DNA of 64,000 bases, taken from positions 45,850,001 through 45,914,000 of the forward strand of contig OY754466.1 in NCBI GenBank assembly GCA_963575645.1. The letters run 5' to 3'. The notes below the pieces were generated by a model, which searched no databases, was not told the DNA's origin, and was given only the letters and a program-made list of their open reading frames with translations. Source of the DNA: Xanthostigma xanthostigma (Eukaryota > Arthropoda > Insecta > Raphidioptera > Raphidiidae). A program made the translations under genes and the position numbers. Shown piece after piece: positions 1-64,000 of the stretch; position 1 is the stretch's first letter; every line of letters starts with the position of its first letter.

Positions 1-160
1 GGAATGTTCAATATTAATAATGTGTCTTTTCACGTAAACACTATACGCACCGAGTGAACATTACATTGGGGGATTTTTAGTTATGTTTGTGGCACCCGTG
101 CTTGTATTTTAATTATCGACGTCTGCCTCCATGAATCTCTTGACGAGAGACGTCCATGGA

Positions 161-735
161 AATATATATTAATAGATAGCGGATGCCTATCCTTGAGCAT
201 TGTGCGGAATGGTTCCAATTAGAAGACATATGGAAGCCATTTTGTACGTGGAAAACGCCGTAAAAAGCGCGCGGGATTCAAAAAGATTAAATATTCTATA
301 ATATGATGTTAATGAAAAAACAATAAAACTCGCAGTAAACAGTGATATTTCGCTCCAAACCCTATTTTTATATTGAAACGTTTCAAAAATTACAAAACTG
401 AGCATAAATATAATATAAAATCTTAGAACATTTTACTTTGTCAGATGCTTGTCAACCTTGATGCCAAATTGACAATGTAAAATGTTCTAAGCTTTTACAT
501 TATATTTATGCTCAATTTTGTAATTTTTGAAACGTTTCAGTATAAAAATAGGTTTTGGAGCGAAATATCACTGTTTACTGTGAGTTTTGTCGCTTTTCTC
601 AATAAAATCAAATTATAAAATAATTAATATTTTTGAATCTCGCGCGCTTTTTACGGCGTTTTCCACATATAAAATGGCTTCTAAAAGGTACAGGAGGCGC
701 TAGTGTATCCGCAATCTATTAAATATATATATCTA
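161..735. mobile_element. Foldback MITE, family F1, copy A
   Basis: A near-perfect palindrome of about 575 bp. The outer ends read ATTAATAGATAGCGGATGC on the left and the inverted TTTAATAGATTGCGGATAC on the right. Arms are about 275 bp and meet at an inner hairpin around 420-490 with the core ACATTTTAC...GTAAAATGT. Two other copies lie at 3004 and 14373. No transposase is encoded. It probably sits in an upstream intron of the FER-like gene. Confidence 0.85.
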
Positions 736-2129
736 TGGAGACGTCTACTTGTAAAATATGTTTTAATTAAAGTGTTCTGCACAACCGATTCGTATCTTTT
801 TTTGTTATTTTAATGAAGTGAAACTCGTTGCAGCATCAACAAAACTAATTATATTATTTCAATCAATGTTATGTAATTTATTCACTATGTAATTATTTTC
901 CGAATTGTTTTGTTTCACAGTAATTGTTCAGTATTAATTTTTTCAATAACAATTAGAAAACTGGAATATCACAAAATTAGTCGTTTAATATTTGATGTCT
1001 TTAAAAGTTCTTTTTGTAAAAATGGATTGAAAATCACTGATTTTTTTTTAATTATTCATAAATTATTTTGCACTTGCGCGGGATAGTAACTCAGGCCGTT
1101 ACAGAATTCATGTAACGAAGTTTAAGAAGTTTCACTTCAACCGCGCAATAAGGTTACACGCACCCAATTTTTTTTCTTTAATGTATATATTTCGCTGTAT
1201 GGGGCTTCATTTTGTTTGTATTTATGTTTATAAGTTATAATGTATTATTCAAAAATTTCGAAGTGTGTAGTTTTTACGACATAAAAATTAAGCAAAGCAT
1301 AAATTAAATTTTAATATCAAATCATAACGATTTTACATTGTTTTATCGTTTTTATTTGAAAACAGAAATTGCGATTCAAGCATTTTAATAATTAGAGAAA
1401 TGTTTGTAAAACTATTGCCTTTCTCAGCCGCAGATAGTGACATCTGGCGGATAATTAAATGACTAACGATCAGTATGTCGAAATTCACGGATTTTTATAA
1501 TTTTTTTCTCGGCACTACAGCTCCAATTAAAATAATCTTTTTGTCAATTATAGTGTAAATTGTAATGCAGTTTATCTTTAATTATTGTTGTTAACAATTT
1601 TTTCAGGCACTATAAAACATTTAAAATATTGTCACTAACACAAAATATTAAAAGAAAATTCGTTTAAAAGAAATTGTATTATCATAAAGCAATTTTATAA
1701 CAAAATTTGCTATTCGCTCCTATATATTTTGTTTGCATTCGTTTAATATTTATAACAATCTGGATTGTCTACGAATGGATCTGCATAAAGGTGATTGATA
1801 ACGGAAGTTTACGTAGCGTGTGTTTTCTAAATTTTATGTAAGTTTTGTTACTTAGAAGTACAGTAGAACGTCGTTTTCGGAGCTTTCACTGTACTGGAAA
1901 ATTATTTTTAGTTTGTTTTTTTTTTTTTTTAATTGGTGACACTGTGTAATCAATAACTAATAGCATGTTATTTACTTACTTTGCATGACTTATTTGCTGG
2001 ATACGCTAATTATTCTTTTTTTTTTTTTTGTACATTTGTTTTATGAATTTCTATGTACACTTTGATGTTTTGACTATTTTTTATCATATTTTTATAATGT
2101 ATTAGTTAAATAAAGCAAATATATTTTAG
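736..2129. other. Probable FER-like intron, no feature recognised
   Basis: AT-rich sequence with several T runs (about 1915-1932 and 2017-2029). I see no coding exon that matches the FER/FES linker. The acceptor for the first visible exon is at 2128-2129. Confidence 0.5.
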
Positions 2130-6959
<4,830 letters not shown>

Positions 6960-6992
6960 CATTTTATTCCAAATATTTTCTTGTTTAAAAAA

Positions 6993-6998
6993 AATAAA
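6993..6998 (+). terminator. Poly(A) signal of the FER-like gene
   Basis: AATAAA lies 34 bases after the FER-like stop codon, in AT-rich sequence. It is the first canonical signal downstream, so a very short 3' UTR is plausible. Other weak signals follow nearby. Confidence 0.5.
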
Positions 6999-7242
6999 TA
7001 TTTATTTAATTAGAATACAGTGGTTGGAACGTGGTGCCTCTATTCATTGATGCGTCATACTCGAGAATTCAAAACCGAAGAACCATTCCCTTACATGTTT
7101 CTATAAACTTGGAATATCGCATTCATTAATTTCGCATTGTTTTTATTAACTACGCCCTATTTACGGAAGTGTAGCTAGATTTTTAGGATTCTGTAGCTCA
7201 GGATGGAAAAACGGAACACTTATTTGCGTCTGTCCATGACAA

Positions 7243-7758
7243 CGTTGCCAGTTTTTTTTTTTTTGCCAAGTCGGGATTTTGGAACTCTTTGAGTGAAAAC
7301 AGCGGGATTCTTTCGTCGAAAGCGGGACATAGTAAAAAAATGTATATAATCAGAAGTTTTAAAATACCTATTTATCTTTTTATTTGAATTAAAATTACGC
7401 TTACGTGACAATAGATAGCAAAAATAGCCATAGAAAATGTATTTTAATAAAAAATATAATGTTTTAAATCAGATTTACCCTATCGTTAAATAGTAGAGTC
7501 TTAGATATTCGTCTTCAGAATAAAAAAAAAAAAAAAAAAAAACAGAAATCAAAATCAAAAATAGTCTGTGGAGTGAGTGTTACAAATTGCAACTTACAAT
7601 AAGAGAATAATTATTTATAAGAATTACTTATTCATGATATTTCTGTGAAGATTTAACTTCTTTTAAAGTTATCCCCGAGTTATCCCTGAAAAGCGGGACT
7701 GAGCCTGTCCCGTGCGGGACAATTAATTTTGATTTAAAAATCGGGACGTCTGGCAACG
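7243..7758. mobile_element. MITE-like element with CGTTGCCAG ends
   Basis: Ends CGTTGCCAG (7243-7251) and CTGGCAACG (7750-7758) are inverted. Just inside both, and repeatedly in between, are GCGGGAC or CGGGAT words. No transposase is visible and the superfamily is not recognised. Confidence 0.6.
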
Positions 7759-8674
7759 CTGATCCGTGACGACCTTTTTTCTTAGGAACGACTAGATTTA
7801 TCAAGTTGAAATTAATATAAAATATTAGATCTATAATTCCATAGTCCTGTAAAAAATTCAAGCTTTTAACTCATTGCGATAAAAAGGTGTAGCCTTTCAA
7901 AAATCATGTATTTTGATACCTTGAAAGTAAGCGAAAATGGCGCCATTCTACGCGATAATTGTAAACTATATTAAATTGTTGAAACGGTACCGAATTTTAG
8001 AACGCGAGTTCTAATTGCACTTGTCCATCTTTTTTTAAAAAACTAAAGAAATCTTTTTAATAATTGTGAAACAATGTAATTTGTTACCTGATCGGTCAAG
8101 AATTATAAAATCCGTCCTTTGAATCATTCAAAAGCGTCCAAAAATTTAATAATAAATTAAATTGTTATCCGATCCATATAAAAGTGATTCAGTTAAACCT
8201 GTTCCAATCACTGTAGAACAAAAAGTGAGAACTTATAGTTGGTTAAAATGAAAATATAAGACAGTATTAAAAAAATTATTAATGATGCAACGTAGTGAAG
8301 AAATATTTACTGCCAAAATAACAATATATTTTCTATGGCCATAATATTATATTAATTAGTCTTGATGTGGTTATTATATTAATGATAAGCATTTAAGTTT
8401 TATTGGTATTCCCCAAAACTAAAAATTTATTCCAAAAATTATTGTCCGTATCTAGGTTTGGTGAATATTTGAAAAAAAATCCTGCTTTGGAATACATAAT
8501 GTTAAATATTTGAAGTTATAAAAAATTGTTATGATGATTCCACTTGCTTTGAAAAATTTTACGAGTTTGAATTTTAAATGTTGTTAAAGACTATGCAGGT
8601 TTTTAAAAAGTGAAATGACGAAGAATAACTTCTACTGGTTTAAAGGCTCATTCAGAACCCCGAAAACTATTAAA

Positions 8675-9657
8675 TAGGCATGGGTAAAAAATATCAATAT
8701 ATCAAAATATCGATATTTTTTGACGTGATAACGTCTTATAAATTGATGAAACACCAGCTGCACGCACGAAAAAGTGTAACGTTCCGCCTGACCCTGTGCG
8801 TGCAAGCGAGAGCGCAGTATGCTTCGGCCCAAATTTGACAGCTACTAAAATTTAGGTTATGTATTACGGAATACGTTATCACGTAAAACTATCGTCCGTA
8901 AACCGACTTTACAGACAACCAATTTTTTCAGAAAATAATCGATATTCGATATTTTTTTCCGAATATCAAATTCAATATTTTTTAAGAGCTCTGTAAATAC
9001 ATCGCATGTATCTGACTGCGAGGCGTGTACTGCTCAGTGTTCCACACTGCTCCGATCATCACATTTTTGCCCGTTTCATGCATAAATTTAACACCAGGGC
9101 GCGTGAGATGCCTCTATATTTCGAACACTGTCCTATGAACGCATCGCCTTGAATGCAACCCAAAAAAAATGACTATGGGTGGTGATCGTGGTGTGCGTAT
9201 GTTTTAGGTAACCAAACCTTGGCGAAAAAATATCGATATATCAATATTTTTTACTCTATATATATCAATATTCTTTAAAAATATCGATACGATATATATT
9301 GTGTTGGACTTTACTGTAATTTTGTAGATTGCGTGGTAATTTTATCAATAATATCGTAGTTTGGTTTCAAATAAATAATATAATTTTATTCAATTCAACA
9401 ACAATATATTTTATTTTATTAAACACTGCAGAGCTGTACGACAGTAACTTTTATAATGATTCATAATTGATTTTTTTAAACGTAATTTTACAGAAAAAAT
9501 GTATATTAATTTGGAACAATCTTGTTACATAAAAAAATTCAAGTATTGTATAACAAAAAATAGATTGATATGAAATGCACAGTTCACGCGATAATTGTTG
9601 ACTAAAATGTTATTTTCTCCAACATATTGATATATTTTTTTCATTTGCCCATCCCTA
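8675..9657. mobile_element. hAT-like nonautonomous element
   Basis: The left end TAGGCATGGGTAAAAAATAT and the inverted right end TAGGGATGGGCAAATG are typical of insect hAT MITEs. ATTAAA flanks both sides, which may be a decayed target duplication. The interior has several ATCGATATTTTT blocks near both ends and a more GC-rich middle. No transposase was seen. Confidence 0.65.
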
Positions 9658-11327
9658 CATTAAACAAGCGGGGTTGGAGTGAGTTTTCAATGGAAAAAAA
9701 ACAATCTGGTGGCCCTTGAGGTTGTTGAATCCTCATCTAAAGTGTCGCTTCTTAAAAAAATAATACAGTATTTTAAGAAAATCAACACAAAACGCTTCCA
9801 ATTTTGTATATTAAGACAATTTATCAAGTTGTAAATTTATTACTTGTAGGCCAACGTTGAATTTTACTCTTACAGTTAAAAAAAAAAAAAAATGTTGAAA
9901 TGTACAGTATTCTAAAGGCAGCTAAAATATCTATACTGAACTTGTTATTCGTAAATTTAATATTAACTTTGTTATTAACTGTTCAACTGTTTCAGAATAT
10001 GAATAGTGTTTTGTTTTAATATGTAATTTCATTTATATATTACAATATTTATATATGACAGAATCACAAGTTGAAAACTTTTTTAATAAAAGGTTGTGTT
10101 TGTGAGCGTTTTTCTCAAGACTCACAAAAAGGTGGACAGAGTGAATTATATAGCTATTTTTAAATAAACAAATTCAGTTACAGCAATGATTTTGTTTGGA
10201 TTGACATGAAATTTGGGTTAAAAAACGAAAATTTTGCGATAGCTCATGACCAGGGTTTCACATAAGCGTATTTACCCTGGATTTTCTTATCTATAATGTA
10301 GACAGTGATAGAAAAGATCAGAGCGACAAAATGGAGTAACACATACTCAAATTTTATATCGATAGAAACTTAGCCAATGAAAATTTACAATTATTATTCG
10401 GAAATGCTTAGAGATCTGTTTTGTAAAATCGAATTAAATTGAAAATTTAGATCTTATTTAATCGAGGATTTGAATTAAGGGTGGTTAAGTTGTGTGTTTT
10501 AATTTACAAAAACTTTTTGGAGATAGTTTTCCGGTGCTATATTACAGATTTAAATCCAATATCGGAAACACATTGAGAGAGAATTAAGATATTCCTTGTT
10601 TGTACTTTGTTAAAAAATTGTCATTAATCAAAAAAAAATAAAGGTACGTAATAATTTCATTAGCGATGGGAAAAAATTGAATGTTTTCAATAATCGAAAT
10701 ATTGACATTCAGAGTTATTGCATAGTCAAAACAATCAGTCTATCGCTTAATATTCCGAAATAAACACGACACTGTAAGCCTTCGTCTTAACCGAGTGGTA
10801 AAAAATGGAGTATTTTAATGATAGTTACCGATTCTAGCATCCAGATGGTTCTTTCAATTAAATTCTATATACATCGCTAGAGGCGCTTGTGTTAATATAC
10901 ACTGAAGTCATCTAGTGCGTAAAGCAGAAAGCTTTTGACGTTTGTGCCCTTACATTTACGTATCTTAATATTGTTGGAATTTAAAAATTGATTTAAAGTT
11001 TGTTTTTAATACTAAATAGTTAAAATGAGTAGCGTTTAGTGTAAACATAAAAATAATTCCGATATTGAATATTGTATTGATATTTAATGGGCTAAGCAAA
11101 TCTCATAAAAGTGACTACTTTGTGTCATATATCTATAAATTAGGTTGAATGCAAAGAATGACTGTCATTTTTTTTTTAGATGTTTGTGATTTACTATTTA
11201 CGTTAAATTATATGTGTAAGTTTATGATTTATTATATGTTACATCAATAAAAAGTACATTTCTTTTAACATTTTATGTACTTTTCATTAACCTATAAAGA
11301 AGGTACAGCATATATAGAAATAGAGTA
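9658..11327. other. Intergenic, no feature recognised
   Basis: AT-rich sequence between two transposon remnants, downstream of the FER-like gene. I see no exon, RNA gene or clear repeat end in it. Confidence 0.45.
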
Positions 11328-11841
11328 CAGTAGAGACGCGTTAATCCGAACCTTCATAATCCGGATTCTTTGGTAATTCGGACAGTCGTTTGATAGTATT
11401 ATGTACATTGTAGTCCGGATTTTTCCAGTTTCAGTAATCCGGATCATGATACTTAGTTATTGAGTAGCTGTATCGGCACTATTTGCGTCAACACTATTGG
11501 CCGGCGGTGTGTTACAAACAGTTACATACATATTTGTTGCCGGAGAAGTGAGAGAAGTTAGGTGGTTTTAGTATGTATGTAGTCGTTGTCAAACTCAGAT
11601 AGAAATACATAGAGAACGCACTATGGCGCCGCGTAAACGATCACACGTTACTTTATCACTGCAAGTAAAAAACGAAATTCTTGACAAATTAAAAAAGGGA
11701 GCCTCAAATAAACAGTTAGCCGCAAAATATGAGCATTTTAGTTTGTTTTCTTGATGATTAAAATTACATCCAGTAATCCGGACATTTTGATAATCCGGAT
11801 CAGCTGTGTTTTAATTAGTCCGGATTATCGCGTCTCTACTG
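11328..11841 (+). mobile_element. pogo/Tigger-type DNA transposon, deletion copy
   Basis: Inverted ends CAGTAGAGACGCG and CGCGTCTCTACTG are flanked by TA (11326-11327 and 11842-11843), as for Tc1-mariner/pogo elements. AATCCGGA words recur inside both ends. It is 514 bp and keeps only the start of a transposase gene. Confidence 0.88.
11623..11754 (+). pseudogene. N-terminal fragment of a Tigger transposase (CENP-B-type HTH)
   Basis: Codes 43 residues beginning MAPRKRSHVTLSLQVKNEIL and running to AAKYEHFS before a stop. Spacing and residues fit the CENPB_N helix-turn-helix that opens pogo/Tigger transposases and binds the terminal repeats. The second HTH and the DDE catalytic domain are deleted, so it cannot transpose by itself. 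It starts about 295 bp inside the left end of its element. Confidence 0.75.
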
Positions 11842-11872
11842 TAGTATCTTTTAGAGAAGATAGTAACAATAT

Positions 11873-12141
11873 ATTTAACACTCCTATATTACTAGTAGGA
11901 ATCTGGAAAAGGATGACGACCCAACAGTGCAGACATACATATATTTCTGTCATTTAGAACTCAAATGTTATGCGCATGTCCGAGATTGGAGCATATACTT
12001 GCCCACTTCCACACTACAGTCGCAACGCTTGCGCATAACAGATCGAGTATAAATAAGTGAGTTAGAAGTATGCAGTTTCTGTCTCTTGGTGATTAACACA
12101 TTCAGTTACGGGAACTAGCAATATAGGAGTATTAAGTGTAT
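11873..12141. mobile_element. Small MITE with ACTCCTATATT ends
   Basis: AACACTCCTATATTACTAGT at 11876-11895 is inverted at 12118-12138 (ACTAGCAATATAGGAGTATT). It lies right beside the Tigger copy. The middle has two words related to GCGCATAACA/ATGTTATGCGC. No coding capacity. Confidence 0.65.
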
Positions 12142-12770
12142 GATAGTAAATAAATTTTTGTTTTATAACCCTCAAAAGAAAAGAATGTGGGAAGTCGATT
12201 GTTTTATGTAGGTATTCCTTTTTCCTTCGTGAATTCCATTCACCTGTCAATTCAAAAAATGAAGGCAACAAGGCTTTTGGATCAGTGAAACCCCGGCAGC
12301 TGCCTGTTTGTGGACTTAGCTTATGGTCGGGCTAATGTATTTTCAACTGGTTTTACCCACGTATTATAGTCCCTACTTCTCACGCAAAGTGTCTCCTCCT
12401 ACACTACTTAAAGTCAATGGAAAAGTACGTTAGACAACGTTTAACCATTGATTAAGGTTTTTACAGGAAGATAAAGATCCCAGTGGACCAAAATGATACC
12501 ACTTTTGATGCGCGTTAATAGATGGCGTGGCACAAACCATCTATTGACAATGCCTTACTCAATGGCTTAACCTTATATAAATAAAAGTTTTTTAAAGTGA
12601 AATTTTTATTCTATCGCCCCGAATTTTTCTGGCCGTCTGTTGCATGTCGCATTACAGGCGGCCGCGGAGTAGGGGTATAGTGAAAGGCGTTCGGAGTAGG
12701 CGCTCGGTAGAGCAGCCTAGGCCAATATGGCGGCGCCCATGGTTAGCATCAGCCAACTGTGTAGTATGTA
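12142..12770. other. Intergenic, possible repeat fragments
   Basis: No gene is seen. A stretch at about 12395-12415 (CAAAGTGTCTCCTCCTACAC) has a related inverted block near 45875, so part of this interval is an old dispersed repeat. Confidence 0.4.
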
Positions 12771-12911
12771 TGTTACGGTTAATACAAGAAAGTAGTTTAT
12801 TCGCGAATTAACCGGCTAATACCCGAATTAACCTACGTCAAGGACTGGTTAATTCGGGTAATTAGCCGATTAATTCGCGAATTAACTACTTTCTTGTATT
12901 AACCGTAACAT
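12771..12911. repeat. Perfect-looking hairpin, 63-bp arms
   Basis: TGTTACGGTTAATACAAGAA at the left is inverted at the right end, and the arms match almost throughout, with GGTTAATTCGGG and TTCGCGAATTAA inside. The loop is about 15 bases. It is probably a MITE remnant. Confidence 0.8.
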
Positions 12912-13019
12912 GTATAACACATAGTCAGTCTGTCATGCGGGCAAGTGCTGTACAGTGTTTACATGTTTTTATTCGTGTATTCATGTGAATATTGTTGTTT
13001 ATAATTAATCGTGATGGAT

Positions 13020-13234
13020 AAGGCCTAGTTTATATGAGAGGCGTTCAACGCGCGTTAGCCCAACGCGCGTTTACAGTTTCTATACAATTGTATATAACTG
13101 TTTACATGATAACGCGCGTTGGTGGCGCGTTGAACGCGCGTTATCATGTAAACAGTTATATACAATTGTATAGAAGTTGTAAACGCGCGTTGGATCAACG
13201 CGCGTTGAACGCTCTTCATGTGTGCTAGGCCTAA
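13020..13234. mobile_element. Foldback MITE with ACGCGCGTT repeats, copy 1
   Basis: Ends AAGGCCTAG and CTAGGCCTA are inverted. Each arm carries GTTCAACGCGCGTT and a second ACGCGCGTT word, followed by the palindromic CTATACAATTGTATA block. A second copy in opposite orientation lies at 52019. The Cs and Gs are concentrated in the repeated word, unlike the AT-rich surroundings. Confidence 0.8.
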
Positions 13235-13425
13235 GTGTCTACAATCCAACGCCTACAATCCAATAAAAGTTTCACTTGCATCGTGGTTTCTTAAAACCAC
13301 ACAACTGTTTTTCTGATTAATCTATGATTGTCACAAAATGAAGATTAGTTCCGACAGATTGAAAATACGTGAGTTTTACTGTATATATGTTTTAATAAAA
13401 TAGACATATTTTAAAAAATTGCAAC

Positions 13426-13431
13426 TTTATT
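13426..13431 (-). terminator. Poly(A) signal of the eIF2B-alpha gene
   Basis: AATAAA on the minus strand, about 120 bases after the eIF2B-alpha stop codon. This would give a short 3' UTR. Placement is by motif and distance only. Confidence 0.45.
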
Positions 13432-13551
13432 TACATGTTTAAATAACATAATTTTAATATTACTGTTATGAAATGAACAATTCATAGCAAATATATGTTA
13501 GATAAAATATTTGTCTTTGTGACATTTTATACGAAGTCTTTCATTTAGTCG

Positions 13552-16500
13552 TTATAAATACAATTTAATCAGTTCGTCACTCACAGCGGAAGGCGTGAGA
13601 ATACCGAGATCGGTAAATATAAGATCAATGTAAGCCGGTGGAGTGTAATCGACTAAGGGATGCTCTTTTGACGTATCTCCATGTCTCTTGCTACCAGTGT
13701 ACTAAAGAAAAATAAGTTTATTATCAAATAAAACACATAAATATCACTTTTCTCTAAACGCAATAAGAACTTACCTTAAAATCGTTCGGCAGATCTCTTT
13801 GATTCAGAGGATACAGTCTTGCAAATTTAAAACTTTCTGTTAAAACATAAAACGGTTTCTTCATTTCTCTAGCACAAACAGCCATCGTATAACTACCGAC
13901 CTGAAACGCGTAAAATATATTTCATATAAATTTAACGGTTTCGTTGACGCTAAAATCGTCAGCACACCACTACTGACTTACTTTATTTATAATACCGCCA
14001 CTTTCAACGACGCCTTCAGCACCAACCATAACTAAATCAACTTGCTCCATCACATACGCTACTGCGGGGTCTAAAATCACCGTGCAAGGTATACCGGCTT
14101 CCCGTAATTCTTTTGCCATGGTTTCACTGCAAATATAATTGGATTTTTATAACAGTTAAAATTATCATTTAAAATGATTAAATTGTTTTTCTGCAACTTG
14201 CTCTATTAATAGCAATCCTATTTCTGGATATTATACACAGTATCAAGGGCGGACGGGCTCGACTATTCTGGTCCGGGAAAACAAGATTCCGATCCCGCCA
14301 TGAACACTTTTTTTTTCATACAGCGGACCAGCACTAGTTTTTGCCGCCCTGTACAAAGTGAACGCGCTCGACCATAAATATATATATTAATAGATAGCGG
14401 ATGCCTATCCTTGAGCAGTGTGCGGCATGGTTCCAATTAGAAGCCATAAAGAAGCCATTTTGTACGTGGAAAACGCCGTAAAAAGCGCGCGGGATTCAAA
14501 AAGATTAAATATTCTATAATATGCTGTTAATGGAAAAACAATAAAACTCGCAGTAAACTGTGATATTTCGCTCCAAAACCTATTTTTATATTGAAACGTT
14601 TCAAAAATTACAAAACTGAGCATAAATATAATATAAAAGCTTAGAACATTTTATATTGTCAGATTGGCATCAATGCTTGTTAACCTTGATGCCAAATTGA
14701 CAATGTAAAATGTTCTAAGCTTTTACATTATATTTATGCTCAATTTTGTAATTTTTGAAACGTTTCAGTATAAAAATAGGTTTTGGAGCGAAATATCACT
14801 GTTTACTGTGAGTTTTGTCGTTTTTCTCAATAAAATCATATTATAAAATAATTAATACTTTTGAATCTCGCGCGCTTTTTACGGCGTTTTCCACGTACAA
14901 AATGGCTTCTAAAAGGTACAGGAGGCGCTCGACACTATTCGCTGCCACAAAAATGATGTCCACTGTGAACTATAAATATTTCTTTAGGAGGTGCAGGTAC
15001 TGTGAATACATACTACACTCCTATAATAAAATTTTCAAAAAATAGAAAACATTTCTGTTGAAATTCGAGTTGAGTTTCTGTTGTATGAAAATAATTATAT
15101 ATATTTTTATCAAATCTATTATATTGTTTTGTTTAGAAAATAAAGGGTTTATTCTCTCTTTTTCTTACCCTGACTTATCGGGTGAAGATTCTGTTACGTA
15201 AACTTCAAAGTGCTTGTTATTTTTTGCCGCTAATTTCATAGTGTGCAAAACGACTCGTGACTTAGAATGAGTTAAAATTCTCTAAAAAAAAATTAATTAA
15301 ATAAAAATAGTTTATTGATTAGACGTAAACACTTGATTGTGTGTTAGATTTAATCTGACTAAAATTTTTGTTCGGAAAGAGTTGAGTATACGATAAATAT
15401 TGCGTCTCTCTGACGTTGTGGTAAGGTGAAATTCACAGAATTCAACTTACATATGTCCCAGTCAGTGGTTATATGAATGGCTGCTGCCTACAATGGCAGC
15501 CATTGCACCTTATGATACAATCATAATTTTACAAAAACAGGACAAATATATTTTTTCTTTATACCTCGATCGAAAGTACATACTTTCGTCCCTTATAGCA
15601 GGGACGAAAGTTTGACATTGACTCCCTGTTATTTATTATATTAAATGACAGCGGTAACCCTAGTTACGAGTATAAATACGCATGAGAAATTTTTTTTCTC
15701 CCGCCGTTCTCACTAGGAGTAAATGTCAATCTCGTCCCTGCTGACGAAAGTACGTACTTTCGAGCGGATATGAAGAAAAATCGTATACACCACACGGGCC
15801 TTAAAAGTTAAAATCTCGGCCCTGCGCGTCATGATGCCCTCGGCTTCGTCTCGGGCTCATGGCGCGCAGGGCCGAAAATTCAACTTTTCAACTTTCGGCC
15901 CTTGTGATGTAATATACTATTATTCAACACGCGTGAGTAATATGTAATTTCGGGGCCCTGCTAAACTCGGGAGAAATAATAAATTACTTCATGTTGACGC
16001 GTAGAGTGCTAATAATAAGCCGTACAGTGTGATAATGAATTTTCTGGATCAATAGAAACTCAGTAGCAAGCCCAAGCGTGAAATAATGAAAAAAAACTGC
16101 ACGCAGCTTCTGGACCAATAGGAACGTGGTAGGCGGTATTGTATATATGAAAACAGCATCGCAATTCAGCGAAAGTCATGGCAATCTTACACTGACGGTG
16201 GGTACGTCAATCAATGTAGTGATTTATTATTTTTCCCTCTTTTATCAGGGCCCCGATTACATATTACTCCTGCTAGTTGAATAAAGTATTATGTGCGACC
16301 ATTGATCGAAGGAGAATATTCGTGCGGCAAAATTCACGCTCATGGAATCTTCTCCTTCTCTCACTAGTCGCACAATATACTATTATTATTAAAACAGAAC
16401 TGACATGGTAGCAAGAAAAGCGCACTTTTGTTCTACTGAAAAAGGAACGTATTGTTCAGTAGATTATTTAATTTTAATTAAAAAAATTAAGAATCAGTCA

Positions 16501-17286
16501 TCCGAAGTATCGATATCGAACTGAACAAATTTCAAACACATACCGATCCGTCAATTATAAACTGTGATCCTAATTGAGCAACCTTTCCACGCGCTTCGAT
16601 GAGTTTTTTAAAAAATAGTTCGCCACGATGTAACATAATTTTTTTGCATTCTTCGAATGTCTACAAAAGAATAAGATAAAACATAATATTTTATGTTAAG
16701 AAATTGATGTGTTATTAAGTGTTCGTTTTACTGTAGTATCCAGTCTTGCCAACGTAATGAAACGACGGAACAATTCACAACCTGATGCGACCGCTGTTAC
16801 CGGATAATCTGTATTACGCATAACTTCAATTGCATCTTGGAGATAAGTATCCAATTCTTGGACAGTTCCAGCTTGGTAACGAAAAATGGTTAAAGAGTTG
16901 TTAGTGACATTATAAATTTTAACGATAATTTGTGAAAAAACTTACATTTATAGTGCTCCAGGACCTCAAGTAATGTTTTTATTGCGGCCATTCCCGCTGA
17001 AACATCGCGTTCTTTTTCGAGTATATTACAGAAGAATACTTCTACTTCTAGACAAAAAAAAAATGTGTAAGTAAGCCTTTAACAAAATTGCATCATTTTT
17101 ATTTTTATATCACAAAGACAATCCCTAGCTGGAAAAGAGGTACAGCTTCTAATTACTGATATACCTTAATTTTAACTAAGCATATGAAATTATGCAAAAT
17201 ATGTTTTTACTGTATTATGATAAAATTAATTTTTAGGTTAGATATATGTAAATTTAAAATATTGTCCTGTTACCTTTTCTATCCAT
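13552..17286 (-). CDS. EIF2B1: Translation initiation factor eIF2B subunit alpha, complete
   Basis: Regulatory subunit of eIF2B, the cytosolic guanine-nucleotide exchange factor for eIF2; the alpha subunits dimerise, join two eIF2B halves and help sense phosphorylated eIF2. Eight coding exons on the minus strand: 17286-17274, 17047-16946, 16871-16732, 16660-16544, 15281-15169, 14126-13982, 13900-13775, 13701-13552. They total 906 nt, 301 residues plus stop, against about 305 in human. The first exon codes only MDRK plus one base. The N-terminal half is the helical domain; the Rossmann-like half carries VYVTES (about 150-155) and [15 protein letters not shown] (196-210). The C-terminus, [19 protein letters not shown], is almost the human one. 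No frame damage is seen. A foldback MITE sits in the 14127-15168 intron and several palindromes in the 15282-16543 intron. It converges on the FER-like gene about 6.6 kb away. Confidence 0.96.
14373..14933. mobile_element. Foldback MITE, family F1, copy C, in an eIF2B-alpha intron
   Basis: The third copy of the 161-735 family, inside the 14127-15168 intron. The left end is complete. The right arm stops at GGAGGCGCT, short of the GCGGATAC end, and is followed by CGAC. The left flank also reads GCGCTCGAC, so the right end may have been lost through that short match. Confidence 0.8.
15555..15778. mobile_element. Palindromic MITE in an eIF2B-alpha intron
   Basis: The left arm (TTCTTTATACCTCGATCGAA...GTACATACTTTCGTC) is inverted at 15709-15778 with a few mismatches. 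Arms are about 70 bp. The core word GAAAGTACGTACTTTC is itself palindromic. It has no coding capacity. Confidence 0.75.
15788..15909. repeat. GC-rich hairpin
   Basis: Arms CACACGGGCCTTAAAAGTT and TCTCGGCCCTGCGCG at the left are matched by GCGCGCAGGGCCGA and AACTTTCGGCCCTTGTG at the right. It adjoins the palindromes on either side. Confidence 0.7.
15911..16292. repeat. Inverted repeat around AT-rich centre
   Basis: The left block at 15911-15961 (ending GGGGCCCTG) is inverted at 16246-16292 (starting CAGGGCCCC). The word AATATACTATTATT opens the element and recurs directly at about 16373. Between 16293 and 16380 a further imperfect hairpin (GTGCGAC...GTCGCAC) continues the cluster. Confidence 0.65.
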
Positions 17287-20200
17287 TGTTTATATAAATT
17301 CTACACATGTAAAATGAAAATAAAGATTTAAATATTATATAATATTATTTTTGTATAAATAGAAAACATATGGAATGAACTTCAGTAAACTTCAGCTGTC
17401 AAAGTAAACTATGGAGGTACAAACAAGACATACTGTACATATATAAATATCTATGGGGTTGTACGTTTGGGTTCTACAAATTACAAAATTGTTATTCGGT
17501 GTGATTGGAAAATGAAATGCAGTGTTAATTTTGTAGTAAAGCAGTTTTAAAGGTTTTCAATTTCATTTTAAAATAGTCTTGGAGGTCTAAATTTGTAATT
17601 AATTTCTTTTTAATTGTTTATCTTGTTATCTTATACTGTCCTCACACAGATGGCGTCACTACAGTTGTTAAAAGGAATTGTTAATAGGGAGTATAGAAAA
17701 CTGAACATATTTTCACTAGTCAGATTTTTGGGGTGCTTCAATGATTGCTTATATTTTTAAGCTATTTAAATTTGCTCGTACATGCAACAATTGCCGAGGA
17801 CTCCTAACTTCTTTGTTAGTTTTATAAAAAAACCTGGAGATTTAGTAAAACGCTAACCAATGAGGTAGCTGAATTTGGTCACATGATCAAGATTAATCGG
17901 GCAGTAAAATCAGTTTTGGTGGGTCTCGCGCAAGAATGCCTTGTCATCAGTGACTGTTTTTTTGGATATTTTCGACAAAAATTTTCATTATTTGTGTAAG
18001 TTATTTGTGTTTTAATTGTTTATAAGAGTATATAGTTGCATTATAATTCTTTGTTAGAAATGTTTGTTGCTGCATTTACAGTGGCAACTGGTATTGTATC
18101 AGTATTGCCTAATAGCAGACAGTCGCCATTTTCTCGTTTCTCAATAAATAGAAAAGTATTTTTAACGTGTCAGGCTGTTTGAGTATTTTGTTCGGTAAAG
18201 TAATACTTTTGAAAGGTATTAATGTAAATCTATTACCCGTTTTTATTTTCAAAAGGCTTCTCTGCGACATATTTTTTGTACCATATTATTGATTCAGTAG
18301 GCACATTAGTATGTGTTTCAGATGGTCATTAAAATGCATCAGTTTCACAATGATATTAAATATTATATTTTAATACCATATTATAGTAATTTTTTTTATT
18401 AATTGTTTATATTTCAAACAAAAATACTCTTTAAAATTACTAATTTGTTATAGGGAAAAAAAAATTTTGTCTAGTGTTGTTGTTTTTGTTGTTTTGGAGG
18501 CGGGAAGAGTGTGGGTAATAATTGTAATTTAATAGTATTTGTGACGTCATTATATTGTTAAAACATTCTTAAAACCAGTGATTTTTCCTTGACAGATTAT
18601 TAAAAAAAATTTATTTCCAGTCTGTATAATAGTGTAATGCCATAATCAAAACAAATAAAATGTTTCCTTTCGAATACTAAAAATTATATTTTAGAAAATT
18701 CAATGAGCACATCAATAGTAAAAATCAGTTTGCAATATAAAGAGACTACATAAAGCTCCGGAACTTAAAAAATTAAAAAATTGTAGGTATTTTACCAAAA
18801 TATAACAAAACATAATTATAAATTTCGTACCAAAATGGTAATAGTAGACTATACCTAGTTCGTATTACTCATAAATAGAGTGTTAAAACGACAATCAGTA
18901 AGTTTTAACAGTCACACGAGTCACAATATTAGATTAACTTTTAGATAGATAAGATAAAAAGTTTATTACAATGTTTATATTTACAATGTTTACAATTTAC
19001 ATAATACGTATAGTGTTGGTACCAATTTTCCACCCAGGACATGTAATGTGTGATTATTTTTCCAAAAGCCTTAAAACTATTTTTAGCGCTTTATTTTTTT
19101 TATGGGAAAAACTGAAAATTAACTTATATTCTAGGTGGAATAGTATTGCTGTTGAATGGTTTTCCAATTTTTTTGATCGATTATAGGTATTATAAAAATG
19201 CACCAATAGAGTTTCTTAATATCATTGAACGTTTGCCTGGCTTCAAGCTCCGTGAAACACTGGTTTAAGACCACCGATCTAGTATAATTTAAAACTGATT
19301 AACAGAATATTTTTTTTGTTACCTTATTGTTATGAAATTGTATTATTCATTGAAAATAGATTATACAGAAAAGATAATATTAGGTTTGAAAACAATGTAA
19401 TTGTGTGTTAAATACGTTTATTGTAATTAAAAATTATACCAGATTATATACATTCAATCAAAAATATAAAAACAATTTTTAATTCTGAAACGCACTAAAA
19501 AATTTTTGTATTCAATGTTGATTTGAACATGTAAATTTTAATTGGCGTCACGTTTAAAAGTAGATTATAGACGCTCGACAAGAAATTTGTGGACATAAAA
19601 TTCTGCATCTAAATCAGTAAGTTTTTTGTTGTCTTGCTGTTTGGAACCGATTTTTATTTTATTTCTAAAAAAACGAATAATATTAATCGTTTCCTGTTTG
19701 ATCTTAAAATTTTTTATTTAATTGTAAAAGAGTCCTGTAGAGTTGCAATACTGAAATCTAGAAGTATAAAATGTTTGGGTAAAGTAAAATAGTACACAAT
19801 AACAAGCGTCAGATGGTTTCGGACAGGTGTTTAAAGACAATGTAGCATCGAAACAGCTGTAGCTTAAATCATGTGACGATCGGTACCCAGGTACCAGTGT
19901 ACCCGTTTTGAATTTACGCAATTGGACACTAAATTCAATTTATCATTTTTTTCGCCATCAGTAATACTTGAAAACCCGTCGAGCATGGATTACGTACTTC
20001 ATGCGCTGAGGATGTTGTATATCATAATATTCGCTATATTTTTCCGGTATCTTCATTTTTTACCAGCCTTATATGCCTTTTTTTGGAAAATTTGTACCGA
20101 AAACTTTCGGAAATGGAGGGAGATATTTTTATAAAATAATATATAAAAAGTCATCAAATTTAATCAAATAAAGTATTTTAGTATTATCCAAGTGAACTTT

Positions 20201-20324
20201 TTACAACCATTCACATTGCACACACTACATATTTTTTTAATTTTCATTTTATTGATCGCAAAAACACTTTTTTTGTAAACCCCTTACCTCAACATCCTAA
20301 AACTGAACGTTTGGTCCTTTAGAA
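17287..20324. other. Upstream of eIF2B-alpha; no gene recognised
   Basis: The eIF2B-alpha promoter should be in the first few hundred bases, but no TATA box or clear initiator stands out. About 18885-18935 is related to 28664-28710 (AAAACG...AGTTTTAAYAGT). TTATAGACGCTCGACA at about 19565 is the same word as at 26236, 32580 and, inverted, 44417. The stretch is otherwise AT-rich and featureless. Confidence 0.45.
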
Positions 20325-20404
20325 GTATTAATAATAATATAATAATAATAATATATTTTTCGTTACAATTGACAAAAAGTTTGTAACAAGTCATTTAAAA
20401 TTGT

Positions 20405-20623
20405 TTACACTATAAAATCACTTAGTTTGTAAAATTCTTTGTTTACCAGTTCATTCCCTAGAACTTCCTTGAAACGAGGCAGCGACTCCATGTTCTTTAT
20501 TTTAGTTGGAAGAGTGTTGTATAACTTTAAACAGTTGTAAAGTGCACCTCCCTCAAAGGAAGTTAAGGAATGAGCTGGCAAACGAAAATCATTTGCTCCC
20601 CTAGTGTTGAGATTATGGTTCAA
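20405..20623 (-). pseudogene. LINE reverse-transcriptase C-terminal remnant
   Basis: Codes a 72-residue open frame with NTRGANDFRLPAHSLTSFEG, then LYNTLPTKIKNM, and ending EFYKLSDF. This spacing is typical of the C-terminal end of jockey/CR1-like non-LTR retrotransposon polyproteins (from memory). The catalytic RT and endonuclease domains are missing, so it is a 5'-truncated copy. An (ATT)n-like tract at about 20327-20354 lies where the 3' tail is expected on this strand. Confidence 0.65.
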
Positions 20624-20819
20624 TTTGTAATTTTCAAAAACTGACGGATTTTTCCTGACAAGGACAAGCCATCGGAGTCTAGAATTTTAAATAGTGAGAG
20701 AATTTTTCGAAACGGTTCAGCAGTTTATGAGATTAGCCAACCGAAAACAAACAAGCATGTACAATGTACATACTTTTCCTTTTCTAGGGATCTTATGTTG
20801 TATTGACGCTCTATATATA

Positions 20820-21170
20820 ACTAGCGGTCCCGCCCGTTTTCATCCGGGTGCAAAAGAATGAATGGGGGGAGGACATAAGTACGCACGTTCATCTTCGTTT
20901 ACCAAGATGAATGTTGTGTCCAAATTTCATAACGATCGGAGTTACCGTTCAAAAGTTTTTGTCGGACGGACAAATTTTGAGCTAAATTTTGCAACATTTT
21001 TCATTGATGCTCCGCTCCTATTGGTCGTAGCGTGATATTGTATAACCTATAGCCTTCCTCCATAAATGGGCTATCCAACAAAAACAAAATTCAATTCGAA
21101 CCAGTAGCTCCTGAGATTAACGCGTACACCCACACAAACAAACTCTTGTGCTTTGTATATTAGTATAGAT
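20820..21170 (+). repeat. RTE-like dispersed repeat, copy R1
   Basis: Begins CTAGCGGTCCCGCCC and ends TATATTAGTATAGAT. Between them are ATGAATGTTGTGTCC, GATCGGAGTTACCGTTC, GATGCTCCGCTCC and CTATAGCCTTCCTC. Related copies lie at 27314, 30739 (inverted) and 37262. The form resembles 3' ends of RTE-type non-LTR elements and their SINE partners. This copy lacks the tRNA-like module found in two of the others. Confidence 0.75.
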
Positions 21171-21310
21171 TCTTCTATAGTAATGTATCGAATAGGAGGA
21201 AGTAGTCCTCATTATAGTACGGTTCGCTTAATGGATCGGCAAAGCAATGAAATAATGTTGAGCATACCCGCCTCGTGCACGTCGCTTATTTTACATGGTT
21301 AGGTGTTACA

Positions 21311-21559
21311 TTCGGAACCCAAAGGAATGGTGAGACCTCTGGTGAGAAATGCGCCGAACTGTCCTAAGGGGGGTTTTTCGACAGGTAAACATTGATTTCG
21401 AAAAGCATGATGGAGGCTAGGTTAGCCTCCATCATGCTTTTCCAAGTCAATGTTTACCTTATGAAGGGTAGAGGTCCATAGTTTACCTGTCAAAAACCCC
21501 CCTTAGGACAGTTCGGCGCATTTCTCACTAGAGGTCTCACCATTCCTTTGGGTTGCGAA
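21311..21559. repeat. Long palindrome
   Basis: The left arm runs from 21311 with AACCCAAAGGAATGGTGAGA, CGCCGAACTGTCC and TAAGGGGGG to the centre at about 21420 (GGAGGCTAGGTTAGCCTCC). The right arm repeats it inverted, with about 23 extra bases near 21460-21482. Flanks show no obvious target duplication. Confidence 0.8.
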
Positions 21560-22498
21560 TGACTCCTTAAATTTTGAACATATAGTATAGTTCATTTAAC
21601 ATATCCATTGCATCATGTTTTTTATTTCTGAATAATTTTTTTATCAGTAAAAACAATGAGTTATTTGTAACGTCATACTAATGTGCATTGTTATTTTCTG
21701 CCTTTGTAAAACGCATATTTTGAAGTTATTTTTTATAGTATGTATCAGAAATCATGGTTTTATTTAGCTCCTTCGTAGCATTTGTTCATTGTGGGGGGCA
21801 AAAACTTGAAATTTGTAATATGTGTAAGTTTTGACCTCTCAAGTTCCATAAAAAAAATAGATCCCAATAACTGTTCCACCCCTGGACGTACGCAAGGGGG
21901 CAGGTGAAGCCGTGAAGGCTACTGCCCTTCCCAGAAATTGGGATAATGGAATAGACTACAAAGTGTACAATTTAATGATGATTAGATCTTATTAATCCTT
22001 TTTATTTCCCGTTATCAAACTTAGGCTCTTGAAATTTTTCCGAATTGTAGAACGGGGCAAATTACCTTGAAACTAATTGATTCGAAATTACACATTTAAA
22101 AAACAATTTATTAGAAATTTCCTTACATAGAAATTAATTTAATTATCACATAATTTAATTACTTATAGAAAAAGTAATTACTAATTACTTGGTAAATAAA
22201 TTACGTATTCCAAAATTTCTAAAACAGGAATATGATAAATGTGATTCATGTGTTGTGATTTTTATGATTATTGATAATTAATTTAATTAGGTACCGTAAA
22301 TTAATTGAACCTTACAGTACTGAAGTATCCTATAAAATATTTAATTATTATGTATATAAATTTTTTGCAAGAGTAATTTAAATAACGAAATAATTGATAT
22401 CGAAGTTAAATTACTATAAAAACGATATTCTAGACTCAGTATCATTTGATTACAATTATTGGTTTGAATAAAATAATTCAATTACATTCACGTTTACC

Positions 22499-23311
22499 CA
22501 AGGGGTGGGTTGGAGCCGGCTCGGTCCGGATCGCGCGAACCGCTTGTTAAAATTTTTGAAACTCGGCGAGCCGCTTGTTAAATTACCCCTAAAACCAAAA
22601 AATAAGCCATTTTAATAGTATGTTTATTAAATAAATAATAAATTCCTTTAACATACTATACTATGTATATTAATACATAGTATATAGTATGTTAAATTTG
22701 GAATTTATTAGTTTTTTGTGCAATAAATGTTTTGTTTTGTTATATATGTTATACCGGTGAGGCAAAAGTCCCGGAACGGTTGAATATCTCGCATACTACG
22801 CATCATATCAAAAAAAAAAAAATACGTGTCAAATATTTTTCGCAAAACTATTTTTTGACACCACACATGACTCCCCACCCCCCACCCAGTTGGTGGGGGG
22901 AGGGACAACTTTAAAATTTTAAATAGGAACCCCTATTTTTTATTGCAGATTCGGATTCTACGGGAAAAATTACATCAATTGTATGTAATGAGGACAATTT
23001 TACCCATTTACCATTTTTTTTTTGCTTCGGAATAATACTGCCCTAAAAAGGCAAAGGGCAGTAAGTGACATTTGTTGAAAAATGAAATCATACTGAAACC
23101 AACGACAGCAGTAAGTGCTGCAGCAATAATTTTTTGTCTTTAAAAAATGTTTCCCCCATGTTTTGGTTTCCATAATCTAAAACTCTGGATGGTCAATACA
23201 TTTTTAGTAAATCTTGATTTACTCAAATTCATAAGTTGGTCACTTATTGCCTTTTGCCTTTTTACGGCAGAATAGCGAGCCGGTTGTTCGAAATTTAGCA
23301 GCCCACCCCTG
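22499..23311. mobile_element. hAT-like element, 813 bp
   Basis: The left end CAAGGGGTGGG and the right end CCCACCCCTG are inverted, with GAGCCGG blocks just inside both. CGTTTACC (22491-22498) and CGTTTCAC (23312-23319) match at 6 of 8 positions, fitting a decayed 8-bp hAT duplication. Inside are a short AT palindrome (22633-22716) and GGTGAGGCAAAAGTCCCGG, part of another dispersed repeat. No transposase. Confidence 0.7.
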
Positions 23312-23379
23312 CGTTTCACATAAAAGTATTTAAATTAGTAATTTATTTACTTGACAATTACCGCGCCCAGCTCTGTTCC

Positions 23380-23971
23380 AGAACGTGTAGACTATCGCTT
23401 GTGTCCTAATTTTGTAGTATTATAACCGGACTTCGTATTTACTTTTAGAACTCTGGTCGCCCAAAATTTTTGAACTAAATTCCAGTATTTCGATTAAACA
23501 AAACGAGAACACGTTACATAATTTTGTTTGTTTGTCAACAGGTGTGCTACAAGTCGGCAGGGTCTCGGGTGTAACGACAACAAAATTAATACCGTTCGTT
23601 TTTCGTCGCTGTCGTCCACCTGACATCATCGCCGTCAAAGTGTGAACATTTTTAGTGATACGTTATTTTTATTATCGGTATCGGTTTATTTTTTCGTTTT
23701 CGATTCGCGAAGCGTGTCTTTATCGAGAATTCGTGTCGATACGGATAGAGCGTTGCGTGAGTCCAAACTTTTGTTATTGTTCCGAATTTTGTCGTCGGTT
23801 TTACGTTTAATTTCGTGTTACACAGTGTTGCGTTGATTGAAAATAGCATTGCGCGAGCCCCCCCTCACCCACCATAAGCCACTTTATCGGCTACGGCGGT
23901 CGACAAGAAGCCAACCAGTGACGTCATCGAATTATTAGACTACTAGCTGTTCGTCATCCTCAATAGGAATG
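23380..23971 (+). promoter_or_regulatory. Promoter-like island and first exon ending ATG|GTGAGT
   Basis: A CpG-containing, less AT-rich stretch with no long repeat. At its right end ATG (23969-23971) is followed at once by the donor GTGAGT. This is the arrangement of genes whose first intron splits the start codon from the rest; calmodulin is a familiar example, but nothing here identifies the gene. A CRE-like TGACGTCA is at 23920-23927. No second exon was found in the window, so a long first intron would be needed. Confidence 0.4.
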
Positions 23972-24805
23972 GTGAGTTTTTTACCACGTTTTTATTAACT
24001 TGCTTTTTTGTGTACTATCTGTCCGGATGGTACTTTATAATCGATTTTAAACTAACTTCCTGATGAGATAGACTTGAAATTTTTAAAATAACTCAGAATT
24101 AGATGATAATACAAGAAAATAAAGATGAAAATAATAAATTTTAAGTACAATTTAATCGACACGTATGATTTATTCTTACTTGTTTACTGTTGTAAACGAA
24201 AAACGTGGGGCGCTTCATTCGTTTTATCTCATACATAGATTTTTTCATTGATAGTTACTCTCTACACTTCTTATATAACTGTTGCATACGCACCACATTT
24301 TTCGTTTCAAATCCTACTGATAAGGCTTAAAGTAATTATTTTATACTTTTTAGTTCGTTATAAAAACATGGTACTTAATTATATTTAACAAAAAGTATTT
24401 AATTTATTGTTGATTGTGTGTGTTGAATAAAACGTAATTGCCAAAAATAAAAATTGTCAATGAAATATACAGTGAAGCTAAAGACGCATCATAGCGGGTT
24501 TGGTTTATTTAGTAGCTATGGAAATTATTAATGAAAACAGAATTAAGCATCTGGGGGATCTATATTTTCTGATTCATCACTAAATGCTATTGTTTTCATA
24601 AAACTAGCACAAATATGAAAAGCGCCCCGCACATAACGCTATTTTATTTATATCCCGGTGTTTATTATTTAAATGTTTGACGATTTTTTCTTTTAACTTA
24701 TCAGCCCTATAAAGTCTAATTGTTTGCGAATTGCGATGTTAGACTGATTTCAATTTAGTTTTCACGGTTGAACAGAACAAATATTCTATAAGTGTTTTAA
24801 AATTA

Positions 24806-25299
24806 CAGTGTAATCTCTTTATAACGTCCTTCGTTATAACGAAAAACTCCCTATAACGTAGAAATTTTTACAATTCGGTTGGTTTACCGTAAAACCCATA
24901 CATTAATACCCTCTTGTAAGCGCAACAGCCATTCTCTATTACGAAGAAATATGTTTATATTTAGGCGTCAGCAAATGTTTATAGACGTAAAGAGGACGAT
25001 TCTGAACCATCACCAACTATTCAACAAGCACTTGAAGCCGCCAAACTTATTGAAAAATTCCTATTGTTTAATGAAGATGATTTCACCACATCCCAAGACA
25101 TGCTTAAGAGTTAAGATATCTTAATAAAATCAAAAGCAAATATTGGCATAGCAAAAAACGTCAGGCAAAGTTAACAGACTATAATATCTGTTTGGAATAA
25201 ATTAATTAGGTGAAATTTGGTTATTTTTCTTTCTTCCCTCCATATAACGAAAAAAAAAATGCTCGGTCCCTTGAGATTCGTTATAAAGAGGTTACACTG
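24806..25299 (+). mobile_element. pogo/Tigger-type DNA transposon, deletion copy
   Basis: Inverted ends CAGTGTAATCTCTTTATAAC and GTTATAAAGAGGTTACACTG are flanked by TA (24804-24805 and 25300-25301). TATAACG words recur inside both ends. It is 494 bp and keeps only the end of the transposase gene, so it is a different family from the copy at 11328. Confidence 0.9.
24992..25114 (+). pseudogene. C-terminal tail of a Tigger transposase
   Basis: Forty residues, EDDSEPSPTIQQALEAAKLI and then EKFLLFNEDD to a stop. The pattern of an acidic linker, then ALEAAKLIEKFL, then a short tail matches the end of pogo/Tigger transposases, after the DDE domain. The catalytic part is absent; the coding end lies about 185 bp inside the right terminus of the element. 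Confidence 0.65.
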
Positions 25300-25619
25300 T
25301 ATTATATATCGTCCCCCTAAGTCATAAGAGACGCTGGCAACGCCGGGCCTTACATCTCATATCAGCTACAAACCAAATCAGACGGAATTTAATGTAAGCT
25401 CTTAGCTTAGCATTCAACAGCTACCGCTTTACTTTGACATTGAACATTTTTTAAAATGGAAATCACGTGTTTGAAGATCTAGTATCGTACGCAACAACAG
25501 TCGTGACGTCACAATTAATTGTTGACATCAGAATACAGTCAGTACTTTCGTTTATTAAAGCTTGTGCAGGAGATAGATTCAAATAATAACAAGGCATTAT
25601 TGCCTTCACGTAGTATTAT

Positions 25620-26010
25620 GTTGCACTTTTTACCATAGGCGGGCGCGCACTCCTTTTTATTATAGCGTCGGGGCCCGTTACGACTTACGGACGGCTCGCT
25701 TGGAGCGAGACGACCGATCCGTTCAACGGGTATACCCGAAGCTTATGTCTCTCTCCGCGGTGTCGAATGGCGGTCCGAGTTCCGAGCGGACCGAAACAAG
25801 TGCAGCGCGCCGTGTTTGCCGGGATCAATAGTTGGCTAGCCGTCGATGTTTTATGTGCTTTAAAGGGAAACAATTCGACTACCACGCGCTCGAAAGCGCG
25901 TCTCTCGTCGACACAGTTTTGGAACCGCCGGATGCCCCGTTGCAATCACTGCTGAACAATGCAAATACGACCAGCGGCTCTCCAGCGTTTTGACACGATT
26001 AAGGACATAA
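25620..26010. other. GC-rich island of unknown nature
   Basis: Much richer in G, C and CpG than anything around it (GGCGGGCGCGC, CGGACGGCTCGC, CTCTCCGCGG). Open frames on both strands (25767-25955 + and 25685-25945 -) resemble nothing I know and look like by-products of the base composition. It could be a promoter or first exon, or a fragment of foreign or repeat DNA. Confidence 0.35.
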
Positions 26011-26235
26011 TATGACGAATGTGTTGCCTTGGCGGTCCTCAGACACAAAACTGTTGGTGCCCACTGCACTCTGGGAACAAATGATCTAGACGCTAATGAC
26101 CTCATTTTGTCTACGACAATTTAATCTAACAAATGGTCTTATGGAAGCGACCCTGAAAAGACTGATTGCTTTCTATGAAGACTCATTGACTTCTCGGAGA
26201 CCTAACAATAACTAACAAAAATAGATAGATTGTAA

Positions 26236-26760
26236 ATTATAGACGCTCAACAGCGTCTATGTGTGTATTGACACAAACCGACTGGTACGAGCGCTAATTC
26301 CCAAAAAAACGTTGAAACTGAATTCCAGTGTTTCCCCTGATGAGAACAAACAACGAAGTGCTGCACACGCGCCTTGGACTCAATACTTGCGAACTTTTTT
26401 TTTCGGCAAATTTTTGACAATAAATCGAACTAAAAAGTGGAAAATAAATATACTTAGTTTAAAAAAAACTAAAAAACACGCTTTATATCAAACTAAAAAG
26501 TGAAAAATAAATATATAGTTAAAAAAACCTAAAAAAACATGCTTTATATCAAACTAAAAAGTAAAAAATATTTTTTTTAAAATAAGCTTAAAAAGCGTGA
26601 GGCGCTTTGTTCCACATTTTCGTACATCGAGCGCCCCACGCTTTTTAAGCTTATTTAAAAAAAATATTTTTTACTTTTTAGTTCGATATAAAGCGTGTTT
26701 TTTAGTTTTTTTTAACTATATATATTTTTTTAACTATATATATTTATTTTTAATAATAAT
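26236..26760. mobile_element. Element with tandem CGCTTTATATCAAACTAAAAAG units, copy 1
   Basis: The left end is TTATAGACGCTCAACA. From about 26404 come CGGCAAATTTTTGACAATAA, two or three units ending in CAAACTAAAAAGTG, then a terminal hairpin (26570-26660) with AGCGCCCCACGC in its stem. The whole right half then repeats in inverse order to about 26720. A second copy is at 44010. Confidence 0.65.
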
Positions 26761-26763
26761 AAT

Positions 26764-26960
26764 AATAAATTCCTTTAACTCCTAAGTGGAGCATAGGGCC
26801 TCTACGAAATTTTTAAATCTAGTCCTATCTTTTGACTTGAAGCCAGGTAGTTCCTTGTTCCATAACTTCTTCACGAACAGTTCTTCTCCAGGATATTTTT
26901 GGTCTGCCTCTTTTTCGGTATCCCTTTTTAAACTATATTTATTTTTCTCAAGACGTTTAA
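26764..26960 (-). pseudogene. RTE-like LINE C-terminal remnant, frameshifted
   Basis: On the minus strand one frame reads KRGRPKISWRRTVREEV and continues to GTTWLQVKR; the next part, DRTRFKNFVEALCST, is in another frame. GRPK..WRR followed by TW.Q....DR...V.ALC is the typical end of RTE-type non-LTR polyproteins (from memory). It is 5'-truncated and carries a frameshift near the DRTR. An (AAT)n tract at 26743-26770 is a likely 3' tail. Confidence 0.65.
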
Positions 26961-27313
26961 ATATAATATAGAATCGTTTAAATGCGTGTTGGCTTTGCAT
27001 CTCATTTCAAGGGGTATGACGATTACTGACGCCTTTAAATTTTAATCATAGTGCAAAAGGAAGTGTCACCTAGAACGGCGCAAGGTTATGTACATGATCT
27101 GTTGGCCTGTTGTAATATTTATAACATGTGCAAATGTACTTACTATGTGTTGTTATACGTGTAACCTTCATGAAAACAATACACTAATATATAATGCTAA
27201 CTAGAATAATATGATAACGCTAAGAGCTCGGGCACGATTTTCAGATTGATGATTTCCTATATCTGTTCTACTTGGAGAACAATTAAGTTTTACCCATATA
27301 CTTTTATATTATA

Positions 27314-27902
27314 CTAGCGGTCCCGTCCGGTTCACCCGGCTGTTAAAGAACACGAGTACACACATTCATATTAGTTTACCGAGATGAATATTGTGTCCAA
27401 ATTTCATGATGATCGGAGTTACCGTTCAAAAGTTTTTGTCGATAAAAAGCAGTATTTACCTATACTTTTTTTTAACTAATAATTTTTTTTTAAATTAATG
27501 AAATAAAATTAAAATAAATTTAAATGTAAGCCTTAGAAGAAAGCAATGTAGAAAATAAAAATACATTCGCCCAACGTCGGGCACGAACCCACGACCTTGA
27601 TATTGTCAGTCGCATGCTCTACCGATTGAGCCAGCTGGTGCTGTGTACTCACAACGCTTATATGAGTAGGTATATCTAGTTAGTGCATTTCACATGAATA
27701 GAAGCTTATTTTTGAGATACATTTTGCAACATTTTTCATTAATGCTCCGCTCCTAATGGTCATAGCGTGATATTATATAGCCTATAGCCTTCCTCGATAA
27801 ATAGGCTATCCAACAAAAAAAATATTTCAATTTGAACCAGTAGTTCCTGAGATTAGCGCGTTCAAACAAACTAACTCTTCATCTTTATATATTAGTATAG
27901 AT
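27314..27902 (+). repeat. RTE-like dispersed repeat, copy R2, with tRNA-like module
   Basis: Starts CTAGCGGTCCCGTCC and ends TATTAGTATAGAT like R1. After GTTTTTGTCG an extra block of about 280 bp holds a tRNA-like sequence on the opposite strand. The shared body resumes at TTTTGAGATACATTTTGCAAC. Confidence 0.75.
27566..27641 (-). repeat. tRNA-like SINE head (not a working tRNA)
   Basis: On the minus strand GGCTCAATCGGTAGAGC forms a good D arm and box A, and GGTCGTGGGTTCGTGCCC a T arm and box B. The anticodon stem does not pair well and the acceptor ends do not match. It sits inside repeat R2, so it is a Pol III promoter module rather than a tRNA gene. Confidence 0.7.
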
Positions 27903-28119
27903 ACCGAGCATAGGAATAAAATTGCATTGGAAGCATTAGGGTGCAAAGATATACGTCTGTCTTTTTTTAAGTGGTAAAAACTCGTTCGCTCTGTTTGGCT
28001 AACGTAAAAACAATGCATGTGTTTATTTTTTTGTGTGTCATTGTTATACCGAGTCCGCTATAATTCTATAAAAAAAGTCCGATACCTCATAATAATGTCA
28101 ATGTTTAATAGGTAATCCA

Positions 28120-29380
28120 CAAATCCGGGCGAAGCCGGACCGAACCGCTAGTTCTTTAATAGTTTACATATTATTGCACAAAAATTGATCACTATGCGGA
28201 GGGTCCATGACGCCATTTTGGACTGTAAAAAAAAGACATAACACTTTGCTCATACTCTTTGTTTAAACAATGACATTATGCATCCTGGACACGCGTCATT
28301 TTAAATGGATGCTTTTAATGGTGTTTAAAAATTAAGGCTGTCAGAACAAAGCCATCTGTTGACGATAATTTTGAATCAATTTTTCTCAGCGACTTTTCTT
28401 AGTTAGTATAAGACCCATGTACTTTTAACAACTCTTGATATTAATGTGAGTGAATCATTTTTTTGGACGATAGCCAAGTGCACAGGCGCTTTTTGTAATT
28501 TATAATTTAGATAATGTTCCTAAATAACTAATTATCCGTAATATTTCGTGGGAGTTTATCTAAGTTCACTTTTATTTGCATCATCACAAGCCTAATGGAT
28601 TCTAATTGTAGATTATGTATCTAGAACGTAAAAGCGGTTTTTATGTGCGAGGTGTGTCATTATGTTAAAACGGTAGACTAGCCAGTTTTAATAGTGACAC
28701 GGGTCATAAAATAACTGATTTTCACTTTATAATATATTATGTTTATGTAATTATCTGAAAGTTCAGTTTTCGGTCATATTGCAATCCATATCTTAGACAG
28801 ATTTATCAGGAAAGTTTCAGATTTTAACAAATCATTTTTTCCAAATAAGTACATTAACTCATTGGTTATTATCACAAATGAACTGTCAAAATTGTTGAAA
28901 ATATTGAAAATGAAGTGAAAAGCAGATATTTTATAGATGCGTGCATAAAACACCGTATATATCTCGTGCTGACGCTCGTTTTTAACATTGCATCACTCGT
29001 GCGTAATAAACCCCATTACGTAACTGAATATTAGGGTGTCCGTTATTTCCCAAGTTGGTTTTTTTATACGGTCCCCCTCTAAATTTTTAGTTTTTGCCCT
29101 AAAAAAAGTATCAGATCAAAGATAGTGTTTAATTTTGATATTAAACCGAGCCGAAATCATAAATTTCCGATTTAAATCACATGGTGTTTTTTCACTTTTT
29201 ACATTTAATTTTTTTTCTATGAAAAAAATGAACTTACAGCTATGAGCAATAGATATTTTTGTAATTGCAAATACACAATTGTATAAGACACCTATCTATT
29301 AAGATTTCTACCGATGGAAAGATCGAGGAGTTATAAAACTATGGACGTAAGGACAGACAGACGGACGAACATGTCGAAGA
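28120..29380. other. Repeat fragments, no gene
   Basis: A short inverted RTE-like fragment (about 28122-28152, GGGCGAAGCCGGACCG) is followed by AT-rich DNA. A block at 28664-28710 is related to 18885. No exon recognised. Confidence 0.4.
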
Positions 29381-29556
29381 TATAAGGGTTCCGTTCTTTG
29401 CCATTTGGCTACGGATGGAACTCCAAAAATGCTAATATTCGATTTTACAATTACCTCCGTACCGCGTCGTAATTAGTTAACGCCTCCATGTCAGATCCCA
29501 AATAGTTTGTGTCAAAATCAATATTAATGCAAGCGAAGCCGCGGATAAAGACTAGT
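29381..29556. repeat. RTE-like repeat fragments
   Basis: GGGTTCCGTTCTTTGCC with GGCTACGGATGG at 29388-29420, and CAAGCGAAGCCGCGG at about 29530, are words common to dispersed insect repeats. The fragment is too short to name a family. Confidence 0.45.
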
Positions 29557-29950
29557 TACTAATGAAAAACAATGATTATTATGCCTTGATAATTTAGTTT
29601 GCACAATAGGTGTTTGAATGCTGTTATCACTGTTTGTACATTTTTAACAAGAGTGTTTGATTGCATACGTATAGCCTTCGCACGTGCCAATACACATACG
29701 GATCGTGTAAGAGCTTCGCTTTGTTTTGCCAAGTGCGCGTCTTCGACTAGCGGGCGTACTTTGGTCACCGATTATTGCGATTTTGTCTTTTATTGGTGGC
29801 TTTCTTTCCTTGATATTCTATTACTAAACTTGAAAAAGCTGATAAATCGATTTTAGTAAAAAAATTTAATTCCGGAACCTTCCTGAATACAACGGAGTCG
29901 AAATTATTGAAATCGTTTCTTCGAGAAGTTACGCCTAAACACGCCTATAA

Positions 29951-31080
<1,130 letters not shown>

Positions 31081-31089
31081 TTGAATTTT

Positions 31090-33242
31090 GGCATTATCTT
31101 CAAAACTGAGAACATTCCCGTGGTCCCAACACCGAAAACCCCTCCGAGTGTCCCGATCGTGCGAGAAACGGTTATTACTTATTCATCGTATAATCTAGAT
31201 TTTTCTTCGTCATTTTATACTTTTTGGATTACTAATATTATTCTATTTGATGACGCATACTGCTTCGCTTGTTTTGCTGTTTTATCTAAATATAGTTTCA
31301 TTGTTTCGTTTTGTTTGCTACTGACAAAGTCTAGATATTATTAATCCTGACTTGCAAACGTGCGGAGTGTACGTTTGTTTTAGCGTTTTCTTTTGTTTTC
31401 GACAAATGAAAATGCCTACAATAATATCTGCGTTGCTGCAGAACGAAAGTAATAATCATCGTTTAACTAATTCCGATTACGCAGCGTCATTTTCCATGAA
31501 AGCTTTTGTTAACTTCTTTCAACTTACGCTATTCGGATTTTCATAAAACCGTTGAATCTTCTGAAACTTGTATTTAACCTTTTGCTATTTAAATGGAAAG
31601 ATGAAATCAAATAATATTTAAAAACAATTTCATGGATTTTATTGCGTTTATTTCTATTGAGCAAAAAAAACTATTCAAATCGCCCGCGCGTTTGCCCGCT
31701 CTACGTGTGTGATCTTACCGCCCGGAATAGGTAATCTTATTTTCCGCATTTTTTGAACAACGGCGAATTTGCGTTGGGATTATTATAGTCTCATTGCTGT
31801 TTATCGTGGAAAAATCTAGAAGGGTTGTTTACTGATAAATAGAAAACCGTGATCGGAACAGTTGACTGGAAAAAAAGCTGTCCCAAGATTTGAAACAAAT
31901 CAAGTCAGATACAAGCGTTTAAAAACAATACGATGGAGAGCCCTACCATTTATTTCACTTGTGCACGAACAACATTTCCTGAAAGATGACATGACATCTT
32001 ATGATCTTTTCATACGCATGCGAGTAAAATCTTCAGTTTCGACTGTATTTTTTTTTCTAAACAATAAACTTGTGAACAAAGGAAATTAGTCCATCTGAGG
32101 TCAACGAATCGTCGATAATGTTGATTGTTGAGTGAAATTTGGCACGCTATACCGGTAGATCGTTGTCCTGGCAAACATCCATACTAATTAATAATATTAT
32201 GTTTATTTACGTCCGCCTTTATTATAATAATAAAAAAAATAAATAAATAAAGCGTTTTCAGACGTCATAAGTTACAACTCCTACTTCTGATGGGATTTAC
32301 AAGATTGTTTTTTTTTTTTTGTATCAGATTTGACGCACTTTATAATATTGTAAAATTAATATATCGTTTTTCAAGGTCAAGGAAAATGTTCTAAAAATAC
32401 ACTTGGAGAGATTTATATTATAATTTCTTGAACTTTAGTCGATATAAAACTGTTCAAAGAAGTTCTGAAAGAAGTTTTGGTTAGTGGTGCGCTATTTCGA
32501 ACTGTAATTTCCAAACTGACAAAATACAGTTCATTTTTGTACCAGTGCTTACTGCTTCAGATAAATACGTATTGTGAATTATAGACGCTCGACAATCCTG
32601 GTGCCTACGCCGTATTTTTGGCATCTTACTATTTTTCATAGTACTTCAAATTGTGCATCACTTACCGAAATGGCGAATCATAAAATAATTTTTCTTGCTT
32701 GTAGGTTCCGACAAAGCATGAATAACGATCCAACAGTCCTTCCATATTGTTGCACGTCTTAAGGTTGTTTTTTTTTTTTTTAATCAGTAATCATCAATCA
32801 ATTGTTATTGTGATTATTAACAGTAGATGACATTGTAACTGACCTTGAAATTGTGCGACATTGTATATCAGGACAGCTGACAATCGCTATTTTAACCAGA
32901 CAATAAAACAAATGCATGAATCAAATAGCTAACGATCCAGATCAAGAACAAAATATCATTGATACACTTAAAGCACAAAAATGCAAACATTTTGTTAGGC
33001 TGCGAAAAGTATTGGCAGTTTTTTGTTTGTGTAACCGCAAATATTGCCATGAAAAAGAAGAAACTTTTTCCGCCAAACATGAACACTTTTCTCTCGATGC
33101 ACGTTTGTCTATCAGGAGGTGATTAAAATCAAGAAATTTTAACTTTTAAGTATTTCCTAGTTATACTGACTTGGCTAGCGAAACATGCGTCCATGGTGTG
33201 TTTTGTGGTTACTTTTTCGTATTCAATGTCTTCACACCAAAG
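31090..33242. other. No gene recognised
   Basis: Contains several short open frames (for example 31027-31344 and 32916-33122, both +) that match nothing I recognise. TTATAGACGCTCGACA at 32580 marks an end of the repeat family seen at 26236. T runs occur at about 32304-32316 and 32767-32782. Confidence 0.4.
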
Positions 33243-33250
33243 ATCCTAAG

Positions 33251-33436
33251 CAGCCCCGGATCTACGATTTTTTCGAACTGGGACAGAAACTTGATAATGG
33301 CGCCCCTTCTCTCGGAAATCGGAAAAAGGACAGATTGGGTTTGGTTTTCAATCATATTATATTATGATTTTGGCGCCCCCTTAAAACTGCCACGCGGGGC
33401 GAGTGCCCCGGTTTGCCCCAGTTGGACCCGGGGCTG
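33251..33436. mobile_element. hAT MITE with perfect 8-bp duplication
   Basis: Ends CAGCCCCGG and CCGGGGCTG are inverted. ATCCTAAG stands at 33243-33250 and again at 33437-33444, an exact 8-bp target duplication as made by hAT transposases. Only 186 bp, with no coding capacity. Confidence 0.88.
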
Positions 33437-33899
33437 ATCCTAAGAAAATATCAAATTGAAATCTATTGTTCGGTGAAAATGACAGACTTGTTTGCATCAA
33501 GTTTTAAAAATTTAGGAATTGCGACAGATCTCAAATTAAAAAACAACATTTTTCTGAAATAAGTAAACAGAAATGTTTATCCTGTTTTTAAACAGAAATA
33601 TAAATAGGAAGAAAAGTTGTAAACTGTCTATGTATATATTAATTTAAAGGAAATATTAATTTCTCAGTATTATAATTTAACTAATTTTAAGAACAAGGAA
33701 ACGATGATTTACCAAAATATATTATGAATATTTAGAATCGATTTGATTTAGTTTCTCCAAAACGCTTACACTTTTTCGTGGAAATATAGAACACGCAATT
33801 TGCTTCACAAATACAACGAAAATCGAAATGAAAAAAACAATATGCTTCTTCAATCTTCACGTAGATACACTACGTTTTGTACTGAACAAGGTGGGGGTA

Positions 33900-34617
33900 A
33901 TGATTCTTGTTAACCCTGGCGAGGCGGCCATGACTATACGTCACGGCCTTGTCGCTATCTCGCTTTAGCGTTCAGTCGACGTTCGTGTCACCTTTGTTTC
34001 GATCTCTCTCTAGAGAAGGCACAAACACTGCACAAAATACAAGTCAGCACGACGAGTGTTCAGTTTGCAGCCTGTACAGCACGGGAGTGGAGCTACGCTT
34101 TTAGAGTTTGCAGAGTATTCTTTTGTTTGATGAAAAATAATTTTCCTTGTGAAAATATTGACAATAGAAAACGTGCACAAATCTGTACTGCGTTAAATAT
34201 TGTGAAAATAAAGTGAAAAACCGTAGATTTTAAAAGATACAGACAATTTGCATCGCAGTTGATCTTGGAAAATATTGGATCGACGTAGGCAGTCAGCTGT
34301 TTTTCTAAAACGCGTGTTCACGTTTATTATTTATTTTTTTTTGACAAATAATATTTAAAAAGTAGTTTTGTGTACAATTATTACGGCAGAGGAATAGCTG
34401 TGTATTCTATTTTATCATAGTTCTTTGTGTTGTGTGTGGTTTTTATGTTTTATTTGGTTTTGTAATTAATTGTGAAATTATACGCATTTAAATTGATAAA
34501 ATGTTCTGTATTCAGTGCTTTTAACAAAAGTGTCGTTTTAATTTTAATGTGGAGTGCTCAATTCTGGACGGCGTAACACCAACTTCCCGGATTTTTTTTA
34601 ATTGAATGATTTTAAAG
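33900..34617 (+). promoter_or_regulatory. Promoter-like island and possible first exon
   Basis: GC-richer sequence with TCAGT initiator words at 33972-33976 and 34060-34064, then a long AT-rich stretch that ends in ATGATTTTAAAG followed by the donor GTAGG at 34618. The ATG (34606) would give only MILK before the intron, so the exon could equally be noncoding. No downstream exon was found. Confidence 0.35.
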
Positions 34618-37255
34618 GTAGGAAATTTCGTTGTTATAATTTTTTTGACATTACAGACGTCATGATTCAAATTCGATCCTTTGTTCGCTATACGCGCGGA
34701 ACAGTATGTGTTGCAACACTAAAAAAACTCGCACAGCTGTGAAAATTTAAAATGGTAATTTTTTGAATAAATAAAATAGCGTTTTAGTAACATACGTAGG
34801 TACATATTTTTATGATAATGGTGTTTAAAAAAGCTATGGACAGTAGACACACCCGTCATAAAAAACGTAAATCGTTTTTCTCTAGAAATTTTTTTATCGT
34901 TTGTACATAACAAGGGATTGGCAAACAAACTAACAATCATTATTTTGTTCAAGTATTGTCATAATTTTTTTTATGACAGCTGTGTTTTTTGTCTACGATA
35001 GTACGTGACGTCACTGCCAATTATTTTGGAATCGTAGACAAGGAAAAAGTGGCGTCACTAATAATATAGAAAATCGTAATAATTATGTTACTTGTCCAAT
35101 AATATTAAATTTATGTAAATTTCGTTCTCTTTCATCACTTTCATTTTAAGAATTATGATGCAAGAAAAAATGTCGCTGTAGGTTTAAAAAAGTTTCATTT
35201 CCTTCCTTAAAAAATATATTTATTATTTGTCGTGTTTTTTTTGCGATAAAGACGAATCCCGCGCGACCTTCACAGCGAGCGATTTATTCTTTGTTTTTGT
35301 AAGCTGTAATTTGTATGTTTTTTATATTTACGTTATATTAGTTAGCGCACTGTCATTCGTGTTTTCAGTGTAAAATTATTTTTTACTATAAATTAAAAAA
35401 AAAAAAACAGATAATGGGTAATAATACTTGCACCAGTTCTTAGATTCCAAAAATTGTGAGTCATGGGCTACGCCATAGTATAAACAACGTCATCACTGCA
35501 ATCTTAAAAAAACTGTAATTTTTTTATCAACATTTTGCGTTTTTGATATAAAAAGTAAATACGCCGTACGGTAATATATTTTCCATGAAAATAATAACTA
35601 CTCACAACAATTATAAACAAAAAAAAAAAGAACGCATAAACATAAAATGCATATTTATGTTGAATTTTTAAAATAAAGAGCGAACACAAAGAAAACAATA
35701 ACAATAAAAGCCTAGGTATTGAGAATTGCCATTGCGCATGTACTGTTTTTAATTTTAGAGCCGAATGAAAACCGACGGCATTTACGACAATGCACGACAG
35801 CTCAGAACAGCTGCTTTATTTTCTAATTCAGTCATAAGAATAATATTAATGAATAATTAATACACAAACACGTTTTTTTCTCGAAATTCTCAGAGCATTA
35901 ATTCATAACGATTCCGAATCGGTTTTCTTTGTCTCATGAACAGAGAAAACGCTCAAACAGCTGTCGAGAAGTTCCTTGTGCGGTGTTGAACACGACTTCT
36001 CTACGTGAGGTATATTTACATGTGCGCTGGCCAATGGCCCGAGATCCGGGGGATTTATATTTGGTTCGCAGACGGGGCTATTTTATGACCACCACACACA
36101 TACTAATAAATAAATATCGTACCCGTATAGTTATATAGTAATTTTGTTTTGCTTTTATGAAATAACTGCGCATGGACGAAATTATTCTTTTTAAACTTTA
36201 CCTGCATTTTTGTGTATTGTTCAGTGCCGTGTGTACCTATAGAAATGTTTTTGCACTTAAAAATGAATGGCTTAGTGATGCAGATAGTCTCTGATTTTAG
36301 CTTGGATTAGTTTGACGTATATTCTAGTTTTTCTATGGCAATTCATTGTTTGCGTTTAGCAATTTATTGTTTTTTTTTTTAGTCAATAAAGAAATAATCC
36401 AATTTATGCTTTCACAAGGAGAACCTGAGTACTCTGGGGGCTTGTATCTAATAGAAAAATCATGGAAACCCCATTTAAACAACGCTCAGCTATTTTCAAT
36501 TCCATCCATATTTTCGCGCTGCATAATATACATTCTATTTTGAAAGTACCTTTTTGAATGTGGTGATTATGCATAATTATCAACAATTTTTTTTGGTTTT
36601 TGCACATCCCGCTAACGTACAAGTTGATATATCTACATAGATTAATTTTGCACGAAATCCTTTCAAACGGAAAATTGTGTTCTATAAGATGGAACAATTT
36701 TTAGAATGATTCAAATTCGTCCTAAAATACCTCAGGTCTGCACGTACATACGTCCGAGCTGTACAGATCGCAGGTCTGTTGATGAAATTTTTCAAATTAA
36801 TTTTCATCCACTTCCAGACGTCCGAATAATTTGAAATTTGGCACACGTATTAAAAACCTATGACAATACCAATAAGTTATATAAATATTTCTAATCAATA
36901 TATAAATAATTTAAATAAATTGATTACTTGACTTTAAAACTTATTGTAAGCATACTAACGAGCCGTGCAACGCGCCTATATACGTTGCGTTGCCTACCCG
37001 CAGGCGTGATTTTTAGTGATATACCTAATTAAAATTATAACTTAAAAAAACTAAACCACACGATTCTATAGCAGCGTGCACTAAAAAATAAAAATAATAT
37101 TTAATTTTTAAGGTTTTGTTTTGCATTAGGATGTCTTCTGATATGATATGATTTAATTATTCTTATTCGTTTTATTTCCATTGACATTTATTGAGACGCA
37201 TTCGTCTGTTTGTAAACAAAAATCAGTCATAAAAAAACAATTTTTTATCAAACAG
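34618..37255. other. No gene recognised
   Basis: AT-rich. GTCTACGAT with GACGTCACT at about 34993-35016 is partly inverted at 35030-35060 (AATCGTAGAC, GGCGTCAC), a small imperfect hairpin. Open frames at 35504-35704 (-), 35929-36138 (+) and 36404-36697 (-) look random. Confidence 0.4.
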
Positions 37256-37261
37256 TGGGCC

Positions 37262-37959
37262 AACTTTTGCCGGGTGCAAAAGAACGAATGGGGAAGGAAG
37301 GGACATGAGTATGCACATTCATCTTAGTTTACCGAGATGAATGTTGTGTCCAAACTTCATAATGATCGGAGTTACCGTTCAAAAGTTTTTGTCGTTAAAA
37401 TGCAGTATTTATACTTTTTTTAAGTAATAAATTAATATAATAAATATTTAATTGAAAACACTAGGAAAATTATTTTTATATAGGTACCTATAGTTGTAAC
37501 AGTCTTAAATGAGCTATTATAATTAGATTTATTTAATTTAGTCGTAATAAAATTTAAAAAAAATTGAAAAGTAAGCCTCAGAAGAAAGCAATGTAGAAAA
37601 TAAAAATATATTCGTCAACGTGGGGCTTGAACCCAAGACCCTGCATTAAGAGTCTTACGCTCTACCGACTGAGCTATCCGGGCTCGTGAACGTAACGCGC
37701 TAATATTGCAATATTTAGTTAAGGCATTTCACCTGCGATAATATTTGTCGGACGGACAAATTTTGAGATACGTCTTGCAACATTTTTCATTGATGCTCCG
37801 CTCCAATTGGCCGTAGCGTGATATTATATAGCCTATAGCCTTCCTCGATAAATGGGCTGTCCAACAAAAAAACATTTTTTCAATTCGAACCGATAGTTTC
37901 TGAGATTAGCGCGTTCAACCAAACAAACAATCTCTTCAGCTTTATATATTAGTATAGAT
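37262..37959 (+). repeat. RTE-like dispersed repeat, copy R4, with tRNA-Lys-like module
   Basis: Has the R1 body (GATCGGAGTTACCGTTC and TATATTAGTATAG). As in R2, the shared sequence breaks off after GTTTTTGTCG, is followed by an insert of about 350 bp with a minus-strand tRNA-like sequence, and resumes at GTCGGACGGACAAATTTTGAG. Confidence 0.78.
37612..37683 (-). repeat. tRNA-Lys(CTT)-like SINE head
   Basis: Minus strand: GCCCGGATAGCTCAGTCGGT, then AGAGC, an anticodon loop CTCTTAA (anticodon CTT, lysine), GGGTCTTGGGTTCAAGCCCC and GTTGACG. D and T arms are good. The anticodon stem (TAAGA against TGCAG) and acceptor stem pair poorly. Being inside repeat R4, it is read as a tRNA-Lys-derived module, not a tRNA gene. 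Confidence 0.72.
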
Positions 37960-38542
37960 TCGAACGATCGTGGTGATTTTTGTCCTTGTTTGGACCGTGG
38001 AATAATCAGCTGTGTTGTCGGTAACAGCAAATTGTTGGGCGCTGTAGAACAATAATTATTATATAACACATAAATAATGTCTAGACTTTGGCCATTGTTC
38101 ACTCTAAAATCCATCGAAACGGACAATGTCAGTGCACTCACGGCAACAGCTCGCAGCCACCGCATGCAATCGGCTGCCCGTATGTATATTATAGTAATTA
38201 TATCACGTCATCAGACGAATCTCCCCCTGTTTTTAAATAACGCATATATGGAATCCACCCCGTGCAGTGCAGGAAGTGTACACAGGTGATGTTTGCGCAA
38301 ACTTTAACGCGCATGTGAGTGCATGGGAATTTGCGCCGAAGTTTTAAAAGGTCGCTGCAATACCCCTGACATCGATATATCTTTAAACTTTATCGGCTCT
38401 CTTGAAGCGAAAATGTTACGTTGTAAAAATATTACTACGGTTTTTTCGAAGTTCAACTTTTCGACCAAAAGGAGTTTAGTAGATACAGAGAAGCGTCGGT
38501 TATCCGAACTAAATTAGAACATATGCTATAATATGTTCTAAC

Positions 38543-39061
38543 TAGTGATGTGCCGGGTATCCGTATCCGCGGATATCCGAGGGAGAAGAAAGATCCGTAT
38601 CCGTTAGTTTTATGGCGGATCTTTTACCTTATTAATTTTCAGTTCATAGATGAAATTTTATATATACCTATAGGTGATTAGGTAATAATGAAAAACTATT
38701 AAATTCCATTCAGATTATTTTTTATTTTTTAAAATCGTATTTGGCACCTTTATATTGCAAAAATTTATCGTAGTGAGTGCCATACATACATAACTCAAAG
38801 GTACTAATAAAAAACTATCTTTATAATGAGATATTGCACATCGATCTTTGGAAAGAGACAATCTGTTATGAGAGTTAACTCTTAAAGAAATCAATAACTT
38901 TTTCCCATAACAGATAGTCTCTTTCCAAAGGTCGAAGTGCAATATTTACCGCCGCGTACTCTAAGAAAGCTAAGATCCGTATCCGCGGATCTTGAAACCA
39001 AATATCCGTATTCAGATCCGTATCCGCGGATATGTATTTTTAACGATCCGGCACATCACTA
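38543..39061. mobile_element. hAT MITE (TAGTGATGTGCCGG family), copy 1
   Basis: Ends TAGTGATGTGCCGG and CCGGCACATCACTA are inverted, and ATCCGTATCCGCGGAT words repeat near both ends. GTTCTAAC is duplicated exactly at 38535-38542 and 39062-39069 (8 bp, hAT). At 38833-38946 it carries a separate hairpin with arms TCTTTGGAAAGAGAC and GTCTCTTTCCAAAGGTCG. A second copy lies at 59082. Confidence 0.9.
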
Positions 39062-39786
39062 GTTCTAACCTTTCTGCGAGCGATAATAGATATGTTCCAA
39101 GCAGCCAGCAAACGGTAATGAAACCGTCACTGTCATGCGCAGTAGCTAAAACGTGTTCCAAAACCGACACAAACAGCTTGAAGCTCAGGTCACGCGCCTG
39201 CGTATAATGATTGCGAATCAGCGTTACTGATGGTTTTCTCAATATTTGTAAATCAATTCAGAAGAAAAAAGCACTGCTTGACTGCTTTATCGGCGTGCGC
39301 TGACCAAATGGTTGGGATATACGTGGATAGATGGAATAGTTTAACTGGGGAAAATACTCAACAAATACGGTGGAGCCGAAGGTTCCACCACTGTTGTTGC
39401 TGCCGTGTTTCATCTCAATCACGTACGGGGCCGCAGGTAACTGCTAGTTTCCTATAGAGAAACTTGTTTGTCTTTTGACACTTATAAAAATCCACTTTCT
39501 TACAGGTCTAACAATGCATTTTTAAAGTGCCTTTTCAAGTTTTCAGTCCATCTGTTGTTTGTGTGACAAATTTCGTTTTATTGTTTGATTTAATCGCTTT
39601 GATATCGTTTCATTAGTACCATGTCAAAGCTGCTATCTCTTTATCATTTAAGACCTTATGGTGTGATTCTATAATATGAATTTGTGACACTCCAAAGTTC
39701 ACAATCGTGTCATGTCTCACTTTAATTCGTGTAATGTTGAGTTTGTTAGAAAGTGACAACGGCACTGTATAATTTCTAATATTTTC

Positions 39787-40044
39787 AATAAATAAATTAT
39801 CGACCAATTTTTCAGACAATATATTAACAAAAAAATATATAATTAATACATTAACGTTTCGATATTAATAACTTTGAACGAATTTTATTAAAAAAAACTA
39901 ATTAGAAACTCAATATTAATAATTTTTATATTTTTTAGATCAGTTCTGAAGAAGGTCCAAATCCGGATCGAAACGTTAATGTATTAATTATATATTTTTT
40001 TGTTAATATATTGTCTGAAAAATTGATCGATAATTTTATTTATT
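39787..40044. repeat. Inverted repeat with hammerhead-like core in its loop
   Basis: Arms of about 78 bp (39787-39864 and 39966-40044) match nearly perfectly; both contain ACATTAACGTTTCGAT in opposite sense and ACAATATATTAACAAAAA. The loop holds CTGAAGA (39946-39952), GGTCCAAATCCGGATC and GAAA (39970-39973). This looks like two inverted copies of one element end, one of them shorter. Confidence 0.6.
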
Positions 40045-41912
40045 GAAGAGTTCTAATCAGACGTTAATTAAAGATTTGAATTTCTAATATTGACTATACG
40101 AAATAGTATCATGATCCGTATATAAATATAATTTGTGTTTAGAATTGTGTAAATATTTTAAAATAATTTTTATGAGGCAGATGCAAGACCGATTTTTAAG
40201 GGAATCTGTCCCTTTTTGATGCTCAATGAATAACATTAATCAAAATAAGGTTTTCTTCCTTCCAAACAATGGATTCGTGAACATTTGTTGAACAAAAACT
40301 ATCAAAATGAAATTTTCTTCTTTTAGTGGTTTTGTTGATGAACACAACGTATTTTGGAGTAAAGTTAAGTTTTCTTCTTCTGAATCACTTGATGAAGAGA
40401 ATTGGTTAAAATGGTCTCTTCCTCAATGCATTTTTCGTGTTCTTTGTCTAATCAGTAATATTAATTAAAAGCCGATTTTCTTCCTCCCTGTGAGTTTTTC
40501 ACGAAAGCATCAAGATTTTTTTTTATTCGATGAATGACTGAATATCTTTACGGAGCCTATAAGTTTTCTTCTTTCCAGACTTCAAATTAAATATCTTTCT
40601 CTGGTTTTATTCGTTGTACTGTAGTACGGTGTGCATTCGCTGTTATCACTCAAGTCATACAATAATTTCATGACTGATAACGGATTTTATGTATATTTGT
40701 GACGTGGTTTATTATCATTCGCTTGAACCTTATTTAATGTACAAAATATCATATTTTATTATTCTGTATAAATATTTCTGTGCGCGCGCGCGTCAAATTG
40801 CGTATATTGTGATGCAATAATTGGGTCAAATGTCGTTAACATCATTATTGTCGAAAATAGGGATGGGATTATTACCCGGCCATTTCGTTCTCTGATATCT
40901 TTCGAATTACTTAACAAAAGTTGAAAGATTGGTGGTAATGGATTCATTAACTTTGAAAAAACCGGCAAGCGCGAGGGTTCCGTACAAACTTGTAGGTATG
41001 TAAATAGCTCGTCTATCATGGGAATCGAGTCTCGAAGATTTTTTTTCCCGCTTAGCCGTTGGAAAACTGTTGTCCCCACAGATATTATTGTTCTGTGGTT
41101 GTCCCCATACATGGACAAACTAAGCGCGTAATTGCACTGAGTTCAGATGGACTACTGAACTGTATTGTACCTCGTGGCTATATCTGATATGCGAGTTGTC
41201 GTACCGTGTTGTATGCGAGAGTTGTCATAATATGTATAAACGGACCGGTAGCGGACGCTTCTTTTGCATTAGAACTGTTACTGTGTACGTGCGTAGCATG
41301 TTGCGGTTTAAAAACATTTTTTTTGTGATGTGTTTTTTATATTTGTATGGACTTTAATCACCCAGCCCTAGTGGTAATTGTTTATATTATATTGTAAGTT
41401 TAACCCGTGGCAACATTTCATTAGCTGATAAAATGATAAAATATTTTGTGCTGGTGTTTTCCAAGGTTGCGTTTTTCAAATAATTACCGTTTTGTGTAAA
41501 AAATTACGTAGAACTATTGAACTATGCATTTCAATAAATTATCGATTTGGTTACGAAACATTTGCAAGAAAAAACATTTAATTTTGACATTAATTGCACA
41601 TACCGCTAGGTTAGCGGTATGTGCTTTATTATCGCTTTGCGCGTCAGAGCTGACTTTCGTTCATATAAGAATTTATATGTATGCAGTTTTATTTTTGACT
41701 TTGAAATTTTCGTGTTGAATTGTGAAGGTCAGAAAACGTCGGTAAATTTTTTTAATACATATTCGATTTTTTAAAATTGCAGTAAAAAACTGTCTTTTAC
41801 ACGCTTTATATTAACTTCAATTGTAAGTCTGTATATATGTATGTTTGGTTGTAACCTTCGTTTGGACTACAGCAAGTGGTTTATTACTGTAATATAATAT
41901 GCCAGCACTGTA

Positions 41913-41998
41913 AGTACAGTGGTTAGCCGTGCGGTCTAAGGCACGGGTCTTCGCTGACGTCAACTCTCGGAATCACGGGTCGTGGGTTCTAATACGTC
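41913..41998 (+). repeat. tRNA-like (Ser/Leu-type) SINE head, interrupted
   Basis: TAGCCGTGCGGTCTAAGGC fits box A with a D arm, a long variable region follows, and GGGTCGTGGGTTCTAAT fits box B. After a 1.97-kb foldback element the T-arm region appears again (ACGTGGTTCTAATCCC at 43973-43988) and is followed by CGTCCACGCCG and an A run. This suggests a SINE split by the insertion. Confidence 0.6.
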
Positions 41999-43970
41999 TG
42001 TGAACTTAGCATCTCAAGTATCAGCATCTCACAAATAAACCGCATATAAACTGGCATCCCGCATAGTTCTACAGTTCTGGACAAGTTTTAACAATAGTTC
42101 CGTCGATTTTACTATCGAAACCGCATTTTGAAAAAATGAGATGCTAACTTCACAAATCGGATTTTTCAAGTGTCAGCATCTCACAAATAAACTGCATATA
42201 AACTGGCACCCCGCATAGTTCTACAGTTCTTGACAAGTTTTAACAATAGTTCCGTTGATTTTACTATCAAAACCGCATTTTGAAAAAATGAGATGCTAAC
42301 TTCACAAATCGAATTTTAGCATCTCATCGGTTTTCACAAATTTGAGTGAAATTAAGAAAGTTGTACTTCCTAAATATATTCTGTACATAGTTCTACCGAG
42401 TTAAAATAATTAGGATCGCTGATAATCGTAATAAGAGAAGTGAGATGCTGTGGTATAATTGTCAGTTGTATGGAGATTACGACGGATAATTATAGATCTT
42501 TTATATAAGTTGCGGAAGAGTTCTGGTTTTTTGAGTATCCTGAGAAATTACCGTTTACTGAAATAAATAAAATATCCATGAAAACGTAAGATGGTTTGTT
42601 ATAACTAAGGTTTCTACGCAGTAACAATTTCCTTAAATGATAACTGAAAGTCCCTTACACAAATTTTGAAACAGCTCTGCTTTTTAAAAATCCCAAAATT
42701 GATGGTTCATTGTTAAAAACAAATGTTCACATATGAGTGAGATACTGTGTTATAACCGGCGTTTTTGAGTTGTATAAATGTTTTGGACGATAACTAAGGG
42801 TCTGTTACAAAAGTTCCGCAAGAGTGCTGGTCTTTTGAACATCCTTAGTAATTATGTATCATTGTTGTAAACAAAATAACTATGCATACAAACGTGAGAT
42901 GCTGTGGTATAACTTTTGGTGAGCTTATCGATCTGTGTATTCAGAATGAAGCTAAACCCGATAAATCCTATAAAAACGGCTGTTAAAGTTTTGTTTTTGT
43001 TTTTACTACGCAGGTACTATTATGTTATAATATTATGTTTGTATTTTATTGTTTATGATTTTTTAAAACTTAAAAAAAAGAATTTTTTATATAAGTAGTT
43101 TTTATTTTGAAAAATGTACTTTTTCTTCTTTTTATTCGGTGTTATCATATTAATAAACGCTTTCTAAAATACTTATATATTTGATTTGCGAAAAAACCCC
43201 GATACAATTCTGGTTTCATGCAAAACCTAATAAATGAAAACAAATGTTTTTTGTTTTTTTAAGACAATAAATATTTCTTTTTATATTCAGTAAACTCATC
43301 TATATTTTTGTCTGAAAAATTGGTCAATAATTTAATTTATTGAAAATCTCATCAGTGACCTACAGGTATAATTATCGTAAAATGAAATTTATTAACTATC
43401 TAAACGATTCTGTGTGACAGATTTTAGCGATTTACTCGAAACTAGTAAAACTGGATTTGTCGGGTTTTGCATGTTTGCTCTTCAATTTTACCCCAGAATC
43501 TCACTTCCCTATGGATATTTTGGTTATTATGATTATCAGCGGTCCTAATTATTTTAACTCGGTAGAACTATGTACAGAATAGATTTAGTATGTACAACTT
43601 TCTTAATTTTACCTCTAGTACCCTCAAATTTGTGAAATCCGATGAGATGCTAAAATTCGATTTGTGAAGTTAGCATCTCATTTTTTCAAAATGCGGTTTC
43701 GATAGTAAAATCGACAGAACTATTGTTAGAACTTGTCAAGAACTGTAGAACTATGCGGGGTGCCAGTTTATATGCAGTTTATTTGTGAGATGCTGACACT
43801 TGAAAAATCCGATTTGTGAAGTTAGCATCTCATTTTTTCAAAATGCGGTTTCGATAGTAAAATTGACGGAACTATTGTTAAATCTTGTCAAGAACTATAG
43901 AACTATGCGGGATGCCAGTTTATATGCGGTTTATTTGTGAGATGCTGACACTTGAGATGCTAACTTCACA
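41999..43970. mobile_element. Foldback element with internally repeated arms
   Basis: TGTGAACTTAGCATCTCAAG at the left end is inverted at the right with one mismatch. Each arm is about 440 bp and contains two direct copies of a block of about 150 bp (CAGCATCTCACAAATAAAC ... GAAAAAATGAGATGCTAAC). Words of the type GTGAGATGCTGTGGTATAA recur in the single-copy centre (about 42441, 42733, 42892). A similar sequence, CGTGGGTTCTAAT or CGTGGTTCTAAT, flanks both sides and may be its target duplication. No transposase is seen. Confidence 0.8.
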
Positions 43971-44009
43971 CACGTGGTTCTAATCCCGTCCACGCCGAAA
44001 AAAAAGTTG

Positions 44010-44440
44010 TTTTTTTTTCCGGCAAATTTTTGACAATAAATCGAACTGAGAAGTGGAAAATAAATATACCTACTTAGTTTAAAAAAAACTAAAAAACACG
44101 CTTTATATCAAACTAAAAAGTGAAAAATAAAGTTAAAAAAAATCTAAAAAACACGCTTTATATCGAACTAAAAAGTAAAAAATATTTTTTTTAAAATAAG
44201 CTTAAAACAATAATGAATAAAAAATACTAGTATTATTGTGAAAAAAGCGTGGGGCGCTCGATGTGGGACAAAGCGCCCCACGCTTTTTTCACAATAATAC
44301 TAGTATTTTTTATTCATTATTGTTTTAAGCTTATTTTAAAAAAAATATTCTAGTTTAATATCATTAAAAATTTAACATTTTGATGAAAAAATGCGTTCTG
44401 TACAGTTATTATGACTTCAGTTGTCGAGCGTCTGTAATCT
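44010..44440. mobile_element. Element with tandem CGCTTTATATCAAACTAAAAAG units, copy 2
   Basis: Shares with 26236-26760 the opening CGGCAAATTTTTGACAATAA, three CACGCTTTATAT units and a hairpin with GCGCCCCACGCTTTTTT. Here the hairpin (44190-44340) is longer, with AATAATACTAGTATT in its stem. The right end TTGTCGAGCGTCTGTAAT is the inverse of the left end of copy 1, so the family has inverted termini. Confidence 0.65.
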
Positions 44441-44733
44441 ACAATCTATCTTTGTGCATGCGAAATTGCAAATTGCCGTTTTAATGTCATTTTCTCTAGC
44501 GTATGACCTTGAAACGTCATTTCATGAGTTGTGTGCTTTATTAGTTTCATCAAGGTGTATTGAAAGTACATCGATTATCGTATTGACTAATAAAAAATAA
44601 TCTATTGATTATCACCTTTACCGGCTACACATTAATTCAATAAGCAAATACGCAATTTAATTATATACGTCCAAGAATAGAATTTGATTGTTGAGTTTTG
44701 AGATATGATCGACTGAAGCTTTATGTTCTAGAT

Positions 44734-45264
44734 CAGAGGTTTCCCAAACTTTTTTGTCTCGTAGGCCACTTGCCATTTTTTTCTGTTTTGGGTAAACCCC
44801 CTGCTTATCTGATATTGATTTTTTGCAAATTCATTAATTTCAAATGTATTTTTTACAACCGGTATAGTGCTACTCACTTTGAACGATTTGTAACGGTAGT
44901 GAAATGTAGTGTGGAATGTTTAGTTTTATACATTTATTAATTAGATTCAAATTAAACGAATCAAATTAAAATTTACTTTCTGTTACATAAAATAACTAAG
45001 CAAAAAATAAATGCTTTTAGTGTGAGGGATGAACCTGATGCTTTAATAATAAATTTTCAACATTTGGCATCAATTTAGTTAGATTTAATCTTAAATCTCT
45101 TCAGTTAACGATGTTCAGTTTGTTTCTTTTTTTGTTAGGAGATTCACTACCGTTGACCCTCATTTTCATTTCATGGACCCCCAATTTTTTTCCCGCTGAC
45201 ATGGACCTCTTGCAAGTTGTCGTCGACTCCTGGGGGTCGATATAGGCCACTTTGGGAATCACTG
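44734..45264. mobile_element. hAT element, 531 bp
   Basis: Ends CAGAGGTTTCCCAAACTT and TTTGGGAATCACTG are inverted with mismatches, in the style of hAT elements. The flanks TTCTAGAT and ATCTAGAT agree at 7 of 8 positions. No transposase is seen in the interior. Confidence 0.8.
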
Positions 45265-47490
45265 ATCTAGATATACCTAGTAGAACTTTTCAACTTAACT
45301 TCTTTATCCTCACTTCGTGGCAACCATAATCCAATCAGAAGCTTCGTCGCACGACTGGATTTTACTCCTTAGATACGCTGTGTAATGTGTTCCATCTCAT
45401 TCTTTCTCACATTAAATCCTATAGATTTATTATATGTTTGTCTCTATACATAAATATACAAGATTAGTCGAGCATCGCATAAGTTTAATGTATTCCTTCT
45501 CACGTTAAATCCTACAGATATATATGTTTGTCTCTTTTGAAGCGAACGAGCGTAACGCCACACTTGAAGCGGTGGAGCGTAACGCCTCACCAATTGATTT
45601 TACGACTCATAATATTTTCGTACCGGGCTTTCTATGAATGAATGGATTAAATTAGGGGTTATGGCTTAATAGCCCGTTATGCACGTCATCCTAGAAGAAT
45701 TTTTGTGCTCCCCCTTGGCCTGGATCTAGTCCTCCAATAATTTGGATCTTCTCATGAACTCCAGAAACCGGGCTTTCTAACTCAAAATTGTTTCTTAAGG
45801 AGTAAACTCCAAAAACCCTTATTAATTTGTAGTTAAACGTTATCAAACGTATTTTTTTCATTGGCTGAGCAGCGTAGGAGGAGACACTTGCGGAAAATAC
45901 GTGAGGTTTTTTCTGGTTGTTCTATGACAGATAGATTGTCATGAAGTGAAGTTGAAGGAGATGATACATGACTCGATTAATCCCGACAGATTGAAAATGT
46001 ACATAAGTTCCACTGTTTTTTTTTTTTCTTGAAAACACCAACGTTAATGAGCTGTCAGCTTAACTGTATCACAGAGAATGTGACGCGCTGCCCTTTTTTT
46101 GTCGTAAATAATTACAATAATTGTATTGTTTAATGTATTCTTATGATCCAACCGTAAACAGTTCCTTTTGTTCATATAATATAAATATTAATTATTCAAT
46201 TAAAAATATTCTCTAAAAATAATACACGTTTAGGTAACAAGCTGTGGTTGCACAACGGAACAGAAATTCTCATATGACGTCATGTTTCGCGCAAAACTGA
46301 CAATGCAGATAATTATAATATGAAATAACCGTATTGAGTTTCATGAGATTGTTGTACGAAGCAAGCGAAATGAATTTAATATACGGTGAGTTGTGTTCCT
46401 TAAAAAATGAAGAACCATTAAAATATATGAGTCATTCGCTTCCGTTGTACGTATAAGTTCTGGAATGAATAATTTTGTATTATGTTCCTAATAGGTTATT
46501 CCTATTACTTGACATGGTTGTCTCCAAAGGCGTAGATATTTTGTTCTGGGGAGGTAAAGCAAAAAATATCAATACTATACGCTAATGTAACTTGTTTAAA
46601 ATTATTTAAACAAGTTACATTAGACACATTTATACAATTTTCAGTAAAAATCAGTCGTTTTTTCAAGAAAAATAGTAATTTTAATACGCGTTGATGACGT
46701 TTTTTATTTTAATTTATTTTATACATAACAACAATACTGAGAAAACAGACAGCATTGATTCTCCGAAGATGGCATAAAGTTTTCCGAAACGTCAGACAAT
46801 AAAATTCAATAAATAAACCGTCAGTATTTGCTTAGTTCATCGATCCTATGCCACCAGGATTCATCCTTTAATCTTACAACATTTAAACAGGATCATCACT
46901 CTAAATTATTAGAATTATTTTTCACAATTAAGGAGTAAACTCCAAAAATAGTGCACCTTTGCTTAACTGATAATAACCCGCATGAAATAACCGTGCTGAG
47001 TTCACAAAAAGTGATCCGTTTCGCGGCAAAAAAAAATTGTCGATAGTCACGTCCATAAGTATAGAATTGATTGTAAAGGGATAATGCTCAGTCCATTCTC
47101 TTCGTATTATCGTGTATAACACTTTATCGTAGTGGTGTACCAATACTAATATGCTGATGAGATCAGAAAAAAAATACATATGCCACGTCACAGTTTCGTT
47201 ACGCATCGCCTTTTCCGACGTGACGTCACACCACCGTTCTATGTTTACTCATACCTTTTTCCGATGTGACGTCATTACACTTGTTTTCTATATCTCTTTT
47301 TAATGCATCCAGTTCCTGCCTATACTATGATATCATTCTCTTTTTGCATTGTTATGTAGATTTCTTATAACCTTGGGATTTGCTGTTATATTTGCGGAAG
47401 GTACGTTTTCCTCTACAGTTTTTGTGGCGTCACTGATAACCAATTGGGTTACTGGAAACGTATTTTGTGGATTTTTTCCTTATACAGTTG
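45265..47490. other. Repeat-rich, no gene recognised
   Basis: A 55-bp block (TTCTCACATTAAATCCTA ... TTTGTCTCT) is tandemly repeated at about 45381-45440 and 45485-45538, and GAGCGTAACGCC occurs twice near 45550-45578. ACTTGTTTAAAATTATTTAAACAAGT (46590-46615) is a short palindrome. CCGAAGATGG...CCGAAACGTC at about 46762-46795 resembles the motif at 39946. The minus-strand frame 46928-47206 is not recognised. Confidence 0.4.
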
Positions 47491-47513
47491 AATTCGGATA
47501 GAGCAGTGTTTTT

Positions 47514-49920
47514 CAATCTTTTTTATGGCGCGACCCCCTTAGTATAAAAAAATATGGGTCCAGTACGATAACACTATGCACCCAAATTTTGAATTTTGTT
47601 TTTTTAAGTCATAGAAAACGCTAAATTTTGACGTTCAAAAAAAAAAACTTTGCGGATTATTCACAAATTTCCTCAAAAATACGTGAAAAAAATGGAACTA
47701 CTTTTCGTCTTTCACTGTCATTTTTTGAATCTAACCAATCAAAAATCACAAATACACGTCATAGCAGCTGGTGTAGAATTATTGTATAACTATCTCACTC
47801 TGTATGCAGCTTTCGATTGTGTTATGGAAGCAGGGTCGTATTTAGATTCGCATACCCGTTTATCGTTCACCCCGGAATTGTTTTTTTAAAAACTCAACAT
47901 TTGCCCCTTCCCGTTTCACTGCGAGACAATTCGCATACCCCTTTATCAAAAAAAGCGGTGGTTTTCAATCTTCATGAAAATGTGAGTTTTAAATTTAAAA
48001 TTAGTTTTATAAATTAAAATTTCCATATACAATTGTATTTCATTCCAACCAATTGATATTTCTATCTTTGTTTATCATAGATACAGGTATATATAACTTT
48101 CTCTTTTCTTATCACTATATGAGACAAGATAGCGATCGCTATAGTAAATAATATACTCCTCAACTTACTATACCATAATTATTAAATTTTTTTAAATTAA
48201 TTTTTAAAAATATTGTCTGAAGACACAAGTAATTCAAGAATTACAAGGCGCGAAATTCTATAAAATATACCCCGGCGTAATGTTTGAAAATTGTTGTATA
48301 TTTTTAACGACACTTTGAGCTTAATAATATAATTTAATTAACTTAATCTACGAAAAAAATTACAGTTGAAAATATTGAAACACAGAAAGGAAAAAATCAT
48401 TTTAATAATTTATTAATAATTAGTCACAACCAACTTTTTTATAATTATTACCCTAAATTATTAAAATAATTATATTTCCATTTTGGTACATTTCAATAAA
48501 AACTTTATTTTTATTATTATTTTATTTTTCTTGTAATAACATATATCTCTGATGCGCATGCGCCGATTTTTCCCGAAATAAAATACTAACATTTCTTGTA
48601 AAACAGATAGAATAATAAGCCGCTATGAAAAATATACCATTGTTATATAAAAAACGTTATAGCACATAATATCTCTTGCGCATGCGCCGATTTTCCCCAA
48701 AAATTAATTACAAAACTTTCTTGTAAAACATAGAATAATCAACCGTTATGAAATGTAAAGACTAAAGCATAATTATATAAGAAACAACGTCATGGCCCAT
48801 ATCTCTTTTGCGCATGCGCCGATTTTCCCCAAAAAATTTACAAAACTTTCATGTAAAAATAGATAAAATAATAAGTCTTTTTAAAAACTATATTATAATT
48901 ATATAAAACAACATTATAAAAGATATACTCTTTTACGCATGCGCCGATGTTCCCAAAAAACAATAGGCCACTTCATATTTGCATATCAAACATCCTCCCA
49001 AAATTTGGTTTCAATCCGCTCATCCGTGGTGTCGGAATGGTAAGAAATGTCAAAAATGACGTTTGCATATGTCAAAGTATTATGTTCTAATAATTAGTTA
49101 TTCAAATTGTTAACTCAGAAGGCGTTGCATTTCACAAATATTTGAAATGCCATCCGTTTTTGAACAAATGCAATCGTTTTATTTTAAGACAGAACAAACG
49201 TAATCTTTATATTACCATATTAAACCGTGCAACAGAGAGAGATAACCGAAAGATGTTTGCCATCGATTATATCAAATTGAATTTATTTCTAAATAAATTT
49301 GTATAAAAAACCTGTTTTGGCAAATTCTGTTGTACGAAATTTATGTAAAATTTTCTCCTCTTTCGTTTAAGACAGGTTTCGGACCGATCTGATTTAAATT
49401 GAGTGAGTTATAAGCAAAAAACTTCGTTTTTTCTTTATTGCTCCCCTCTGGGGTCAAAATTCAAAAATCGGGCGACGTTAGGATTTAAGTTACCCGGAGA
49501 CGAATCGAACAAAAAAAAGTTTTTTAAAATCGGTTAAGGCGTTTGGGCTGTACGCTGGATACAAAAAGCGTGACTCACAGATTCACAGACAAAGCGAGTA
49601 CATATAAGGCGCTTTAGCTTACGCTAATCGCGCCTAAAAACTAATTTTCCGCACTTAAAACGACCAATAACGCTGTTATATGTTATATAAAACAATAATT
49701 GTGAATTTCCAGTGGATATTTTGCATAGCAAGTTATCGTACTCTTACCAAAAAATATTTTGGGACCCTCTACCCTTCGCTGTTCCTAACCGGTATAGTGT
49801 ATTTTATTATATTACAAATATCAAATCCGTACATTTTTTATTTTTGCTAAGGCTTCGCGACCCCCTTGTAGAGGCTCTGCGATCCCCAGGGGGTCGCAAC
49901 CCACACTTTGAAAAACACTG
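47514..49920. mobile_element. hAT nonautonomous element, 2.4 kb
   Basis: Ends CAGTGTTTTTCAATC and TTGAAAAACACTG are inverted, with GCGACCCCC and GGGGGTCGC just inside. GGATAGAG is duplicated exactly at 47506-47513 and 49921-49928. No transposase is recognised. The interior carries a four-unit tandem array (48538-48960) and fragments of other repeats (about 48980-49640). Confidence 0.93.
48538..48960. repeat. Tandem array of about 120-bp units with GCGCATGCGCCGAT
   Basis: Four units, the last one partial, each opening with ATATCTCTT-like sequence followed by GCGCATGCGCCGAT and TTCCC. Unit starts lie at about 48540, 48667, 48794 and 48922. GCGCATGCGC is the consensus of NRF1/Erect-wing binding sites; the fourth unit has ACGCATGCGCC. 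Units differ by substitutions and small indels, so the array is not recent. Confidence 0.8.
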
Positions 49921-49989
49921 GGATAGAGCGACGGTCAAGGAATCGTCGATACTACGTCGTACTAACAGGACGACGCACAAAACGACCTG

Positions 49990-50117
49990 AAATTTTCACG
50001 GGCTATTTTGTGCCTATTTTTCTTGATTGTTGAATGAGACACACCTAATTCGTTCGCAGAAGTCACATTCGATTCACCAGCTTCTAAACGTAGTAATATC
50101 ACTTTTTTCTTTAAATC
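49990..50117 (-). pseudogene. Tigger-type transposase HTH fragment
   Basis: Minus-strand reading gives DLKKKVILLRLEAGESNVTS and then ANELGVSHSTIKKNRHKI. The pattern K..I..LE.GES....A.ELGVS.STI is the CENP-B/pogo N-terminal HTH. No second HTH or DDE domain follows. It lies just outside the right end of the 2.4-kb hAT element. Confidence 0.7.
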
Positions 50118-50648
50118 TTTGATTAACGTCTGATTAGAGAACTCTTCAATATAATTTTATTTATGAACTTTTTTCTTCAATTGAAAGTCCGTTGACACAA
50201 AGTTAACGCAGTGATTGAACAAAAGGTGACAAAATACTAAGTGGTTAATGAGTTACTCCGGAATAATATAACGTGCATCTGGGAAGGAAGATAGTGGGGG
50301 CGGCAAGATAATGCGAAATATTTGTCCTTGAAATTATGAATTGTACAGATGCAATGTTTCGCTGTTTTTTTTTTTTTTAATTTTTAATTTTTTTTTATTT
50401 AAAACCAATGAGATTTAAAGGCGAATAGGTATGTATAGTGTATAAGTTTAATATAATGTACTTACGGGCAACTATTTTTGTAACGCCGGTCCCCGCGGCT
50501 GCGCCAACTCAATGTAAACAGCGATACGGTGATGATCACGTGGTTTTACCCGTGAAATATCAGCGGCACTCGTAAAGGTCGTTCTACATCGTGCGCTGTT
50601 CGGCTACGCTGCGCTGGCGTATTTTTGCCTAGCTTACCAAAAATGCAG

Positions 50649-50845
50649 GGTATAATACGCGCCACGAATCTAAAAGGCTCAGAAGTTAGATGCGAATGCG
50701 GGCTTGCGCTTGTACAGTCTGTTGAAAAACTTCAAACTCGCAACTCAACAAAACTAACATAGCAATAACAACTTGACAATAACGTACTCGACTGTACTTT
50801 AAAGCAGGAAAGCGACAAGTGACAAAGGCAACGAGCGATCACGGC
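50649..50845. mobile_element. Half of a GTATAATACGCGCC MITE
   Basis: GTATAATACGCGCCACGAAT opens a 197-bp stretch that matches, inverted, the right part of the MITE at 57616-57930 (shared GCGACAAGTGACAAAGGCAA and AACGAGCGATCACGG). The other end is missing. Confidence 0.75.
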
Positions 50846-51169
50846 CAATCATCTTTATATAAAATACGGGAAGGATAAAAATAATGCGGTACCGATTAGA
50901 GTGTGTTAATTCGCACTCATTGTGATGAAACATACATCGTTCTCTTCGTTTTAATGAGGGGAAGTGAACAATATTTGTTTCATCACCATGTGTATACGAA
51001 TTAACACAGGTAAAATCGATTCAAGAGAAATAATATAAGCAGATATCTTGAATCTAACTTCAAGCGCTTTCGAACTCCAATAAACGCATCACGCAGAGGG
51101 GGTATTATTTAATGCGTAACACTATACGTTGTGCGTGCACACTACATGCATAAAGCTTGTTTCTGTTAC

Positions 51170-51330
51170 GATTGTGTGCGTATGTGATGTGACGTCACAG
51201 GTCGCGTCACCGTCGCGTTTTGCGTAATGTCGCCGTGTCCCTTCCGTCCGTCCGTCCGTCAGTCAGAAGCGCGCTGTCGCCACTAAACCGCTCCGCGTGG
51301 CCAATAAAATGGCTTCAACAGTAATTTCTA
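51170..51330 (+). promoter_or_regulatory. Promoter-like island with CRE and CCAAT words
   Basis: GC-richer than its surroundings. TGACGTCA (about 51190), GTCCGTCCGTCCGTCAGTCA with two TCAGT-like initiators, then GCGCGCTGTCGCC and CCAAT within 120 bp. ATGGCTTCAACAG follows at 51309 but no GT donor adjoins it. No transcript evidence is available, so it is only a candidate. Confidence 0.3.
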
Positions 51331-52018
51331 TATATTCGTTTTGATTTTGTTGAGATTTCTCTGACGTCAATAAAAACAAATAAAATAAGTTTTTTTTTCA
51401 ACGTCGATGTTTATTAATGATTTAGCAAGGTATATATTATGAGAATAGCCGCGAGATATTGTAATGATGCTGTTGTTTTTTTGCATTGTGACGTTTAAAT
51501 GACTCGTCTATTGCACATCGTCAGTTCTCGGGTTTTTATCGTTTTAGGTTTAAGTATTTGTAGATTTTGAATTTTTTCCCGTGGCGTGCTTTTACACCAT
51601 CAAACTTACACTTGCCTACTCATCTGGACGTGGATAAATGATTTCAGGAAACGACAAACTTTCTGCTTATATATGTATGTCACTCGGTCCGGATGCGTCC
51701 GAATTTGTAGATTGCCTCCGTTTTTTCGTCGACTCTCTGCGAAGGGCGCTTTTATTTTAACGCGATAATATATAGCCTGTGTCCATCCTGAAGGCTCAAT
51801 CTAAATAGCGATGAAAGAATTTTTCCGGACATTTTTTCCGGGTGTGCACTCGTTTGGGTAGTTTCGAGCACGTATTTTTTAAGATACTTCATAGGTAGTA
51901 TATTTTGAGAAATTTCACGTTTCCGACTCTAATTAATTATTTGTGATTTAATTACGCCTACATACTTGAAAAAATTCTTCCACTCTATGAAACGCGACTA
52001 AATCTTTGGTTTTAAAAC

Positions 52019-52205
52019 TAAGGCCTAGCACACATGAAGAGCGTTCAACGCGCGTTAGCCTAACTGAACTGTTTATATGATAACGCGCGTTCATGCGCCA
52101 CCAACGCGCATTATCATATAAACAGTTCTATACAATTGTATAGAAATTGTAAACGCGCGTTAGGCTAACGCGCGTTGAACGCCTCTCATATAAACTAGGC
52201 CTAAG
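52019..52205. mobile_element. Foldback MITE with ACGCGCGTT repeats, copy 2
   Basis: The reverse orientation of 13020-13234: TAAGGCCTAGCACACATGAA at the left, CTCATATAAACTAGGCCTAA at the right, with AACGCGCGTTAG words in both arms and CTATACAATTGTATA towards the centre. It is slightly shorter than copy 1. Confidence 0.8.
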
Positions 52206-52299
52206 GCTCTTTCGGGATAAATACCAAAACCCTTACATCACAACTTGAGTTGATTAGTATAATTTACCGGTTTTTGATTTTTCTGAACAGTATGTCCAG

Positions 52300-52548
52300 T
52301 AGTGATGACTCTTTATTGGGACAACATTAAATGACTCAGCAAAGATAACTCCGTAGGTGTAAAATTCACTAGTGCCTCTGTGGTCTGTGCTGTGTGCGCT
52401 CTGTAAATGTGCGAATGCAACAGTACAGAATAGCTCAGCACAGAGCAATGGCGCTTGGAATAAGTTTCACAAAAAAAGAGCGACTTGCTCCGCACCGAGA
52501 AGGGAGTCGTTCATTATGAACGACGCGCTCAGGAGCGACACATCACTA
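52300..52548. mobile_element. hAT MITE, 249 bp, perfect 8-bp duplication
   Basis: Ends TAGTGATGACTC and GCGACACATCACTA are inverted with mismatches. ATGTCCAG is duplicated exactly at 52292-52299 and 52549-52556. The ends share TAGTGATG with the elements at 38543 and 59082, but the inside differs. Confidence 0.88.
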
Positions 52549-52559
52549 ATGTCCAGTTC

Positions 52560-55019
52560 ATCTGGAAGCTGGATTACTTTTCGAGGAACAAACTTCCAAC
52601 TTTCTACCTATAGATAAAGCAGATGAGAATTTAAGATATCGTTGCATCTGAAATCTACTCACAATAATCATCGTCAGGTTTAAACTGTATCACAATCACA
52701 TCCCAGTCACGAATTGATTCGATATTTCTAGATTAAGCGATTGGCGTTGACAATATAAAATACGTTCACCAGGTGTGTTGAGACCATTTCCACGCCGCGT
52801 CTTGTTTCTTAAATGTCGTTCACGGGCAAGCGGAGAGCGGTGACCAACTTTTGAAGCAGTTTATCGTTACGAATAGTTGGCAGGGCTTCCGTTACAGATG
52901 ATCGAGAGTTCATTATTTGGATTTTGTCAGATTTTTTAAGTAAAACTTCTTTACGCACGCTTGACTTGGGGAGTAAGCTGGTGAATGCGTGACGAGAGAT
53001 TTACGGAAGTGTGATCGGGCGAGGCGAACGGAAGTTGAGAGGGAGATATAAGTTAGTGAAGATAGAAAGAGGATGACAAATACTTCACTGGCTAGTGGCG
53101 CCATCACGTGGCCGAAAATATAAGCGGTACTAACAATACAATGACACATACTTTACTTGCCAGTGACGCTATCGGGTGACAGAAAAAAGTTTTGTAAACC
53201 TATACTTAACTTGCAGAGCTAAATAATCCAACGAGAGCTAAGTAATTCCAATGTATTACTTTTGTTTTCATTATCTTTATGTTTATATTTCTTTACTCTT
53301 ACATTAGACTGTTCATTTCGTTCTTGAACAATTTTATAAATTAATATTTTGTTCAATATATTAAATATTCTACGTTTAAAGTGAATAAAATTGTAAACTC
53401 ATTTTAAAGTTCATATTTTGTAAATTTTCGGGTGAATAATAGCAAATTATGGCAGGAAGAATTTTTACTTCAGTCGTGTGATCTAAAGCACACTCGTTTT
53501 TTTTTCAATAAATGGTTTTATGATGTACAGTAGATTATAGGCTAGGAGTTGAAGGAATCAGATTTTAGAACAGCTCAATGGTGAGGATTTTTGCTAGAAC
53601 TAGTCCTCCAGTAACGCGAATCTTCTGACCTCCAGAAGACTAGCGACTGGATGGTTTCTGATTTTTGTAGATTAACCCCCGGCCTTCCGCTCATTTCGTG
53701 TTCGACTGCGATCTAGATATTGGCGACTAGATTTTCCTGTAGAATTACTTCTTCGTCATCTGTGTCCGGCTTTTGGTACGATATGTAAAAAATGGCAAGA
53801 GAGTGATTTTTTACAATGTAACAGCAAAATTAACAGGATGGAGTTGCTCCCTAATAATAATTTTTTTGTTAGGTCAATTTTTTTTGTTTTTTCTTTGAAT
53901 AAAAATTGGATTAACAAAATCTTCGCTGGAAGCCCTGAAGACAGTACCCGTTTAGTGTTTAATACTTAAGTATTTGATAAATTAATTCAAGTATTGTGCA
54001 TTCGATAAGGACTTTCACTTGGTGACTTGGCCAACGCGTTTTTGTCGTAACGCACGATGTCTTTCGATTGGTTTCACGTGGCCGTTTGAAAATCAATAAA
54101 ATCGAAAAGAAATCGACGCACGTTTGTTGGTTTTGACTGTAAAATCGCTGTGTCGAATGTCGACCGGATTATTATATAAGCTCACAAGTCCGTAAAAAAA
54201 CCCGACAATAATGCAGTTATGTTGATTACTTATTGAACAGCCAGAAGTACATTTTATGGAGGTATCATAAAATTTAAAACACGTTTTATTCATTCTTTCA
54301 TATTTATTGTTGTAAAACATTAAGAAACTAAATTTTTATAGGTGTTTTTTAATAAAGTAGGACAAATTGTAAAAAAATCATCTTAGTAAAATATCCAACT
54401 TTTCGGTGGCACACGGTGGTACGTTTCAAGTTGAGGGTAGCAGAATGCATTATCTCTTATATTGGAAGAGCCGCTTTCTTCAATTTTGGAACACGTTTGA
54501 CACTCATGAAAAACTATAATCTTCCGGACTTTGAAGAAAAACAACACCCTGGAAAGAGGCACCTTTGATATGAACAGAATAACCAGGGAATTACTTCCGG
54601 AGATATATTTTCGATCGCTTTGTTGCCTTCGCTCACCGCACATTGAGTAATTATTGTATTGCGACTCGTGTGATTGTTAAAACTCGCTGACACTTATTTT
54701 ACCATAATGTTCTTTACTCGTCGCCAATACAGTTCATTACGTTCTAGATACATGAACTACTCTTACTCGAGTACAATGATGTTTTATCATTCATTAAAGT
54801 CTAAAATTGGGCACACATGATATAGGAAATTTAAAGATCAATAAATTTTGTCTGTGATGTTTTTTGCGGGGTTTTCCTGAAACTCGCTTATAATCAAATA
54901 TGTTTGTTTTCCTCGAAGCACGTGAATTAAGTCCACTAGGAATCGAAAACGTACTTAGTTAAAGAATCAAATTTCTTGTCTCCAAAAATCCTTCACATAA
55001 TATTCACAAGAAAAGTTTA
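52560..55019. other. No gene recognised
   Basis: GC content is mixed. CTAGTCCTCCAGTAACGCG (about 53600) resembles CTAGTCCTCCAATAATTTGG at 45728, so both belong to one old repeat. Minus-strand frames at 52913-53149 and 54383-54643 show no known motif. Confidence 0.4.
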
Positions 55020-55023
55020 ACAC

Positions 55024-55558
55024 TGTAACGATTCAAAACTTTTATATTACATTGTACGTAGTTTAGAGGTAATAATTAGAATTGGGTATTTACTGTACTT
55101 GTCTATTTGTTTTGTCACGGCGCGTGTCAATTTTGGTTTTGGCATGTTGAACGACGCAGTGAAATAAAGAAAAAAATATGTTTTTTGTCTGAAAAAAGGC
55201 GGTAGCTTTTAAAAGGTTGAAATAGAATGTATTAAAATAAGCTGTGAAAAAGTGTTGAAATATTTCTTTTAAATCACATCAGGGAGAATCTGGAGTACTT
55301 GGTGATCTACCGATCCAAATTTCTTTTTGTATGTGTCGTTTAATTGATTATTTTTCACTTTGTCAATCCCAATCACATTAACATATCAGAAATTTTCTGT
55401 GTGTACATTCTAAGATATCTTGTTAACAACAATTTTATAATAAAACAGTCAAAATAAATATTTTAAATTGTTTATTAATTTTATTAAAATTTATTTTAAA
55501 TTATATTACGAGACGATTACGTGAGTTTATCCGAAACAGTCCAAAGCTAATCGTTACA
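55024..55558 (+). repeat. 5' LTR
   Basis: 535 bp, from TGTAACGATTC to AATCGTTACA. It contains an AATAAA at 55163-55168. It aligns without gaps with the 3' LTR, differing at one base near the right end by eye. Confidence 0.95.
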
Positions 55559-55720
55559 TTTGGCGCCCGAAAAAAGACTGAACCTTGGAAATTATCCAGA
55601 CTAACACCAAGTGACATTTTGGACATTTTAATAATAATATCAATAATTATTATTAAATCAATATCAATCAATTAACTATAAATCGATGTGTTTATATATT
55701 ATAAAATTTAAGTTATTAAA

Positions 55721-56572
55721 ATGACTACAAAAAGTGAAAAAAAAAGATCGTGCAAAACAAATTCAGGACAAATACCAGCAAGTACTAACTAAATGATTTG
55801 TTAAGAGATGAGGATAATAAATATTGTGTCGATTGCGATACAAAAGGTCCTCGTTGGGCATTGTGGAACATAGGTGTGTTTTTATGTATAAGATGTGCAG
55901 GAATACATAGAAATCTCGGCGTTCATATTTTGAAAGTAAAATCAGTGAATCTGGATACATGGACATATATTATCTCAACAGATGGGCAACAGTCGTGTTT
56001 GGGCTGTTTACGAAGTAAATTTGCCCGACCATTTCTGGCGTTCTCAGAACGATTCTAGTTTAGAGTCATTTGTGCGCGCGAAATATGAACATAAATAGTA
56101 TATCGCCAGAGAATGGGTGCCTCCGGCACTGCCAAAAGTAAATTGGGATAAAGAAGACGACAAATCCAGTGTCGAAAACGCGAAAGTTCAAAGCGAAGAA
56201 GAAAGTTTCTTTAATCAACCGACTCCGACCGAAAAAGAAGAGACGAAATTAACTGAAGATAGCATATTGGCATTATACGGCATTGCTCCGATGCAACAAA
56301 CCACATTTCAAGCAAATTACGCTCCGACAGAGGCAATTCCTGGCTTTCAAGTTCAGCAACAAGCATTTCAAGTTCCAGTTTATCCGACAAACTTGCAAGC
56401 TTCCTCGCAACCGCAGCAAGCTTTTCAAAACCAATCGACATTTGTTTCGCCGCCTCAGAATCAATTTGTGATGGCTCAACAAACGATGCAATCTCAAAAC
56501 TTCGCTCCTAATACGGGCGCAGCAGTGCCTAATCCCTTTTACGCTAATCAACAAGCCCTGCAACAACAGTAA
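55721..56572 (+). pseudogene. Captured SMAP-type ArfGAP sequence inside the LTR element (fossil)
   Basis: Intronless remains of a host gene for a SMAP-like ArfGAP, a GTPase-activating protein for Arf6/Arf1 that acts in clathrin trafficking. Recognisable parts, in order: a lysine-rich N-terminus, the ArfGAP zinc finger (CVDC ... CIRC spaced by 16) with the arginine-finger region CAGIHRNLG, a VPPALPKVNWDKE linker, the DSILALYG motif typical of SMAP proteins, and a Gln/Asn-rich tail. It lies on the same strand as the LTRs. It is shorter than usual SMAP proteins and broken, with roughly three or more breaks, so it should be read as a dead cargo. The lack of introns points to capture through RNA. 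The parental host gene is not in this window. Confidence 0.9.
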
Positions 56573-57036
56573 CTAAGTAGATAGTCAATTGTTTGTGTAA
56601 ATGTGCATAAAGAATTTAAAGCGGAATTATGGACAGTCATAGTTCATAATTAAATTTTACTATGACGCGCTATGACTGTGCATAAATTGTGATATGATTT
56701 AGTTAAATTTTGTCTTTGAACATCTAAATGCACAGATCTTTATTTTATACTTTGCAGTAAATATAAACACAATTGTTTTTTTTTATTCTTCGAACATTTT
56801 ATATTGTTTTCAGTTGAAAAGATTGATTAACTAATTTTTTTTTAATTGTTTTGAAATTTTTATGTTTTTTTTTTTAATATTTTATATAGTACGTGTAAAC
56901 GAAGATTAGCATTTTATTCAATGTGGTAAATCTTCGTAAAATTCCAGGTAGTACATAATTCTCATTTATTTAAGCGGTTCATCCTCCATGCATTTCTTTA
57001 TTCTAAAATTGTTCGTATGAACCGCTGGGGGGGCTA

Positions 57037-57571
57037 TGTAACGATTCAAAACTTTTATATTACATTGTACGTAGTTTAGAGGTAATAATTAGAATTGGGT
57101 ATTTACTGTACTTGTCTATTTGTTTTGTCACGGCGCGTGTCAATTTTGGTTTTGGCATGTTGAACGACGCAGTGAAATAAAGAAAAAAATATGTTTTTTG
57201 TCTGAAAAAAGGCGGTAGCTTTTAAAAGGTTGAAATAGAATGTATTAAAATAAGCTGTGAAAAAGTGTTGAAATATTTCTTTTAAATCACATCAGGGAGA
57301 ATCTGGAGTACTTGGTGATCTACCGATCCAAATTTCTTTTTGTATGTGTCGTTTAATTGATTATTTTTCACTTTGTCAATCCCAATCACATTAACATATC
57401 AGAAATTTTCTGTGTGTACATTCTAAGATATCTTGTTAACAACAATTTTATAATAAAACAGTCAAAATAAATATTTTAAATTGTTTATTAATTTTATTAA
57501 AATTTATTTTAAATTATATTACGAGACGATTACGTGAGTTTATCCGAAACAGTCCAAAGCTAATCGTTTCA
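57037..57571 (+). repeat. 3' LTR
   Basis: 535 bp, the direct repeat of 55024-55558 at an offset of 2013. The matching AATAAA at about 57176 may end the element's transcript. The host flank with the second ACAC begins at 57572. Confidence 0.95.
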
Positions 57572-57615
57572 ACACACATACATCAATTAGAAAGTGATCT
57601 GAAACGATTCCCTGA

Positions 57616-57930
57616 GTATAATACGCGCCACGGATCTAAAAGGTTCGGAAGTTAGTCACAAACAGCGTCGCAAAGACACATTTTAGTGCTGTTGATACTC
57701 CCACCACCTCCCAGCTACCTGCAGAGAACGTGCGCTCGTCGATGATTGACCGTGATCGCTCGTTGCCTTTGTCACTTGTCGCTTTCCTGCTTTAAAGTAC
57801 AGTAGCTATTGTCAAGTTGCTATTGCTATTTTAGTTTTGTTGAGTTGCGAGTTTGTAGTTTTTCAATAGACTACAAGCTCGCATTCGCATCTAACTTCCG
57901 AGCCTTTTAGATTCGTGGCGCGTATTATAC
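57616..57930. mobile_element. MITE with GTATAATACGCGCC ends, 315 bp
   Basis: GTATAATACGCGCCACGGAT at the left is inverted at the right (ATTCGTGGCGCGTATTATAC), with TCGGAAGTTAG blocks inside. It begins 40 bp after the second ACAC of the LTR element. A half copy is at 50649. Confidence 0.85.
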
Positions 57931-57934
57931 CTAC

Positions 57935-59081
57935 ATATATGTATTCAAATCCCAAAAAATAATCGTCCTGATCCCTAAATCCAATACTTCCTTGTATACC
58001 ATTGCAGAGACGCGGCCGGGAAGTAAAAATTGAAGTGCGATCTGTTTTTTTTTTTTTTTAACACAATAGAAAATGGCCGACGGATGAAATAAATCTCGCT
58101 ACATATTTTCGCGTGAGCGTTTGCCAGAAAAAAAAACCGTGACTGCAGAGTTTTGAAGGAATGTAAATACTAAACAAAAACAAAAATATTGTGTTGCTCA
58201 AGTAATCTCCGTAAATATCAGTCTCGTGGTGGCGTAATAAATGTACTCCGTACATAAATAAGTATATACTATTATATACAGTTGAGGTCCGTTTATATAT
58301 TGCTGTTTATAAATTATACAGACCAGTATGTAATTATTATGTTGTCTTTCTGGAAGCATCAGGTGGTATTTTTAACATCATTCACACAGTGTGTTGCGGT
58401 GTATTCATATTTTATAATATGTATTTTTGTAGGCTTTACTCTGACAAGTCTTGACCTCAGATTATTTTGTAAAATATTGTAAGACATTTAACGCAATATT
58501 GACGTTGGTATAGTGTCCGCTGCGAGAGTTGAAGCCAGACACGTCATCAATAATATGGTAGTGAACGCCTACTTGCCCGCAGACAGTGGCGTGTGGAATA
58601 AATTCGACATGTCCATTTATAGCGGTAGAATAAAAATAAACACTCGACGCACATGGATCTCCGAAACAGCAAGCTAGAAGGCGAGCGCAATGCGTTCACG
58701 TCACTATGACGCTGTGGCTTCATCTTTCACCGCAACTATACCATTTTTTCGTACGTCAATGAAACCCTTCTTTCGGGGCATAAACATTAATGCTGTTTGT
58801 TACGAAGAATTAATTTAATGGTTAACCTATATCTGCTATGAGTCTATGACTTACCGTTCGAGTTTTTCATCAGCAAAACAATGAATTTGAAGGATGAAAG
58901 TTCAAACACACTAAAAGTTTCGACAGTGATAATCGGAGTAAAAGCCGCTGCACATGAAGTTGGTTTTGGCGCTAGATTTGGCTGCTGGGTTTCAAGCGTG
59001 CTGTCGCGCTGGATTTCGTTATGGCTTTTATATGTTCGCTTCATACGATACGTGTAACGAAGCTGGTTTTGCAGATTGGTC
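57935..59081. other. No gene recognised
   Basis: Holds a T run at 58046-58060 and short open frames on both strands with no known motif. No clear repeat ends. Confidence 0.4.
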
Positions 59082-59418
59082 TGGTGATGTGCCGGATATC
59101 CGTATCCCCGGAAATCCGAGGGAGAAAAATATCTGTATCCGTTACATTTTGACGGATCTTTTATGTTATTAAATTTCATTATGTAGGTATTTGAAATTCT
59201 AAATATAAGTAGCAATGAAATACTATTAAATTCCATTTAAATTAATTTTTATTTTATTTAAATCACATATTGATATTTGGCACATTTATATTGCAAAAAT
59301 TAAATATTTAAACATTTATTGTAGTGAGTTATCAATAGTACCTGATTAAAAAAAATTGTAATCCGTATTCGTATCCGTATCCGCGGATATACATTTTTAA
59401 CGATCCGGCACATCACTA
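59082..59418. mobile_element. hAT MITE (TAGTGATGTGCCGG family), copy 2
   Basis: Ends TGGTGATGTGCCGGATATCC and GATCCGGCACATCACTA, with ATCCGTATCC words as in 38543-39061. It is shorter because it lacks the inner hairpin. The flanks do not show the same 8 bp, so it is older or rearranged. Confidence 0.8.
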
Positions 59419-59523
59419 GTAGGTACCTTACCACCTATGTTGATTGCACACTCTGTTATTTTGGTATTCCCCAAAATGATCGTGAGGAACGTAGGTGCCT
59501 ACTTGAATCGAATGAGTTTGTTA

Positions 59524-60172
59524 AGCAGCCCCTAGACGATCAATATATTGCACAATATATTGCACAATAATCGATATTGTACAATAATATTGAACGTCTG
59601 TAGATCATATTGAAAGATTGCGCAATATATTGAGTCAATCAAAAAGAGTTTGATTTTTATTGTGCAATCTAGTAAATATTGCATCGTCTGCGGGCAATAT
59701 TGTGCAATACTGGTTCAGTTGTGTGTTAACAGTGATAAAGGTAACATCTATAATGGCTACAAAGGGAAAAGATCTCGCATTATAGTATCTCTTTTTTGAA
59801 TTTCAAGCGTAACCATTCTCAAGAGTTCATCAAATAATGTACTATCTAGTCGCAAAAAGTTTTGAAAATCACTTGGTTCACTAATTCTCAGTTCACTTAA
59901 CAGATTTTCATGAGTGTACTTATTTCTTTCTTTAAACCATTCCTTCATCCACCTACGCTTCCTTTTCTCTCTTTTTTTTTTGCAGCTATAACTAATGCAA
60001 TGGCCACACAACTTGCTGTCTTCTTATTATTCCACATGTTGACTGCACAAGTATCAGCCGTGAACTAATTTATTGTGCAATAATATTGCATCGTGTGGGT
60101 TGGCCAACGTATTCTATTGCACAAAATATTGTACAATATATTGACGTAAATATTGATCGTCTAGGGGCACCT
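59524..60172 (-). mobile_element. PIF/Harbinger element, internally deleted
   Basis: Ends AGCAGCCCCTAGACGATCAA and TTGATCGTCTAGGGGCACCT are inverted with two or three mismatches. TTA stands on both sides (59521-59523 and 60173-60175), the Harbinger target. ATATTGTGCAATA words crowd both ends and may bind the transposase. It is 649 bp with part of a transposase gene on the minus strand. Confidence 0.88.
59757..60011 (-). pseudogene. Harbinger (ALP1-like) transposase N-terminal fragment
   Basis: 84 residues: KRRWMKEWFKERNKYTHENL, then LLSELRISEPSDFQNFLRL and FDELLRMVTLEIQKRDTIMR. The order RRW, a basic segment, DF..FLR, FDELL..V...I.K.DT is that of PIF/Harbinger transposases before the catalytic DDE region. 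It stops shortly after this point, near the element's left end, so the nuclease domain is gone. Confidence 0.8.
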
Positions 60173-60258
60173 TTAGTTGTACAGAATTACAGAATCGCTG
60201 CGGCTATTTGAATAATGAATGGCTGGAACAGTTCATGTTACGAGCGCCCGTAGGTAGC

Positions 60259-60284
60259 TGTGTGTGTGTGTGTGTGTGTGTGTG
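60259..60284. repeat. (TG)13 microsatellite
   Basis: Thirteen TG units without interruption. Confidence 0.9.
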
Positions 60285-60557
60285 GAAAGAAGAGACGATA
60301 ACGAGTATATAATAGCTGGTTTTATTGTGTGCATATTTAACATTCCATCTACGCATATTCGAATTCACCTATTCTGTTTGTTTGGTGCGTGTTAAACGTC
60401 AGGTAAAATGTCAGTTTCACCCAAAGACGTAATAGTATGTAAATGGACCTAGCATTCCCTACATTAGTTAATACAATGTAGTTATGACAACACTTAACAT
60501 AAGAGAGAAACACTCGTCTTTTTCTAAATACCGTTGACACATACCTACCTACGATAT

Positions 60558-60692
60558 GTTCCAAGCAGCCGGCAAACAGTAACGAAACCGTCGCGCGCAT
60601 GCGCAGTAGCTAAAACGAAACTATCGTTTTTGGAACACGTTTTAGCTATCTGCGCATGACGGTTTCGTTACCGTTTGCTGGCTGCTTGGAAC
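60558..60692. mobile_element. Short hairpin MITE
   Basis: GTTCCAAGCAGCCGGCAAAC and CGAAACCGTC...GCGCAGTAGCTAAAACG form the left arm; the right arm inverts them with few mismatches. A single arm of the same family, GTTCCAAGCAGCCAGCAAAC, lies at 39094-39160. Confidence 0.8.
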
Positions 60693-60699
60693 GTACTTA

Positions 60700-61951
60700 T
60701 AGATGTGCAGTTTTGAAGAGTATAAAAACGACAATAGATTAAATCTTATATTGTAGATTTTAGATTTATTTAATCCATATATCTATTAATTAACTATATG
60801 AGTCATTGCCTATCTACTATCTACGTATCGAAAATATATCTGCGTCTCTTTCTTCGATGTAATTCCCTGATTTCTCCGATGATAGGATTGGTTGATGTAC
60901 TTGCATTCAATCTGAATAAAGTATCTCTGTTTCATAAACTTTGTCTTTTTCTATGACGTTAATATGGACGTACCCAGCTTTTGGCCCAGAAGGGGGCAAA
61001 TTACAAATTCCTTAAGCCGGGTCTCCCGTGCTTGTTTTGCCCTCCTGGATACGCCAGTGCTTACGGCGTAAAAAAAGACAGAAGTATATGTTTGCACCCT
61101 AATGGTTCGATTGCGATTTTATTCCTATGCTCAGTATAGAATAAAAGTATATGATTTAATCAAATTTAACTGACAAAACCTTTGATATTCTACACCTAAG
61201 GTAAAAGGTATTTACTTGGTGAAATGACAGGTTGGGATTATTATTTCGTGATACCTTACATACATTGCTTAACCATCGTTAAAAATTCTTAAAAATCGGG
61301 AACAACTCTAAATTCATCATAATCATGCATTCATTCACAGCAAAATCGCTAAAAATATTTAAATAATACTCACGTGGTTTCTTTTAATCAACACTAAACA
61401 TTTTGAAGATGAATTGCTAAAATATGTAAAGAAACAATCAGTAATATATAAAATTAAATGTTGTGAAGAAATATTTTACATATTTGCTAACGATCATAAT
61501 TACGCATTGCAAATAATTTAGAAATGTTTTCGGAGTAATTTGAATTTAAAATTGAGCCATTATAATATTTAACAATCTTATTGCACGGATTAAAGAACGA
61601 CAGCTGTTGAATCACGCCGGATTAATTACCAACAAACATATTGTGTTATACCGTGTTTTTTCGATGTAAGTGGATTTTTTAACAATGAATCATATTTTTA
61701 CAGTGCTGCATTAATTTGATACTAATTCGTTTTGTGTGATGTTGAATAAGTAGATTTCCATTTTTTAACAAGTTTGAAATTTGATAATGTTTCTGATTAC
61801 ATGTACTCAATGCAACAAAGAACTTCACTATCGATGACTACAGCATTAACGTCATATTATTTCGATTATTATTTGAGTTACAACGAGAGATAAAACACAT
61901 TTGAAACACAAACCGAAAGTTCGTGTTATCCATTTCTAAGCAAACTAGTCG
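60700..61951. other. No gene recognised
   Basis: CATAGGAATAAAATTGC at 27910 has its inverted counterpart near 61115, and TTAGGGTGCAAA nearby pairs likewise, so part of 61065-61140 is a dispersed repeat. GGGGGCAAATTAC and CTGGATACGCCAGTG at 60990-61062 look like an end of another small element. The rest is AT-rich. Confidence 0.4.
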
Positions 61952-62378
61952 TTACCCGCAGCTTCGCACGCGATTGAGACGAAACACATTATTTGGCATA
62001 GTTACTCCTTTCTTGACGTAGACACCCATCCCCCCGAATACATTTCTAAATTGATCAGGTGATCAACGTTCTGGCAAACCTTGAAAATGACACCCATGTT
62101 CATTTTTAGACTATTTATCTCTTTTCAGGTGTTGTTTTTGAAAAAGTATGAAACACGTGTTTATTTGTTGACAGAGGGGTAATCCTGCACATTTTCGAAT
62201 TATATGATTTCTCTATGCAAATTTTGAACCCTCGTTATACCCTTTTAGGGGTTGAATTTTCAAAAATCCGTTCTTAGCGGATGCTTACGTCATAATAACT
62301 ATCTGTGTGCCAAATTTCAGCCCAATCCGTCTAGTGGTTTGATCTGTGCGTTGGTAGATCAGTCAGTTTCCTTTTATA
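61952..62378 (+). repeat. RTE-like repeat fragment
   Basis: Starts GTCGTTACCCGCAGCTTCGC, related to 29951, and near its end has GCCAAATTTCAGCCCAATCC and CTAGTGGTTTGATC. It is interrupted at 62381 by a TA-flanked MITE. Confidence 0.6.
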
Positions 62379-62380
62379 TA

Positions 62381-62943
62381 CAGTATGTAAACACGTAAGG
62401 TGCACATAGGGAAATTAACATTGGGAAAAAATGACTGAATCAGAGTGAGCCCTGAAATCTTGTTTTTCAGTTTGACAGATAATATTCTTTTGCAAAATGA
62501 ATGTGTATACTACCGAAGAAAATATTCAAATGATTACAACATAATCGGACTTTTTTATTAATGGGACATTACATTCCCAAAAATACTTAAATATGGTTAG
62601 AGATGAAATATCTCCGCCTATTCGTGTTGAACCTAAAGACATTGAGTCACTGATTTACCAACGCGCATGCGTCATACCAGTCAGACAATTTTTTAATGAA
62701 ATGAGATGGAGTTGTATTTTTGTTTTATTTTTGTACAAAAAAATTAAAATAATGATTTATAAGAGCTTTTTATTATTAAAAAAACCAAGTAAAATAAAAA
62801 TAAATCAAAATAAAATAGAAATCCTCAAGATTACCACGATAATTCAATAGAAATAACAATTAATGCAGTCATGGCTAACTCTGATCCAAGTATTTTCTCC
62901 CAATGCTAATTTCCCTATGTGCACCTTACGCGTTTACATACTG
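62381..62943. mobile_element. Tc1/mariner-like MITE, TA-flanked
   Basis: Ends CAGTATGTAAACACGTAAGG and CCTTACGCGTTTACATACTG are inverted with one mismatch, and match further in (GTGCACATAGGGAAATTA). TA flanks both sides (62379-62380 and 62944-62945). An open frame at 62593-62850 (+) has no motif I recognise as a transposase. Confidence 0.88.
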
Positions 62944-62945
62944 TA

Positions 62946-63318
62946 TATAGGTATAGCTTGGACTTATTAGATGATTCACAGTATTTCGACGGGTTGACCA
63001 CAACAACGTTACAATCCGCGAATTCATCGTTTCCACTTCCGTGCAGGTTTTTCTATTGTTTTTATTTCGGTTTATTTTTATATACGGTTGCCAGAAATAG
63101 ATTTAATGTTGCGAAAATGATATACGTCGTTTCTATTTTAAGTATCTACGCCTCCGCTTAAAGATTAACAATCGCGCAATCAAGGTCGCCGCAACGTCTT
63201 GTGCTTGTAATTGACGATTTTCAGCGAATTAACTGTGACACGTGCGGATACCATATAAAATTACTACTCGACGTGAAAAATTAACATTCTCATTCAGAGG
63301 CCAAAATAAATTGATCTC
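62946..63318. other. No gene recognised
   Basis: AT-rich; the open frame at 62919-63161 (+) overlaps the MITE end and shows no known motif. Confidence 0.4.
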
Positions 63319-63322
63319 TTAA

Positions 63323-63864
63323 GGGGAGATATCCACCTAGGAGCCGGAAAAGAAGGTCATTTTTGTGAATTTTTTCAAGGAAAACTATGTGAATTTTTGG
63401 ATTTGGAGTTGTACTATCTAAAAGTATTCACATTCAGAAATGTTACATTTATTTTTTTTTATTTAATAATATCAAAAATTGACAAGATTTTTGTATGATC
63501 TTTGGAGCGCCGTAAAAAGATCTGCGTAATCCCACTGGCGTTTCTTCAAAAATCATCTAAAACAAAAATATTAAATTAGATACTATAATCTAGTACTTGT
63601 CATAGAATATTTTTTTTTTTGGCTACTTAGTTTTTGTTTAATAGGCAAAATAATAATTTTTGGTCCATAAATCGCTATTTATGTTCAAACATCCGCCATT
63701 TTGTCCTAAATCGATATTTTCAAAATCGGTTATGACAAGTAGGTACCTACCTACTAGATAAATTTTTGTTTTTTTTTCGTTTTAGATGATTTTTGATTCA
63801 CATAGTTTTCCTTGAAAAAATTCACAAAAATGACCTTTTCCGGCTCCTAGGTGGATGTCTCCCC
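63323..63864. mobile_element. TTAA-flanked MITE (piggyBac-type target)
   Basis: TTAA at 63319-63322 and 63865-63868 brackets inverted ends GGGGAGATATCCACCTAGGA and TCCTAGGTGGATGTCTCCCC. Inverted similarity runs on for about 80 bp, through AAGGTCATTTTTGTGAATT and CAAGGAAAACTATGTGAAT. TTAA is the target of piggyBac transposases; no transposase is present. Confidence 0.88.
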
Positions 63865-64000
63865 TTAAGGGATGAAACTATGGAACGTTCACAAAACGCC
63901 ACTATTCATCTTTGCGTCGTCAGAAGATGGTTAAAATTTTAATTACCTTCAGATGATGCGAACATGGTTTGCGAAACTGCGTCGATGGAAAAGTTTGTTG

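Follow-up and report, generated by a model that had tools for sequence, protein, structure and literature searches.

A non-autonomous LTR retrotransposon family with SMAP-derived cargo in the genome of Xanthostigma xanthostigma

We identified a complete non-autonomous LTR retrotransposon of 2,548 bp, together with its 4-bp target duplication, in a stretch of 64,000 nucleotides of the Xanthostigma xanthostigma genome (hereafter the window) and confirmed that it is not a one-off, belonging instead to an amplified family present at about 46 places. Judged by comparison with the host gene, its cargo is a retro-copied, spliced SMAP mRNA that includes part of each untranslated region. The reading we favour, to which we assign a probability of roughly 93 %, is that a Ty3/gypsy-type element captured the spliced SMAP mRNA and that the chimaera was then amplified in trans.

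Anatomy of the element and its copies in the genome

The LTR anatomy proposed for this segment in an earlier note, made from the window alone, was confirmed in its 535-bp repeats, their ends, the primer site, the G tract and the ACAC duplication, with coordinates correct to the base (Table 1). The two LTRs have a single mismatch over 535 bases (A/T at position 533), the 5′ LTR running from TGTAACGATT to AATCGTTACA and the 3′ LTR ending in AATCGTTTCA, with TG...CA ends present. The primer site, TGGCGCCCGAAAAAAGAC, begins two bases past the 5′ LTR and agrees at 15 of 18 bases with TGGCGCCCGAACAGGGAC, which we take to be the 18-nt tRNA-Lys primer site of retroviruses; some sister copies match that site at 18/18. 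A run of seven G residues (57027-57033) stands three bases ahead of the 3′ LTR. The internal region measures 1,478 bp, of which the SMAP-derived stretch (55584-56918) makes up nearly the whole, and the element has no gag-pol of its own beyond the final pol codons. Two classes of non-autonomous element were considered and rejected on size: the total length of 2,548 bp compares with less than about 1 kb for TRIMs, and the 535-bp LTRs and 1,478-bp internal region compare with LTRs of about 4.4 kb and a central domain of about 3.5 kb for LARDs (PMC3532108).

Table 1 Features of the SMAP element, in window positions
Feature	Position	Strand	Evidence
Target-site duplication ACAC, left	55020..55023	.	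sequence
5′ LTR, 535 bp, TGTAACGATT...AATCGTTACA	55024..55558	+	direct repeat; at least 40 genome matches
Primer binding site, variant tRNA-Lys type	55561..55578	+	15/18 to TGGCGCCCGAACAGGGAC
Final element-own bases ahead of the 5′ SMAP join	55579..55583	+	three-way comparison; motif in 30/30 copies read
SMAP 5′ untranslated sequence	55584..55720	+	parent L029 from base 912
SMAP coding remnant, ATG 55721 to new TAA 56570-56572	55721..56572	+	frame broken
ArfGAP zinc-finger part, one open frame	55789..56055	+	Pfam ArfGap E 1e-25
Exon-exon junction; parent has a 350-bp GT-AG intron here	55846..55847	+	seen in 25/30 copies
In-frame TAG (EHK*)	56096..56098	+	common to 30/30 copies read
Deletion 1 join (330 nt of parent absent)	56148..56149	+	parent comparison
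Deletion 2 join (183 nt absent; 8-nt repeats TTCGCTCC)	56501..56509	+	parent comparison
Deletion 3 join (365 nt absent including parent stop; 8-nt repeats AACAACAG)	56562..56570	+	
SMAP 3′ untranslated sequence, to parent L029:3531	56573..56918	+	parent comparison
Element-own 3′ end: final pol codons (NVVNLRKIP) and 3′ region	56919..57036	+	similarity to L063
3′ LTR, 535 bp	57037..57571	+	direct repeat
Target-site duplication ACAC, right	57572..57575	.	sequence

Searching the 623-Mb genome with the LTR gave at least 40 scored matches (40 of 394 candidates scored), while the internal region gave at least 43 matching pieces, with 37 entries, the window included, at full length and 92-100 % identity (40 of 58 candidates scored). 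We read 20 other loci around LTR matches; nine had the LTR-SMAP-LTR arrangement and 11 a lone LTR. The recurrence of the same LTR with an exact 4-bp duplication at 20/20 of these loci excludes a chance origin of the LTR structure. LTR pairs within the loci read differ by 0 to 8 bases. The 11 lone-LTR loci were rejected as gag-pol partners, no reading frame above 163 aa being found within about 10 kb, and since each has its own 4-bp duplication they are solo LTRs.

A pattern consisting of the LTR end plus primer site with two mismatches allowed occurs at 49 places in the genome (reversed-pattern control, 0). SMAP follows at 46 of these and gag-pol at three; further copies with the same cargo, which the earlier note had named as prospective support, thus exist. 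By script comparison 40 of the 49 sites adjoin an internal-region match, and the other nine comprise the three gag-pol sites and six with SMAP (L045, L046, L047, the third unit of L009, the truncated L058 and the interrupted L062). The SMAP copies are spread over 11 contigs (C1-C11) on both strands. Thirteen aligned copies differ from one another by up to about 3 %, and internal regions are identical in three pairs of loci. Two loci with identical internal regions, L017 and L020, have different duplications (GACT and ATCT), which shows recent transposition of the SMAP element.

Two tandem arrays were observed, one of four LTRs and three cargo units (L009, C6:31540800-31550400) and one of three LTRs and two cargo units (L014, C5:23660000-23668600). 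Each has one outer duplication, as expected of recombination between LTRs.

Elsewhere in the window, about 40 bp from the insertion, lies a MITE-like feature (57616-57930) with 40-bp inverted repeats that are 95 % complementary and 235 bp apart. Plus-strand coding pieces for SH2 and tyrosine-kinase domains (2130-2513 and 6642-6959) are probably exons of one SH2-kinase gene, and a long AT-type simple repeat (30484-30795) gives Tyr-Ile open frames on both strands.

The SMAP donor gene and the state of the cargo

Using the ArfGAP region of human SMAP1 as a genome query we identified an intact SMAP gene on contig C10 (L029) with 486 codons in two coding exons separated by a 350-bp GT-AG intron, the separate multi-exon parent that the earlier note had anticipated. 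Its best-scoring relatives, among the best 120 of 3219, are insect SMAP proteins (beetle, lacewing and others) at about 51 % identity. The element matches this gene from 168 bases ahead of the ATG to 3′ untranslated sequence, part of the cargo being 96 % identical over 365 nt, with the intron precisely absent. The exact exon-exon junction is present in 25 of the 30 copies read (the loci fetched plus the window, out of 46 SMAP sites); the junction motif was not found in the other five of the 30 (three L009 units, L026 and L047), in four of which, as aligned, the stretch is deleted.

Relative to the parent, three internal deletions recur in the copies. The first, of 330 nt, is present in 30/30 copies, 26 by exact motif and 4 with one neighbouring base change; the second, of 183 nt, in 29/30, L045 ending before it; and the third, of 365 nt, in 28/30, 27 by exact motif and L046 with one base change, its motif not being found in L045 (cut off) or L047 among the 30. 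The second and third lie between 8-nt repeats (TTCGCTCC and AACAACAG, respectively), as expected from jumps of reverse transcriptase, and we infer that all three deletions arose by template jumps.

The description of the cargo as an intronless SMAP-type ArfGAP gene held for the absent intron and the ArfGAP match but not for an intact gene. The Pfam ArfGap match of Table 1 is accompanied by a second in another frame (55949-56095, E 0.0013), and the best solved-structure match of the ArfGAP part is human SMAP1. The coding frame is broken close to the N terminus and again within the ArfGAP domain, and it contains the in-frame TAG. The break within the domain removes 4 to 14 nt, in no case a number divisible by three; it was recognised by motif in 28/30 copies, and a lesion at the same place is seen in the alignment of L010 and L016. 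Four matches to the human SMAP1 query form one continuous frame but for the TAG, at 52 % identity with a garbled stretch. With the TAG in 30/30 copies and the ArfGAP frame lesion, no working ArfGAP is expected from the copies read, and transduction of the oncogenic type with an active cargo protein was rejected by reading frame on the same two features.

Whether the cargo was ever under selection was approached from several sides. The copies and the parent are separated by 17 fixed coding differences (8 synonymous, 8 missense and 1 nonsense), and of the nine that alter the protein, five fall on residues that do not vary among 15 SMAP proteins. In 12 of 13 copies a tail frame of 157 aa is open; its variable sites fall 7, 8 and 5 on codon positions 1, 2 and 3 (13 rows), with no sign of protein constraint. 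dN/dS between copies and parent is 0.22-0.37 (30 copies), a value that mixes the constrained branch of the parent with that of the element. At synonymous sites the copies have diverged from the parent by about 0.1; in a branch test whose null has both branches of equal length and the element evolving freely, the observed value lay somewhat above expectation (p 0.02 to 0.32 in seven non-independent copies). Codon positions and fixed differences give no support for selection on the cargo, while dN/dS and the branch test are ambiguous. Owing to the excess synonymous divergence, the mRNA may have come from a diverged allele, from a paralogue or from the gene of a related species, or selection may have acted on the cargo for some time.

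SMAP sequence was also observed outside the LTR family. Two loci on C10 (L030, C10:793900-795700, and L031, C10:11584900-11586700) hold a SMAP fragment that lacks the same 330 nt and are 96 % alike over 1.1 kb, L030 adjoining a TNP-like RNase H transposase frame (domain E 5.7e-7). The fragment has some derived bases in common with the element and is free of both the TAG and the frame lesion. These loci appear to represent SMAP sequence in a second class of mobile element, one resembling a DNA transposon, and suggest that the 330-nt deletion predates the later lesions or was already in the donor RNA.

It is very unlikely, in our judgement, that the captured ArfGAP once had a function for the element, such as in the membrane traffic of its particles, and has since died. 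Two of the three deletions (330 and 183 nt) are multiples of three, the less damaged fragment in the second mobile element would represent an early form, and the low dN/dS, though it includes the constrained parental branch, and the largely open tail frame point the same way; against this stand the TAG and the ArfGAP lesion throughout the copies read, the replacements at invariant residues and the even spread of variable sites over codon positions in the tail. On balance the SMAP part reads as passenger sequence.

An indirect source of that passenger, with SMAP acquired from an intermediate retrogene or from a related species and the element arriving by horizontal transfer, we regard as unlikely. 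It would accommodate the synonymous divergence from the parent, set against the ≤3 % among 13 copies, as well as the deletion shared with the second mobile element, but the untranslated regions and the intron position match the local gene.

Gag-pol relatives, the two joins and the proposed origin

The three gag-pol sites (L059-L061) run into a gag frame of 385 aa that is open in all three, followed by a pol frame that stays open as far as the sequence was read. Three elements of 6.67 kb are delimited by paired LTRs that lie 6.1 kb from each other and match the query LTR at 99-100 % identity. Their LTRs have the same ends as the SMAP element but for one or two bases and are followed by the same variant primer site; identity to the SMAP element LTR is 87 % over aligned columns and 81 % by blastn with gaps counted. 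The polypurine tract is likewise common to element and relative. The earlier note had looked to a gag-pol relative with the same LTR, and what we found is a relative with a homologous LTR that, at this level of identity, belongs to a sister family and is not the direct source. Assignment to Ty3/gypsy fits the sequence of gag, protease and the 3′ end of pol, whose domain matches are weak: in L059 a Ty3_capsid match falls below the cut-off (E 0.0011), an RVP protease match is at the cut-off (E 5e-4), and pol ends in what we take to be a GPF-type integrase tail.

A second gag-pol LTR family was observed at nine loci (L049-L057), with a gag frame of 387 aa open in 9/9. Its tRNA-Lys primer site is perfect, and its LTR opens with the same 11 bases as that of the SMAP element, past which it shows no more similarity than shuffles (one LTR compared). 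It was rejected as progenitor, its LTR being otherwise unlike, and remains a possible helper.

Comparison of element, SMAP gene and relative located both joins. A 311-base piece from the 3′ end of the relative (L063), in which pol ends ...HNVVNLRKIPK before the stop, is identical to the window from 56919 onward in 126 of 133 columns, the final 14 of which are LTR; the final 118 bp ahead of the 3′ LTR are about 94 % identical to the relative. Similarity to SMAP stops at 56918 and similarity to the relative starts at 56919, inside its final pol codons, with no clear shared bases between SMAP and the relative in the three-way comparison. At the 5′ join the relative (ATCGTTGGGAAT) and SMAP (ATCTTGGAAAT) are alike, the sequences reading GACTGGATCGTTGGGAAT in the relative, CCATCTTGGAAAT in the SMAP gene and GACTGGACCTTGGAAAT in an element copy, a configuration that would fit a template switch at a short similar stretch. 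The 5′ join recurs in 30/30 copies read and the 3′ join in 28/30, the exceptions being L045 and L047, whose matches end at internal positions 949 and 1228. From the two joins it follows that the SMAP mRNA took the place of all element sequence between a few bases past the primer site and the final pol codons, so that the claim of an ArfGAP gene in place of gag-pol is upheld for gag and nearly all of pol.

These joins also bear on whether a processed SMAP pseudogene made by a LINE came by chance to lie between two solo LTRs, which we find hardly credible. The cargo is indeed intronless and broken, as such a pseudogene would be, but a single duplication lies outside both LTRs, the primer site and the pol remnant are joined directly to SMAP, the 3′ join has no poly(A) tract, and in 46 of the 49 places the primer site is followed by SMAP. 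The earlier note had given solo LTRs around a processed pseudogene as the finding that would overturn its reading; the recurrence of the joins and the match of both ends to a gag-pol relative exclude it.

Template switching during reverse transcription accounts most simply for the replacement by SMAP. Under the favoured account a Ty3/gypsy-type LTR retrotransposon would have co-packaged spliced SMAP mRNA with its own RNA. While making the minus strand, reverse transcriptase would have quit the element RNA within the final pol codons, moved along the SMAP mRNA from the 3′ untranslated region almost to the 5′ end and gone back to the element RNA beside the primer site, an order of switches that we infer. 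The chimaeric cDNA, with two LTRs, primer site and polypurine tract, would then have integrated and reached about 46 places by copying in trans, with the enzymes of intact gag-pol relatives, while other insertions collapsed to solo LTRs. As candidate enzyme donors, L059-L061 rank first on the homology of their LTRs, and L049-L057 are a possible helper by virtue of the shared first 11 LTR bases and perfect primer site. A direct progenitor was not found among the 40 of 392 LTR candidates scored, the LTR of the gag-pol relative being 13 % diverged, and it may have been lost or may be among the unscored LTR copies. That LTR divergence, the 3′ join without evident shared bases, the synonymous divergence of the cargo and the SMAP fragment of L030 and L031 sit less easily with the account.

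Because one genome retains the donor gene, the intact relative, the chimaera and the two switch points, the template-switch model can be checked base by base. Of its own sequence the element has kept the two LTRs, the primer site plus about five bases, and 118 bp at the 3′ end; since it was copied dozens of times, the signals that a helper needs to package and copy it must lie in these stretches, unless SMAP supplies them.

Comparison with known gene-carrying elements

Gene capture by LTR elements is already known, and ours is a Bs1-like transducing element, unusually complete and amplified. Maize Bs1 is an LTR element with host-gene exons and no full-length host reading frames (PMC5408686, PMC13317346, PMC4717578). 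The SMAP element likewise took up host exons without a full-length host frame; unlike Bs1 as there described, which has three gene segments and resides in a plant, it carries one mRNA with untranslated parts, in place of gag and nearly all of pol, in an insect and at about 46 places.

LTR-mediated metazoan retrocopies have been described from Drosophila and mosquito (Tan et al. 2016, as cited in PMC5408686), and according to that citation they too have a spliced mRNA between LTRs and are ascribed to template switching at short similarities. The SMAP element combines spliced host mRNA between LTRs with an intron-bearing parent gene, and shows short similarity at the 5′ join and none evident at the 3′ join. 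The Drosophila and mosquito retrocopies are reportedly mostly single insertions, whereas the SMAP chimaera is a propagating family. The statement in the earlier note that such capture is rarely reported in insects needs qualifying, as these cases (Tan et al. 2016 via PMC5408686) and one from Plutella (PMC9674220) are described. Among the open-access papers listed, none shows a SMAP capture by a retrotransposon, as judged by title and start of abstract.

In the Plutella xylostella case, Pxyfem, 11 W-linked PxyMasc retrocopies give rise to small RNAs, and their LTRs were not identifiable (PMC9674220). Shared with the SMAP element are the insect host, the combination of an LTR retrotransposon with spliced host mRNA, the multiple copies and a proposed switch with short shared bases; the SMAP element differs from Pxyfem as reported there in having LTRs, primer site and both joins intact and its copies dispersed. 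By analogy the SMAP copies might act as RNA, yielding small RNAs that silence host SMAP. Such a role would be favoured by the 96 % identity of part of the cargo to the parent, enough for small-RNA targeting, and by the precedent that LTR-made multicopy insect retrocopies give piRNAs against a parent gene (PMC9674220), but the copies lie on 11 contigs and both strands, not on one sex chromosome, and we consider it quite improbable. The broader conjecture, also by analogy and also improbable, is that a captured housekeeping mRNA became the body of a transposon family whose copies feed small RNAs controlling host SMAP ArfGAP. If true, the family would be a convergent relative of moth Pxyfem with genome-wide and recently mobile sources, and would provide dispersed RNA-based control of ArfGAP for host or element.

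Returning to captured passenger sequence amplified in trans, short non-autonomous elements are a further point of reference. The ant element PbTRIM (harvester ant) is a non-autonomous TRIM with 4-bp duplications (PMC3532108), and the soybean GmaRetroS15 is a plant TRIM that acquired exons (PMC4717578). Like TRIMs as characterised there, the SMAP element is non-autonomous with LTRs, primer site and polypurine tract, and its duplications are of 4 bp as in PbTRIM; unlike them it is 2.5 kb long, carries 1.3 kb of host mRNA and has a gag-pol relative with a homologous LTR. What is remarkable is its copy number and the completeness of the evidence within one insect genome. In oncogene-transducing retroviruses spliced host mRNA replaces viral genes and propagation depends on a helper. 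The SMAP element resembles them in having spliced host mRNA in place of element genes, and differs in that no working cargo protein is predicted, there is no sign of infection and amplification took place in the germ line. A captured mRNA can thus spread as dead cargo, which bears on the origins of gene-carrying elements and of gene-silencing retrocopies.
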